Shown here in pieces: positions 1 to 32,047 of a stretch of DNA of 32,047 bases. Source of the DNA: a virus. Location: the IMG/VR virus record IMGVR_UViG_3300047470_000373, positions 1 to 32,047 of that record; one strand, 5' to 3'. Numbering within the stretch: the first letter of the stretch is position 1; every line of letters starts with the position of its first letter. The notes under the pieces are model-generated. The model saw only the letters and a list, made by a program, of their open reading frames with translations, had not been told where the DNA came from and searched no databases. A program made the translations under genes and the position numbers.

Positions 1-927
1 GTGGGTCTGCGGAGCCCTTTCACCCTTCTCTCGCTCCGTCTTCGGCGGACGCGGATCCTTCCAGGGAAGGGTTACCCGGCGAGCTGGACGTCGGCCCATC
101 GCCTCGGCGATCCGCTTCAGGAGGTAGTCGGGCACGGGCACGTCCCTGGTCTTCTCCCCCTTCGGCAAGGCGAACGCGAGCTTCGCGCCCACCTTTTTCA
201 CCTGGCGGCGGATCAGAATCCTGCCGCCCTCAAAGTCGATGTCGTCCTCCGACAGGCCGAACACCTCTCCCGAGCGCAATCCGGCACCCACGCCCAGATC
301 CACGCAGAGCTGGAAGCGCTCGTCCATGGCCGCCTGCACGGCCAGGACGCGGCCCTTGGGCCACGCGCGGGCCTTGGCCGACGGGCGCGGCGGGACGCGC
401 AGCGTGGTCTGCCTTCGGCACGGATTGCGGGTGAGGCGTTCGTCGTCGATCGCGGCCTGGAAGATCGCCGACAGGTAGCGCCAGGCCTCGTTGCCGGTGC
501 CGGCTCCCGCCGTCTCCTTTAGGGTCGAGAGCCACTCGCCCAACTGCTGCGTCTTGATGGAGTTCAACTGGTACTCGCCGAGGTGAGGGACGATGTGCGT
601 CCAGACGCGGCCCTTGACCGTTACCTCGGTGGAGGGGTTGTCGTAGTGCCGGCGAGGCCACCACTCGTCCTCGATGTAGTCCTTCAGGAGGATCTGGCCG
701 CGGCGGGGGTCCGTGAACTCTCCCGCACTGGATTCGTGCTGGGCTTTCGCCAGCCACGCCTTGGAGCCCTCGGGCCCTTCGAGCTTGTCGAACGACCGGT
801 CCTTTACGCCGGGGATGCCGGCGACCCGGTAGCGCTTGCCCTGCCCCCATCGCTCGGTCCGGCGTTTCTTGCCGGTCTTCGGGTCCGGCTTCTTCGTCAT
901 CCATCTGTCTTCGATGTAGCCAGGCAT
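1..927 (-). CDS. int: Tyrosine-family site-specific integrase, 3' end cut by the window
   Basis: This gene reads leftward and leaves the window after 309 codons, so the C-terminal catalytic residues (H-x-x-R and the tyrosine) are not visible. The N-terminus (about 1-75) is a basic arm-binding region. Residues 76-180 form the SAM-like core-binding domain, with a motif near 82-90 (KDYIEDEWW) typical of actinobacterial integrases. The catalytic domain begins near 185 and carries the first catalytic arginine in GAGLRSGE (R218), followed by a lysine-containing beta turn (KGEKTRDVPVP, 256-266). The ATG at 927 is preceded by a GAGGGGGG ribosome site. It lies 22 bp downstream of the tandem-repeat gene, so the two are probably co-transcribed. 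Its role is recombination between phage and host attachment sites. The family call is secure; the target site is unknown. Confidence 0.9.
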   Translation of the reverse strand, partial: MPGYIEDRWMTKKPDPKTGKKRRTERWGQGKRYRVAGIPGVKDRSFDKLEGPEGSKAWLAKAQHESSAGEFTDPRRGQILLKDYIEDEWWPRRHYDNPSTEVTVKGRVWTHIVPHLGEYQLNSIKTQQLGEWLSTLKETAGAGTGNEAWRYLSAIFQAAIDDERLTRNPCRRQTTLRVPPRPSAKARAWPKGRVLAVQAAMDERFQLCVDLGVGAGLRSGEVFGLSEDDIDFEGGRILIRRQVKKVGAKLAFALPKGEKTRDVPVPDYLLKRIAEAMGRRPARRVTLPWKDPRPPKTEREKGERAPQTH

Positions 928-949
928 GCTGGCCCCCCTCTTGCGCGCG

Positions 950-1399
950 TCAGACCATGGCGTTGTCCGGCGACTCCATGGTGACGATCTCGCCGTCCCA
1001 CAGCTGGAACCACTGGCCGCCGGCGAGGAACTGCTCTATGGCCGGATTGAGGGATCTGACGATGTCTTCGGCCTTCAGGTCGGGGCACACGTGCAGGCGC
1101 ACTACGCCCTTCAGTTCCCGGATCTGCACGCCCTGGGCCGGATCTACGGAGGTGTCGGCCTCGTACTGAACGGTGAGCGGGCTTTCGGGGGAGCCGGCGC
1201 TGATGATCTGCCCTCGCCAGATCTGGAACCAGCCGCACTTGCCGACGAAGGCTGTGAGTTCTTCGTTCAGCGGAGGGATGTACTGGTCTGCGGTGGCGCC
1301 ATGGCGGAGCTTGATGTTGACCCGGCCGCGGGTCTCCGTGACATCGACGAGCCTGTCCGGTTCGAGATCGGTGGTTGCTTCGTACACGACACGTAGCAT
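950..1399 (-). CDS. Unknown protein built of two tandem 73-residue repeats
   Basis: The 149-residue protein matches no family I recognise. Residues 6-72 align without gaps to residues 79-144 at a constant offset of 73. Shared positions include YEA (6/79), G25/G98, V27/V100, LN (44/117), F51/F124, WF (57/130), W61/W134, G63/G136, I65/I138 and SP (70/143). This points to an internal duplication giving two copies of one small fold with buried tryptophans. No signal peptide, membrane segment or HTH is evident. The ATG at 1399 has a GGGAGGG ribosome site. It sits between the repressor candidate and the integrase on the same strand, where a recombination directionality, immunity or exclusion factor would be plausible, but nothing in the sequence shows which. 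Confidence 0.85.
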   Translation of the reverse strand: MLRVVYEATTDLEPDRLVDVTETRGRVNIKLRHGATADQYIPPLNEELTAFVGKCGWFQIWRGQIISAGSPESPLTVQYEADTSVDPAQGVQIRELKGVVRLHVCPDLKAEDIVRSLNPAIEQFLAGGQWFQLWDGEIVTMESPDNAMV

Positions 1400-1458
1400 G
1401 CGCCCTCCCGTCGCAAGGTGCGCTCGGGCGACGCATGTCGGGAGCGCACGGTTGTGGA

Positions 1459-1497
1459 AGGGTACGCCCCGTAAGCAGACTGCGACAATCCGTTCAA
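1459..1497 (-). promoter_or_regulatory. Possible leftward promoter for the repeat gene and integrase
   Basis: On the minus strand, TTGTCG (1488-1483) and TACCCT (1464-1459) are separated by 18 bp, a fair -35/-10 pair. An overlapping TTGAAC (1497-1492) is an alternative -35. The pair lies about 60 bp upstream of the ATG at 1399. The call rests on hexamer resemblance and position only. Confidence 0.3.
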
Positions 1498-1520
1498 GTG
1501 AATGTCTATATGGGGACTTT

Positions 1521-1546
1521 ATCGGTCACGTTGCGTTGCGACCGAT
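1521..1546. repeat. Inverted repeat just past the repressor stop codon
   Basis: ATCGGTC (1521-1527) and GACCGAT (1540-1546) are perfect complements around a 12-nt loop, 10 bp beyond the leftward repressor stop. There is no U-tract, so it could be a weak terminator or a protein-binding palindrome near the promoter of the next leftward gene. Confidence 0.35.
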
Positions 1547-1555
1547 GGTCGTCCG

Positions 1556-1987
1556 CTAGTCGTTCTCGCGGCGCGCGCGCTCGTCCGCTTCGATCATCGC
1601 CCGCCAGCGGCGCAGCTCCGGCTCGGGCATGCCGGCCAGGTGGCTGACGATGATGCGCACCTCGTCGCCGTAGCCCGCAAGCTCGGTCGCCTCGTACTCC
1701 AGCCACTGGGCCGCGGCGGCAGCCTTGACGCGCCGCTCTGCGATGTTCAGGGCGACCGCGAGGGCCTTCAGCTGGTTCGGACTGGGGGCGCTGACGGGCG
1801 GGTTGCTGAGAAGGCGCTGCAGGTAGGGCTTGGACAGTCTGGTGCCGGACTCGGGGTGGATGGCCCGGTCGGACATCTTCTGGAACGAGAGGCCGCGGTC
1901 GTTGGCGTCCTGGATGAGCCGGGAGAGGGCGCCAATGGGGGATGGTTCGGCCGCACCGGGGTCCGGGGTGGTGGCCGGAGCCGTCAT
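1556..1987 (-). CDS. XRE-like HTH regulator, candidate lysogeny repressor
   Basis: This 143-residue protein has an HTH-like region at about residues 18-80, including the segment SKPYLQRLLSNP and a downstream NQLKALAVALNI helix typical of XRE domains. The C-terminal 60 residues are charged and helical, perhaps for dimerisation. The ATG at 1987 is chosen because GAGGA lies just upstream; a GTG at 2020 would add 11 residues but lacks a good ribosome site. It faces away from a Cro-like gene across a region of inverted repeats, the usual geometry of a phage immunity switch. No LexA-type peptidase domain is present, so SOS self-cleavage is not expected. The repressor role is inferred from position. 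Confidence 0.82.
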   Translation of the reverse strand: MTAPATTPDPGAAEPSPIGALSRLIQDANDRGLSFQKMSDRAIHPESGTRLSKPYLQRLLSNPPVSAPSPNQLKALAVALNIAERRVKAAAAAQWLEYEATELAGYGDEVRIIVSHLAGMPEPELRRWRAMIEADERARREND

Positions 1988-2084
1988 GTCCTCGTCTTCC
2001 TCTCGTGGCACTTCAAACACCGACTGTCTCTATGTGCGCGGGATGACCTTGAAAAAGTACCAGCTCAGTCCGTACAACCATCCG

Positions 2085-2191
2085 AGATCCGAGACGGTTC
2101 GTCTACACGTCGATGCTATCCAGCCACAAGATTTGCCGATACCTGAGGGTGGATCGTCTCGGATCTGTAGACGAAACGGCTCGACTATGAT
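2085..2191. promoter_or_regulatory. Divergent operator/promoter region of the immunity switch
   Basis: AGATCCGAGACG at 2085-2096 recurs inverted at 2155-2166 (12 of 12). TTCGTCTACA at 2098-2107 recurs inverted at 2166-2175 (10 of 10). Together they give four AGACG/CGTCT half-sites at 2092-2096, 2100-2104, 2155-2159 and 2169-2173; the first two form AGACG-GTT-CGTCT. A near-consensus -10 box TATGAT lies at 2186-2191, with half-sites just upstream in the expected -35/spacer zone. The likely role is operator binding by the leftward repressor and/or the rightward Cro-like protein. Confidence 0.6.
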
Positions 2192-2233
2192 TTGCTCTGT
2201 TAGGCAATCAGTTCCGCACCACTCGGGGGAATC

Positions 2234-2518
2234 GTGAGCCGACGCTGGACCCTGCGAAGCATCCCGTTCCTCAGGCACTGCATGTTGAATCCCGGCCGAT
2301 GTGAGTCATTCTCGGTCCGGACCCTGGCTGAAGCCTCGGGTGTCAGAGCAGGAGTGATCGAAAAACTTCTGACCGGTCGGCAGGTCACGGCCGACGTTCT
2401 TGACGCCACCGCCATAGCGGAGGCCCTCGGAGTCGCCATCAACCCCCTTTTCGCGCCTCCGTCGTCTCCGAAATCGAACCGTTCGTCTCGTCCCCCCGCC
2501 CCCACCAGTGAGGAATAG
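2234..2518 (+). CDS. Small Cro/C1-type HTH DNA-binding protein
   Basis: This is the first rightward gene after the divergent control region (94 residues). The HTH spans about residues 25-72: the segments SVRTLAEASGVRAGVIEKLL and DVLDATAIAEALGV fit the helix pattern of the lambda-repressor-like fold. The C-terminal tail is proline- and serine-rich, probably disordered. The GTG start at 2234 follows CGGGGGA. Its position opposite the repressor suggests a Cro-like antagonist; an activator of the early operon is also possible. Confidence 0.8.
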   Translation: MSRRWTLRSIPFLRHCMLNPGRCESFSVRTLAEASGVRAGVIEKLLTGRQVTADVLDATAIAEALGVAINPLFAPPSSPKSNRSSRPPAPTSEE

Positions 2519-2522
2519 ACCA

Positions 2523-2750
2523 ATGCCCAACAAGCCGAAGCCGCCGCCCAAGGGCTGGCTGTGGAGCGACGACGCCGCCGACTACATCGGCGTCCACGTC
2601 GTCACCCTCTACCGCTGGCGCCGCGACGAAATAGGCCCGAAAAGCAAGCGCCACGGACTCCGCCGCTACGCCTACAAGGTCACCGAACTGGACGCCTGGC
2701 TGAACGGCGACCACGAGGACGCCATCGAGGCCAGCCACTCCGCCGCCTGA
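2523..2750 (+). CDS. xis: Excisionase-like helix-turn-helix protein
   Basis: This 75-residue protein consists almost only of a winged-HTH of the MerR/excisionase (HTH_17) type. Residues 11-55 include WSDDAADYIGVHVVTLYRW followed by a basic stretch and a YKVTELDAWL helix. That is the pattern of small proteins that bind attachment sites and steer a tyrosine integrase toward excision. The ATG at 2523 is preceded by GAGGAA inside the end of the Cro-like gene. It is encoded opposite the integrase, as expected if excision is tied to early lytic transcription. The family is likely; the excisionase role is inferred. Confidence 0.75.
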   Translation: MPNKPKPPPKGWLWSDDAADYIGVHVVTLYRWRRDEIGPKSKRHGLRRYAYKVTELDAWLNGDHEDAIEASHSAA

Positions 2751-2760
2751 AACACCAAAC

Positions 2761-2815
2761 GGCCCCACCCGCCGGTGGTCAAGACCGGCAGCCGGGGCCA
2801 GCGGCCAAAGGCCGC
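2761..2815 (+). terminator. Two consecutive GC-rich hairpins after the excisionase-like gene
   Basis: GGCCCC (2761-2766) and GCCGGT (2771-2776) pair with ACCGGC (2784-2789) and GGGGCC (2794-2799), giving a nested stem. A second stem, GCGGCC-AAA-GGCCGC, occupies 2801-2815. No U-tract follows, so these could be attenuators or processing structures rather than full terminators. Confidence 0.4.
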
Positions 2816-2855
2816 GCGATCCACCCACACATCTCTGACAGAACTGGAGTGGACC

Positions 2856-3653
2856 TTGTCCACATCGTCACACGAGTCGCATCGTCATCGCGAACTCGAC
2901 CGCAAACGCGAACTCGTCCGCCGCGATCTTGAGCGCTACGTCTACGTCATCGAGTTCACCAGCGGAACCGTCAAGGTCGGCCAGACCCGTGACGCACAAA
3001 AGCGCATCGGACAGCACGCCAAAGCAGCCCAGGCGCACGGCCACTCGGCGGCCCGCACATGGGTGTCCATCCCTCACGTTGGGTACGCCGCGAACGAGTC
3101 GGCCCTCATCGCATTCTGTGAAGAGCGTTGGGCGATCGCTGTCGGACGCGAAGCCTTCGAGGCTGGCGACTTCGACTCTGTCGTCGAGTACGCCCAGGGC
3201 CTCCACTACGAGCGCCTCCCCGAGGGCCAACTGACGGCCTGGCTGACGGAACGCGAAGCCGCCGAGGCCCGAGCGCACGCCTCCTTTAACCACAAGGTCG
3301 CCATGGCCAAGTTGGAGGAGATTACGGGCAAGGTCCGCCTGATTGCTCCGCTCGTCAACGACGAGAACAGGTGGGCTGCTTCTGACGCCTTCTATGAGAT
3401 GGCCAAGGAGGCAATGGCTCTCAGCCCGGCACCTTGGGCCGACGAGGACCCGACGGCCGCTGAGCGTTACCTGCTTGGCCGGGGAACACGACCCGAACTG
3501 GCCCAGAAGAATGCGGCCGAGTTCGAGCTGAACTTCCGGACGCTGTACGCGATCGAGTACCAGCGCGAAGCCGCGTCTTTTGAAGACATCGCCCGCTTCT
3601 GCGACAACGCCACCGCAGGCCCCGCCCAGCAGAGGCTCGGGGAGGCGTCATGA
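2856..3653 (+). CDS. T5orf172 / GIY-YIG-superfamily domain protein
   Basis: The protein (265 residues from a TTG start) has a basic N-terminus and a T5orf172-type domain beginning near residue 28. The markers are YVYVIEF (28-34) and VKVGQTRDAQKRI (39-51), which correspond to the GIY and YIG strands of that nuclease fold. The domain ends near residue 120; the rest is helical, acidic and unassigned. The TTG at 2856 is preferred because GGAG lies 6 nt upstream; an in-frame GTG at 2775 would add 27 residues but overlaps the hairpins. It overlaps the next gene by ATGA. Nuclease activity is not certain, since the family is poorly studied. A second member lies at 31098-31634. Confidence 0.75.
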   Translation: MSTSSHESHRHRELDRKRELVRRDLERYVYVIEFTSGTVKVGQTRDAQKRIGQHAKAAQAHGHSAARTWVSIPHVGYAANESALIAFCEERWAIAVGREAFEAGDFDSVVEYAQGLHYERLPEGQLTAWLTEREAAEARAHASFNHKVAMAKLEEITGKVRLIAPLVNDENRWAASDAFYEMAKEAMALSPAPWADEDPTAAERYLLGRGTRPELAQKNAAEFELNFRTLYAIEYQREAASFEDIARFCDNATAGPAQQRLGEAS

Positions 3654-4414
3654 CTGGCTACCCCGAGTCCGCCGCCCGGTTTGCCAGCGACACGTCCGCC
3701 CACGAGATGGTGATCCTGCACGACGACGGCCTCTACCGTCACCTGGCGTTCCGTGAGCCGTCCCACGGCTTCTACTGGTTCGAGCTGATCACCACGCCTG
3801 ACCAGCTTGTGTTCTCCGGTGACGGCAACAGCTACGTCTTCCGCCGCGACGAGGACATGTTCAAGTTCTTCCGCTCCGGGATCTGGCGTGACGGCACACG
3901 CCACATCAACCCCGGCTACTGGTCGGAGAAGCTGGCCAGCGGGCGTGAGGCCGCCACCGCCTACAGCGAGAAGCTGTTCGAGCAGGAGGTCGCCGAGACT
4001 CTCGCGGCCGTCGAGGACGACTATCCCGGGGTCACCGCCGCGTGGGCCGAGCACGTCGAGTCCGAGTTCAACTGCGAGTACGAGGAAGAGGCGCGACGGG
4101 CCCTCTCCGAGTTTCGCTTCGGCGAGGCGTACCTGGCCAAGTGCCGTGAGTGCACTTGGGAGTTCGAGGACGAGTCCTACACGGCCACCGCCATGAAGGC
4201 CAGCGACCACCTCAAGCAGGCCGGTGACAAGCATTCGGCCCCGGTCCGCGACCTCACCTTCGACTTCTCCGACATGGACGAGGTGCAGTTCCAGGACTTC
4301 GAGTGGTGGTTCCTGTGGGCCTGCCAGGCGATCGTCTGGGGCATCGCCCGCTACGACAAGGTCAGCCGGTACGGGCTGAAGGCGCTCGCCACCCCTACGG
4401 CGGTGACGGTGTGA
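3650..4414 (+). CDS. Conserved-looking phage protein of unknown function
   Basis: This 254-residue acidic protein is joined by ATGA to the T5orf172 gene and by GTGA to the next. The N-terminal half is rich in aromatic and beta-type segments, such as LYRHLAFREPSHGFYWFELI near 27-46. The middle (105-160) is helical and acidic, and the C-terminus has a tryptophan-rich helix near 225-240 (FEWWFLWACQAIVWGI). That could be an amphipathic or buried helix rather than a membrane span, given the acidic residues before it. I do not recognise the family. Steady G/C third positions and tight packing support it as a real gene. Confidence 0.75.
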   Translation: MTGYPESAARFASDTSAHEMVILHDDGLYRHLAFREPSHGFYWFELITTPDQLVFSGDGNSYVFRRDEDMFKFFRSGIWRDGTRHINPGYWSEKLASGREAATAYSEKLFEQEVAETLAAVEDDYPGVTAAWAEHVESEFNCEYEEEARRALSEFRFGEAYLAKCRECTWEFEDESYTATAMKASDHLKQAGDKHSAPVRDLTFDFSDMDEVQFQDFEWWFLWACQAIVWGIARYDKVSRYGLKALATPTAVTV

Positions 4415-5118
4415 ACGCCGAGACCTTCAACTCCCTGCATCCGGTCGGCAGTCTCGTCTTCGCCTACCCGGGCGCCCGGCCGGAGGGCATCCCGTCCACC
4501 CGCCGTCTCGTCACCCGCACCCGCACCAAAGCCCAGTCGGTCGGCTTGGACCGCGACGGCGTCGTCTGGGTCGAGGGCCACGGCGCCTACATCTCCCTCA
4601 CCCACGTCGACGTGATCACGGAGGCCGAGTGGGAGGCGGCGAAGCTGGCCGACGCCGTGGCCGCGAAGGGCGCCCTGCCGATGCCGGTCAGGCCGGTGCT
4701 CAGCGACGAACGTCTCTCCGAGATCAAGAGCCTGCTGCGCTACGAGACGTCGATCTCGTTCCACTCCGCCCGCGCCAAGGAGTCGATGCTCCTGCTCGTC
4801 GCCGAAGTTGAGCGGCAGAGGGCACGCATCGCCGAACTGGAGCGTCCGGCTGTGGAGGCGGAGCGCAACGCCATCCGTCAGTCGTACAGGGAACTCGCCC
4901 ACCAGGCCCGCGAGGACCGCGACTTCGAGGGCGCCTTCGATGTCGACTACCGCCTTCGCGAGCGAGAGGCGCAGTGGGCGAGGGAAGACGCCGCCGCCGC
5001 CCTGCACGGCTTCGAGAAGGAGTACCAGGGCGAGAGTGACGCGAAGAGGCGGCCCGCCAACTGCAAGCACTGCGGGCAGGGCCGGTCGGCCGCCGTGCAC
5101 GCGGAGGTCACGTCATGA
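4411..5118 (+). CDS. Unknown protein with a central coiled coil and a C-terminal CxxC
   Basis: The 235-residue product starts at a GTG that shares its bases with the preceding stop (GTGA). An N-terminal beta-rich domain (about 1-75) precedes a long charged helical region (85-215) with heptad-like spacing around LLLVAEVERQRARIAELE. The extreme C-terminus carries CKHCGQ followed by a histidine, a possible half zinc site. Small proteins joining a coiled coil to a short cysteine motif are common among actinophage early genes, but I cannot name a family. Confidence 0.72.
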   Translation: MNAETFNSLHPVGSLVFAYPGARPEGIPSTRRLVTRTRTKAQSVGLDRDGVVWVEGHGAYISLTHVDVITEAEWEAAKLADAVAAKGALPMPVRPVLSDERLSEIKSLLRYETSISFHSARAKESMLLLVAEVERQRARIAELERPAVEAERNAIRQSYRELAHQAREDRDFEGAFDVDYRLREREAQWAREDAAAALHGFEKEYQGESDAKRRPANCKHCGQGRSAAVHAEVTS

Positions 5119-5369
5119 CCCGCCCGATCGCCGACCTCGACGTCCCGGAGTCGACGCTGCGCGAGCGCATGGCCGCCCTGGTCGCCCGCCAGAAGGTCGA
5201 CGCCTCAGCCGAACGCCTCCGTCTCCTGCCGGCCGACCCGCAGGCCGGTGTCCACGGCCAGCACGCCACATCCGGCGAGGGCGCCGAGATGCGGCATCTG
5301 CTCTGCGACGCCGACTCCGACGCGTCGACCCCCGCCTTCCCGTATCCGACCGCCGAGGAGATCTCGTGA
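5115..5369 (+). CDS. Small hypothetical protein (84 aa)
   Basis: It starts with ATGA overlap after the coiled-coil gene and ends in a GTGA overlap with the next gene. Residues 10-45 form a charged amphipathic helix (STLRERMAALVARQKVDASA); the C-terminal half looks unstructured. Nothing identifies a function. Translational coupling on both sides and codon usage support it as a gene. Confidence 0.6.
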   Translation: MTRPIADLDVPESTLRERMAALVARQKVDASAERLRLLPADPQAGVHGQHATSGEGAEMRHLLCDADSDASTPAFPYPTAEEIS

Positions 5370-5587
5370 ACGACAACCCGACCCGGCTCCTGAACCAGAC
5401 GCTCCTTCTCGGCGACAACCCGGACGACATCAAGTACGTCGACGAGGGCGGCCATTCGTTCATCCTTCTCGGTCACGTGTCGATCACCCTCGACTTCGCC
5501 GGGCAGGCCGCCCTCGACAAGCTGGCCGTCGCCGCCGCCCAAGCCGTCGCCGATCAGCGAGCCCGCAGCCTGAGGGTGGTGGCCTGA
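5366..5587 (+). CDS. Small hypothetical protein (73 aa)
   Basis: This gene is coupled by a GTGA overlap (GTG at 5366). The N-terminal half appears to be beta strands (HSFILLGHVSITLDFAG) and the C-terminal half a helix (AALDKLAVAAAQAVADQRAR), so it could fold as a compact alpha/beta domain. No recognised family or catalytic motif is seen. Confidence 0.62.
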   Translation: MNDNPTRLLNQTLLLGDNPDDIKYVDEGGHSFILLGHVSITLDFAGQAALDKLAVAAAQAVADQRARSLRVVA

Positions 5588-5588
5588 C

Positions 5589-5780
5589 ATGGCGACTGCC
5601 GTAGACCCCCGTCCGCTGGCCGACCTGGAGATGGACGCCCTCGTCCGCGTCGAGCAGGAGATGGAGCGCCGTTCGCACGGTGTCCGGCCGTGGTCGATCG
5701 CCGACTACCTCGACCAGAACGCCGCCGAACACGCGCGGTTCGAGAACGCACGCCGGGCCCGGCTCGGGCGGGTGGCGTGA
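5589..5780 (+). CDS. Small charged hypothetical protein (63 aa)
   Basis: The start is the ATG 1 bp after the previous stop. The product is mostly helical and highly charged (DLEMDALVRVEQEMERRS), with an arginine-rich C-terminus. The last base of its stop is the first base of the next ATG (TGATG), indicating translational coupling. No function can be assigned. Confidence 0.6.
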   Translation: MATAVDPRPLADLEMDALVRVEQEMERRSHGVRPWSIADYLDQNAAEHARFENARRARLGRVA

Positions 5781-6100
5781 TGACCGCCCTGAAGACGCGC
5801 CCGCGCGCCACCGACGTCACCCGTGCCGCAACCGCCCTGACCGCCGCCGCCGACCTCCTCTCCCGGGAGAAGTGGCATCCGCTCCGCAACCCGCTCATGG
5901 GCGCCATCGACCGCGCGGTGGGCTACACGCCCGGCAAGGGCGGAGTGAAGGCGGAGGCGGTCACCCTCGCCGCCTGGGACCTGCTCTGCCTGCACCTCGA
6001 ATGCGAGTGGGCTGGCGACTGGGAACGGAAGGCCGGACGCACGCAGGCCGAAGTGCTGGACGCGCTCACCGAGGCCGCAGGCAAGGCGGTGACGTCGTGA
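5780..6100 (+). CDS. DUF6197-like small protein (copy 1)
   Basis: The 106-residue helical protein has the layout I associate with actinobacterial DUF6197 proteins: an N-terminal helix TALTAAADLLSREKW, a middle helix, a tryptophan-containing loop (CEWAGDWERKAGRT) and a terminal helix EVLDALTEAAG. It lacks the usual C-A-L-G-A core motif, so the match is partial. Two other genes here (6314-6694 and 21401-21751) share the plan. The function of the family is unknown. Start and stop are coupled to both neighbours. Confidence 0.6.
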   Translation: MTALKTRPRATDVTRAATALTAAADLLSREKWHPLRNPLMGAIDRAVGYTPGKGGVKAEAVTLAAWDLLCLHLECEWAGDWERKAGRTQAEVLDALTEAAGKAVTS

Positions 6101-6321
6101 TCGCCAACATCATCCTCGGTCTCGCCCTCGGGGTCCTCGTCACCTCCGCAGTCAGCTTCGGGCGCTGGAGCGCCCGCCGAGACATCCGCCGCCAGGACGC
6201 CCGCGAAGCGGCAGTCGACGCCGCCGAGGTCAGCCGGGCCCTCGCCACCAGCCGCGACTTCGCCGACAGCAAGGCCTCCGGATATGTCGACTGCACCGGA
6301 CTGGAGAACGACCGTGCCTGA
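6097..6321 (+). CDS. Single-pass membrane protein (74 aa)
   Basis: The GTG start at 6097 overlaps the previous stop. Residues 2-22 (IANIILGLALGVLVTSAVSFG) form a clear hydrophobic helix, followed by a basic stretch (RWSARRDIRRQ), which predicts an N-out, C-in orientation. The remaining residues form an amphipathic helix in the cytoplasm. No family recognised; possible roles such as lysis timing or exclusion are speculation. Confidence 0.6.
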   Translation: MIANIILGLALGVLVTSAVSFGRWSARRDIRRQDAREAAVDAAEVSRALATSRDFADSKASGYVDCTGLENDRA

Positions 6322-6694
6322 CACCCTCACCACTCCCACCGCCGTCGAGATCGCCGACGTCCTCGACAAGGCCCTCGCCCACCTCGAACGCGTCGGCCAC
6401 ACCAAGGACTACCTGTACGGCGAGACGGAAGCCGACAACGGCACCCCCATCAACGACTGCCCGGTATGCGCCTGGGGTGCCATCCACTACGCCGTCCACG
6501 GCGAACCGAGGCCGTCCAGCACCGGTACCCCCGAGCGGTTCGCGCTCGCCCAGGCAGCCGGTGACGCCGTCATTGCGCACCTCAACATCCGGGTGCTCGC
6601 CGAATGGAACGACGCGAAGGGCCGGCAGAAGCGACAGGTCACCAAGGCGTTCCGCGACACGGCGGCCAGCCTGCGGGCGGGGGTGTCCGCGTGA
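6314..6694 (+). CDS. DUF6197-like protein (copy 2, best match)
   Basis: This 126-residue product fits the DUF6197 pattern best of the three in this window. It has a first helix EIADVLDKALAHLERVG, a core CPVCAWGAIHYAV (in place of the family's C-A-L-G-A-I), a helix around AQAAGDAVIAHL, a WND motif (EWNDAKGR), and a final AFRDTAASLR helix. The GTG at 6314 is chosen because GGAG lies 7 nt upstream and the gene then overlaps its neighbour by only 8 bp. The CPVC pair could bind a metal. The molecular role of this family is not established. Confidence 0.68.
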   Translation: MPDTLTTPTAVEIADVLDKALAHLERVGHTKDYLYGETEADNGTPINDCPVCAWGAIHYAVHGEPRPSSTGTPERFALAQAAGDAVIAHLNIRVLAEWNDAKGRQKRQVTKAFRDTAASLRAGVSA

Positions 6695-7245
6695 GCATCA
6701 CCCTGCGCGCCACCGTCGGCCGCCACCGCCCCACCGTCATCATCGCCGGCCTCCGCAGCCAGGTCCGCGACCTGAAGGCCGACAAGCAGCAGCTCGCCGC
6801 CAACGCCTACCGGGCCGCCGACGAGATTCACACAGCGCTGATCCGCGGCTGCCAGGACGCCATGCTCATCGCTCGACTCCGCGCCGAGAACACCGCGGTG
6901 AAGAAGGCCAACGAAGAGTGGCGACGCACGGTGATCCGCGCCAAGGCCGAGCAGGAACGCCTGGGCAGGCCGTCATCAAAGCCCGGCCGAAGCTCCACCC
7001 GGTGCCCACCGAACTGGCCCGGCCGTTCGCGCCCGTCGTGCAGTGGCCCTACATACCGCCGCTGCCGTACCAGTCCACCGCCAACGACGAGACGCAGCAA
7101 CTGCCCGTCCTCGACTGGCCGCAGTACACCCACTGACCCCGGGCGGCCGGAGACCGCGAGTCCCGACCGCCCGGTGAACAACCAGAAACCCCCGAGTGCG
7201 GCAAACACCCGGGGATCCGAACAACCATCCCAGGAGAACGCGTGA
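6691..7245 (+). CDS. Coiled-coil protein with a probable frame disruption near codon 95
   Basis: It begins at a GTG overlapping the previous stop. Residues 1-90 are basic and helical with coiled-coil character (RDLKADKQQLAANAYRAADE and AENTAVKKANEEW). After about residue 92 the reading frame becomes arginine-, serine- and proline-rich nonsense with poor third-position G/C (38 of 55 codons to 7134). The other frame, shifted by -1, has 50 of 54 codons ending in G or C and reads a natural tail to a stop at 7136. The intact product would therefore be about 148 residues. Either a single base was lost near 6966, the ribosome shifts frame, or there is a sequence error. Confidence 0.6.
   Translation: MSITLRATVGRHRPTVIIAGLRSQVRDLKADKQQLAANAYRAADEIHTALIRGCQDAMLIARLRAENTAVKKANEEWRRTVIRAKAEQERLGRPSSKPGRSSTRCPPNWPGRSRPSCSGPTYRRCRTSPPPTTRRSNCPSSTGRSTPTDPGRPETASPDRPVNNQKPPSAANTRGSEQPSQENA
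6966..7136 (+). other. Displaced C-terminal coding segment of the preceding gene
   Basis: This segment is open in the -1 frame relative to the gene starting at 6691 and ends at TGA 7134-7136. It encodes a proline- and tryptophan-rich tail (for example PTELARPFAPVVQWPYIPPL), a style common at the C-terminus of actinophage coiled-coil proteins. A GTG at 7002 could start a separate 44-residue protein, but no ribosome site precedes it. The Lys codon AAG at 6979-6981, preceded by A, is the only simple slip point I can see for a programmed shift. Confidence 0.5.
7139..7214 (+). terminator. Two hairpins upstream of the 7242 gene
   Basis: CCGGGCGG (7139-7146) pairs with CCGCCCGG (7167-7174). CCCCGAGTG (7190-7198) pairs with CACCCGGGG (7206-7214), with one A-C mismatch. 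They lie in a 105-bp gap and lack U-tracts. Intrinsic attenuators or RNA-processing stems are possible. Confidence 0.38.
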
Positions 7246-7781
7246 ACATCACCATCCAGGTCGACGACATCACCCTCAGCACGGTCGTCGCGGACGTCGT
7301 CGACATCGACGAGGACGGCGACCTCGTCGCCACCGGCAAGGAGCGAACGGTCGCCGACCTGGTGGCCGCTCAGATCGTCGACCGGCTGGTCAGCGACGAC
7401 CGGTACCCGCGACTGCGTGACCGCGTCACCGAGATCCGCGGCGAGGAGATCCGGGCCGCGATCCGCCCGGCCATCGTCGAAGCCGTCAGCCGGCCGATCA
7501 AGAAGACCAACGGCTACGGCGAGGCGACGGGTCAGGAGACCACCCTGTCCGAGGTGATCGTCGACGAGGCCCGCAAGTACATGAAGGAGCCCGCCGACAA
7601 GTACCGGCGCGAGGCGGGCACCGTCCTGCAGTCGCTGGTGCGGGCCGAGGTCGACCGGGCCTTCAAGGCTGAGATCGCCGACGCCGTCAAGCAGGCACGT
7701 GACCTCGTAGCCGGACAGATCGGCAGCCAGGTCAGCGAGCAGATCGCGGGCGCCGTCAAGGCCGGGCTCAAGGCCAAGTAG
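7242..7781 (+). CDS. Unknown early phage protein (179 aa)
   Basis: The GTG start has a good ribosome site (AGGAG, 7 nt upstream). The first 35 residues form beta strands (NITIQVDDITLSTVVADVVD), and the rest is largely charged amphipathic helix (60-175), suggesting a long helical bundle or coiled coil. I do not recognise the family. It stands alone between hairpins at 7139-7214 and 7839-7880, and precedes the recombination genes, so it may form its own expression unit. Confidence 0.72.
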   Translation: MNITIQVDDITLSTVVADVVDIDEDGDLVATGKERTVADLVAAQIVDRLVSDDRYPRLRDRVTEIRGEEIRAAIRPAIVEAVSRPIKKTNGYGEATGQETTLSEVIVDEARKYMKEPADKYRREAGTVLQSLVRAEVDRAFKAEIADAVKQARDLVAGQIGSQVSEQIAGAVKAGLKAK

Positions 7782-7838
7782 CCGCTCAACACCTTCACAG
7801 GCCACGCCGCGTCGAGTCCCCCGCTCCGCGGCCTCCCT

Positions 7839-7880
7839 GGGTCGCTGCCCCGCGACACCCCCCGTCCGGGGCAGCGACCC
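7839..7880 (+). terminator. Perfect 14-bp stem-loop before the recombination cassette
   Basis: GGGTCGCTGCCCCG (7839-7852) is exactly complementary to CGGGGCAGCGACCC (7867-7880) around a 14-nt loop. It is the strongest hairpin of the early region. No U-tract follows, as is common for terminators in high-GC actinobacteria. It lies in the 128-bp gap between the 7242 gene and the 7910 gene. Confidence 0.5.
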
Positions 7881-7909
7881 GCGAACCCGCACACCTTCTG
7901 GAAGGTCCC

Positions 7910-8137
7910 ATGAGCACCGAAAGCACCACAAAGCCTGCCACGCCACTGCGGTGCGTCCGTTGCGGCGACGAAGACGGGCCGTTCACCGCCGACGGCATCT
8001 GCGAGGGCTGCGACCCCGAGGCGCGACTCCTGTCCGCACTGGAAGACGGCGGCTGGCTGGGGGACAACGCCCGCCAGCTCATCGACGCCTACGCGGCAGT
8101 TGTCGTCCACCGCGCACAGACGGGGGCGGCGCGATGA
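7910..8137 (+). CDS. Small zinc-ribbon-like protein (75 aa)
   Basis: Two cysteine pairs, CVRC and CEGC (about 15-18 and 31-34), are spaced as in a small zinc ribbon. The rest is a helix containing ALEDGGWLGDNARQLIDAYA. The ATG at 7910 follows TGGAAGG. It overlaps the RecE-like nuclease gene by ATGA, so it could be a partner or regulator of recombination. That role is a guess from position. Confidence 0.68.
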   Translation: MSTESTTKPATPLRCVRCGDEDGPFTADGICEGCDPEARLLSALEDGGWLGDNARQLIDAYAAVVVHRAQTGAAR

Positions 8138-8970
8138 CTACCACGATCGAAGCGCCGGCCGAGGTCGAGCCCGGCCTCTACGACATCGACTCCGAGACGT
8201 ACCACCAGGACCCCGTGCCGGGCGGCAGTCTCTCCTCGACCGGAGCCCGCAAGCTCGCCTCCCTGTGCCCCGCCAAGTTCAAGTACTGGTCCGAGCATCC
8301 CGAGCCGCCGAAGAAGGAGTTCGACCTCGGCACCGCGGCGCACACCCTTCTACTCGGCAACGGGCCCGAACTGGTCGTCGTCGATGCGGAGAAGTGGACC
8401 ACCAACGCCGTCAAGGCAGAGGTCGCATCGATCCGCGCCGAGGGCAAGACGCCACTGAAGCCGTCCGAACTGCGGCAGGTCAAGGCCATGGTCGCGGTGG
8501 TGCGTGCCGACCCCGAGGCGTCCGCCCTCCTGGAGCCGGACTCCGGCGTCGCCGAACGGTCCGCCTTCTGGGAGGACGGCGGCATCTGGCGGCGAGCCCG
8601 CTTCGACTTCCTGCGTCACGACGGCCAGATCGTCGACTACAAGACGGCCAGGTCATGCCGCCGCGAAGACCTGGAGAAGGCCTTCAACGAGCACGGCTAC
8701 ATGCAACAGCAGGAGTGGTACATCGACGCAGGCGTCGCGCTCGACGCGGCCGACCCAGAGAAGCCGTTCCAGTTCGTGCTGCAGGAGAAAGAGCCGCCCT
8801 ACCTGGTGGTGGTCACGACCTGCGACCCGATGGCGCGAGAGATCGGCCGCCACCTCAACCAGGTCGCCCTCAACGCCTACGCCTTCTGCCGCGAGTCCGG
8901 CGAATGGCCCGGCTACCTGCCCAACCCGATGATCGCGCTGCCCTCGTGGGTCGAGCGCCAGTACGCCTAG
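8134..8970 (+). CDS. RecE-type PD-(D/E)XK nuclease (DUF3799 family)
   Basis: The 278-residue protein has the hallmarks of the DUF3799 exonuclease-VIII-like family: GLYDIDSETYHQ (14-25), SLSSTGARKLA (32-42) and GTAAHTLLLG with H70. RARFDF (D158), IVDYKT (D168, K170) and a downstream glutamine/tyrosine motif (YMQQQEWYIDAG, 189-200) complete the active-site set. Such enzymes degrade duplex DNA from ends in the 5'-to-3' direction, giving single strands for annealing. An annealing-type ATPase follows at 9476, separated only by a homing-type endonuclease. All catalytic residues appear present. Confidence 0.85.
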   Translation: MTTTIEAPAEVEPGLYDIDSETYHQDPVPGGSLSSTGARKLASLCPAKFKYWSEHPEPPKKEFDLGTAAHTLLLGNGPELVVVDAEKWTTNAVKAEVASIRAEGKTPLKPSELRQVKAMVAVVRADPEASALLEPDSGVAERSAFWEDGGIWRRARFDFLRHDGQIVDYKTARSCRREDLEKAFNEHGYMQQQEWYIDAGVALDAADPEKPFQFVLQEKEPPYLVVVTTCDPMAREIGRHLNQVALNAYAFCRESGEWPGYLPNPMIALPSWVERQYA

Positions 8971-8978
8971 GAGGGCGC

Positions 8979-9473
8979 ATGTCCGAGTCAGTTCTGGCCG
9001 TACCGCTGACCCGCGGCTACGTGGCCCTGGTCGACGCCGCCGACTTTCCGCGGGTCATCGCTGCGGGCCGCTGGAACGTGCGGCGGCACGGAAAGACGAT
9101 CTACGCCCAACACGCGATCGTCCTGCCGGGCGGACGCCGCTCAACCCAGCAGATGCACAACTTCATCACCGGCGTGATCGGCATCGACCACCGCAACGGC
9201 GACGGCCTCGACAACCGGCGATCGAACCTCCGCATCACCACGCAGGCCCAGAACTGCGCCAACACCCGCATTCGCTCGAACAACAAGTCCGGCTTCAAAG
9301 GGGTCTCCTGGCGCGCCCCCAGCAGCGCCTGGGTGGCCCAGATAAAGCGCAACAACAGGTCGCACTACCTCGGCCTCTTCAGCACTCGCGAAGAGGCGGC
9401 GCGAGCCTACGACGCCGCAGCCGTCGAGTTCTTCGGCGAGTACGCCCGCATCAACTTCCCTCAGGAGCACTGA
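8979..9473 (+). CDS. HNH endonuclease with C-terminal AP2 domain
   Basis: This is a free-standing homing-type endonuclease (164 residues). The HNH core includes H60 (QMHNFI), IDHRNGDGLDNRRSNLR (D70, H71, N79, N83) and a following QNCANTR. Residues about 104-160 form an AP2/ERF DNA-binding domain, marked by SGFKGVSW, WVAQIK, HYLGLFSTREEAARAYD and AINF-like YARINF. The ATG at 8979 has a full AGGAGGG ribosome site. It sits between the RecE-like and Sak4-like genes, a typical landing place for such elements, and its end supplies the ribosome site of the next gene. Confidence 0.88.
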   Translation: MSESVLAVPLTRGYVALVDAADFPRVIAAGRWNVRRHGKTIYAQHAIVLPGGRRSTQQMHNFITGVIGIDHRNGDGLDNRRSNLRITTQAQNCANTRIRSNNKSGFKGVSWRAPSSAWVAQIKRNNRSHYLGLFSTREEAARAYDAAAVEFFGEYARINFPQEH

Positions 9474-9475
9474 AC

Positions 9476-10276
9476 ATGTCCCAGCTTCCCCCGCCCGTCC
9501 GCACCGGCCGCCCGGCCGCCGAACAGAACGGCAACGCCGAACAGTTCGCGTTCCGACCCGCCAGCAAGGCCGGCCGCAAGGCGCGCCTGTCCATCCAGGG
9601 CATGTCCGGCTCCGGCAAGACCTGGACCGGTCTCGGTATCGCCCACGGCCTGTCCGAGGGCCGACGGTTCGCCGTCATCGACACCGAGAAGGGCGCGGCC
9701 AGCCTCTACGCGGGCGTCGGCGGCATTCAGTTCGACACCCTCGCCATGGACCGCTACGACCCCCGCGACCTCGCCCGCGCCCTGGATGCCGCCGCGCAGG
9801 CCGGCTACCCGACCGTCTTCGTCGACAGCCTCTCCCACTTCTGGAAGGGCACCGACGGCACCCTCGACCAGGTCGACAGGGCCAAGGCCAAGTACGGCGG
9901 CAACAAGTTCGCCGGCTGGAAAGACGGCACCCCCATGCAGAACGACATGGTCGCCGCGATCCTCGCCTACCCCGGCCACGTCGTCGCCTCGATGCGCTCC
10001 TACACCGAGTGGGTGCTGGAGGGCGGCAAGCCGCAGCGGGTCGGCACCCGGCCCGAGCAGCGCAAGGGCATCGAGTACGAGTTCGACGTCGCCGTGGCCA
10101 TGGACATCGACAACACGCTCGAAGTCCTCAAGTCCCGCTGCCCGTCCCTGAATCGCAAGGTCATCCCGCGTCCGCAGGGCGCCCGCGACATCGCTGGGCC
10201 GCTCCTCGCCTGGCTGAGCACCGACCCCCAGCCCGAGACCGCGCCCATGCCCGAGCCGGACAGCACCGAGCAGTAG
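9476..10276 (+). CDS. Sak4-like AAA/RecA-fold ATPase
   Basis: The 266-residue protein carries Walker A GMSGSGKT (42-49), a conserved acidic segment FAVIDTEKGAASLYAG (65-80) and Walker B TVFVDSLS (113-120). The order and spacing fit the phage Sak4 group, RecA-core ATPases that promote single-strand annealing. The last 25 residues are acidic and proline-rich. The adjacent RecE-like nuclease supports a recombination role. The alternative is a generic phage AAA NTPase of unknown duty. The ribosome site AGGAG lies inside the end of the HNH gene. Confidence 0.78.
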   Translation: MSQLPPPVRTGRPAAEQNGNAEQFAFRPASKAGRKARLSIQGMSGSGKTWTGLGIAHGLSEGRRFAVIDTEKGAASLYAGVGGIQFDTLAMDRYDPRDLARALDAAAQAGYPTVFVDSLSHFWKGTDGTLDQVDRAKAKYGGNKFAGWKDGTPMQNDMVAAILAYPGHVVASMRSYTEWVLEGGKPQRVGTRPEQRKGIEYEFDVAVAMDIDNTLEVLKSRCPSLNRKVIPRPQGARDIAGPLLAWLSTDPQPETAPMPEPDSTEQ

Positions 10277-10291
10277 CCCGCACACACCGGA

Positions 10292-10318
10292 GGCCGGCCC
10301 GCGGGATTCGGGCCGGCC
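10292..10318 (+). terminator. Strong hairpin after the Sak4-like gene
   Basis: GGCCGGCCC (10292-10300) pairs perfectly with GGGCCGGCC (10310-10318) over a 9-nt loop, 16 bp beyond the stop codon. There is no U-tract. It probably ends or attenuates the recombination cassette transcript. Confidence 0.5.
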
Positions 10319-10344
10319 CCTCGATCCGACAAGGAAACCACGTC

Positions 10345-10683
10345 ATGACCGTTTCGCTCTGCAAGCACGGCTTCCCCTGCCAGCCCCCGCACGGCTCGAT
10401 CTTCCGGCCCGGCGACTGCACCGGTTGCGGCATCAGCTACGACGCGCACCAGGCCGAACTGCGGCAGCAGGAAGAGGCCCTGATCGTCGGCAGCTCCCGC
10501 GACGGCCAGTGCCCCGACTGCAACCACACCCGCCGCCTGTTCCGCTGGCAGCCGCCCGCCCAGCCCTGGCACGAGCCCGGCGAGGAAATGCCCGTCACCT
10601 TCCTGTGCACCGACTGCTTCAACACCGCCGTCGACAGCCACAACGCCATGGTCAACAGCGTCTTCGAGGAGGCCGGGCGATGA
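10345..10683 (+). CDS. Cysteine-rich zinc-binding protein (112 aa)
   Basis: Several cysteine pairs or near-pairs are present: a CKHGFPC pair, CTGC (about 30-33), CPDC (about 56-59) and CTDC (about 88-91). This suggests two zinc-ribbon units. AAGGAAA precedes the ATG at 10345. The stop overlaps the next start (ATGA). No family name can be given; a nucleic-acid-binding or protein-binding zinc ribbon is the reasonable general description. Confidence 0.68.
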   Translation: MTVSLCKHGFPCQPPHGSIFRPGDCTGCGISYDAHQAELRQQEEALIVGSSRDGQCPDCNHTRRLFRWQPPAQPWHEPGEEMPVTFLCTDCFNTAVDSHNAMVNSVFEEAGR

Positions 10684-11108
10684 CCGCCCCGTACACCGAC
10701 GACGACCTCCGCGCCCTCGCGGCGAAGCTGCGCGCGGAAGCCGCTCTCGACGCGGATCACCGCATTCGGAGCGCCGTCGAGCACCGCTGGGCCGCGAAAG
10801 CCACCACCGAGGAGATCGACGAGGCGTGCGACGAACTCGTCAGCCTCCTCGACAACGCCGTCGACATGTCGGCCTGGTCCGTGAACCTCGGCGCCCGCCG
10901 CCTCACGACGACAACTGAACTCGCGTGGGGCCGCGGTGGTGACGCCTGGGATTTGGCCGTCCAGATCGCCCACCGGCGCGGCCTGTCCACGGAACTCCGC
11001 GACGCACTCACCGGGGCCATCCGCGGCGCCGTGGACCACGTCCTCGATGAGCGCGAGCTCAACGACACCCACCTCCTGCACGACAGCAGCAAGGAGACGG
11101 CCCGATGA
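10680..11108 (+). CDS. Unknown helical protein (142 aa)
   Basis: It is coupled by ATGA at both ends. The sequence is predominantly helical and acidic (TDDDLRALAAKLRAEAALDA, TTEEIDEACDELVSLLDNAV) with no cysteine or membrane segment. I see no domain signature. The gene belongs to the tightly packed run that leads to the ASCH protein. Confidence 0.62.
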   Translation: MTAPYTDDDLRALAAKLRAEAALDADHRIRSAVEHRWAAKATTEEIDEACDELVSLLDNAVDMSAWSVNLGARRLTTTTELAWGRGGDAWDLAVQIAHRRGLSTELRDALTGAIRGAVDHVLDERELNDTHLLHDSSKETAR

Positions 11109-11500
11109 AGGCCCTCACGATTCGGCAGCCCTGGGCGGGCGCGATAGCCCATCAGACGAAGAGGGTCGAGAACCGCACCTGGCAGCTCCCCAGCAAGTAC
11201 TGGGGCGCCCGCATCCTCATCCACGCCGGAGCCCAGCGGGACCGGTTCGCGACCGTCTACGGCGAGCGCCTCGACGTGTACTCCGCGATCGTCGCCGTCG
11301 CCACCGTGACCGGCTGTCACTACGACAACGGCAACCAAGTCTGCTGCAGCTACTGGGCCCAACCCGACCTCTACCACTGGGAGTTGGCCGACGTCACCGC
11401 ACTGCCCGAGCCGGTCCCGGCCAAGGGGGCGCTCGGCTTCTGGACGCCCGACGACGCGGTGCTCGCCGCCGTCGAGGCGCAGTTGGCGGTGACCCGATGA
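11105..11500 (+). CDS. ASCH-domain protein
   Basis: The 131-residue product matches the ASCH (PUA-like beta-barrel) pattern: LTIRQPWAGAI (4-14), the KRVENRTW motif (19-26), a GARILIHAGA strand (34-43), and a late HWELADVTALPEPVPAKG segment. ASCH proteins are thought to bind RNA or modified bases; some remove acyl groups from N4-acylcytidine. In phages they often sit near methyltransferases or nucleotide genes, and here a cytosine methyltransferase lies about 2 kb downstream. The substrate is unknown. Confidence 0.82.
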   Translation: MKALTIRQPWAGAIAHQTKRVENRTWQLPSKYWGARILIHAGAQRDRFATVYGERLDVYSAIVAVATVTGCHYDNGNQVCCSYWAQPDLYHWELADVTALPEPVPAKGALGFWTPDDAVLAAVEAQLAVTR

Positions 11501-11811
11501 GCCCCCTCCCGCAGGTCGGCCGCTGCCAGCACTGCCAGCAGGTCCGCCCCGTCTTCCGCTGGGGCGAGGCCCTCCAGTTCCCCGGCGGCCTCCCCACCGG
11601 CGCCTGGCTGTGCGCCCGCGACTACAGCGCCGCCACCCTCGCCGACGAAAACAACCAGCCCTTCCGCATCGAGTACGACCTCGAAGTCTGGCCGTGGAAG
11701 GCCGCCAAAACGCGGATCTTCACCCCCGACGGCGAACTGCTCACCCTCGCCGACCGCGACCTCAACACCTGCGAGGCCATCCTCGCCGCCACCGAGGAGA
11801 ACGCCTCATGA
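11497..11811 (+). CDS. Small protein with N-terminal CxxC and C-terminal beta domain
   Basis: The 104-residue protein begins with CQHCQQVRPVFRW (about 9-21) and a second cysteine near residue 37, resembling half of a zinc ribbon. The remainder alternates strands and short helices (RIEYDLEVWPWKAAKTRIFT). It is coupled to the ASCH gene by ATGA and to the next gene likewise. The family is not recognised. Confidence 0.6.
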   Translation: MSPLPQVGRCQHCQQVRPVFRWGEALQFPGGLPTGAWLCARDYSAATLADENNQPFRIEYDLEVWPWKAAKTRIFTPDGELLTLADRDLNTCEAILAATEENAS

Positions 11812-12215
11812 GCAACATCGTTCCGGCCTTCGACGGCCCCCACCTCGCCGCCGCGGCCCCGCCCGCCACCCGCCGCGTCATGGACGACTACGAGGCGTGG
11901 GTCGACGAGGTGTGGCCCGCGTTCGTCGAAGCCGCCGACAGCGGACGGCCGTTCACCATCGACTCGGTCGCCCGCGACAAGAACCTGCCCGACCCTCCCC
12001 GGCCCAAGAGCCAATGGGGCAGTCTCCCCCGCCGTCTGCAAGACGAGGGCGTCATCCGCCACCACGGCTACGGGGCCAGCGAACGCTGCCGCCACAGCCT
12101 CGTCTACGTGTGGATCGGCGTACCGGTTCGGATGCGGGAGTTGGTGGTCGCCCGGCGCCGCGACGAGCGTGCCGCACGACGGCAGGCCCGCGCCGACGAG
12201 AGGAGGGCGGCATGA
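11808..12215 (+). CDS. Winged-helix-like phage protein (135 aa)
   Basis: After a disordered start, residues 25-110 show a pattern I associate with small phage and plasmid proteins: an acidic helix, a segment FTIDSVARDKNLPDPPRPKS, then WGSLPRRLQDEGVIRHHGYG and an S-x-R-x-x-HS stretch before a final VWIGV strand. This resembles a winged helix. The C-terminus is an arginine-rich helix (ARRRDERAARRQARADERRA) suited to nucleic acid contact. The function is unknown; a replication or DNA-binding accessory is the best guess. Confidence 0.6.
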   Translation: MSNIVPAFDGPHLAAAAPPATRRVMDDYEAWVDEVWPAFVEAADSGRPFTIDSVARDKNLPDPPRPKSQWGSLPRRLQDEGVIRHHGYGASERCRHSLVYVWIGVPVRMRELVVARRRDERAARRQARADERRAA

Positions 12216-12346
12216 CCCTCTCCGCGTACCTCGACCCCACCGACCCGCTGCTGGTCGCCATCGCCGTCGGCGCCTGCTTCGCCGCCGGTGCAGGCCTCGG
12301 CTGGCTCATCAACTGGGCGTACCAGGCCGTCGGGAGGCGGACGTGA
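12212..12346 (+). CDS. Tiny membrane protein (44 aa)
   Basis: The protein is one hydrophobic helix (about residues 13-36, LLVAIAVGACFAAGAGLGWL) with a short polar N-terminus and a basic C-terminus (GRRT). It is the first of three consecutive membrane-protein genes joined by ATGA/GTGA overlaps. AGGAGGG lies just before its start. Function unknown. Confidence 0.58.
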   Translation: MTLSAYLDPTDPLLVAIAVGACFAAGAGLGWLINWAYQAVGRRT

Positions 12347-12495
12347 GCCACAACGGCACCCTCGGCACCGTCGCCAACTGGTACCTCAACGTGGTCGCCA
12401 CCTGGGGCTGGCTGCCCGTTCTCGCCGTCCAGTACGTCGCGGCCATGGCCCTCTGGTGCGGCATCGGCGCCTACCTCAACCGGGGGCGGTCATGA
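12343..12495 (+). CDS. Tiny membrane protein (50 aa)
   Basis: A tryptophan-rich N-terminal segment (NWYLNVVATWGWLP) leads into a hydrophobic helix (about 23-44, VLAVQYVAAMALWCGIGAYL) and a basic tail (NRGRS). The GTG start overlaps the previous stop. The length and layout would fit a holin-like or exclusion-type small protein, but lysis genes are not seen nearby and this is speculation. Confidence 0.56.
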   Translation: MSHNGTLGTVANWYLNVVATWGWLPVLAVQYVAAMALWCGIGAYLNRGRS

Positions 12496-12806
12496 ACCCC
12501 GACCTGTACGGCGCGTGGCTCACCGCCGGCAACAACCTGCAGCCCGTCGGGGAGTGGATCGGCCGGAACTGGATCTGGCTCGCCGCTGTGGTGGTGGCCG
12601 CCGGATTCGCCTGGTGGGCGCTGCGGCGGGAACTCCGGGCCGCCGGCGAACGCGTCGCGGCCATCCTCGCCGACCAGCCCCAGCGGCAGCCCGGCACCGA
12701 CGCAGGGCTCTACCTCGACTGCGTCGCCATCTACAGCGACTGCGACGAACTCGACCGACTCCGCGACGCCATCGACCAGCACCGGAAGGAGAAGCCGCAG
12801 CCATGA
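12492..12806 (+). CDS. Single-pass membrane protein with cytoplasmic helix (104 aa)
   Basis: Residues 27-44 (WIWLAAVVVAAGFAWWAL) form the membrane helix. A basic stretch follows (RRELRAAGER), then a charged region with two cysteines near 76-83. This is the third of three consecutive membrane-protein genes. Coupling by ATGA continues into the three-HTH gene. No family recognised. Confidence 0.6.
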   Translation: MNPDLYGAWLTAGNNLQPVGEWIGRNWIWLAAVVVAAGFAWWALRRELRAAGERVAAILADQPQRQPGTDAGLYLDCVAIYSDCDELDRLRDAIDQHRKEKPQP

Positions 12807-13657
12807 ACCGCCGCCCCGTCCCGCCGCACGGCACCGAAGCCCGCTACAAGGGCACCCGCTTCGGCCGGCCGCCGTGCCGCTGCAAGGCATGCACCCGCGC
12901 CAACCGGCTTGGCGGCATCCGCCGTGAACGCGCCCGCCTCGCCGGTGAAGACCTCCTCATCGGCCGCGACGTACTCCTCCCGCACATCAAGGAGTTGCAG
13001 GCCAGCGGCATGAGTCAAGCCCTCATCGCCCGGCACGCCAACATCTCCCAAACCACCGTCAGCTACATCATCAACGGCCGGATCCAGGCCTGCATGCGCG
13101 TCAAAGCGCTCGGCATCCTCGCCGTCCGCCCCGGACAGTTCGACGAACTCTCCGAACGGCCCGCACTCGGAGCCATGCGCCGCACCCAGGCCCTGTACGC
13201 CATCGGTCACGGCAGGGAAAGCATCTCCGCCGCCTGCGGGCTGTCCGTCTGCACCGTCGGCCAGATCGCCAACAGCCGGTACACGCTCATCGACGGCCGC
13301 ATCGACGCCGCCATCCGGCTCGCCTACCGCAACCTCGGGAACACTCCCGGACCGAGCTGGAAAGCCCGGCGGCGAGCCGAAGCCCAAGGCTGGGCCCCCG
13401 TCGGCGCCTGGGACGACGACACCATCGACAACCCGCAGGCGCAGCCCGATTTCGGCCGCGAACTCAACTTCCACGAACGCGGCCAGCTCCGCCGCGAAGA
13501 AATCATCCACTTCGCCTGGTTCGGCCACGAACCCGAGCAGATCCTCGCCCGCCTCGACAACGAAGTCTCCATCTCCACCGTCCGCCAGATCGTCCAGGAA
13601 TGGCGCAGCGGCGAGCGCCGCGACCGCCGGCCCAACTCCGAGAAAGCAGCCGCCTGA
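12803..13657 (+). CDS. Actinophage-type protein with three HTH units and a CxCxxC motif
   Basis: The N-terminus has the HGTEARY and PCRCKACTRANR pattern (about 9-34) that I recall from a large actinobacterial and actinophage HTH family. Three helix-turn-helix units follow: 59-93 (SGMSQALIARHANISQTTVS), 127-160 (GRESISAACGLSVCTVGQIA) and 231-270 (EPEQILARLDNEVSISTVRQ). The linker contains TPGPSWKARRRA and a WAPVGAWDDDTIDNP stretch, also typical of that family. It is probably a DNA-binding regulator or recombinase-like DNA binder without a catalytic domain. Length (284) is normal. Its stop overlaps the methyltransferase start. Confidence 0.75.
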   Translation: MNRRPVPPHGTEARYKGTRFGRPPCRCKACTRANRLGGIRRERARLAGEDLLIGRDVLLPHIKELQASGMSQALIARHANISQTTVSYIINGRIQACMRVKALGILAVRPGQFDELSERPALGAMRRTQALYAIGHGRESISAACGLSVCTVGQIANSRYTLIDGRIDAAIRLAYRNLGNTPGPSWKARRRAEAQGWAPVGAWDDDTIDNPQAQPDFGRELNFHERGQLRREEIIHFAWFGHEPEQILARLDNEVSISTVRQIVQEWRSGERRDRRPNSEKAAA

Positions 13658-15129
13658 TGACCATCACTCTGACCGACCTGTTCTGCGGGGCCGGTGGCTC
13701 ATCGACCGGCGCCATCCAGATCCCCGGAGTCGAAGTCATCATGGCCGCCAACCACTCCCGGCACGCCATCGACACCCACCAGGCCAACCACCCCGAAACC
13801 CGGCACGACTGCGCCGACATCAGCCAGGTAGTCCCCGGCCGCTACCCCGCCACGGACATCCTGTGGGCGTCCCCCGAGTGCACGAACCACTCCGTTGCGA
13901 AGGGCAAGAAGCGGGACCACGGCGAGTGGGACGACGGCCTGTTCGCCCCCGACGGCGTCAGCGAGGCAGAGATCCGCTCCCGCGCCACCATGTGGGACGT
14001 CCCGCGCTTCTGCGAAGAACACGCATACCGCATCGTCATCGTCGAGAACGTCGTCGACTCCCGCTGGTGGGGGCCCAAGTCGCGGCCCGGAGCGATCTAC
14101 GAGTCGTGGCTGCACACCATGCGGCACGGCCTCGGCTACTCCCACAAAGCCGTCTACCTCAACAGCATGTTCGCCGCCATGCTCGGCGACGGCGCCGCCC
14201 AGTCCCGTGACCGCAAGTACGACGTGTTCTGGCTGCCCGAGAAGGTCGAGCACGCGCCGGACTTCGACAAGTGGCTGCGGCCCACGGCGCTGTGCCCGAT
14301 GCACGGTCCGGTCCGGGCGATCCAGTCCTGGAAGACGACGAAGATGTGCTCGCCAACCCGGCCGTGGGGCCGGTACGGCAAGACCGGCCAGTACGTGTGG
14401 CGCTGTCCGCAAGTCGCCTGCCGTAACGCCATCGTCACCCCCGCCGTCCGCGGCGCCTCCCAGATCATCGACTGGGGGCTGCCCGCCCGCACCATCGGCG
14501 AACGCAAGGGCACCAAAGACGAGTTGGCGGCCAACACCCTGCGCCGCATCAACGCCGGATACGAGAAGTTCTCCCGCCCCTTCCTCGTGCCGAACGAGGG
14601 CCGCGAGAAGCCCCCGATGGACATCCTCGACCCGCTGCGCACCGTCACCACCCGCAACGAGACCGGTGTCGCGCTGCCGCCCTACGTGGTGGAGCTCCGC
14701 GGTGGCGGATCCTCCCACCGTGCCATCACAGAGCCGCTGTCCACAGTCACCGCGGGCGGCAACCACCACTTCCTGGTGAGCGCCCCCGACATGGTCCTGC
14801 CGTACTACAGCAGCAGCACCGCCCAGCCGGCCATGCAACCACTCGGCACCGTCACAACCGTCGAGGGCCACGCCGCGGTGTACGGAGGCCGGGTGCGATC
14901 GGTCGACGACTGCGGTTACCGGATGTTGGAGCCGCACGAGTACCAGGCCGCGATGCACTTCCCCAAGGGGTACATCCTCACCCCGGCCGACAAGCGCACC
15001 AAGGTCAAGATGCTCGGCAATGCCGTCACGCCGAACGCCGCCCGCGACCTAGTCGCGATGGCCGTCGAAGCACTCACCGGCGAAGACGTCGAGCGCCCCA
15101 CCGCGCCGCACCTCGCAGCCGCCGCATGA
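13657..15129 (+). CDS. dcm: C5-cytosine DNA methyltransferase (Dcm-like)
   Basis: The 490-residue enzyme transfers methyl groups from S-adenosylmethionine to C5 of cytosine. Motif I is DLFCGAGGS (7-15), motif IV is ASPECTNHS (71-79), motif VI is IVENVVDS (128-135, the ENV triad), motif VIII is QSRDRKY (182-188), and motif X is GNAVTPNAARDLV near the C-terminus. The catalytic cysteine is C75, but the usual PPCQ reads SPEC. The variable region holds a zinc-like set (CPMH ... YVWRCPQVAC) and three repeats of the form PL-x-TVT. The start at 13657 makes a TGATG overlap. No partner restriction gene is visible, so self-protection of the element is likely. Confidence 0.93.
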   Translation: MTITLTDLFCGAGGSSTGAIQIPGVEVIMAANHSRHAIDTHQANHPETRHDCADISQVVPGRYPATDILWASPECTNHSVAKGKKRDHGEWDDGLFAPDGVSEAEIRSRATMWDVPRFCEEHAYRIVIVENVVDSRWWGPKSRPGAIYESWLHTMRHGLGYSHKAVYLNSMFAAMLGDGAAQSRDRKYDVFWLPEKVEHAPDFDKWLRPTALCPMHGPVRAIQSWKTTKMCSPTRPWGRYGKTGQYVWRCPQVACRNAIVTPAVRGASQIIDWGLPARTIGERKGTKDELAANTLRRINAGYEKFSRPFLVPNEGREKPPMDILDPLRTVTTRNETGVALPPYVVELRGGGSSHRAITEPLSTVTAGGNHHFLVSAPDMVLPYYSSSTAQPAMQPLGTVTTVEGHAAVYGGRVRSVDDCGYRMLEPHEYQAAMHFPKGYILTPADKRTKVKMLGNAVTPNAARDLVAMAVEALTGEDVERPTAPHLAAAA

Positions 15130-15212
15130 CCGCCCGCCCCCGCCTGCGCGCCGGGCCCTGACACCCATCCCGCACATCGGCCGGACATGCACCCCAAGGC
15201 AGGACATAGCGA

Positions 15213-15233
15213 AGCCCCGCACGTGGCGGGGCT
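15213..15233. terminator. Bidirectional hairpin between convergent genes
   Basis: AGCCCCGC (15213-15220) pairs with GCGGGGCT (15226-15233) over a 5-nt loop. It lies between the rightward methyltransferase stop (15129) and the leftward HTH stop (15257), so it probably ends transcription from both sides. The stem resembles the terminator core at 28230-28255. Confidence 0.58.
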
Positions 15234-15256
15234 GGGAGGAGGAGGACGTGCAGCAG

Positions 15257-15466
15257 CTAGGACTTCGACGCCGGCGCGATGCGGGCAACCCACTCGCGGG
15301 TGAAACCGGCCAGCTTCGCCATGTGCGACGGGCCCTTTCCCGCTGCCCGTCCCTTCACGAGGAGGTCGCGCAGCTCGGCGTCAGCATCGTTGAAGGCCTT
15401 CTCGGCCCGAGCGCGCTTCTTCGCTGCGGCCTGAATCTTCGTGTCGAGGGTGTCCATGAAGCACAT
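15257..15466 (-). CDS. Small HTH protein with N-terminal coiled coil (69 aa)
   Basis: It is encoded leftward inside the otherwise rightward early block. Residues 5-40 form a basic/acidic coiled coil (KIQAAAKKRARAEKAFNDAD), and residues 45-66 fit an HTH (GPSHMAKLAGFTREWVARIA) like those of small actinophage regulators. Starts at 15466 or 15457 are possible; neither has a clear ribosome site, suggesting leaderless translation. It diverges from the endonuclease VII gene over a 76-bp region with palindromes, so it may regulate that gene and itself. Confidence 0.68.
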   Translation of the reverse strand: MCFMDTLDTKIQAAAKKRARAEKAFNDADAELRDLLVKGRAAGKGPSHMAKLAGFTREWVARIAPASKS

Positions 15467-15469
15467 GGT

Positions 15470-15525
15470 GACACAGCGTGTCGCGGTCGCGCTACGCCTC
15501 CGCGCATTGTGAACGCGACCCGCGA
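15470..15525. promoter_or_regulatory. Operator-like inverted repeats between divergent genes
   Basis: GACAC-AGC-GTGTC (15470-15482) is a perfect 5+3+5 palindrome immediately before the leftward HTH start. TCGCGGTCGCG (15481-15491) is nearly complementary to CGCGACCCGCGA (15514-15525), differing by a single extra base. The second arm overlaps the spacer of the rightward promoter, suiting repression by the small HTH protein. Confidence 0.4.
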
Positions 15526-15535
15526 ACGCTATTCT
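15507..15535 (+). promoter_or_regulatory. Strong rightward promoter for a leaderless transcript
   Basis: TTGTGA (15507-15512) and TATTCT (15530-15535) are separated by exactly 17 bp. The ATG at 15543 begins only 8 bp after the -10 box, about where transcription would start, and no ribosome site precedes it. This predicts a leaderless mRNA for the endonuclease VII-like gene. Confidence 0.62.
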
Positions 15536-15542
15536 CATACGC

Positions 15543-16109
15543 ATGACAGGGGAGATCTTGCCTGTGCCCAACAGGCGTACCGAAACGCGCCACGCCACAC
15601 CCGGCAACAGCTGCAATCACTTCCTGAAGTACGAGATGAGCTGCGACGACTTCGATCGACTGCAAGCCCGCGCGGCTGGCCGCTGCGAGCTATGCGAGAC
15701 GCCAGAGGTCGAGACGGTGCGGGGTGCTCTGGTCATCGATCACTTCCAGGGCGACGGCCTCTTCTTCGTCCGCGGACTGATCTGCGACCGCTGCAACTCG
15801 GTCATGTCGCGACACGACAGGAACGTGGAGTGGGGGCCCTCGTCGTTGCCCTGGGCGGAACGGGCGCGGGCCTACCACCTCGCCGCGTTCGAGCGCCCCA
15901 CGCAGCAGGAGTTCGAGCAGGCCGACCGGTACATCGCGTCCCGTCGGCCCTACAAGGTCAAGGACCGGCCCTCCGTTCCCGTCGCACGCCCGGAAGCGCT
16001 ACTTGTCCGACTGGACCGGTCGATGACAGATGCCGCCAGGAAGCTGCGCCTTCACCTCACCGACAAACAGAGGGCTCGACTCGCCGAGCTCCTTTCCCGG
16101 CCCGAGTAA
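15543..16109 (+). CDS. Endonuclease VII-like (HNH, zinc) nuclease
   Basis: The 188-residue protein matches the recombination endonuclease VII family: CELC (48-51), VIDHFQGDG (D66, H67), VRGLICDRCN (77-85) with the second zinc pair C81/C84 and N85. This family resolves Holliday junctions and other branched DNA, or cuts at mismatches. The C-terminal 90 residues are basic and helical (MTDAARKLRLHLTDKQRARL), probably for DNA binding. It has its own promoter and appears leaderless, and it is separated from both the methyltransferase and the replication genes, so it looks like an independently expressed insertion. Confidence 0.85.
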   Translation: MTGEILPVPNRRTETRHATPGNSCNHFLKYEMSCDDFDRLQARAAGRCELCETPEVETVRGALVIDHFQGDGLFFVRGLICDRCNSVMSRHDRNVEWGPSSLPWAERARAYHLAAFERPTQQEFEQADRYIASRRPYKVKDRPSVPVARPEALLVRLDRSMTDAARKLRLHLTDKQRARLAELLSRPE

Positions 16110-16189
16110 TCGACCCGAAGCCTCCATGAGGGCTGCCTCGAAACAGCTGAACACCCAGAGAGACACCCCTCCTTGAGAAGAGACCAGAA

Positions 16190-17083
16190 GTGAGCACTGA
16201 GGCCATGGACTGGGCACTCGAACATGCTCCACCGATGCCCGCGCAGCTCGTCGCCACCCTCAGCGGGCTGGCGCGCCACGCCGACAGGAAGGGCCGCGGG
16301 GCGTACCCGTCGGTCGCCCGGCTGGCCGCCTACGCCTGCAAGGCCGAGCGCTCCGCCCAGCGTGACCTCAAGCAGCTTCGAGAGCTCGGCCTCATTCGTC
16401 TCGGCGATCAGGCCAAGGCCGGACACCTTCCGGAGGGGAAGCGTCCGGAGGTCTACGACCTGGCCCTCGAACGGACCGTGCCGGGCGGCCGAGCCGGTGC
16501 CGATGAGGTGACGCGGACGTCACGGGTGACGCTCGCGTCATCTCGACGGCGCGGTGGAAAGAAGAAGCCCAGTTCAGAAGATGTGCCGTCCGATTTTACG
16601 GGTGACGTGGACGTCAGGGGTGACGTGGACGTCACCGGTGACGCTGGCGTCGCGGATGGGGTGACGCCCACGTCGCAGGAGGGGCGACGTGGGCGTCACC
16701 CAAACCAAAAAGATGAACCAACAGATGAACCAAAAGACTCTTATGGCGCCCGCGGCTCGGATCGCGCGGCAGGAGTCGACGAAGAGCGCGACTACACCTG
16801 GCGAGCTTTCGCCGAGTTCTGGGTCTGCTATCCGCGGCCCATGAAGCCCGAGAAGACCAAGACGGCATGGCGCGACGCCATCGACCGCGGCGCCGACCCG
16901 GACCACATCGTCAAGGCCGCCAAGGCCTACGCCTTCGCGCGCCGCAACGAGGACCGGCAATTCACGCCGTACTCCAACACCTGGCTCGACGCCGGCAGCT
17001 ACGAAGACCCGACTGACGAGCCCGGCGGCTATCAGCCGTACCGCGACCCCACTGATCAATCCGTCTACGACGAGGACCTCTGA
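16190..17083 (+). CDS. Replication initiator (lambda O-like) carrying an internal origin
   Basis: The N-terminal 75 residues form a winged helix of the phage replisome-organiser type, with GAYPSVARLAAYACKAERSA and a following DLKQLRELGLI helix. The middle (105-185) is low in complexity because it encodes the iterons; it reads TGDVDVRGDVDVTGDAG in part. The C-terminal domain (200-265) includes FAEFWVCYPRPMKPEKTKTA, a pattern I have seen in phage replication proteins. A DnaC-like loader and a DnaB-like helicase follow, as in lambda O-P systems. The GTG at 16190 has only a weak ribosome site; the ATG at 16205 is an alternative. The initiator role is inferred from fold, iterons and neighbours. 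Confidence 0.78.
   Translation: MSTEAMDWALEHAPPMPAQLVATLSGLARHADRKGRGAYPSVARLAAYACKAERSAQRDLKQLRELGLIRLGDQAKAGHLPEGKRPEVYDLALERTVPGGRAGADEVTRTSRVTLASSRRRGGKKKPSSEDVPSDFTGDVDVRGDVDVTGDAGVADGVTPTSQEGRRGRHPNQKDEPTDEPKDSYGARGSDRAAGVDEERDYTWRAFAEFWVCYPRPMKPEKTKTAWRDAIDRGADPDHIVKAAKAYAFARRNEDRQFTPYSNTWLDAGSYEDPTDEPGGYQPYRDPTDQSVYDEDL
16507..16700 (+). repeat. Iteron array, candidate replication origin
   Basis: Six direct and one inverted copy of a 16-bp unit, consensus GGTGACGYBSRCGTCR, lie at 16507-16522, 16525-16540, 16601-16616, 16619-16634, 16637-16652, 16660-16675 and, inverted, 16685-16700. The spacing is 18 bp within each cluster. Each unit has internal dyad symmetry (GACG...CGTC). The last direct copy and the inverted copy are identical and form a 16-bp inverted repeat around 9 bp. 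Copies occur in two reading frames of the host gene, so the DNA rather than the peptide is conserved. Confidence 0.8.
16701..16745 (+). other. AT-rich stretch beside the iterons, candidate unwinding element
   Basis: This 45-bp stretch is about 64% A+T by count in a strongly GC-rich window, and begins right after the last iteron. It contains two copies of AGATGAACCA (16711-16720 and 16723-16732). Iterons followed by an AT-rich unwinding element inside the initiator gene is the layout of the lambda origin. Confidence 0.62.
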
Positions 17084-17084
17084 C

Positions 17085-17798
17085 ATGCAGTACATCCCGC
17101 CCATGAACCTGCGAGGCCATGACGTCGCCCCGCTGCTGGCCAGTCGCGGTCTGACCGACGAGTGGTTCAACCTGCACGACTTCGACGCGCACAGCGCCGC
17201 GAACGTGGCCCGCAACACCTACGCCGAGACGATGGCGAAGGTCCCGTTCCACTACCGCGGCGCCGTCCCGTCGCTGCCGCAGTTGCGCACCTGGATGGAC
17301 GGCCTCATCGCCGACGCCAAGAGCTTCCAGGAGGACCGCAGCGCACCGATCGCCAGCATCATCAACGGCCCCTCGCTGCTGCTGCTCGGCGTGTGCGGCG
17401 TCGGCAAGACCCATGAGGCATACGGGGCGATGCGGGAGCTGGCGGTCAGCGGCGTCTACGGCCAGTGGCAGGTGACCACCGCCGCGGACCTGTATGCGGC
17501 GCTGCGGCCCCGGTTCGGCGTCGACTCGGAGGCCGAGTTCCGCAAGTACCGGGATGCCCGCCTCCTGTTCGTCGACGACTTGGGGGCGGAGCGGAAGCCG
17601 ACGGAGTTCACCGAGGAGGTCAACTTCCGGCTGGTCAACCACCGCTACGAGAACCACCGGCCGACCCTGTTCACGTCGAACGTCGAGCCGAAGCAGTTGG
17701 CCGAACGCCTCGGCGACCGCGTCACCAGTCGGCTCGTCGAGATGTGCGAGCGCGTCGCCATGAAGGGCCGCGACCGCCGTCGGGGTGAGGCCGCGTGA
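17085..17798 (+). CDS. DnaC-like helicase-loader ATPase
   Basis: The 237-residue AAA+ protein has Walker A GVCGVGKT (102-109), Walker B LLFVDDLGAE (160-169), a sensor 1 TLFTSN (194-199), and an arginine-finger region GDRVTSRL (210-217). This is the DnaC/IstB-type set, and the N-terminal 90 residues would contact helicase or initiator. The gene lies 1 bp after the initiator gene and overlaps the helicase gene by GTGA, so its job is probably loading DnaB onto the unwound origin. IstB itself is unlikely because no transposase is present. Confidence 0.88.
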   Translation: MQYIPPMNLRGHDVAPLLASRGLTDEWFNLHDFDAHSAANVARNTYAETMAKVPFHYRGAVPSLPQLRTWMDGLIADAKSFQEDRSAPIASIINGPSLLLLGVCGVGKTHEAYGAMRELAVSGVYGQWQVTTAADLYAALRPRFGVDSEAEFRKYRDARLLFVDDLGAERKPTEFTEEVNFRLVNHRYENHRPTLFTSNVEPKQLAERLGDRVTSRLVEMCERVAMKGRDRRRGEAA

Positions 17799-19180
17799 GC
17801 ACCGAGACCGAACTGTGGGCGCCCGACGAGGCCCCGGCGGACGCCGGCCCGCGCCCACCATCACGCCCCTGTGACCTTGAGGCCGAGCAGATCCTCGTCG
17901 CCACCGCGATCATGCAGCCCTCCGCGATCGACGAACTCGGCGCGGAAGGCTTCGACCCCGCAGACATCACCACCGACTGGCTGCGCTGGTCCTGGTTCGC
18001 CGTCGAGGAACTCCGCACCGCGTTCCGTGACGGCGAGCTCAAGCACCTCGCCGTGCACCGGCAGCTGGAGGCCTGGCATGCCGACGGCCGCATGCCCTCC
18101 CGGGTTCCGGCCGCCGACCACCTGATGGAGCTGTGCAACCACGCCCACTACGGCAACGCCGCCTGGTATGCCCGCCGCGTCGCCAAGAAGGCCGTTGCCG
18201 CCCGCATGGTGGCGCTCGGCTACGACGCGATCCTCAAGGCATCTTCGCCTGCCTTCGACGAAGACTCCGACGTGGCCGCCGTCCAGGCCGATCTCGACGG
18301 TGTCGTCCGGCCCACCGACGAAGACAACCTCGCCTCCATCGGCGACCTCGTCGGCAACAGCCTCGTCCGCGCCGTCACACCGCCCACCAACGAGGACCGC
18401 GTCCCGACCGGGTTCATCGACCTCGACAGCCTGTTCTCCGGCGGTTTCACCCCCGGCCAGATGATCGTGATCGGCGCCCGGCCGGCCATGGGCAAGTCGA
18501 CGCTGGCCCAGGACTTCGCGCGCGGCGCCGCGGTCCGCAACAAGATCCCCACGCTCATCGAGTCGCTGGAGATGAGCAGCGACGACCTCTCGGACCGCAT
18601 CCTGTGCGCCGAGGCCCGCATCCCGCTGCACCACCTGCGGCAGGGCATCGTCGGCGACGTCGACTTGGCCCGCGCCGCGGTCCGCGTGAAGGACACCATC
18701 CAGGACGCCCCGCTGTACATCAACGACGGCGCCCTCCTGTCGCTGGCGACCCTGAGGGCCCGCGTCCGCAATCTGGTCCGCACCAAGGGCCTGCGACTGG
18801 TGATCATCGACTACCTGCAGTTGATGCAGGTCGGGCGGGCCGACAACCGGCAGCAGGCCGTCGCCGACCTTTCCCGCGGACTGAAGCTCCTCGCCAAGGA
18901 CTTCGGGATCGCCGTCATCGTCCTCTGTCAGCTCAATCGCGGACCCGAGCAGCGCACCGAGAAGAAGCCGCAGGTGTCCGATCTGCGCGAGTCGGGAGCG
19001 ATCGAGCAGGACGCCGACATCGTGATCCTGCTCCACCGCGAGGACGCCTACGAGAAAGAGTCCCCGCGGGCCGGTGAGGCCGACTTCATCGTCGGCAAGC
19101 ACCGAAACGGGCCCACCGCGACGATCACCGCCGCCTTCCAAGGTCATTTCGCACGTTTCTCTGACATGGCGGCGACGTGA
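17795..19180 (+). CDS. dnaB: Replicative DNA helicase, DnaB-like
   Basis: The 461-residue protein has the N-terminal DnaB domain (CDLEAEQILVATAIMQP, 26-42) and a RecA-type motor: TGFIDLDSLFSGGFTPGQ (205-222), Walker A GARPAMGKST (227-236), SLEMSSDDLSDR (257-268), Walker B LVIIDYLQLM (335-344), the CQLNRGPEQR motif (378-387) and the SDLRESGAIEQDADIV motif (395-410). It drives fork unwinding as a hexamer. Length is normal for the family. The GTG start overlaps the loader stop, and the order of initiator, loader and helicase supports a self-contained replication module. Confidence 0.95.
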   Translation: MSTETELWAPDEAPADAGPRPPSRPCDLEAEQILVATAIMQPSAIDELGAEGFDPADITTDWLRWSWFAVEELRTAFRDGELKHLAVHRQLEAWHADGRMPSRVPAADHLMELCNHAHYGNAAWYARRVAKKAVAARMVALGYDAILKASSPAFDEDSDVAAVQADLDGVVRPTDEDNLASIGDLVGNSLVRAVTPPTNEDRVPTGFIDLDSLFSGGFTPGQMIVIGARPAMGKSTLAQDFARGAAVRNKIPTLIESLEMSSDDLSDRILCAEARIPLHHLRQGIVGDVDLARAAVRVKDTIQDAPLYINDGALLSLATLRARVRNLVRTKGLRLVIIDYLQLMQVGRADNRQQAVADLSRGLKLLAKDFGIAVIVLCQLNRGPEQRTEKKPQVSDLRESGAIEQDADIVILLHREDAYEKESPRAGEADFIVGKHRNGPTATITAAFQGHFARFSDMAAT

Positions 19181-19443
19181 TGAACCAGCCCACCGCTGAG
19201 GACTTCGCCGCCATGCGCGAGCAAGGCGACCTCAAGGACTACCTGCTGTCCCTCGCCGGCCGCGCCCCCAAGCCGAAGCCCACCCTCACCGCGGTCCCGG
19301 CCCCCGCCTACCGCATCACCCACACCGGCGGCTGGCCTCTCGGCACCGCCGCCACCGGCCCGACCCCGCCGCCCGACACGTGCACCTGCGCCAAGTGCGG
19401 CGGCAACCCCGCCAGCCGTGTTGAGCACCGTGACGCCGCCTGA
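19180..19443 (+). CDS. Small protein with C-terminal cysteine cluster (87 aa)
   Basis: The gene starts at the ATG overlapping the helicase stop (TGATG); a GTG one codon earlier is possible. The N-terminus is helical (TAEDFAAMREQGDLKDYLLS). A proline-rich linker leads to a CTCAKC cluster (about 68-73). It may be a helicase-associated or nucleic-acid-binding accessory, but this is based on position only. Confidence 0.58.
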   Translation: MNQPTAEDFAAMREQGDLKDYLLSLAGRAPKPKPTLTAVPAPAYRITHTGGWPLGTAATGPTPPPDTCTCAKCGGNPASRVEHRDAA

Positions 19444-19470
19444 TCGCGGCATTGCCCAGAAGGAGAACTC

Positions 19471-19920
19471 ATGTCCCTGCACGACGAACTCAACCGGATC
19501 GGCCACGAGATGACGCAGCGCCGCCTGCGGGCCGCCGAGGACTTCACCCGCAACGCCCTGGCGATGACGCCGTACACGACCGAGACGGCCACCGAGTTCG
19601 CCTCCCGCCTCCGGTTCTTCGCCGAGCGGAACTACCCGGAGCTGATCGTGCGGCTGGAGGACCACCAGCGGCAGGAGATCCTGCCGCTCGCCGAGACGTG
19701 CGGCTGCAGCCCGGAGAGTGAGGGCTACGAAGACGACCACTGCGAGTCGGGCGACGACCTTGAGGACCTGTGCGCCCGCCAGCACCTCGGCTTCGTCTGC
19801 GCCACCTGCATCAACGAGGACGGCAACGGGCCGTCGTGGCGCCCCGACCGCTTCGAGTGGCCATGCCCCACCATCGCCCGCCTCGACGGCATCGCCGAGG
19901 TCGGGCAGGCCGCCCGATGA
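19471..19920 (+). CDS. Unknown cysteine-containing protein (149 aa)
   Basis: AAGGAGAA precedes the ATG by 5 nt. The N-terminal 75 residues are helical. The C-terminal half has CGC, a DDHCESGDDLEDLC stretch and CATC, enough cysteines and a histidine for a zinc site. ATGA coupling links it to the next gene. No recognised family. Confidence 0.62.
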   Translation: MSLHDELNRIGHEMTQRRLRAAEDFTRNALAMTPYTTETATEFASRLRFFAERNYPELIVRLEDHQRQEILPLAETCGCSPESEGYEDDHCESGDDLEDLCARQHLGFVCATCINEDGNGPSWRPDRFEWPCPTIARLDGIAEVGQAAR

Positions 19921-20126
19921 CCGCCGAGTTCTCCGTCGCCGAGTGGAAGGCCGTGTGTGCGGCGGCCGGTGCCGACATCGAGGTCGCCACCGACACGTTC
20001 GGCCGCCCCGACGTCCGCATCGACCGGACCGCCATGGAACGGCTGCGGGACTACGCCGCGCAGATCGGCGCCGACGACATGGCCGCGTTCTTCAAAGGCT
20101 GCCTGGACTCCGGAGGGAACCGATGA
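19917..20126 (+). CDS. Small hypothetical protein (69 aa)
   Basis: The gene is coupled by ATGA on both sides. It reads as a helix (SVAEWKAVCAAAGADIE), a strand pair and a second helix (AMERLRDYAAQIGADDMAAF). No motif or family is evident. Confidence 0.58.
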   Translation: MTAEFSVAEWKAVCAAAGADIEVATDTFGRPDVRIDRTAMERLRDYAAQIGADDMAAFFKGCLDSGGNR

Positions 20127-20476
20127 CCGCCCCGATCATCTGCCGTCCGCCGTCGTTTCCGATCCGGCGCATCCTCGCCTGCCCGACGTGCAAGCAGCGC
20201 CGTCGTTTCGCGGGCCGGGACCACGGCCCGTACTACGGCCCGACCATCACCTGCCTCGGCTGCGGCGACTCCTGGTCCTGCGGCGAAATGCTCGATCGGC
20301 CCTTCAAGCGCGCCTGGCGCAAGGAGGCCATCGCCGCGGCCAAGCGGGCATGGAACGAGGCCGGACGCCACGCCCCCGCCGAGTGGAAGCAGTGGCTCGC
20401 CGACGAACTCGCCGCCGTGATGGCCGACTACGGCTCGTCGACCGAAGACGTGCGACTCCCCAGCCCCGCCGCCTGA
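20123..20476 (+). CDS. Zinc-ribbon protein (117 aa)
   Basis: The cysteine pairs CPTC (about 20-23) and CLGC (about 44-47) are spaced by roughly 20 residues with aromatic and basic residues between, fitting a zinc ribbon. The C-terminal half is a helical, tryptophan-containing region (KRAWRKEAIAAAKRAWNEAG). A DNA- or RNA-binding function is likely but the target is unknown. Confidence 0.62.
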   Translation: MTAPIICRPPSFPIRRILACPTCKQRRRFAGRDHGPYYGPTITCLGCGDSWSCGEMLDRPFKRAWRKEAIAAAKRAWNEAGRHAPAEWKQWLADELAAVMADYGSSTEDVRLPSPAA

Positions 20477-20608
20477 CCCGTCCGACAGACACCGCCCTGA
20501 GGCCACAGGGAGGCGCAGGAGGGCCCCGCATGGCACGCAGGCCCCAGGAGTCCACCCCGCACCCAGCAGGCCGCCAGAAAGCCGCACACGCCCGCCAAGG
20601 AGAACCCG

Positions 20609-20821
20609 ATGACCGCCCTCAAGCCCAAGCCGACCAACGAAACCGAACGCATCGAGACCGCCCTACGCCTCCTCGAAGCCGTCCACCGCTGCCGCGAACT
20701 CGGCTGGCGCACCGTCACCGTCGACCGCCTCGTACGCATCGCCAACGGCGACGACTACAAGGCCATGCCCCCGAACCCCGCCACCGCCCCCAAGTCCCGA
20801 CGCGGCACACACCACGCCTGA
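20609..20821 (+). CDS. Small basic helical protein (70 aa)
   Basis: AAGGAG lies 7 nt before the ATG at 20609. Residues 10-48 form helices with an HTH-like rhythm (ALRLLEAVHRCRELGWRTVT followed by VDRLVRIANG), and the tail is basic and disordered. It could bind DNA, though the HTH match is weak. The 132-bp gap before it holds no other gene that I can support. Confidence 0.58.
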   Translation: MTALKPKPTNETERIETALRLLEAVHRCRELGWRTVTVDRLVRIANGDDYKAMPPNPATAPKSRRGTHHA

Positions 20822-20846
20822 CCCGCACCAACCGAACACCACCCCA

Positions 20847-20910
20847 ACCGACCAGTCGGTCAGTAACCGCCCGTTAAACCGCGACCCACCCAACTGACCG
20901 ACCGTTCAGT
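20847..20910. promoter_or_regulatory. Paired TetR-type operator-like palindromes
   Basis: ACCGAC-CA-GTCGGT (20847-20860) is a perfect 6+2+6 palindrome extended by CAGT. ACTGACCGACCGTTCAGT (20893-20910) is a near-palindrome (14 of 18). The GTCGGTCAGT arm (20855-20864) and ACTGACCGAC (20893-20902) are also perfectly complementary, so an RNA stem with a 28-nt loop is an alternative. They lie in the 153-bp gap before the 20975 gene. No TetR gene is seen in the window. Confidence 0.48.
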
Positions 20911-20974
20911 AGGCCCCGCAGCCCACACCACACCACCCCGCCCCACCCACCCGACAGAACGGAAACACGGACAA

Positions 20975-21346
20975 ATGACCGCCGCTCCCGAGCCCACCAT
21001 CCAACCCACCCGCTACGTCATCTCCTGCCTGCCCGAAGGCCACGACGAGCGGTTCACGTACACCGTGCAGGTCGAGTACCGGTGCGACGACCTGTGGGCC
21101 GTGCGCTGCCGCAGCCGATTCCTCGGCGCCGACGGCACCTGGTCGCACGGCTTCGCCTGGAGCGAGGGCCCCGACGAGCCCGCCACCGAGGCCGAGATGG
21201 ACAGCTTCGACACGGAGCAGGCCGTCTGGCTGGCCGCGCACCGCTTCGACCACGACACGGCACTACGGCTGGCCAGGGAGCAGGCGCCGCTGCTCGTGTA
21301 CTGCGGACGCACCGTTGCCGACGCCCTCGCCGCCACCCCCGTCTGA
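20975..21346 (+). CDS. Unknown protein (123 aa)
   Basis: The start at 20975 has a modest ribosome site (CGGACAA). Residues 12-60 look beta-rich (YVISCLPEGHDERFTYTVQV, LWAVRCRSRFLG) and the C-terminal half is helical and acidic. Its family is not recognised. It follows the paired palindromes, so it may be under separate control by a host or phage regulator. Confidence 0.62.
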   Translation: MTAAPEPTIQPTRYVISCLPEGHDERFTYTVQVEYRCDDLWAVRCRSRFLGADGTWSHGFAWSEGPDEPATEAEMDSFDTEQAVWLAAHRFDHDTALRLAREQAPLLVYCGRTVADALAATPV

Positions 21347-21400
21347 GCCTGTTCCCGTCGCACCCCAACCCGCCCAACCAGCCGGAAGGAACCACCCACC

Positions 21401-21751
21401 ATGACCAGCACGCCCGCTCCCGACACGTCGCTCGCCGCCACAGTCTCCGAAGGCCTCGCCCACGCCGCCCACCTCGTCGGCCGCTTCGGCTGGAACCCGC
21501 CCGGCCCGGACGACAGCCACCTCAACATCGGCACCACGCTGAACCTGGCCGCCTGCAAGACCGCCCCACTGCATGGCCAGCCGGTGCACGACGTGCAGGC
21601 GGTCATGGCCCACAGGCTCAGCCGCCATCTCGGCTGCGGCCTTGTCGAGTGGGAGGACAGCGACGGCCTGAACGTGGCCCGCGTGGTTGAGGTGCTCCGT
21701 GATGCTGCCGCGAGTGCCGGGCCGCCGCTTGTCGACGTTCTTGCCGCCTGA
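21401..21751 (+). CDS. DUF6197-like protein (copy 3)
   Basis: This 116-residue protein follows the same plan as the genes at 5780 and 6314: a first helix (SEGLAHAAHLVGRFGW), a central NIGTTLNLAAC segment where the family has its C-A-L-G-A core, a helix around AVMAHRLSRHLG, then EWEDSDGLN and a final RVVEVLRDAAA helix. GGAAGGA precedes the ATG. The function is unknown. Confidence 0.62.
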   Translation: MTSTPAPDTSLAATVSEGLAHAAHLVGRFGWNPPGPDDSHLNIGTTLNLAACKTAPLHGQPVHDVQAVMAHRLSRHLGCGLVEWEDSDGLNVARVVEVLRDAAASAGPPLVDVLAA

Positions 21752-21811
21752 CCCCCGCCCCCAGCCGTCGTCTTCCCGGCGGCGGCCGGCCCCACCCGAA
21801 GGAGCAGCACC

Positions 21812-23524
21812 ATGACCACCGACCCGCAGACCGCCCGCTTCCGCCACCGCACCACCGAAGTCGAAGCCGTCCAGTGGACCGGCAGCAACGCCGACCAGCT
21901 GCGGGCCTTCTGTGGCCGCGACTTCGACGGCATGGACCCGATGGAGCCCGGCGACTGGGTGGTGAAAGCCGACGAGGACTTCCTCGTGTTCAGCCCAGTC
22001 GACTTCGCCACGTACTACGAGCCCGCCCCCGCCGTGGCCGCACCCGCAGAGACCGCACTACGCGACCGGATCGCCGCCGCCGTCGACGAGGGCTTTCGCC
22101 TGGTCGCCGAACTTGAGGACGCCAACCTCGGTGACAGCATCACCAGTTCGGTCCTGGCCGTGCTGCCGGAGCGCTCTTCAGCTTCGCCTGAATCGGAGGT
22201 AGCGCATTCAGGTCAACCCGCCTCCGACCTGAATACCGCTCCCGTACCCGCCGACCGGCCCGCCGAGGAGGCTTACCGTCTCGCCGTCTCGGCTGCGCTC
22301 CGTCTCGGCACGGGGGCGACCTGGGAGGTGATCCGCGACCGGGCCGAAGATTTGGTGGCCGAGGTTGCGGAGCTGACCGAAGCCCGGCGCCGGGGCCTCG
22401 ATCGGCAACAGGCCATCGCCGCCACCAGCACCTGCACCTGCGGCCGGACACCGGACCCAGGCATCTGCCCCTTGGAGCACGACGGCTACAAGGCGGGCGG
22501 CCACTGCACCTGCGCCCATCCGCCCGTGGGCCGAGACGAGTCGCACCGACTGGCCGAGCGGCAGATCCGGGACGCTGCACGGGGCCTGTTCTTCGACGTG
22601 GGCGCCCGGGTGATTGCGGTGCTGGACGACGACGCGCGCCGTCTGGCCATCCGGGCGCGACAGTGCAGTTCAGGTTCGGTTGAACTTCCCGACCCGAAGT
22701 TCAAGGAAAACGCCGAAAGCTTGAATGGGGCCATCGAGACGCCCGTCTGCCCCGACCCGATCGAGTGCGGGCACGAAGCCGCACTCGGACAGGCCCGCGC
22801 CACCAACCGCCGTCTCAACCTGCGTGCCCAGGGCCTGGAGTCCGAACTCGCCGCCTACCGTCGCGCGGTCGGCCAGTGGGAGGTCAGCAAGCGCGGGACC
22901 TACGTGCCGCTGCGCACGATCGCCGCCATCGCGAAGGCGGCAGGCCGGGACATCGAGACCCCGCAGTGGCTGCTGCACTACCAGCGCGTCGAGCAGGCCG
23001 AAGCGGCAATCGAGCGAGTGCGTCGACTGCATGACTCACTGGAGCAGGAGACCGACCTGAGCGAGCCCGACGACCTGATCACCAAGGGGTCGGCCGCCCG
23101 CCGGATTGCGACCGCGCTCGACGGATGGAGCCCGGCGCTGCTCCCGTCCTGCGACGTCGAGTTCGTGGGCGGCGGCCACTGCGCGAAGCCTGCCGGGCAT
23201 CGGCCGCCGGGCAGCGACGACCCGCACGTGCCTGCCGTTGTCCCGGCCGGGGCTGGCGAGGAACCGGCAGACGAGACGGTCCACGGCTGCCCGCCGGACG
23301 GCTCCGGCCTCACCCCCTGCTGCGGACGCACACCGTTCGAGCTGCCGCGCACCGACCGGATGACTCGCGACGCGGCACTCGTCACCTGTGCCGGGCCCGC
23401 TGGTGGGGCGCAGCAGCCGAAGGAGGCCGAACCGTCCGCCGAGGAATGTCTCTGCGACCCGGACCGGTGCCACGCCTCCTGCCCGGCCTGCGCCGCCGTG
23501 TCCCAGCCCGGCAAGGAGCACTGA
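21812..23524 (+). CDS. Large modular protein with an N-terminal PGDYG-like domain (570 aa)
   Basis: Residues 10-70 resemble small PGDYG-type domains (VEAVQWTG, then MEPGDWVVKADEDFLVFSP and a terminal FATYYEP). Helical segments at 80-115 and 150-200 follow, then cysteine-rich parts: CTCG and CTCAHP (208-235) and CPDPIECGHE (313-322). Another helical stretch lies at 325-440, and the end has CPPDGSGLTPCCGRTPFELP (493-512) plus a CLCDPDRCHASCPAC cluster. The CCGRTPFELP module recurs, from memory, in many Streptomyces phage proteins. It looks assembled from reusable modules. No enzymatic motif is seen. Confidence 0.7.
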   Translation: MTTDPQTARFRHRTTEVEAVQWTGSNADQLRAFCGRDFDGMDPMEPGDWVVKADEDFLVFSPVDFATYYEPAPAVAAPAETALRDRIAAAVDEGFRLVAELEDANLGDSITSSVLAVLPERSSASPESEVAHSGQPASDLNTAPVPADRPAEEAYRLAVSAALRLGTGATWEVIRDRAEDLVAEVAELTEARRRGLDRQQAIAATSTCTCGRTPDPGICPLEHDGYKAGGHCTCAHPPVGRDESHRLAERQIRDAARGLFFDVGARVIAVLDDDARRLAIRARQCSSGSVELPDPKFKENAESLNGAIETPVCPDPIECGHEAALGQARATNRRLNLRAQGLESELAAYRRAVGQWEVSKRGTYVPLRTIAAIAKAAGRDIETPQWLLHYQRVEQAEAAIERVRRLHDSLEQETDLSEPDDLITKGSAARRIATALDGWSPALLPSCDVEFVGGGHCAKPAGHRPPGSDDPHVPAVVPAGAGEEPADETVHGCPPDGSGLTPCCGRTPFELPRTDRMTRDAALVTCAGPAGGAQQPKEAEPSAEECLCDPDRCHASCPACAAVSQPGKEH

Positions 23525-23525
23525 C

Positions 23526-23768
23526 ATGGCCGTCGAGATCCGCCACGACATCGTCTGGACCGTCGTCATCCGAATCGAACGCACCGGCAACTGGATCGAC
23601 TGGTCCACCGGCCACCGCACATACCCGGAAGCCATCGCCGACGCCGAAACGCTGGTGACCCACCCGGCGATCGCCGAGATTCGCTTCGACCGGACCACGA
23701 AAACCCGCGAGCGGTTCAGCCTCCACGACCTCGATGCGGATGAGCGACCGAAGGGGGCTGGGCTGTGA
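23526..23768 (+). CDS. Small hypothetical protein (80 aa)
   Basis: The ATG follows the previous stop by 1 bp. The fold appears to be strand-strand-helix-strand (IVWTVVIRIERTGNWIDWST, YPEAIADAETLVTHP, AEIRFDRTTK), a compact alpha/beta layout common among small actinophage proteins. ATGA-like coupling (GTGA) links it to the next gene. Function unknown. Confidence 0.62.
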   Translation: MAVEIRHDIVWTVVIRIERTGNWIDWSTGHRTYPEAIADAETLVTHPAIAEIRFDRTTKTRERFSLHDLDADERPKGAGL

Positions 23769-24109
23769 GCCGCCCCTGGAAGACGCCGTGCGCCAACCGC
23801 CGCTACACCGCCCACTTCGGAATCCTCGTCGACCCGTGGCTCCTCGACGAATGCGCCGAGTGCGAGTTCTGCGGCAGCTGCGCCACGCACATCTGCTACC
23901 GCGACGACGCGAGCGTTCTGCTGCACCTGGATCACTTCAAGGACTTCGCCAACCCCGGCGAGCCCGAGTGCGGATCGATCGGTGGACCGAAGCACCTGCC
24001 CGAGTACGAGCCCCGGCCCTGCAACCTCCCGGCCGGACACGGCGGAAAGAAGCACCGGGCGCGCATGGGCTGGTCGTGGCCGGTTGCCCGGCAGGGGGCG
24101 ACCCAGTGA
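23765..24109 (+). CDS. Cysteine- and histidine-rich protein (114 aa)
   Basis: CAECEFCGSC (about 30-39), ATHIC, LHLDHF and a late PCNLPAGHGGKKH segment supply many possible zinc ligands. The GTG start at 23765 overlaps the previous stop and the gene ends in a GTGA overlap. The PCNLPAGHGG-type tail is one I have seen in other Streptomyces proteins, but no function is established. Confidence 0.62.
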   Translation: MSRPWKTPCANRRYTAHFGILVDPWLLDECAECEFCGSCATHICYRDDASVLLHLDHFKDFANPGEPECGSIGGPKHLPEYEPRPCNLPAGHGGKKHRARMGWSWPVARQGATQ

Positions 24110-24420
24110 CCACCGCGCAGCTCGTCGCCGAGGCGCTCGCCACGATCCCCGCCCTCCTCCGTGCGGGTGCGATCTGGCTGCTCCTGCTGTGCGGGGTGGC
24201 GGGGCTGGCCGTGTACGCGGCGGGTGTCGTGGCGTGGCGCGCCTGCCGGCGGGTGTGGCAGGCCGTTCGCGGTACCTGTGTGCCCGCTGGGGGACCCGAG
24301 GGGGGTTCAGGGCTCCCGGGCGACCTCCGGGCGGCTCCTGAGCCCGCAGAGACGCCCATAGGGCGTCCAGGGCCGAGCTGGGGGCGCGGCGACACCGACG
24401 ACCTTGACGAGGCGGCATGA
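24106..24420 (+). CDS. Single-pass membrane protein (104 aa)
   Basis: Residues 21-44 (GAIWLLLLCGVAGLAVYAAG and four more) form a hydrophobic helix followed by a basic stretch (WRACRRVWQAVRG). The C-terminal half is glycine- and proline-rich and probably disordered in the cytoplasm. Coupled by GTGA and ATGA. No family recognised. Confidence 0.6.
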   Translation: MTTAQLVAEALATIPALLRAGAIWLLLLCGVAGLAVYAAGVVAWRACRRVWQAVRGTCVPAGGPEGGSGLPGDLRAAPEPAETPIGRPGPSWGRGDTDDLDEAA

Positions 24421-24650
24421 GCATCTACCGACTGGACGTCCCCGAGCTTCGTCGCCGCCTCGACCACCGACGCCAGCAGCAAGGCCTGACATGGCGGCAA
24501 CTCGCCGACCAGGTCGACGTATCCCCGTCCACGTTCTCTCGCCTCGCCGACGACAAACGACCTGATGCTGACGCGCTGGTGACACTCCTCGTCTGGCTCG
24601 ACCTCGACGACGGACTCAACTACGTGATCAAACCCAAGGACGCGACATGA
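24417..24650 (+). CDS. XRE-family HTH regulator (77 aa)
   Basis: The protein is a single lambda-repressor-like HTH: LRRRLDHRRQQQGLTWRQLA (11-30), DVSPSTFSRLADDKRPDADA (34-53) and a LVTLLVWLDLD helix. Small HTH proteins with the TFSRLADDKRPDADAL pattern are common in actinobacteria. Buried in the accessory operon, it may regulate local genes or the late switch. Its own target is unknown. Confidence 0.8.
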   Translation: MSIYRLDVPELRRRLDHRRQQQGLTWRQLADQVDVSPSTFSRLADDKRPDADALVTLLVWLDLDDGLNYVIKPKDAT

Positions 24651-24997
24651 CCTTCGTCTGCCCCGAGTGCACCGAGACCTACCAACCCCACTGGCGCGAC
24701 CCCAGCGGCACCAACCTGAGCCGTGGCTGCGCCGAACGACAAGCGGGCCACTGCAAGTTCGACGACCACCCGCAACACCTCGACCAGCACCCATGCAGCA
24801 CCAGCAGCGAAGAACCCGGCAGCCCCTGCCGCTACTGCGCCGCACCCGTACCGCTGAACGGCGACCCGTGCCCGAACTGCTGGCAGACCTTCGACGGCAT
24901 GAGCATCGCCGACGTGAAAGCCGTGTTCGCCGCCGACGCTGAAGCCGCACCGGACGGGGAGCCCGTGTTCGACATCAAGCCGCAGATCAAACCGTGA
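24647..24997 (+). CDS. Double zinc-ribbon-like protein (116 aa)
   Basis: CPEC (about 5-8) and a CAERQAGHC group (about 28-36) form one candidate site; CRYC (about 61-64) and CPNC (about 75-78) form a second, typical rubredoxin-like knuckle pair. The C-terminus is acidic. Coupled by ATGA to the HTH gene, so it may be a partner of that regulator. Confidence 0.64.
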   Translation: MTFVCPECTETYQPHWRDPSGTNLSRGCAERQAGHCKFDDHPQHLDQHPCSTSSEEPGSPCRYCAAPVPLNGDPCPNCWQTFDGMSIADVKAVFAADAEAAPDGEPVFDIKPQIKP

Positions 24998-25046
24998 CCG
25001 CCGTCCTCCCGCCCGCCTGCACGACCACACACCACCGGAGACGCAC

Positions 25047-25403
25047 ATGACCGACCGACTGCCCCTCCACGAACTCACCCAACAGCACCTCGACGAGCTG
25101 TACTTCGACATCGACAACCTGCACGCCGCCCAAGAATCCGCCTGCGGGACCGTCGCCAAAATGCACGAAGCCGCCGTCGGCGAAGTCACCGGACCGATCC
25201 GAGGCGTCGTCGAAGACGTGGCCGACATCCGGGCGCGGGCGCTCCGAGCCGAAGCAGCCGTCGCGGCAGTCGCCGTCAAGGCCACCGAGTGGACAAAGCT
25301 CGGACCCGCCGCCGAGTTCAGTGCTACCGCGCAAGACGCCGTCATGGCCGACGTCGGGCGCTACCTGCTGGAACTCATGGCCAACCCCGAGCAGCAGCCG
25401 TGA
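25047..25403 (+). CDS. Helical hypothetical protein (118 aa)
   Basis: CCGGAGA lies upstream of the ATG. The protein is almost entirely helical with coiled-coil character (ELTQQHLDELYFDIDNLHAA, VVEDVADIRARALRAEAAVA). A GTGA overlap joins it to the next gene. No family recognised. Confidence 0.62.
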   Translation: MTDRLPLHELTQQHLDELYFDIDNLHAAQESACGTVAKMHEAAVGEVTGPIRGVVEDVADIRARALRAEAAVAAVAVKATEWTKLGPAAEFSATAQDAVMADVGRYLLELMANPEQQP

Positions 25404-25552
25404 CCGCGCCCCCGGACTGCGAGCCCCTCTGGCACGACAACCCAGACCAGTTGAACCAGCTCTGCGAACAAGGCGCCCGGCAACTCCATGGCCACACAGC
25501 CATCCGCAACCGCGACACCACCACCGTGCCCCTGAAAGGCGACTACCTGTGA
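25400..25552 (+). CDS. Small hypothetical protein (50 aa)
   Basis: The GTG start at 25400 overlaps the preceding stop, and the stop overlaps the next GTG. The short sequence (for example DNPDQLNQLCEQGARQLHG) shows no motif. Coupling on both sides is the main support for translation. Confidence 0.5.
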   Translation: MTAPPDCEPLWHDNPDQLNQLCEQGARQLHGHTAIRNRDTTTVPLKGDYL

Positions 25553-25800
25553 CCAGCCCCAGCGACGAACTCAAGGCAGCAGTCGCCCGACTCCGCACCG
25601 CCCGCTTCACCGGGGCCGTCACCATGACGCCCACCGTCGCCGGGCTCATCCGCGCCCGCGAACCCATCGCCAAATGGCTCGACGACGCCCGCACCGACGC
25701 CGAACACCTCAGCCGAGCCACAGGCAGCAGCCCAGACCAGTGCCTCAACCCACACGCCCTCGCCGTCGCCCGCGCCATCAACACCGGAGGCCAGCCGTGA
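25549..25800 (+). CDS. Small helical hypothetical protein (83 aa)
   Basis: Coupled by GTGA overlaps. The sequence has helices (SDELKAAVARLRTARFTG, REPIAKWLDDARTDAEHLSR) and a CLNPHALAVARAI ending. From memory, short proteins with a DxLRxAxxxLR start and a PHxLAVARAI end are frequent in Streptomyces phages; the role is unknown. Confidence 0.6.
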   Translation: MTSPSDELKAAVARLRTARFTGAVTMTPTVAGLIRAREPIAKWLDDARTDAEHLSRATGSSPDQCLNPHALAVARAINTGGQP

Positions 25801-25967
25801 CCGGGCCATCCAACCCCCGCCGTGAACACGCCGGCGTCCGAGGCCGCCACTGGGAGACCGTCATCGTCCGCCCCGCCGAGACCGTGGTCGAAGACGATGA
25901 CGAGGAACTCGCCCCACCACCGCCCGCCAACCGGGAGACACGACGCGCAGCACGGAGGAACCGATGA
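25797..25967 (+). CDS. Small disordered acidic-basic protein (56 aa)
   Basis: The GTG at 25797 overlaps the prior stop. The product has an acidic run (VVEDDDEELAPPPP) and an arginine-rich end (ETRRAARRNR) and is probably unstructured. Overlaps on both sides support its reading. No function can be given. Confidence 0.52.
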   Translation: MTGPSNPRREHAGVRGRHWETVIVRPAETVVEDDDEELAPPPPANRETRRAARRNR

Positions 25968-26449
25968 CCGACCAGCCCGCATCCACATCACCGCTCGCCG
26001 CAGGTCTGCCCCTCGTCCAAGGCCGCTGCCCAGCCTGCGGCACGAAGGGCCTGTTCCTCGGCGATGGCGGCTACATCACCTGCTCGCTCGTCGACTGTCC
26101 GCAGCCCGACGCTGCGACCGAGGTGATCGCCGACTTCTGGGACGCCCGCCAGCACGGCACGTTCACCTTCTGCTCCCAGCTCGTCGGGCACGTCACGATG
26201 ACCGCGTTCGCCAACAAGATCACCGAGAAGGTGACGGCCGTCGGACAGCGTGCCGAGGCCGTCGCCTACGCCAACGAACAGAAGCAGCGCGCCGAACGCG
26301 CCGAGGCCACCGTCACCCGCGTCTCCGCAGAGTGCGACCGCATCGAAGCCGCAGTCCACGCCAACCCGCAGGACCCCGACTTCGACGGCGCCTACCTTGC
26401 CGCCATCAAACACATCCGTACCGCCCTCGACGAACCCAAGGAGGACTGA
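25964..26449 (+). CDS. DUF6085-like protein with zinc-binding head and coiled coil (161 aa)
   Basis: Residues 20-55 (RCPACGTKGLFLGDGGYITC and a following CPQPDAA) match a pattern I associate with actinophage DUF6085 proteins, an apparent four-cysteine zinc site. A short alpha/beta part follows (FTFCSQLVGHVTMTAF), then a coiled coil (NEQKQRAERAEATVTRVSAE) and a final helix. The zinc head may bind nucleic acid or a protein partner. The family name is from memory and its function is unknown. Confidence 0.68.
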   Translation: MTDQPASTSPLAAGLPLVQGRCPACGTKGLFLGDGGYITCSLVDCPQPDAATEVIADFWDARQHGTFTFCSQLVGHVTMTAFANKITEKVTAVGQRAEAVAYANEQKQRAERAEATVTRVSAECDRIEAAVHANPQDPDFDGAYLAAIKHIRTALDEPKED

Positions 26450-26451
26450 CG

Positions 26452-26856
26452 ATGCCCACACCCGACGATCAGCCTGTCGTCGCCCTCTACGAACGGTGGG
26501 TGAAAGCCGGGCCACCGCCGCTCGGCGTCAGCCTCGCCCGCTGGTGGGATCGCCGCCTCGTCGAGCTGCGCGACGCGATCATCCAACGCAACGACGCGAA
26601 CAACGCCGAAGAATCCGCGCGAACAACCCCGGACAACTCGCCGACCAGCAGCGATGCGCCGGACAACCTCCGCCGTCTCCGCGCCTGGCTGGCCGCCGAA
26701 CGCGCCAAGGCCCGCCGCGCCGGCCAGCATCCGCGCCCCGACCTCGACGACCTGCGCATCACCGCGCACGACGGGATCGCCGCCGGGCTGGAGATCGCAC
26801 TGCACGCCGTCGACTGCATGCTCGGCGGACACGACGAACCCCAGGACCAGACGTGA
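26452..26856 (+). CDS. Hypothetical protein (134 aa)
   Basis: A full AAGGAGG ribosome site precedes the ATG. The N-terminal 45 residues include WVKAGPPPLGVSLARWWDRR; a disordered linker follows; the C-terminal half is helical (NLRRLRAWLAAERAKARRAG, AAGLEIALHAVDCML). It overlaps the PadR-like gene by GTGA. No recognised family. Confidence 0.6.
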   Translation: MPTPDDQPVVALYERWVKAGPPPLGVSLARWWDRRLVELRDAIIQRNDANNAEESARTTPDNSPTSSDAPDNLRRLRAWLAAERAKARRAGQHPRPDLDDLRITAHDGIAAGLEIALHAVDCMLGGHDEPQDQT

Positions 26857-27104
26857 AGATCCGCCTCACCCGGCGCCGCCTCGCCGTCCTCGCCGCCATC
26901 CACGAGCAAGGCGAGACGGCGCCCTCCGGAATCTGCCACGCCACCGGCTACGGGCCCGGCACGGTCTACCCGGCCCTCGACATCTTCGAGCAGGTCGGAT
27001 GGATCGGCCACAAGCCGCACCCGACACGACCCGGGGCCCGCCTCTACCACCTCACCCTCCGCGGCCAGATCGGCGCCGGACTGGACCGACAGGAGGAGCA
27101 GTGA
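26853..27104 (+). CDS. PadR-like winged-helix regulator (83 aa)
   Basis: The protein is one winged helix. LTRRRLAVLAAIHEQGETAP is the first helix pair, ICHATGYGPGTVYPALDIFE the recognition part, and GWIGHKPH followed by ARLYHLTLRG the wing and last strand. This is the PadR-type layout, lacking the usual C-terminal dimerisation helix. It may repress nearby genes in response to a ligand, but no effector is suggested by the sequence. Confidence 0.75.
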   Translation: MKIRLTRRRLAVLAAIHEQGETAPSGICHATGYGPGTVYPALDIFEQVGWIGHKPHPTRPGARLYHLTLRGQIGAGLDRQEEQ

Positions 27105-27400
27105 CCGCCAACCCGGACCGTAAGCCCCTACGTGCCCGCCTCGCCGCTGCCGTCGCCTACCCGCTCACCCGGTACGCGCACCACCTCGGAGTACACGCCT
27201 ATCTGAGCACTGGCTGCCTTCACGGCGACCACGGCTACTGCCAGGGCATGACCGGGCTGGCCGGGAAGAAACGGCCCGGGGAGTGCAAGCACTGCGGGGC
27301 GAAATGCGTCTGCGAGTGCCACGCGCCGCCGGAGCGCAGGTTCAGCGACGGGGTACGGCAGCTCGGGGAACAACTCGACCGGCAGAAGGAGCAGCAGTGA
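27101..27400 (+). CDS. Cysteine-rich zinc protein upstream of Thg1 (99 aa)
   Basis: GCLHGDHGYCQ (about 38-48) and CKHCGAKCVCECH (about 62-74) give five cysteine and three histidine candidates for one or two zinc sites. This CxxCxxxCxCxCH cluster is, from memory, common in small Streptomyces phage proteins. It is coupled by GTGA on both sides and immediately precedes the tRNA guanylyltransferase, so a partnership in RNA binding is possible but unproven. Confidence 0.64.
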   Translation: MTANPDRKPLRARLAAAVAYPLTRYAHHLGVHAYLSTGCLHGDHGYCQGMTGLAGKKRPGECKHCGAKCVCECHAPPERRFSDGVRQLGEQLDRQKEQQ

Positions 27401-28221
27401 CCGACAAGACCGCGCTCGGCGACCGCATGAAACGCTACGAGGCCGCATACCGATCCACCCTGCCGCGCCGCACGTACACACTGCTCCGCGTCGACGGCCG
27501 CTCCTTCCACAGCTACCTGCGCGGCGCGGTCAAGCCGTTCGACGAGGCGTTCATGGCCGACATGGACGCGGTTGCCGAAGCCCTCTGCGCCGAGATCACT
27601 GGCAGTGTGTTCGCCTACACCCAGTCCGACGAGATCAGCCTGCTCGTCACCGACTTCGCGTCTGAGCAGACCGAGCCCTGGTTCGGCGGGGTCGTCGCCA
27701 AGCAGGTCAGCATCTCCGCCGCGCTCGCGACCGCCGTCCTCAACGAGCGGCGGCCCGACGGCCGTGCCCTCTTCGACTCCCGCGTGTTCACCCTCTCCGA
27801 CCCGGTAGAGGTGGCGAACTACTTCCTGTGGCGGCAGAGGGACGCCGTCCGCAACTCGATCGCGATGGCGGCCCAAGCCCGGTTCTCTCACCGCGAGTTG
27901 CACGGCGTGTCCACGGGTGGCATGCAGGAACTCCTATGGTCCGAGCACGGCATCAACTGGAACGACTACCCCGACGGCTGCAAACGCGGCCGGATCGCCG
28001 TCCGGCACGTTGGGGAGCGGGCCGTCGAGTACGTCGACAAGCGCAGCAACGAGACGGTGAACACCATCGCGGTCCGGTCGTGGTGGGAAACCAGCCCGGC
28101 CCCGCACTTCACCACCGAGCCGGGCTCATGGCTGGCCCGCACAATCCCATCCCTGCCGACCCTTCAGGCCGCGCCCGCGGTCACCTGGACCTACACCAGC
28201 GACCCGCAGCCCGCGCGATGA
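27397..28221 (+). CDS. thg1: tRNA-His guanylyltransferase (Thg1-like 3'-5' polymerase)
   Basis: The 274-residue protein has the Thg1 core: LLRVDGRSFHSYL (29-41) with metal ligand D33, YTQSDEISLL (74-83) with D78 and E79, the NYFLWRQRDAVRNS motif (141-154) and HGINWNDYPDGCKRG (184-198). Thg1 adds G-1 to the 5' end of tRNA-His; bacterial and viral Thg1-like proteins also repair 5'-truncated tRNAs by templated 3'-to-5' addition. All metal-binding residues are present, so the enzyme should be active. It is the last gene of the rightward run, directly before the terminator. No tRNA gene is visible in the window. Confidence 0.92.
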   Translation: MTDKTALGDRMKRYEAAYRSTLPRRTYTLLRVDGRSFHSYLRGAVKPFDEAFMADMDAVAEALCAEITGSVFAYTQSDEISLLVTDFASEQTEPWFGGVVAKQVSISAALATAVLNERRPDGRALFDSRVFTLSDPVEVANYFLWRQRDAVRNSIAMAAQARFSHRELHGVSTGGMQELLWSEHGINWNDYPDGCKRGRIAVRHVGERAVEYVDKRSNETVNTIAVRSWWETSPAPHFTTEPGSWLARTIPSLPTLQAAPAVTWTYTSDPQPAR

Positions 28222-28229
28222 CGGTCAGA

Positions 28230-28260
28230 AGCCCCGCACCTGATGGTGCGGGGCTCTTTT
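28230..28260 (+). terminator. Intrinsic terminator of the rightward operon
   Basis: AGCCCCGCACC (28230-28240) pairs perfectly with GGTGCGGGGCT (28245-28255) over a TGAT loop, followed by CTTTT. It starts 8 bp after the Thg1 stop and is the only hairpin here with a T-run. It also lies just beyond the stop of the convergent leftward gene. Confidence 0.88.
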
Positions 28261-28268
28261 GCGTGCGT

Positions 28269-28589
28269 CTACGGCACGAACAGGTGGTACCCGGCCTTGC
28301 AGATCAGCGAGGTGTTGTAGGTCCCCAACGCCACCTGGTACCGCTGCACCTGCGCCGCCATCCACAGGCCCCACAGCAGGCCCGCCAGCGCGATCAGCAG
28401 GCCGTAGCCGAGGCTGGCCGTGACCGCCACATAGATCCCGAAGAAGATGGCCAGCACGCCCAGCCACTGCCGGACGTCCACCTCATCCGGCGGCGCGTAC
28501 TTGCCCTTGTTCGGCGACTCCGCCGGAAGGTCCTGCCAGTAACCGCGCAGTTGCTGCACGTGCGTCGATTTACAGATCGGGCACTGCAT
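28269..28589 (-). CDS. Zinc-ribbon membrane protein (106 aa)
   Basis: The leftward gene starts at the ATG at 28589, with GGGGG upstream. The N-terminal CPICKSTHVQQL (3-14) is half of a zinc ribbon, and a cysteine near the C-terminus (CKAGYHLF) may complete it. Two hydrophobic helices lie at about 46-60 (LGVLAIFFGIYVAVT) and 65-80 (GYGLLIALAGLLWGLW), with a tight turn, so both termini should be cytoplasmic. Small zinc-ribbon membrane proteins of this kind are common in actinobacteria and their phages; function unknown. Confidence 0.72.
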   Translation of the reverse strand: MQCPICKSTHVQQLRGYWQDLPAESPNKGKYAPPDEVDVRQWLGVLAIFFGIYVAVTASLGYGLLIALAGLLWGLWMAAQVQRYQVALGTYNTSLICKAGYHLFVP

Positions 28590-28745
28590 CCCCAAACCCC
28601 CCAAGGTCAAAGCGAGTTGACCGGGGGAGCGTCGCCGGAAAGCAGGCCTCCGGCAAGCGCGGCGGCGAGGCTGTGAGCGGACTCACCGGAGGCGCGCAAC
28701 AGGGGCCCCAGCTGACCCACGCGAGACCCTCGGGTAGTGGTGCGG

Positions 28746-28919
28746 TTACTCGTTCGGCACGCCCGGTTCCGGCAGCTCTGCCCACACCTGCGCGGCAATC
28801 AGATCCGCCTCGTCCTGCGACAAGCCGGCCGCCACCGCGATCACGCCGCGGCTGCCGTCGGGGAACGTGACCGTGCGCATCTCGGTGTTCAGCGGGCCCG
28901 GAGTTGGTTCAGTCGTCAT
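28746..28919 (-). CDS. Small hypothetical protein (57 aa)
   Basis: GAGGGG lies 5 nt before the ATG at 28919. The sequence reads as two strands (MRTVTFPDGSRGVIAV) and a helix (LSQDEADLIAAQVWAEL). Similar short proteins occur in actinophages from memory, with no known role. The 156-bp gap between it and the membrane-protein gene holds a short GC hairpin (GCCGGA/TCCGGC near 28640) and no gene that I can support. Confidence 0.6.
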   Translation of the reverse strand: MTTEPTPGPLNTEMRTVTFPDGSRGVIAVAAGLSQDEADLIAAQVWAELPEPGVPNE

Positions 28920-29008
28920 GGCATCCCCTCGTGGATCGACTCCAGGACACCGTAAAGCGCCCCCGACCGTCAGGCCGAGGGCGCTCACTCGAATGGTCTA
29001 CAAGCCCG

Positions 29009-29158
29009 TCAGACGGCAGGCTGGCCGCTCCCGGGGCACATCTCGCGGCTGCCCTGCGCCTGATGCTGGGCTGTCGGCTGGCCCGGCTCCGCGCTGCCGT
29101 AGGCGCCACAGACGGGGCATGCGGCCGAGCACTGGACGGGATCGACGTGGTTGCGCAT
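29009..29158 (-). CDS. Tiny zinc-finger-like protein (49 aa)
   Basis: AAGGAG lies 7 nt before the ATG at 29158. The protein has CSAACPVCGAYG and a late MCPGSGQ motif; the pair CPVCG ... CPGSGQ is, from memory, a recurring zinc-knuckle pattern in small Streptomyces proteins. Its small size could hide it from automatic annotation. Function unknown. Confidence 0.62.
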   Translation of the reverse strand: MRNHVDPVQCSAACPVCGAYGSAEPGQPTAQHQAQGSREMCPGSGQPAV

Positions 29159-29234
29159 TGGGGTTCTCCTTCGCTGGACGGAGGTACCTCGTGCGCAACC
29201 CACCGTGCGGCAGCCAGCTGGCCGCGGAAAGGGC

Positions 29235-29624
29235 TCAGATCAGGCGCACGAAGGCGCGTTCCCCGTTGTGGAAGTGCACCGTCACCCCGGGCTCGCCCGC
29301 TTTCTTGCGCGTCGACCACGCCTCAAGCCGCTCCGTGTCCGCAGGCTCCGCAGCACCGATCACGCCGGCCAGCCAGGCATCCGGTGCGCCAGTGGCCGGC
29401 GCCGTTGTGTAGGCGGGCGGGCCAGCGTTCACCGGCGCCGTCGGAGTGGCGTGCTTTGCGCCGTCCGCCAGCTGGCCGATGACCTGCCAGCGCACCTCTT
29501 TGCCAGCCACTGCGGCGGCCAGGGCGTAAGGATGCTTGCCGCCCTCCAGCACCTCCACACGCTGCACGTCGGAACTGTTCTTCAGCAGGTCAACTAGGTA
29601 GTCGCGGAAATCCTGGGGTCGCAT
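29235..29624 (-). CDS. Unknown protein (129 aa)
   Basis: An AAGGACC ribosome site precedes the ATG at 29624. Residues 1-60 contain RPQDFRDYLVDLLKNSSDVQ, then strands and a helix; the middle is an alanine- and proline-rich linker. The end, VTVHFHNGERAFVRLI, is a likely beta hairpin. No family recognised. It is on the leftward strand between the NUDIX gene and the small zinc-finger gene. Confidence 0.65.
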   Translation of the reverse strand: MRPQDFRDYLVDLLKNSSDVQRVEVLEGGKHPYALAAAVAGKEVRWQVIGQLADGAKHATPTAPVNAGPPAYTTAPATGAPDAWLAGVIGAAEPADTERLEAWSTRKKAGEPGVTVHFHNGERAFVRLI

Positions 29625-29659
29625 CGGGAGGGGTCCTTTCGGTGGCGGCGTGCGCCAGT

Positions 29660-29722
29660 TTATGGGTGAGCGGACAGGCGGGAGACAGAAGGGCAGGTGG
29701 TGCAGGCGAGGCGGAGTCTCAT
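29660..29722 (-). CDS. Possible 20-residue ORF coupled to the NUDIX gene
   Basis: The ATG at 29722 overlaps the NUDIX stop (ATGA), the coupling used throughout the window. It reads 20 residues with CTTC in the middle, ending at TAA 29660-29662. It is too short to judge by composition. The overlap is its only support. Confidence 0.22.
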   Translation of the reverse strand: MRLRLACTTCPSVSRLSAHP

Positions 29723-30111
29723 GGGGGCAAGACTCCTTCGAGATAGGCCTGCACCGGTGGGTAGATGCCGCCCGGAATCAACTCCCGAAGCTCGCTGAGG
29801 CCGACCCAACGCACCTCAGCAACCTCGCGCGGCGAGGCTGCATGAGCGGTGCCGGAGACCAGTCGGCAGGTGACGTAGACGACGCGCAGGCCCGTCGCCG
29901 GATGCATGCGCTCACCCAGCAGCTGGAGCGGGGCCACGGTGACGCCCGCCTCTTCCAGGGCCTCGCGGACCGCGGCGGTCGACGGAGACTCGGCGGGGTC
30001 GACCTTGCCCGACGGGAACGTCCAGGAGAGGGAGGCCTCCGGGGTGGCGCGGCGGATGAGGAGGACGCGGGCGGCGTGAGTGATGACCGCGGCGGCGATC
30101 GTGGTGGTCAT
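29719..30111 (-). CDS. NUDIX hydrolase
   Basis: The 130-residue protein contains the full Nudix box, GKVDPAESPSTAAVREALEE followed by AGV, with the metal-binding REALEE core near residues 49-54. An N-terminal TIAAAVITHAARVLLIRRA strand-turn-strand and a late EVRWVGLSELREL segment are also typical. Such enzymes hydrolyse nucleoside diphosphate derivatives, such as damaged dNTPs or NAD-type compounds; the substrate cannot be read from the sequence. GGGAGGA precedes the ATG. The 157-bp region upstream contains AT-rich patches (TAATAC and TATAAG on the minus strand) that may hold its promoter. Confidence 0.88.
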   Translation of the reverse strand: MTTTIAAAVITHAARVLLIRRATPEASLSWTFPSGKVDPAESPSTAAVREALEEAGVTVAPLQLLGERMHPATGLRVVYVTCRLVSGTAHAASPREVAEVRWVGLSELRELIPGGIYPPVQAYLEGVLPP

Positions 30112-30268
30112 TTTCCTCCCCTCCTGCCCGCCTCGCGCGCACGCGCACGCACTAAGGCCGGGCCTGCGGCCCCGCGTATTTTGCTGACGCGGAAGCGGGA
30201 GTGTTTTACCTGCCGTATTAGGTCACCCGTCTTATAGAAGACCCGCCGGTCACGAGCCCCCTCAGTCG

Positions 30269-30661
30269 TCAGTCCACCCACTGGCCAACCCCTCCGTGGG
30301 TGCCATCCTGGTTATGTCCGTTTTGGGGCAGGCCGTAGAAGGCGAGCGTCGTTATGAATCCGCCGGCCCCTGGTTGCCCCTTGGGGATCCGCGAACGAGT
30401 CCGAATCAGGTAGCCGAACTTCTCCAACTCGGTGAACGCGGCGTGGATGGAGCGCCGGCTTTCCGCACCCGGGCCGCGCTCCCGCTTGCCCTGGGCGGCC
30501 ATCTCGTCCGCCGTGGCCTGCCACCCCGGCGGCCGGGCCATGATCTCGGTGAGCAACTGGCGGGCCAGTCGCGTCAGCCGCCCGTCGAAAACGGTCTCGT
30601 TGGCCATCTGCACGAAGTTCTTCGTCAGCTTCGGCCGGTGCACCACCATCACCACTCGCAT
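30269..30661 (-). CDS. Winged-helix protein resembling replication-type HTH (130 aa)
   Basis: After a basic start (VVHRPKLTKNF), the protein has FDGRLTRLARQLLTEIMARP, a W-containing turn, ESRRSIHAAFTELEKFGYLI and a basic wing (RTRSRIPKGQ). This is the helix pattern of phage and actinobacterial winged-helix proteins related to replisome organisers. The ATG at 30661 has no well-spaced ribosome site; a second ATG at 30649 is possible. Its neighbour at 30793 shares the same layout, so the two may be paralogues. Confidence 0.7.
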   Translation of the reverse strand: MRVVMVVHRPKLTKNFVQMANETVFDGRLTRLARQLLTEIMARPPGWQATADEMAAQGKRERGPGAESRRSIHAAFTELEKFGYLIRTRSRIPKGQPGAGGFITTLAFYGLPQNGHNQDGTHGGVGQWVD

Positions 30662-30745
30662 GCCCCTATCTGGCAGGCGCGAGCGCGGGTCGGTACAGTC
30701 AACGTGAACTCCTCAGGTTGTGCGGGCAGTCACCCGCCGATCGAG

Positions 30746-30779
30746 ACGGCCGGGCGGGACGCCACATCCCACCGGCCGT
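30746..30779 (-). terminator. Hairpin after the 30793 gene
   Basis: ACGGCCGG (30746-30753) pairs with CCGGCCGT (30772-30779), and inner GGG/CCC pairs extend the stem with one bulge. It lies 13 bp past the leftward stop at 30793. It has no U-tract. Confidence 0.5.
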
Positions 30780-30792
30780 TGCTGCGTCCGGG

Positions 30793-31101
30793 TCAGCCCT
30801 CGGACAGGTATCCATGCTCTTCGAGCTCGGCGATCCAGCCACGAATCTCGTCGACGTCTTCGCTGGGGTGCAGCTCCGCCAGGCCCTCCGCGTCGATGTC
30901 CCACGAACCGCCGTGCGCCAGGATCTCTACGAGCAGGCCGCGTGCGCCCAGACTCAACCGATAATCCTGGATCCATTCGACCGGCACGGCCGTGTGCCCT
31001 TCCGGCACCTGGTCCGGACTGTCGACGATCGGCAGCCGGTTGACGGCGCGGATCGGCGCGTTCCAAGGGAAGTCGTCGTCTTCGTCCGCCGGCCCGCTCA
31101 C
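30793..31101 (-). CDS. Winged-helix protein, short form (102 aa)
   Basis: The GTG at 31101 overlaps the stop of the MUG113-like gene (GTGA), which fixes the start. An acidic N-terminus precedes the core YRLSLGARGLLVEILAHGGS, a tryptophan and then IRGWIAELEEHGYL. The order of L-ARxLL-EI, W, and ELE-x-x-GYL matches the protein at 30269, but this copy ends right after GYLSEG and lacks the basic wing. It may have lost DNA binding or act as a partner. Confidence 0.68.
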   Translation of the reverse strand: MSGPADEDDDFPWNAPIRAVNRLPIVDSPDQVPEGHTAVPVEWIQDYRLSLGARGLLVEILAHGGSWDIDAEGLAELHPSEDVDEIRGWIAELEEHGYLSEG

Positions 31102-31634
31102 TCGGGCACCCGGCTGCGTGAGACCTCGATCTCCCCGACGGCCGCCTTCACGACGTCGACCGGATCGCCGAGGGGCGTCAGATCGAACCACTCGCCACGT
31201 ACCCGGTAAGCGGCGAAGTGGACGTGCAGGTCATTCTCGTAATTCCCGGCCACGGACCACAGCAAGTGCAGGCTCATCGGCTGGCCCGTCTGAAGCTCCT
31301 TCAGTCGGCGCATCGGATCCTTCGCAATTCCGATCTTCACCAGATGCGTGCCATCCGCCGCCACTAGATAGGTGTGCGATGTGACGCTGGGCGCCATCCG
31401 CTTCGGCGGCTGAGGAGGTGCGGCGACGGGTCCGGCCTGCTCAGGCGCCGGCTGCGCGTCGTCCGGATACGGAATTCCTTCGCGTGCGTAAGCCCGCCGT
31501 CGGAATTCCTCGGTCATCGGCTTGCGGACCTTCGACCAGTCGGCCCGGGACCATAGCCATTGCTCCTTGAACCACCAGGCCGCTCGATCGAGCGTGTCTT
31601 TGAATTCGGGTACGACTTCCAGATGATTGGTCAA
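31098..31634 (-). CDS. MUG113/T5orf172-type (GIY-YIG-like) protein
   Basis: The C-terminal domain has HTYLVAADGTHLVKIGIAKD and a following PMRRLKELQTGQP, the two-strand signature of the T5orf172/MUG113 branch of the GIY-YIG superfamily, and ends with RGEWFDLTP. The N-terminal 85 residues are a helical, tryptophan-rich region (AAWWFKEQWLWSRADW) and a proline linker. The TTG at 31634 is chosen because AAGGA lies 6 nt upstream. The gene is coupled by GTGA to the short winged-helix gene, suggesting a joint function. Nuclease activity is unproven in this branch. Confidence 0.75.
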   Translation of the reverse strand: MTNHLEVVPEFKDTLDRAAWWFKEQWLWSRADWSKVRKPMTEEFRRRAYAREGIPYPDDAQPAPEQAGPVAAPPQPPKRMAPSVTSHTYLVAADGTHLVKIGIAKDPMRRLKELQTGQPMSLHLLWSVAGNYENDLHVHFAAYRVRGEWFDLTPLGDPVDVVKAAVGEIEVSRSRVPE

Positions 31635-31668
31635 TGCGAGTCCTTCGCGTGAGATGGGATGATCGTGC

Positions 31669-31707
31669 ACGCCGGGCCTGCTCACTTCGTCTGAGCAGGC
31701 CCGGCGT
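31669..31707. terminator. Perfect 15-bp stem-loop between leftward genes
   Basis: ACGCCGGGCCTGCTC (31669-31683) is exactly complementary to GAGCAGGCCCGGCGT (31693-31707) around a 9-nt loop. It separates the partial gene on the right from the MUG113-like gene. It has no U-tract; a terminator or attenuator in the leftward direction is likely. Confidence 0.55.
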
Positions 31708-31736
31708 CTCGACTGTACGGTTCGGGACCGACTGTG

Positions 31737-32047
31737 CTAGGCGTTCGCCCGAGTCCGGTATTCGGTCCGGATCTCGACGAGGCGCTGATGCGTCTCCCGC
31801 ATCTGCTCCAGCCGATCGGTGAGAGAGTTGATGACGGTCTCCAGACCGTCCGGGTCGAGCCCGTCGATGAAGTGATCGTCGACCAACTCGACTACGGCGT
31901 AAGGCAGTCGTTGCGCGATCGTCGGCGACCACGGCTCCACCTTGATGATGGTGGACAGGACGCGAAACTCCTCGGGTCGACCGTTCGTGTTGACCGGGAG
32001 CGTCATCTCGTCCGGGGTTGTCCAGCACCAGACGTCCTCAGGGAAGA
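31737..32047 (-). CDS. Hypothetical protein, probably cut by the right window edge
   Basis: The ORF ends at TAG 31737-31739 and stays open to the right edge with G/C-rich third positions (reading PEDVWCWTTPDE just before an internal ATG at 32006), so the true start probably lies outside. If translation starts at 32006 the product has 89 residues. The C-terminal half contains a coiled coil (LETVINSLTDRLEQMRETHQ). No family recognised. Confidence 0.6.
   Translation of the reverse strand, partial: FPEDVWCWTTPDEMTLPVNTNGRPEEFRVLSTIIKVEPWSPTIAQRLPYAVVELVDDHFIDGLDPDGLETVINSLTDRLEQMRETHQRLVEIRTEYRTRANA

What the first reader, a model, noticed from the sequence alone, without database searches (positions are those of the whole stretch)
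950..1399. Perfect-offset tandem duplication in an unknown protein next to the integrase
Two halves align gaplessly at an offset of 73 residues, sharing YEA, the W-F-x-x-W-x-G pattern and SP positions. The family is unrecognised, the duplication is old (many substitutions) and the gene is transcribed with the integrase.
Basis: seen in the sequence. Interest (0 to 1): 0.55.

Follow-up and report, generated by a model that had tools for sequence, protein, structure and literature searches.

The report
Duplicated partner of a phage repressor
A small acidic protein with an ancient internal duplication accompanies one family of Streptomyces-type prophage repressors almost without exception, in the place where related elements keep a repressor-cleaving type of protease, so it probably helps set the switch between dormancy and excision.

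Summary
Window 950-1399 (-) encodes 149 aa whose halves align without gaps at offset 73 (23 of 74 identical; score 117, best of 2000 shuffles 44). AlphaFold2 gives both halves the same element order, 73 residues apart (pLDDT 89). The duplication is old: of 62 distinct proteins 43 have two repeats and 19 one, and first and second repeats cluster apart in a modestly supported tree. Pfam, NCBIfam, PHROGs, PADLOC, Rfam and PDB searches gave nothing convincing.

The neighbour that matters is the repressor upstream more than the integrase. That repressor precedes the gene in 62 of 62; searching by repressor finds the gene in 63 of 65 loci. Searching by integrase finds it in 51 of 57; in five of the other six an M78/ImmA-type gene fills the slot (Pfam on four). 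In the loci examined the two exclude each other (0 of 22; 0 of 65). In double-repeat loci it tracks repressor divergence, not integrase divergence.

Best reading: a non-proteolytic modulator, probably antirepressor, of the prophage repressor; duplication would make a covalent dimer. Partnership is well supported by context; mechanism is inferred.

The parts
950..1399 (-). P1: two-repeat acidic protein, 149 aa (pI 4.62, net charge -9.3)
1181..1399 (-). repeat 1 (residues 1-73), predicted beta-beta-beta-alpha-beta-beta
956..1180 (-). repeat 2 (residues 74-148), same element order; 15 of the 17 distinct single-repeat proteins that tblastn matches to the window protein match best here (L044 and L059 match repeat 1; L107 and L108 give no match)
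1418..1449 (-). dyad GTGCGCTC-N16-GAGCGCAC between the promoter-like sequence and the P1 start; arms covary among 31 aligned relatives on three of five measures
1459..1488 (-). promoter-like TTGTCG (1483-1488), 18 nt, TACCCT (1459-1464) upstream of P1
   Evidence: read; a loose pattern, without shuffled control, is in 40 of 43 double and 15 of 19 single leaders
1500..1517 (-). conserved leader box GTCCCCATATAGACATTC; the window has ATAGAC where most double-repeat relatives have GTAGAC
1..927 (-). tyrosine integrase, cut by the window edge
   Evidence: Phage_int_M above Pfam cut-off, Phage_integrase just below; start
1556..2020 (-). repressor-like gene (Rep), near-invariant partner of P1
   Evidence: phrog_12831 transcriptional repressor E 6.6e-7; HTH_3 below cut-off
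2021..2233 (.). divergent Rep/hth2 region with GTCTAC (2101-2106) and GTAGAC (2167-2172) operator-like half sites
   Evidence: positions read
2234..2518 (+). divergent small HTH gene, hth2 (Cro-like position)
   Evidence: (HTH_26, HTH_31, HTH_3, all below Pfam cut-off)
2508..2750 (+). HTH_17 / excisionase-like gene
   Evidence: HTH_17 E 3.4e-9; phrog_66 E 7.1e-9

Best explanation
P1 is the dedicated protein partner of the prophage repressor Rep, and most likely an antirepressor-type modulator that works by binding rather than by proteolysis. Shown by sequence: rep, P1 and int lie in this order and direction; P1 goes with one repressor family almost without exception; it takes the slot that M78/ImmA-type genes take beside the same integrase family; it is acidic; it lies behind its own promoter-like sequence. 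Inferred: Rep represses the P1-int promoter through GTAGAC-type sites; when Rep falls or is challenged, P1 is made with Int, binds Rep and helps inactivate it, so that derepression and integrase expression reinforce each other. In the single-repeat forms two chains would pair; the duplication fused them into a covalent dimer. My odds: partner or modulator of Rep about 0.6; antirepressor sign about 0.4.
For: Rep upstream on the same strand in 62 of 62 distinct relatives. P1 in 63 of 65 loci found by searching with Rep; one of the two misses ends at the contig end. Of these 65 contigs 18 had not come up in the P1 searches, and 16 of the 18 have P1. 51 of 57 loci found by integrase have both P1 and Rep, 6 have neither; in 5 of those 6 the gene before int reads AH(E/H)xEH, and Pfam gives Peptidase_M78 for the 4 proteins scanned, E 7e-8 to 4e-5. 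P1 in 0 of 22 M78 loci, M78 in 0 of 65 Rep loci; 15 of the 22 carry a match to this integrase profile. Partial correlations of distances in 35 double loci: P1-Rep 0.42, P1-Int 0.09, P1-hth2 0.09. pI of 43 doubles: median 4.87, range 4.41-5.76. dN/dS 0.08-0.37 in 14 pairs that I chose. GTAGAC/GTCTAC: 99 occurrences in 60 rep/hth2 regions (shuffle mean 6.15, max 13), and in 37 of 43 double leaders (shuffle mean 2.7, max 8); the hexamer was picked after looking at the sequences.
Against: No binding, expression or mutant data. Same slot does not prove same function: co-repressor, Int accessory or superinfection gene would also fit the order. In singles GTAGAC is not enriched in the leader (4 of 19; shuffle mean 1.2, max 5) and the partial correlations are P1-hth2 0.42, P1-Rep 0.20 (15 loci), so Rep is not singled out there. 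Singles are less acidic (median pI 5.91). P1 shows no profile similarity to the M78 proteins of the slot (hhalign probability 0.45%), and two of the five M78-type genes (L256 and its identical copy L257) lack a full HExxH. L213 has another small ORF and L245 nothing recognised in the slot.
Confidence: 0.45

Rival explanations
1. P1 is a co-repressor or stabiliser: it binds Rep and helps it hold the lysogenic state.
For: Same partnership evidence as above; an acidic binding protein need not be an inhibitor.
Against: In related elements the slot holds M78-type genes, the family of the antirepressor ImmA (PMC6540685, passages; that ImmA is an M78 peptidase is recalled); P1's promoter-like region carries the repressor-type half site in the double clade, which suggests that Rep turns it off.
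Confidence: 0.2
2. P1 is an integrase accessory protein (assembly or directionality factor) translated with Int.
For: 22-nt gap to int here; 17 of 17 singles with an int start found overlap it by 32-77 nt, 39 of 41 doubles with a start found end 9-24 nt before it, and L072 and L075 overlap by 47. Int lies closer to P1 than Rep does.
Against: P1 does not track Int (partial 0.09 in doubles, -0.03 in singles); the nearest relative by Int has the other repeat architecture in 8 of 51 loci, by Rep in 1, by hth2 in 2, by P1 in none; integrase-like ORFs of another type follow P1 in L107, L108 and L144, and a convergent one lies beside the distant candidates L132 and L145; 6 of 57 integrase loci lack P1.
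Confidence: 0.2
3. P1 is a lysogenically expressed superinfection-exclusion or defence gene of the immunity region.
For: Position between repressor and integrase is a known place for such genes in other temperate phages (recalled, no call).
Against: Near-invariant linkage to one repressor family (63 of 65) is unlike the turnover of cargo genes; PADLOC matches are weak and inconsistent (BrxA in 2 of 37 members, best E 0.0017; DpdE in 1, E 0.032).
Confidence: 0.1

Closest known systems
ImmR-ImmA repressor/antirepressor pair (Peptidase_M78, ICEBs1 type)
   Same: Small gene directly after the repressor and before the integrase, in elements that share this integrase family; expected to act on the repressor.
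   Different: No HExxH in any of 62 P1 proteins, no Pfam M78 match in 37 members, no profile match to the M78 proteins of the slot, and a leader of about 160 nt with promoter-like sequence.
Small phage proteins with tandem-duplicated domains and single-domain relatives (general kind, recalled)
   Same: Two homologous halves; single-domain relatives that could pair.
   Different: No named family or relative of known structure was found here; single and double forms hold the same slot in the same kind of element, and doubling may have happened more than once (window type; L072/L075 with a linker; perhaps L143).

Membership tests
Peptidase_M78 / ImmA antirepressor | HExxH zinc-binding motif | tested here: not met
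   absent from 62 of 62 distinct P1 proteins
Peptidase_M78 / ImmA antirepressor | sequence similarity to M78 | tested here: not met
   Pfam scan of 37 of the 62 members lists no M78; hhalign against four M78 proteins of the slot, probability 0.45% (only four rows, low power)
Peptidase_M78 / ImmA antirepressor | zincin-type fold | tested here: inconclusive
   single-domain model: PprI 8sln_A Z 3.4 (rmsd 7.2, 58 aligned), 6mdx_A Z 3.3, M61 7xyo_A Z 3.3; weak and tied with unrelated rows such as a GH20 enzyme at 3.2; no Foldseek match at E <= 0.001
Peptidase_M78 / ImmA antirepressor | acts on a cognate repressor encoded beside it | not testable with these tools
   gene order consistent, no assay
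Anti-phage defence proteins (PADLOC) | match to a PADLOC model | tested here: not met
   0 families for P0001; 2 of 37 members match BrxA at best E 0.0017, 1 matches DpdE at 0.032
Phage excisionase / directionality factor | acts on the neighbouring integrase | tested here: inconclusive
   activity not testable; P1 does not track Int and a separate excisionase-like HTH_17 gene lies at 2508-2750

The most novel reading that the evidence does not exclude
P1 founds a new class of non-proteolytic antirepressors: an acidic beta-beta-beta-alpha-beta-beta domain that binds its cognate repressor dimer, standing where ImmA-type proteases stand in related switches, with tandem duplication turning a homodimer into one chain.
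Probability: 0.3. Interest if true: 0.65.

Novelty: new variant of a known kind. Interest (0 to 1): 0.5.

Why it matters
It turns an anonymous gene into a testable part of the lysogeny switch of a group of Streptomyces prophages (13 of 392 sampled genomes of the genus, the chosen centre included). If right, there are two interchangeable ways of controlling a repressor beside one integrase family, by protease or by a binding protein, and the natural single- and double-repeat series shows what domain duplication does in such a regulator.

Tried and rejected
Homology to a known family: Pfam, NCBIfam, PADLOC and PHROGs for 37 members, Rfam on 900-2300, PDB sequences, phage and plasmid records by tblastn. 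Best stray matches: MraZ model in 6 of 37 members, E 0.02; FeS_assembly_P in 1, E 0.0034; BrxA in 2, E 0.0017. None convincing. Foldseek gave no E <= 0.001 for either model. The best fold hit of the double model, 6cz6_C at Z 4.1, is not among the rows for the single domain; a family not listed there is not excluded. A degenerate M78 peptidase: suggested by weak zincin hits and by the shared slot, not supported by hhalign (0.45%; controls against Rep and Int profiles 0.09% and 0.24%).

Attachment site in a tRNA gene: ARAGORN finds no tRNA in the 12 Streptomyces loci L045-L056; att sites were not worked out. RNA hairpin versus DNA operator for the dyad: on 31 of 62 leaders, which I chose because they align (30 doubles and L066), paired cells are 95.2% (shuffles 85.9), cells changed on both sides 24 (8.4) and covariation score 0.334 (0.155), each reached by 0 of 500 shuffles; but pairs with a change on both sides (3 against 2.9; 414 of 500) and further pair types (12 against 10.5; 93 of 500) do not exceed shuffles. 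The near-constant 16-17 nt spacing favours a protein-binding dyad; both readings remain open. In per-leader scans many best stems were no better than shuffles, and of the singles only L066 shows the GTGC dyad. The dyad occurs once in the window. A first genome-contig scan with two sequences gave 27 pattern hits and no confirmed relative.

Literature: listings and passages of PMC11302927 (Samy prophage, serine integrase) and PMC6540685 show nothing on this family; the peptides GGQWFQLW and AGGQWFQ are in no held paper. This speaks only for that library and those searches.

Full report
The observation. The ORF at 950-1399 on the minus strand encodes 149 residues. Its best ungapped self-match is at offset 73: 23 of 74 residues identical, score 117, against a maximum of 44 in 2000 shuffles. 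AlphaFold2 on a 37-row alignment gives mean pLDDT 89.4 and the same order of elements in both halves, 73 residues apart; a single-repeat relative modelled alone has the same order, with lower confidence (pLDDT 77.9).

The family. The window is a 32,047-base virus record whose host is not established; all 12 relatives found in genome contigs are in records titled Streptomyces. One relative was found with the protein alone, 42 viral loci with a two-row profile and 53 with a single-repeat profile. These come to 66 records (53 viral contigs, 12 genome contigs and the window, counted; many loci repeat one contig) with 62 distinct proteins, 43 with two repeats and 19 with one. A tree of all repeats puts 41 second repeats on one side of a branch (SH-aLRT 82) and 41 first repeats together with one single-repeat protein, L066 (SH-aLRT 93); few columns make support modest. 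So the window's type of duplication is older than the diversification of these 41 proteins; L066 may be a later reduction to one repeat. L072 and L075 are 192 residues with a linker and their repeats fall outside both clusters. L143 has repeats 42% alike, about as much as each is like any other (47% and 41%). Doubling may therefore have happened more than once; this rests on a weakly resolved tree. In sampled genomes the domain is in 13 of 392 of the genus, 13 of 391 of the order and 1 of 396 of the phylum, the last being the centre itself; the centre counts in all three, and for most genomes only 14 first-look candidates were scored, so these are lower bounds.

The neighbourhood. A gene matching the window's Rep lies upstream on the same strand in 62 of 62, a gene matching its integrase downstream in 58 of 62 (L010, L013 and L044 end with the contig; L107 has an integrase-like ORF too distant for the query), and a small HTH gene diverges in 60 of 62. 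Because these loci were found through P1, I also searched from the other genes. Searching with a Rep profile gave 65 loci, 63 with P1 next downstream; L166 ends there and L213 has another small ORF. Of the 65 contigs 18 were new to the P1 searches and 16 of these have P1. Searching with an integrase profile gave 57 loci, 51 with P1 and Rep, 6 with neither. In L226, L250, L253, L256 and L257 the gene before int reads AH(E/H)xEH; L226, L250 and L253 have a full HExxH, L256 and its identical copy L257 do not; Pfam gives Peptidase_M78 above cut-off for the four scanned. In the four whose upstream ORFs I printed an HTH-like gene unlike this Rep precedes it (my reading). L245 has an HTH-like ORF but nothing recognised in the slot. 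Searching with the M78 proteins gave 22 loci, five of them the contigs just named: P1 in none; an integrase of this profile in 15 (12 strong and co-directional, L289 and L292 weak, L291 weak and on the other strand); of the 7 without, five end within about 30 bases of the gene. The reverse, M78 in the 65 Rep loci, is 0. One Rep-profile hit in L274 is a partial ORF more than 2 kb away, not in the slot. M78 was sought with a four-row profile and P1 with a 44-row one, so very distant forms could be missed.

Two distant candidates, L132 and L145 (E 3e-7 and 3e-6), have what I read as a repressor-like gene upstream and an integrase-like gene convergent; the window's Rep does not match there by tblastn, so I use them only as a hint.

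Co-evolution. Pairwise distances in 35 double loci: P1-Rep r 0.56, P1-Int 0.35, P1-hth2 0.39; partial 0.42, 0.09, 0.09. In 15 single loci the partial values are 0.20, -0.03, 0.42. P1 therefore goes with the immunity genes rather than with Int; Rep is favoured over hth2 only in doubles. Linkage alone can make neighbours track each other, but Int lies closer to P1 than Rep does. Stop signs were dropped from some Int and hth2 segments in this script.

Control region. Between rep and P1 lie about 160 nt, strongly conserved in doubles: a GTAGAC box, TTGTCG, 18 nt, TACCCT, then a dyad GTGCGC...GCGCAC before the ribosome-binding site. GTAGAC/GTCTAC half sites abound in the rep/hth2 region (99 in 60 loci, 47 of 60 with at least one; shuffle mean 6.15, max 13) and occur in 37 of 43 double leaders but only 4 of 19 single leaders, where shuffles reach 5. 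The window's own leader has ATAGAC. The dyad arms covary on three of five measures and not on the other two. Of singles with an int start found, 17 of 17 overlap it by 32-77 nt; of doubles, 39 of 41 stop 9-24 nt before it and L072 and L075 overlap by 47. The tail of the singles (RIHRGPLV and like) lies over the int start read in another frame, so its conservation should not be taken as function of P1.

Mechanism. Shown: gene order, partnership, mutual exclusion with M78 in the loci examined, acidity (median pI 4.87 in 43 doubles; 5.91 in 19 singles) and dN/dS of 0.08-0.37 in 14 chosen pairs. Established elsewhere: ImmA is a metalloprotease antirepressor that cleaves ImmR in ICEBs1 (PMC6540685, passages). 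Inferred: P1 modulates Rep by binding, likely as antirepressor, made with Int when repression lifts. P1 lacks the protease motif (62 of 62) and shows no profile similarity to the M78 proteins, so it may work like ImmA at most by analogy and is not filed as a member.

Verdict. The duplication is real but in itself ordinary. What is worth following is an unnamed protein family tied almost without exception to one repressor family, in the slot of a known antirepressor type.

Noticed in passing
L107, L108, L144, L209, L210 (integrase-like ORFs, e.g. L209 3655-5223): Integrase-like proteins downstream of P1 that carry a LacI-type HTH-like segment (in L107 GVTLKEVAARAGVSTGTVSNVLNRPE) inside the protein; the HTH label is recalled, not from a profile search.
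   Followed up: no
window 27283-28221 (+): phrog_4717, tRNA-His guanylyltransferase, E 8.1e-73; an unexpected gene for a phage, in my judgement.
   Followed up: no
window 13600-15129 (+): C-5 cytosine DNA methylase, Pfam E 3.9e-18.
   Followed up: no
window 2775-3653 (+) and 31098-31685 (-): GIY-YIG-like (below Pfam cut-off) and MUG113/T5orf172 (above cut-off) genes.
   Followed up: no
L213 3433-3786 (+): A different small ORF in the P1 slot after a distant Rep relative, with a convergent integrase-like gene.
   Followed up: partly
single-repeat genes, e.g. L061 6001-6282: Their C-terminal tail lies over the integrase start in another frame.
   Followed up: partly
G374 contig C111, loci L128 and L133: Two copies of the double-repeat gene about 90 kb apart on one contig with equal scores, perhaps two related prophages.
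   Followed up: no
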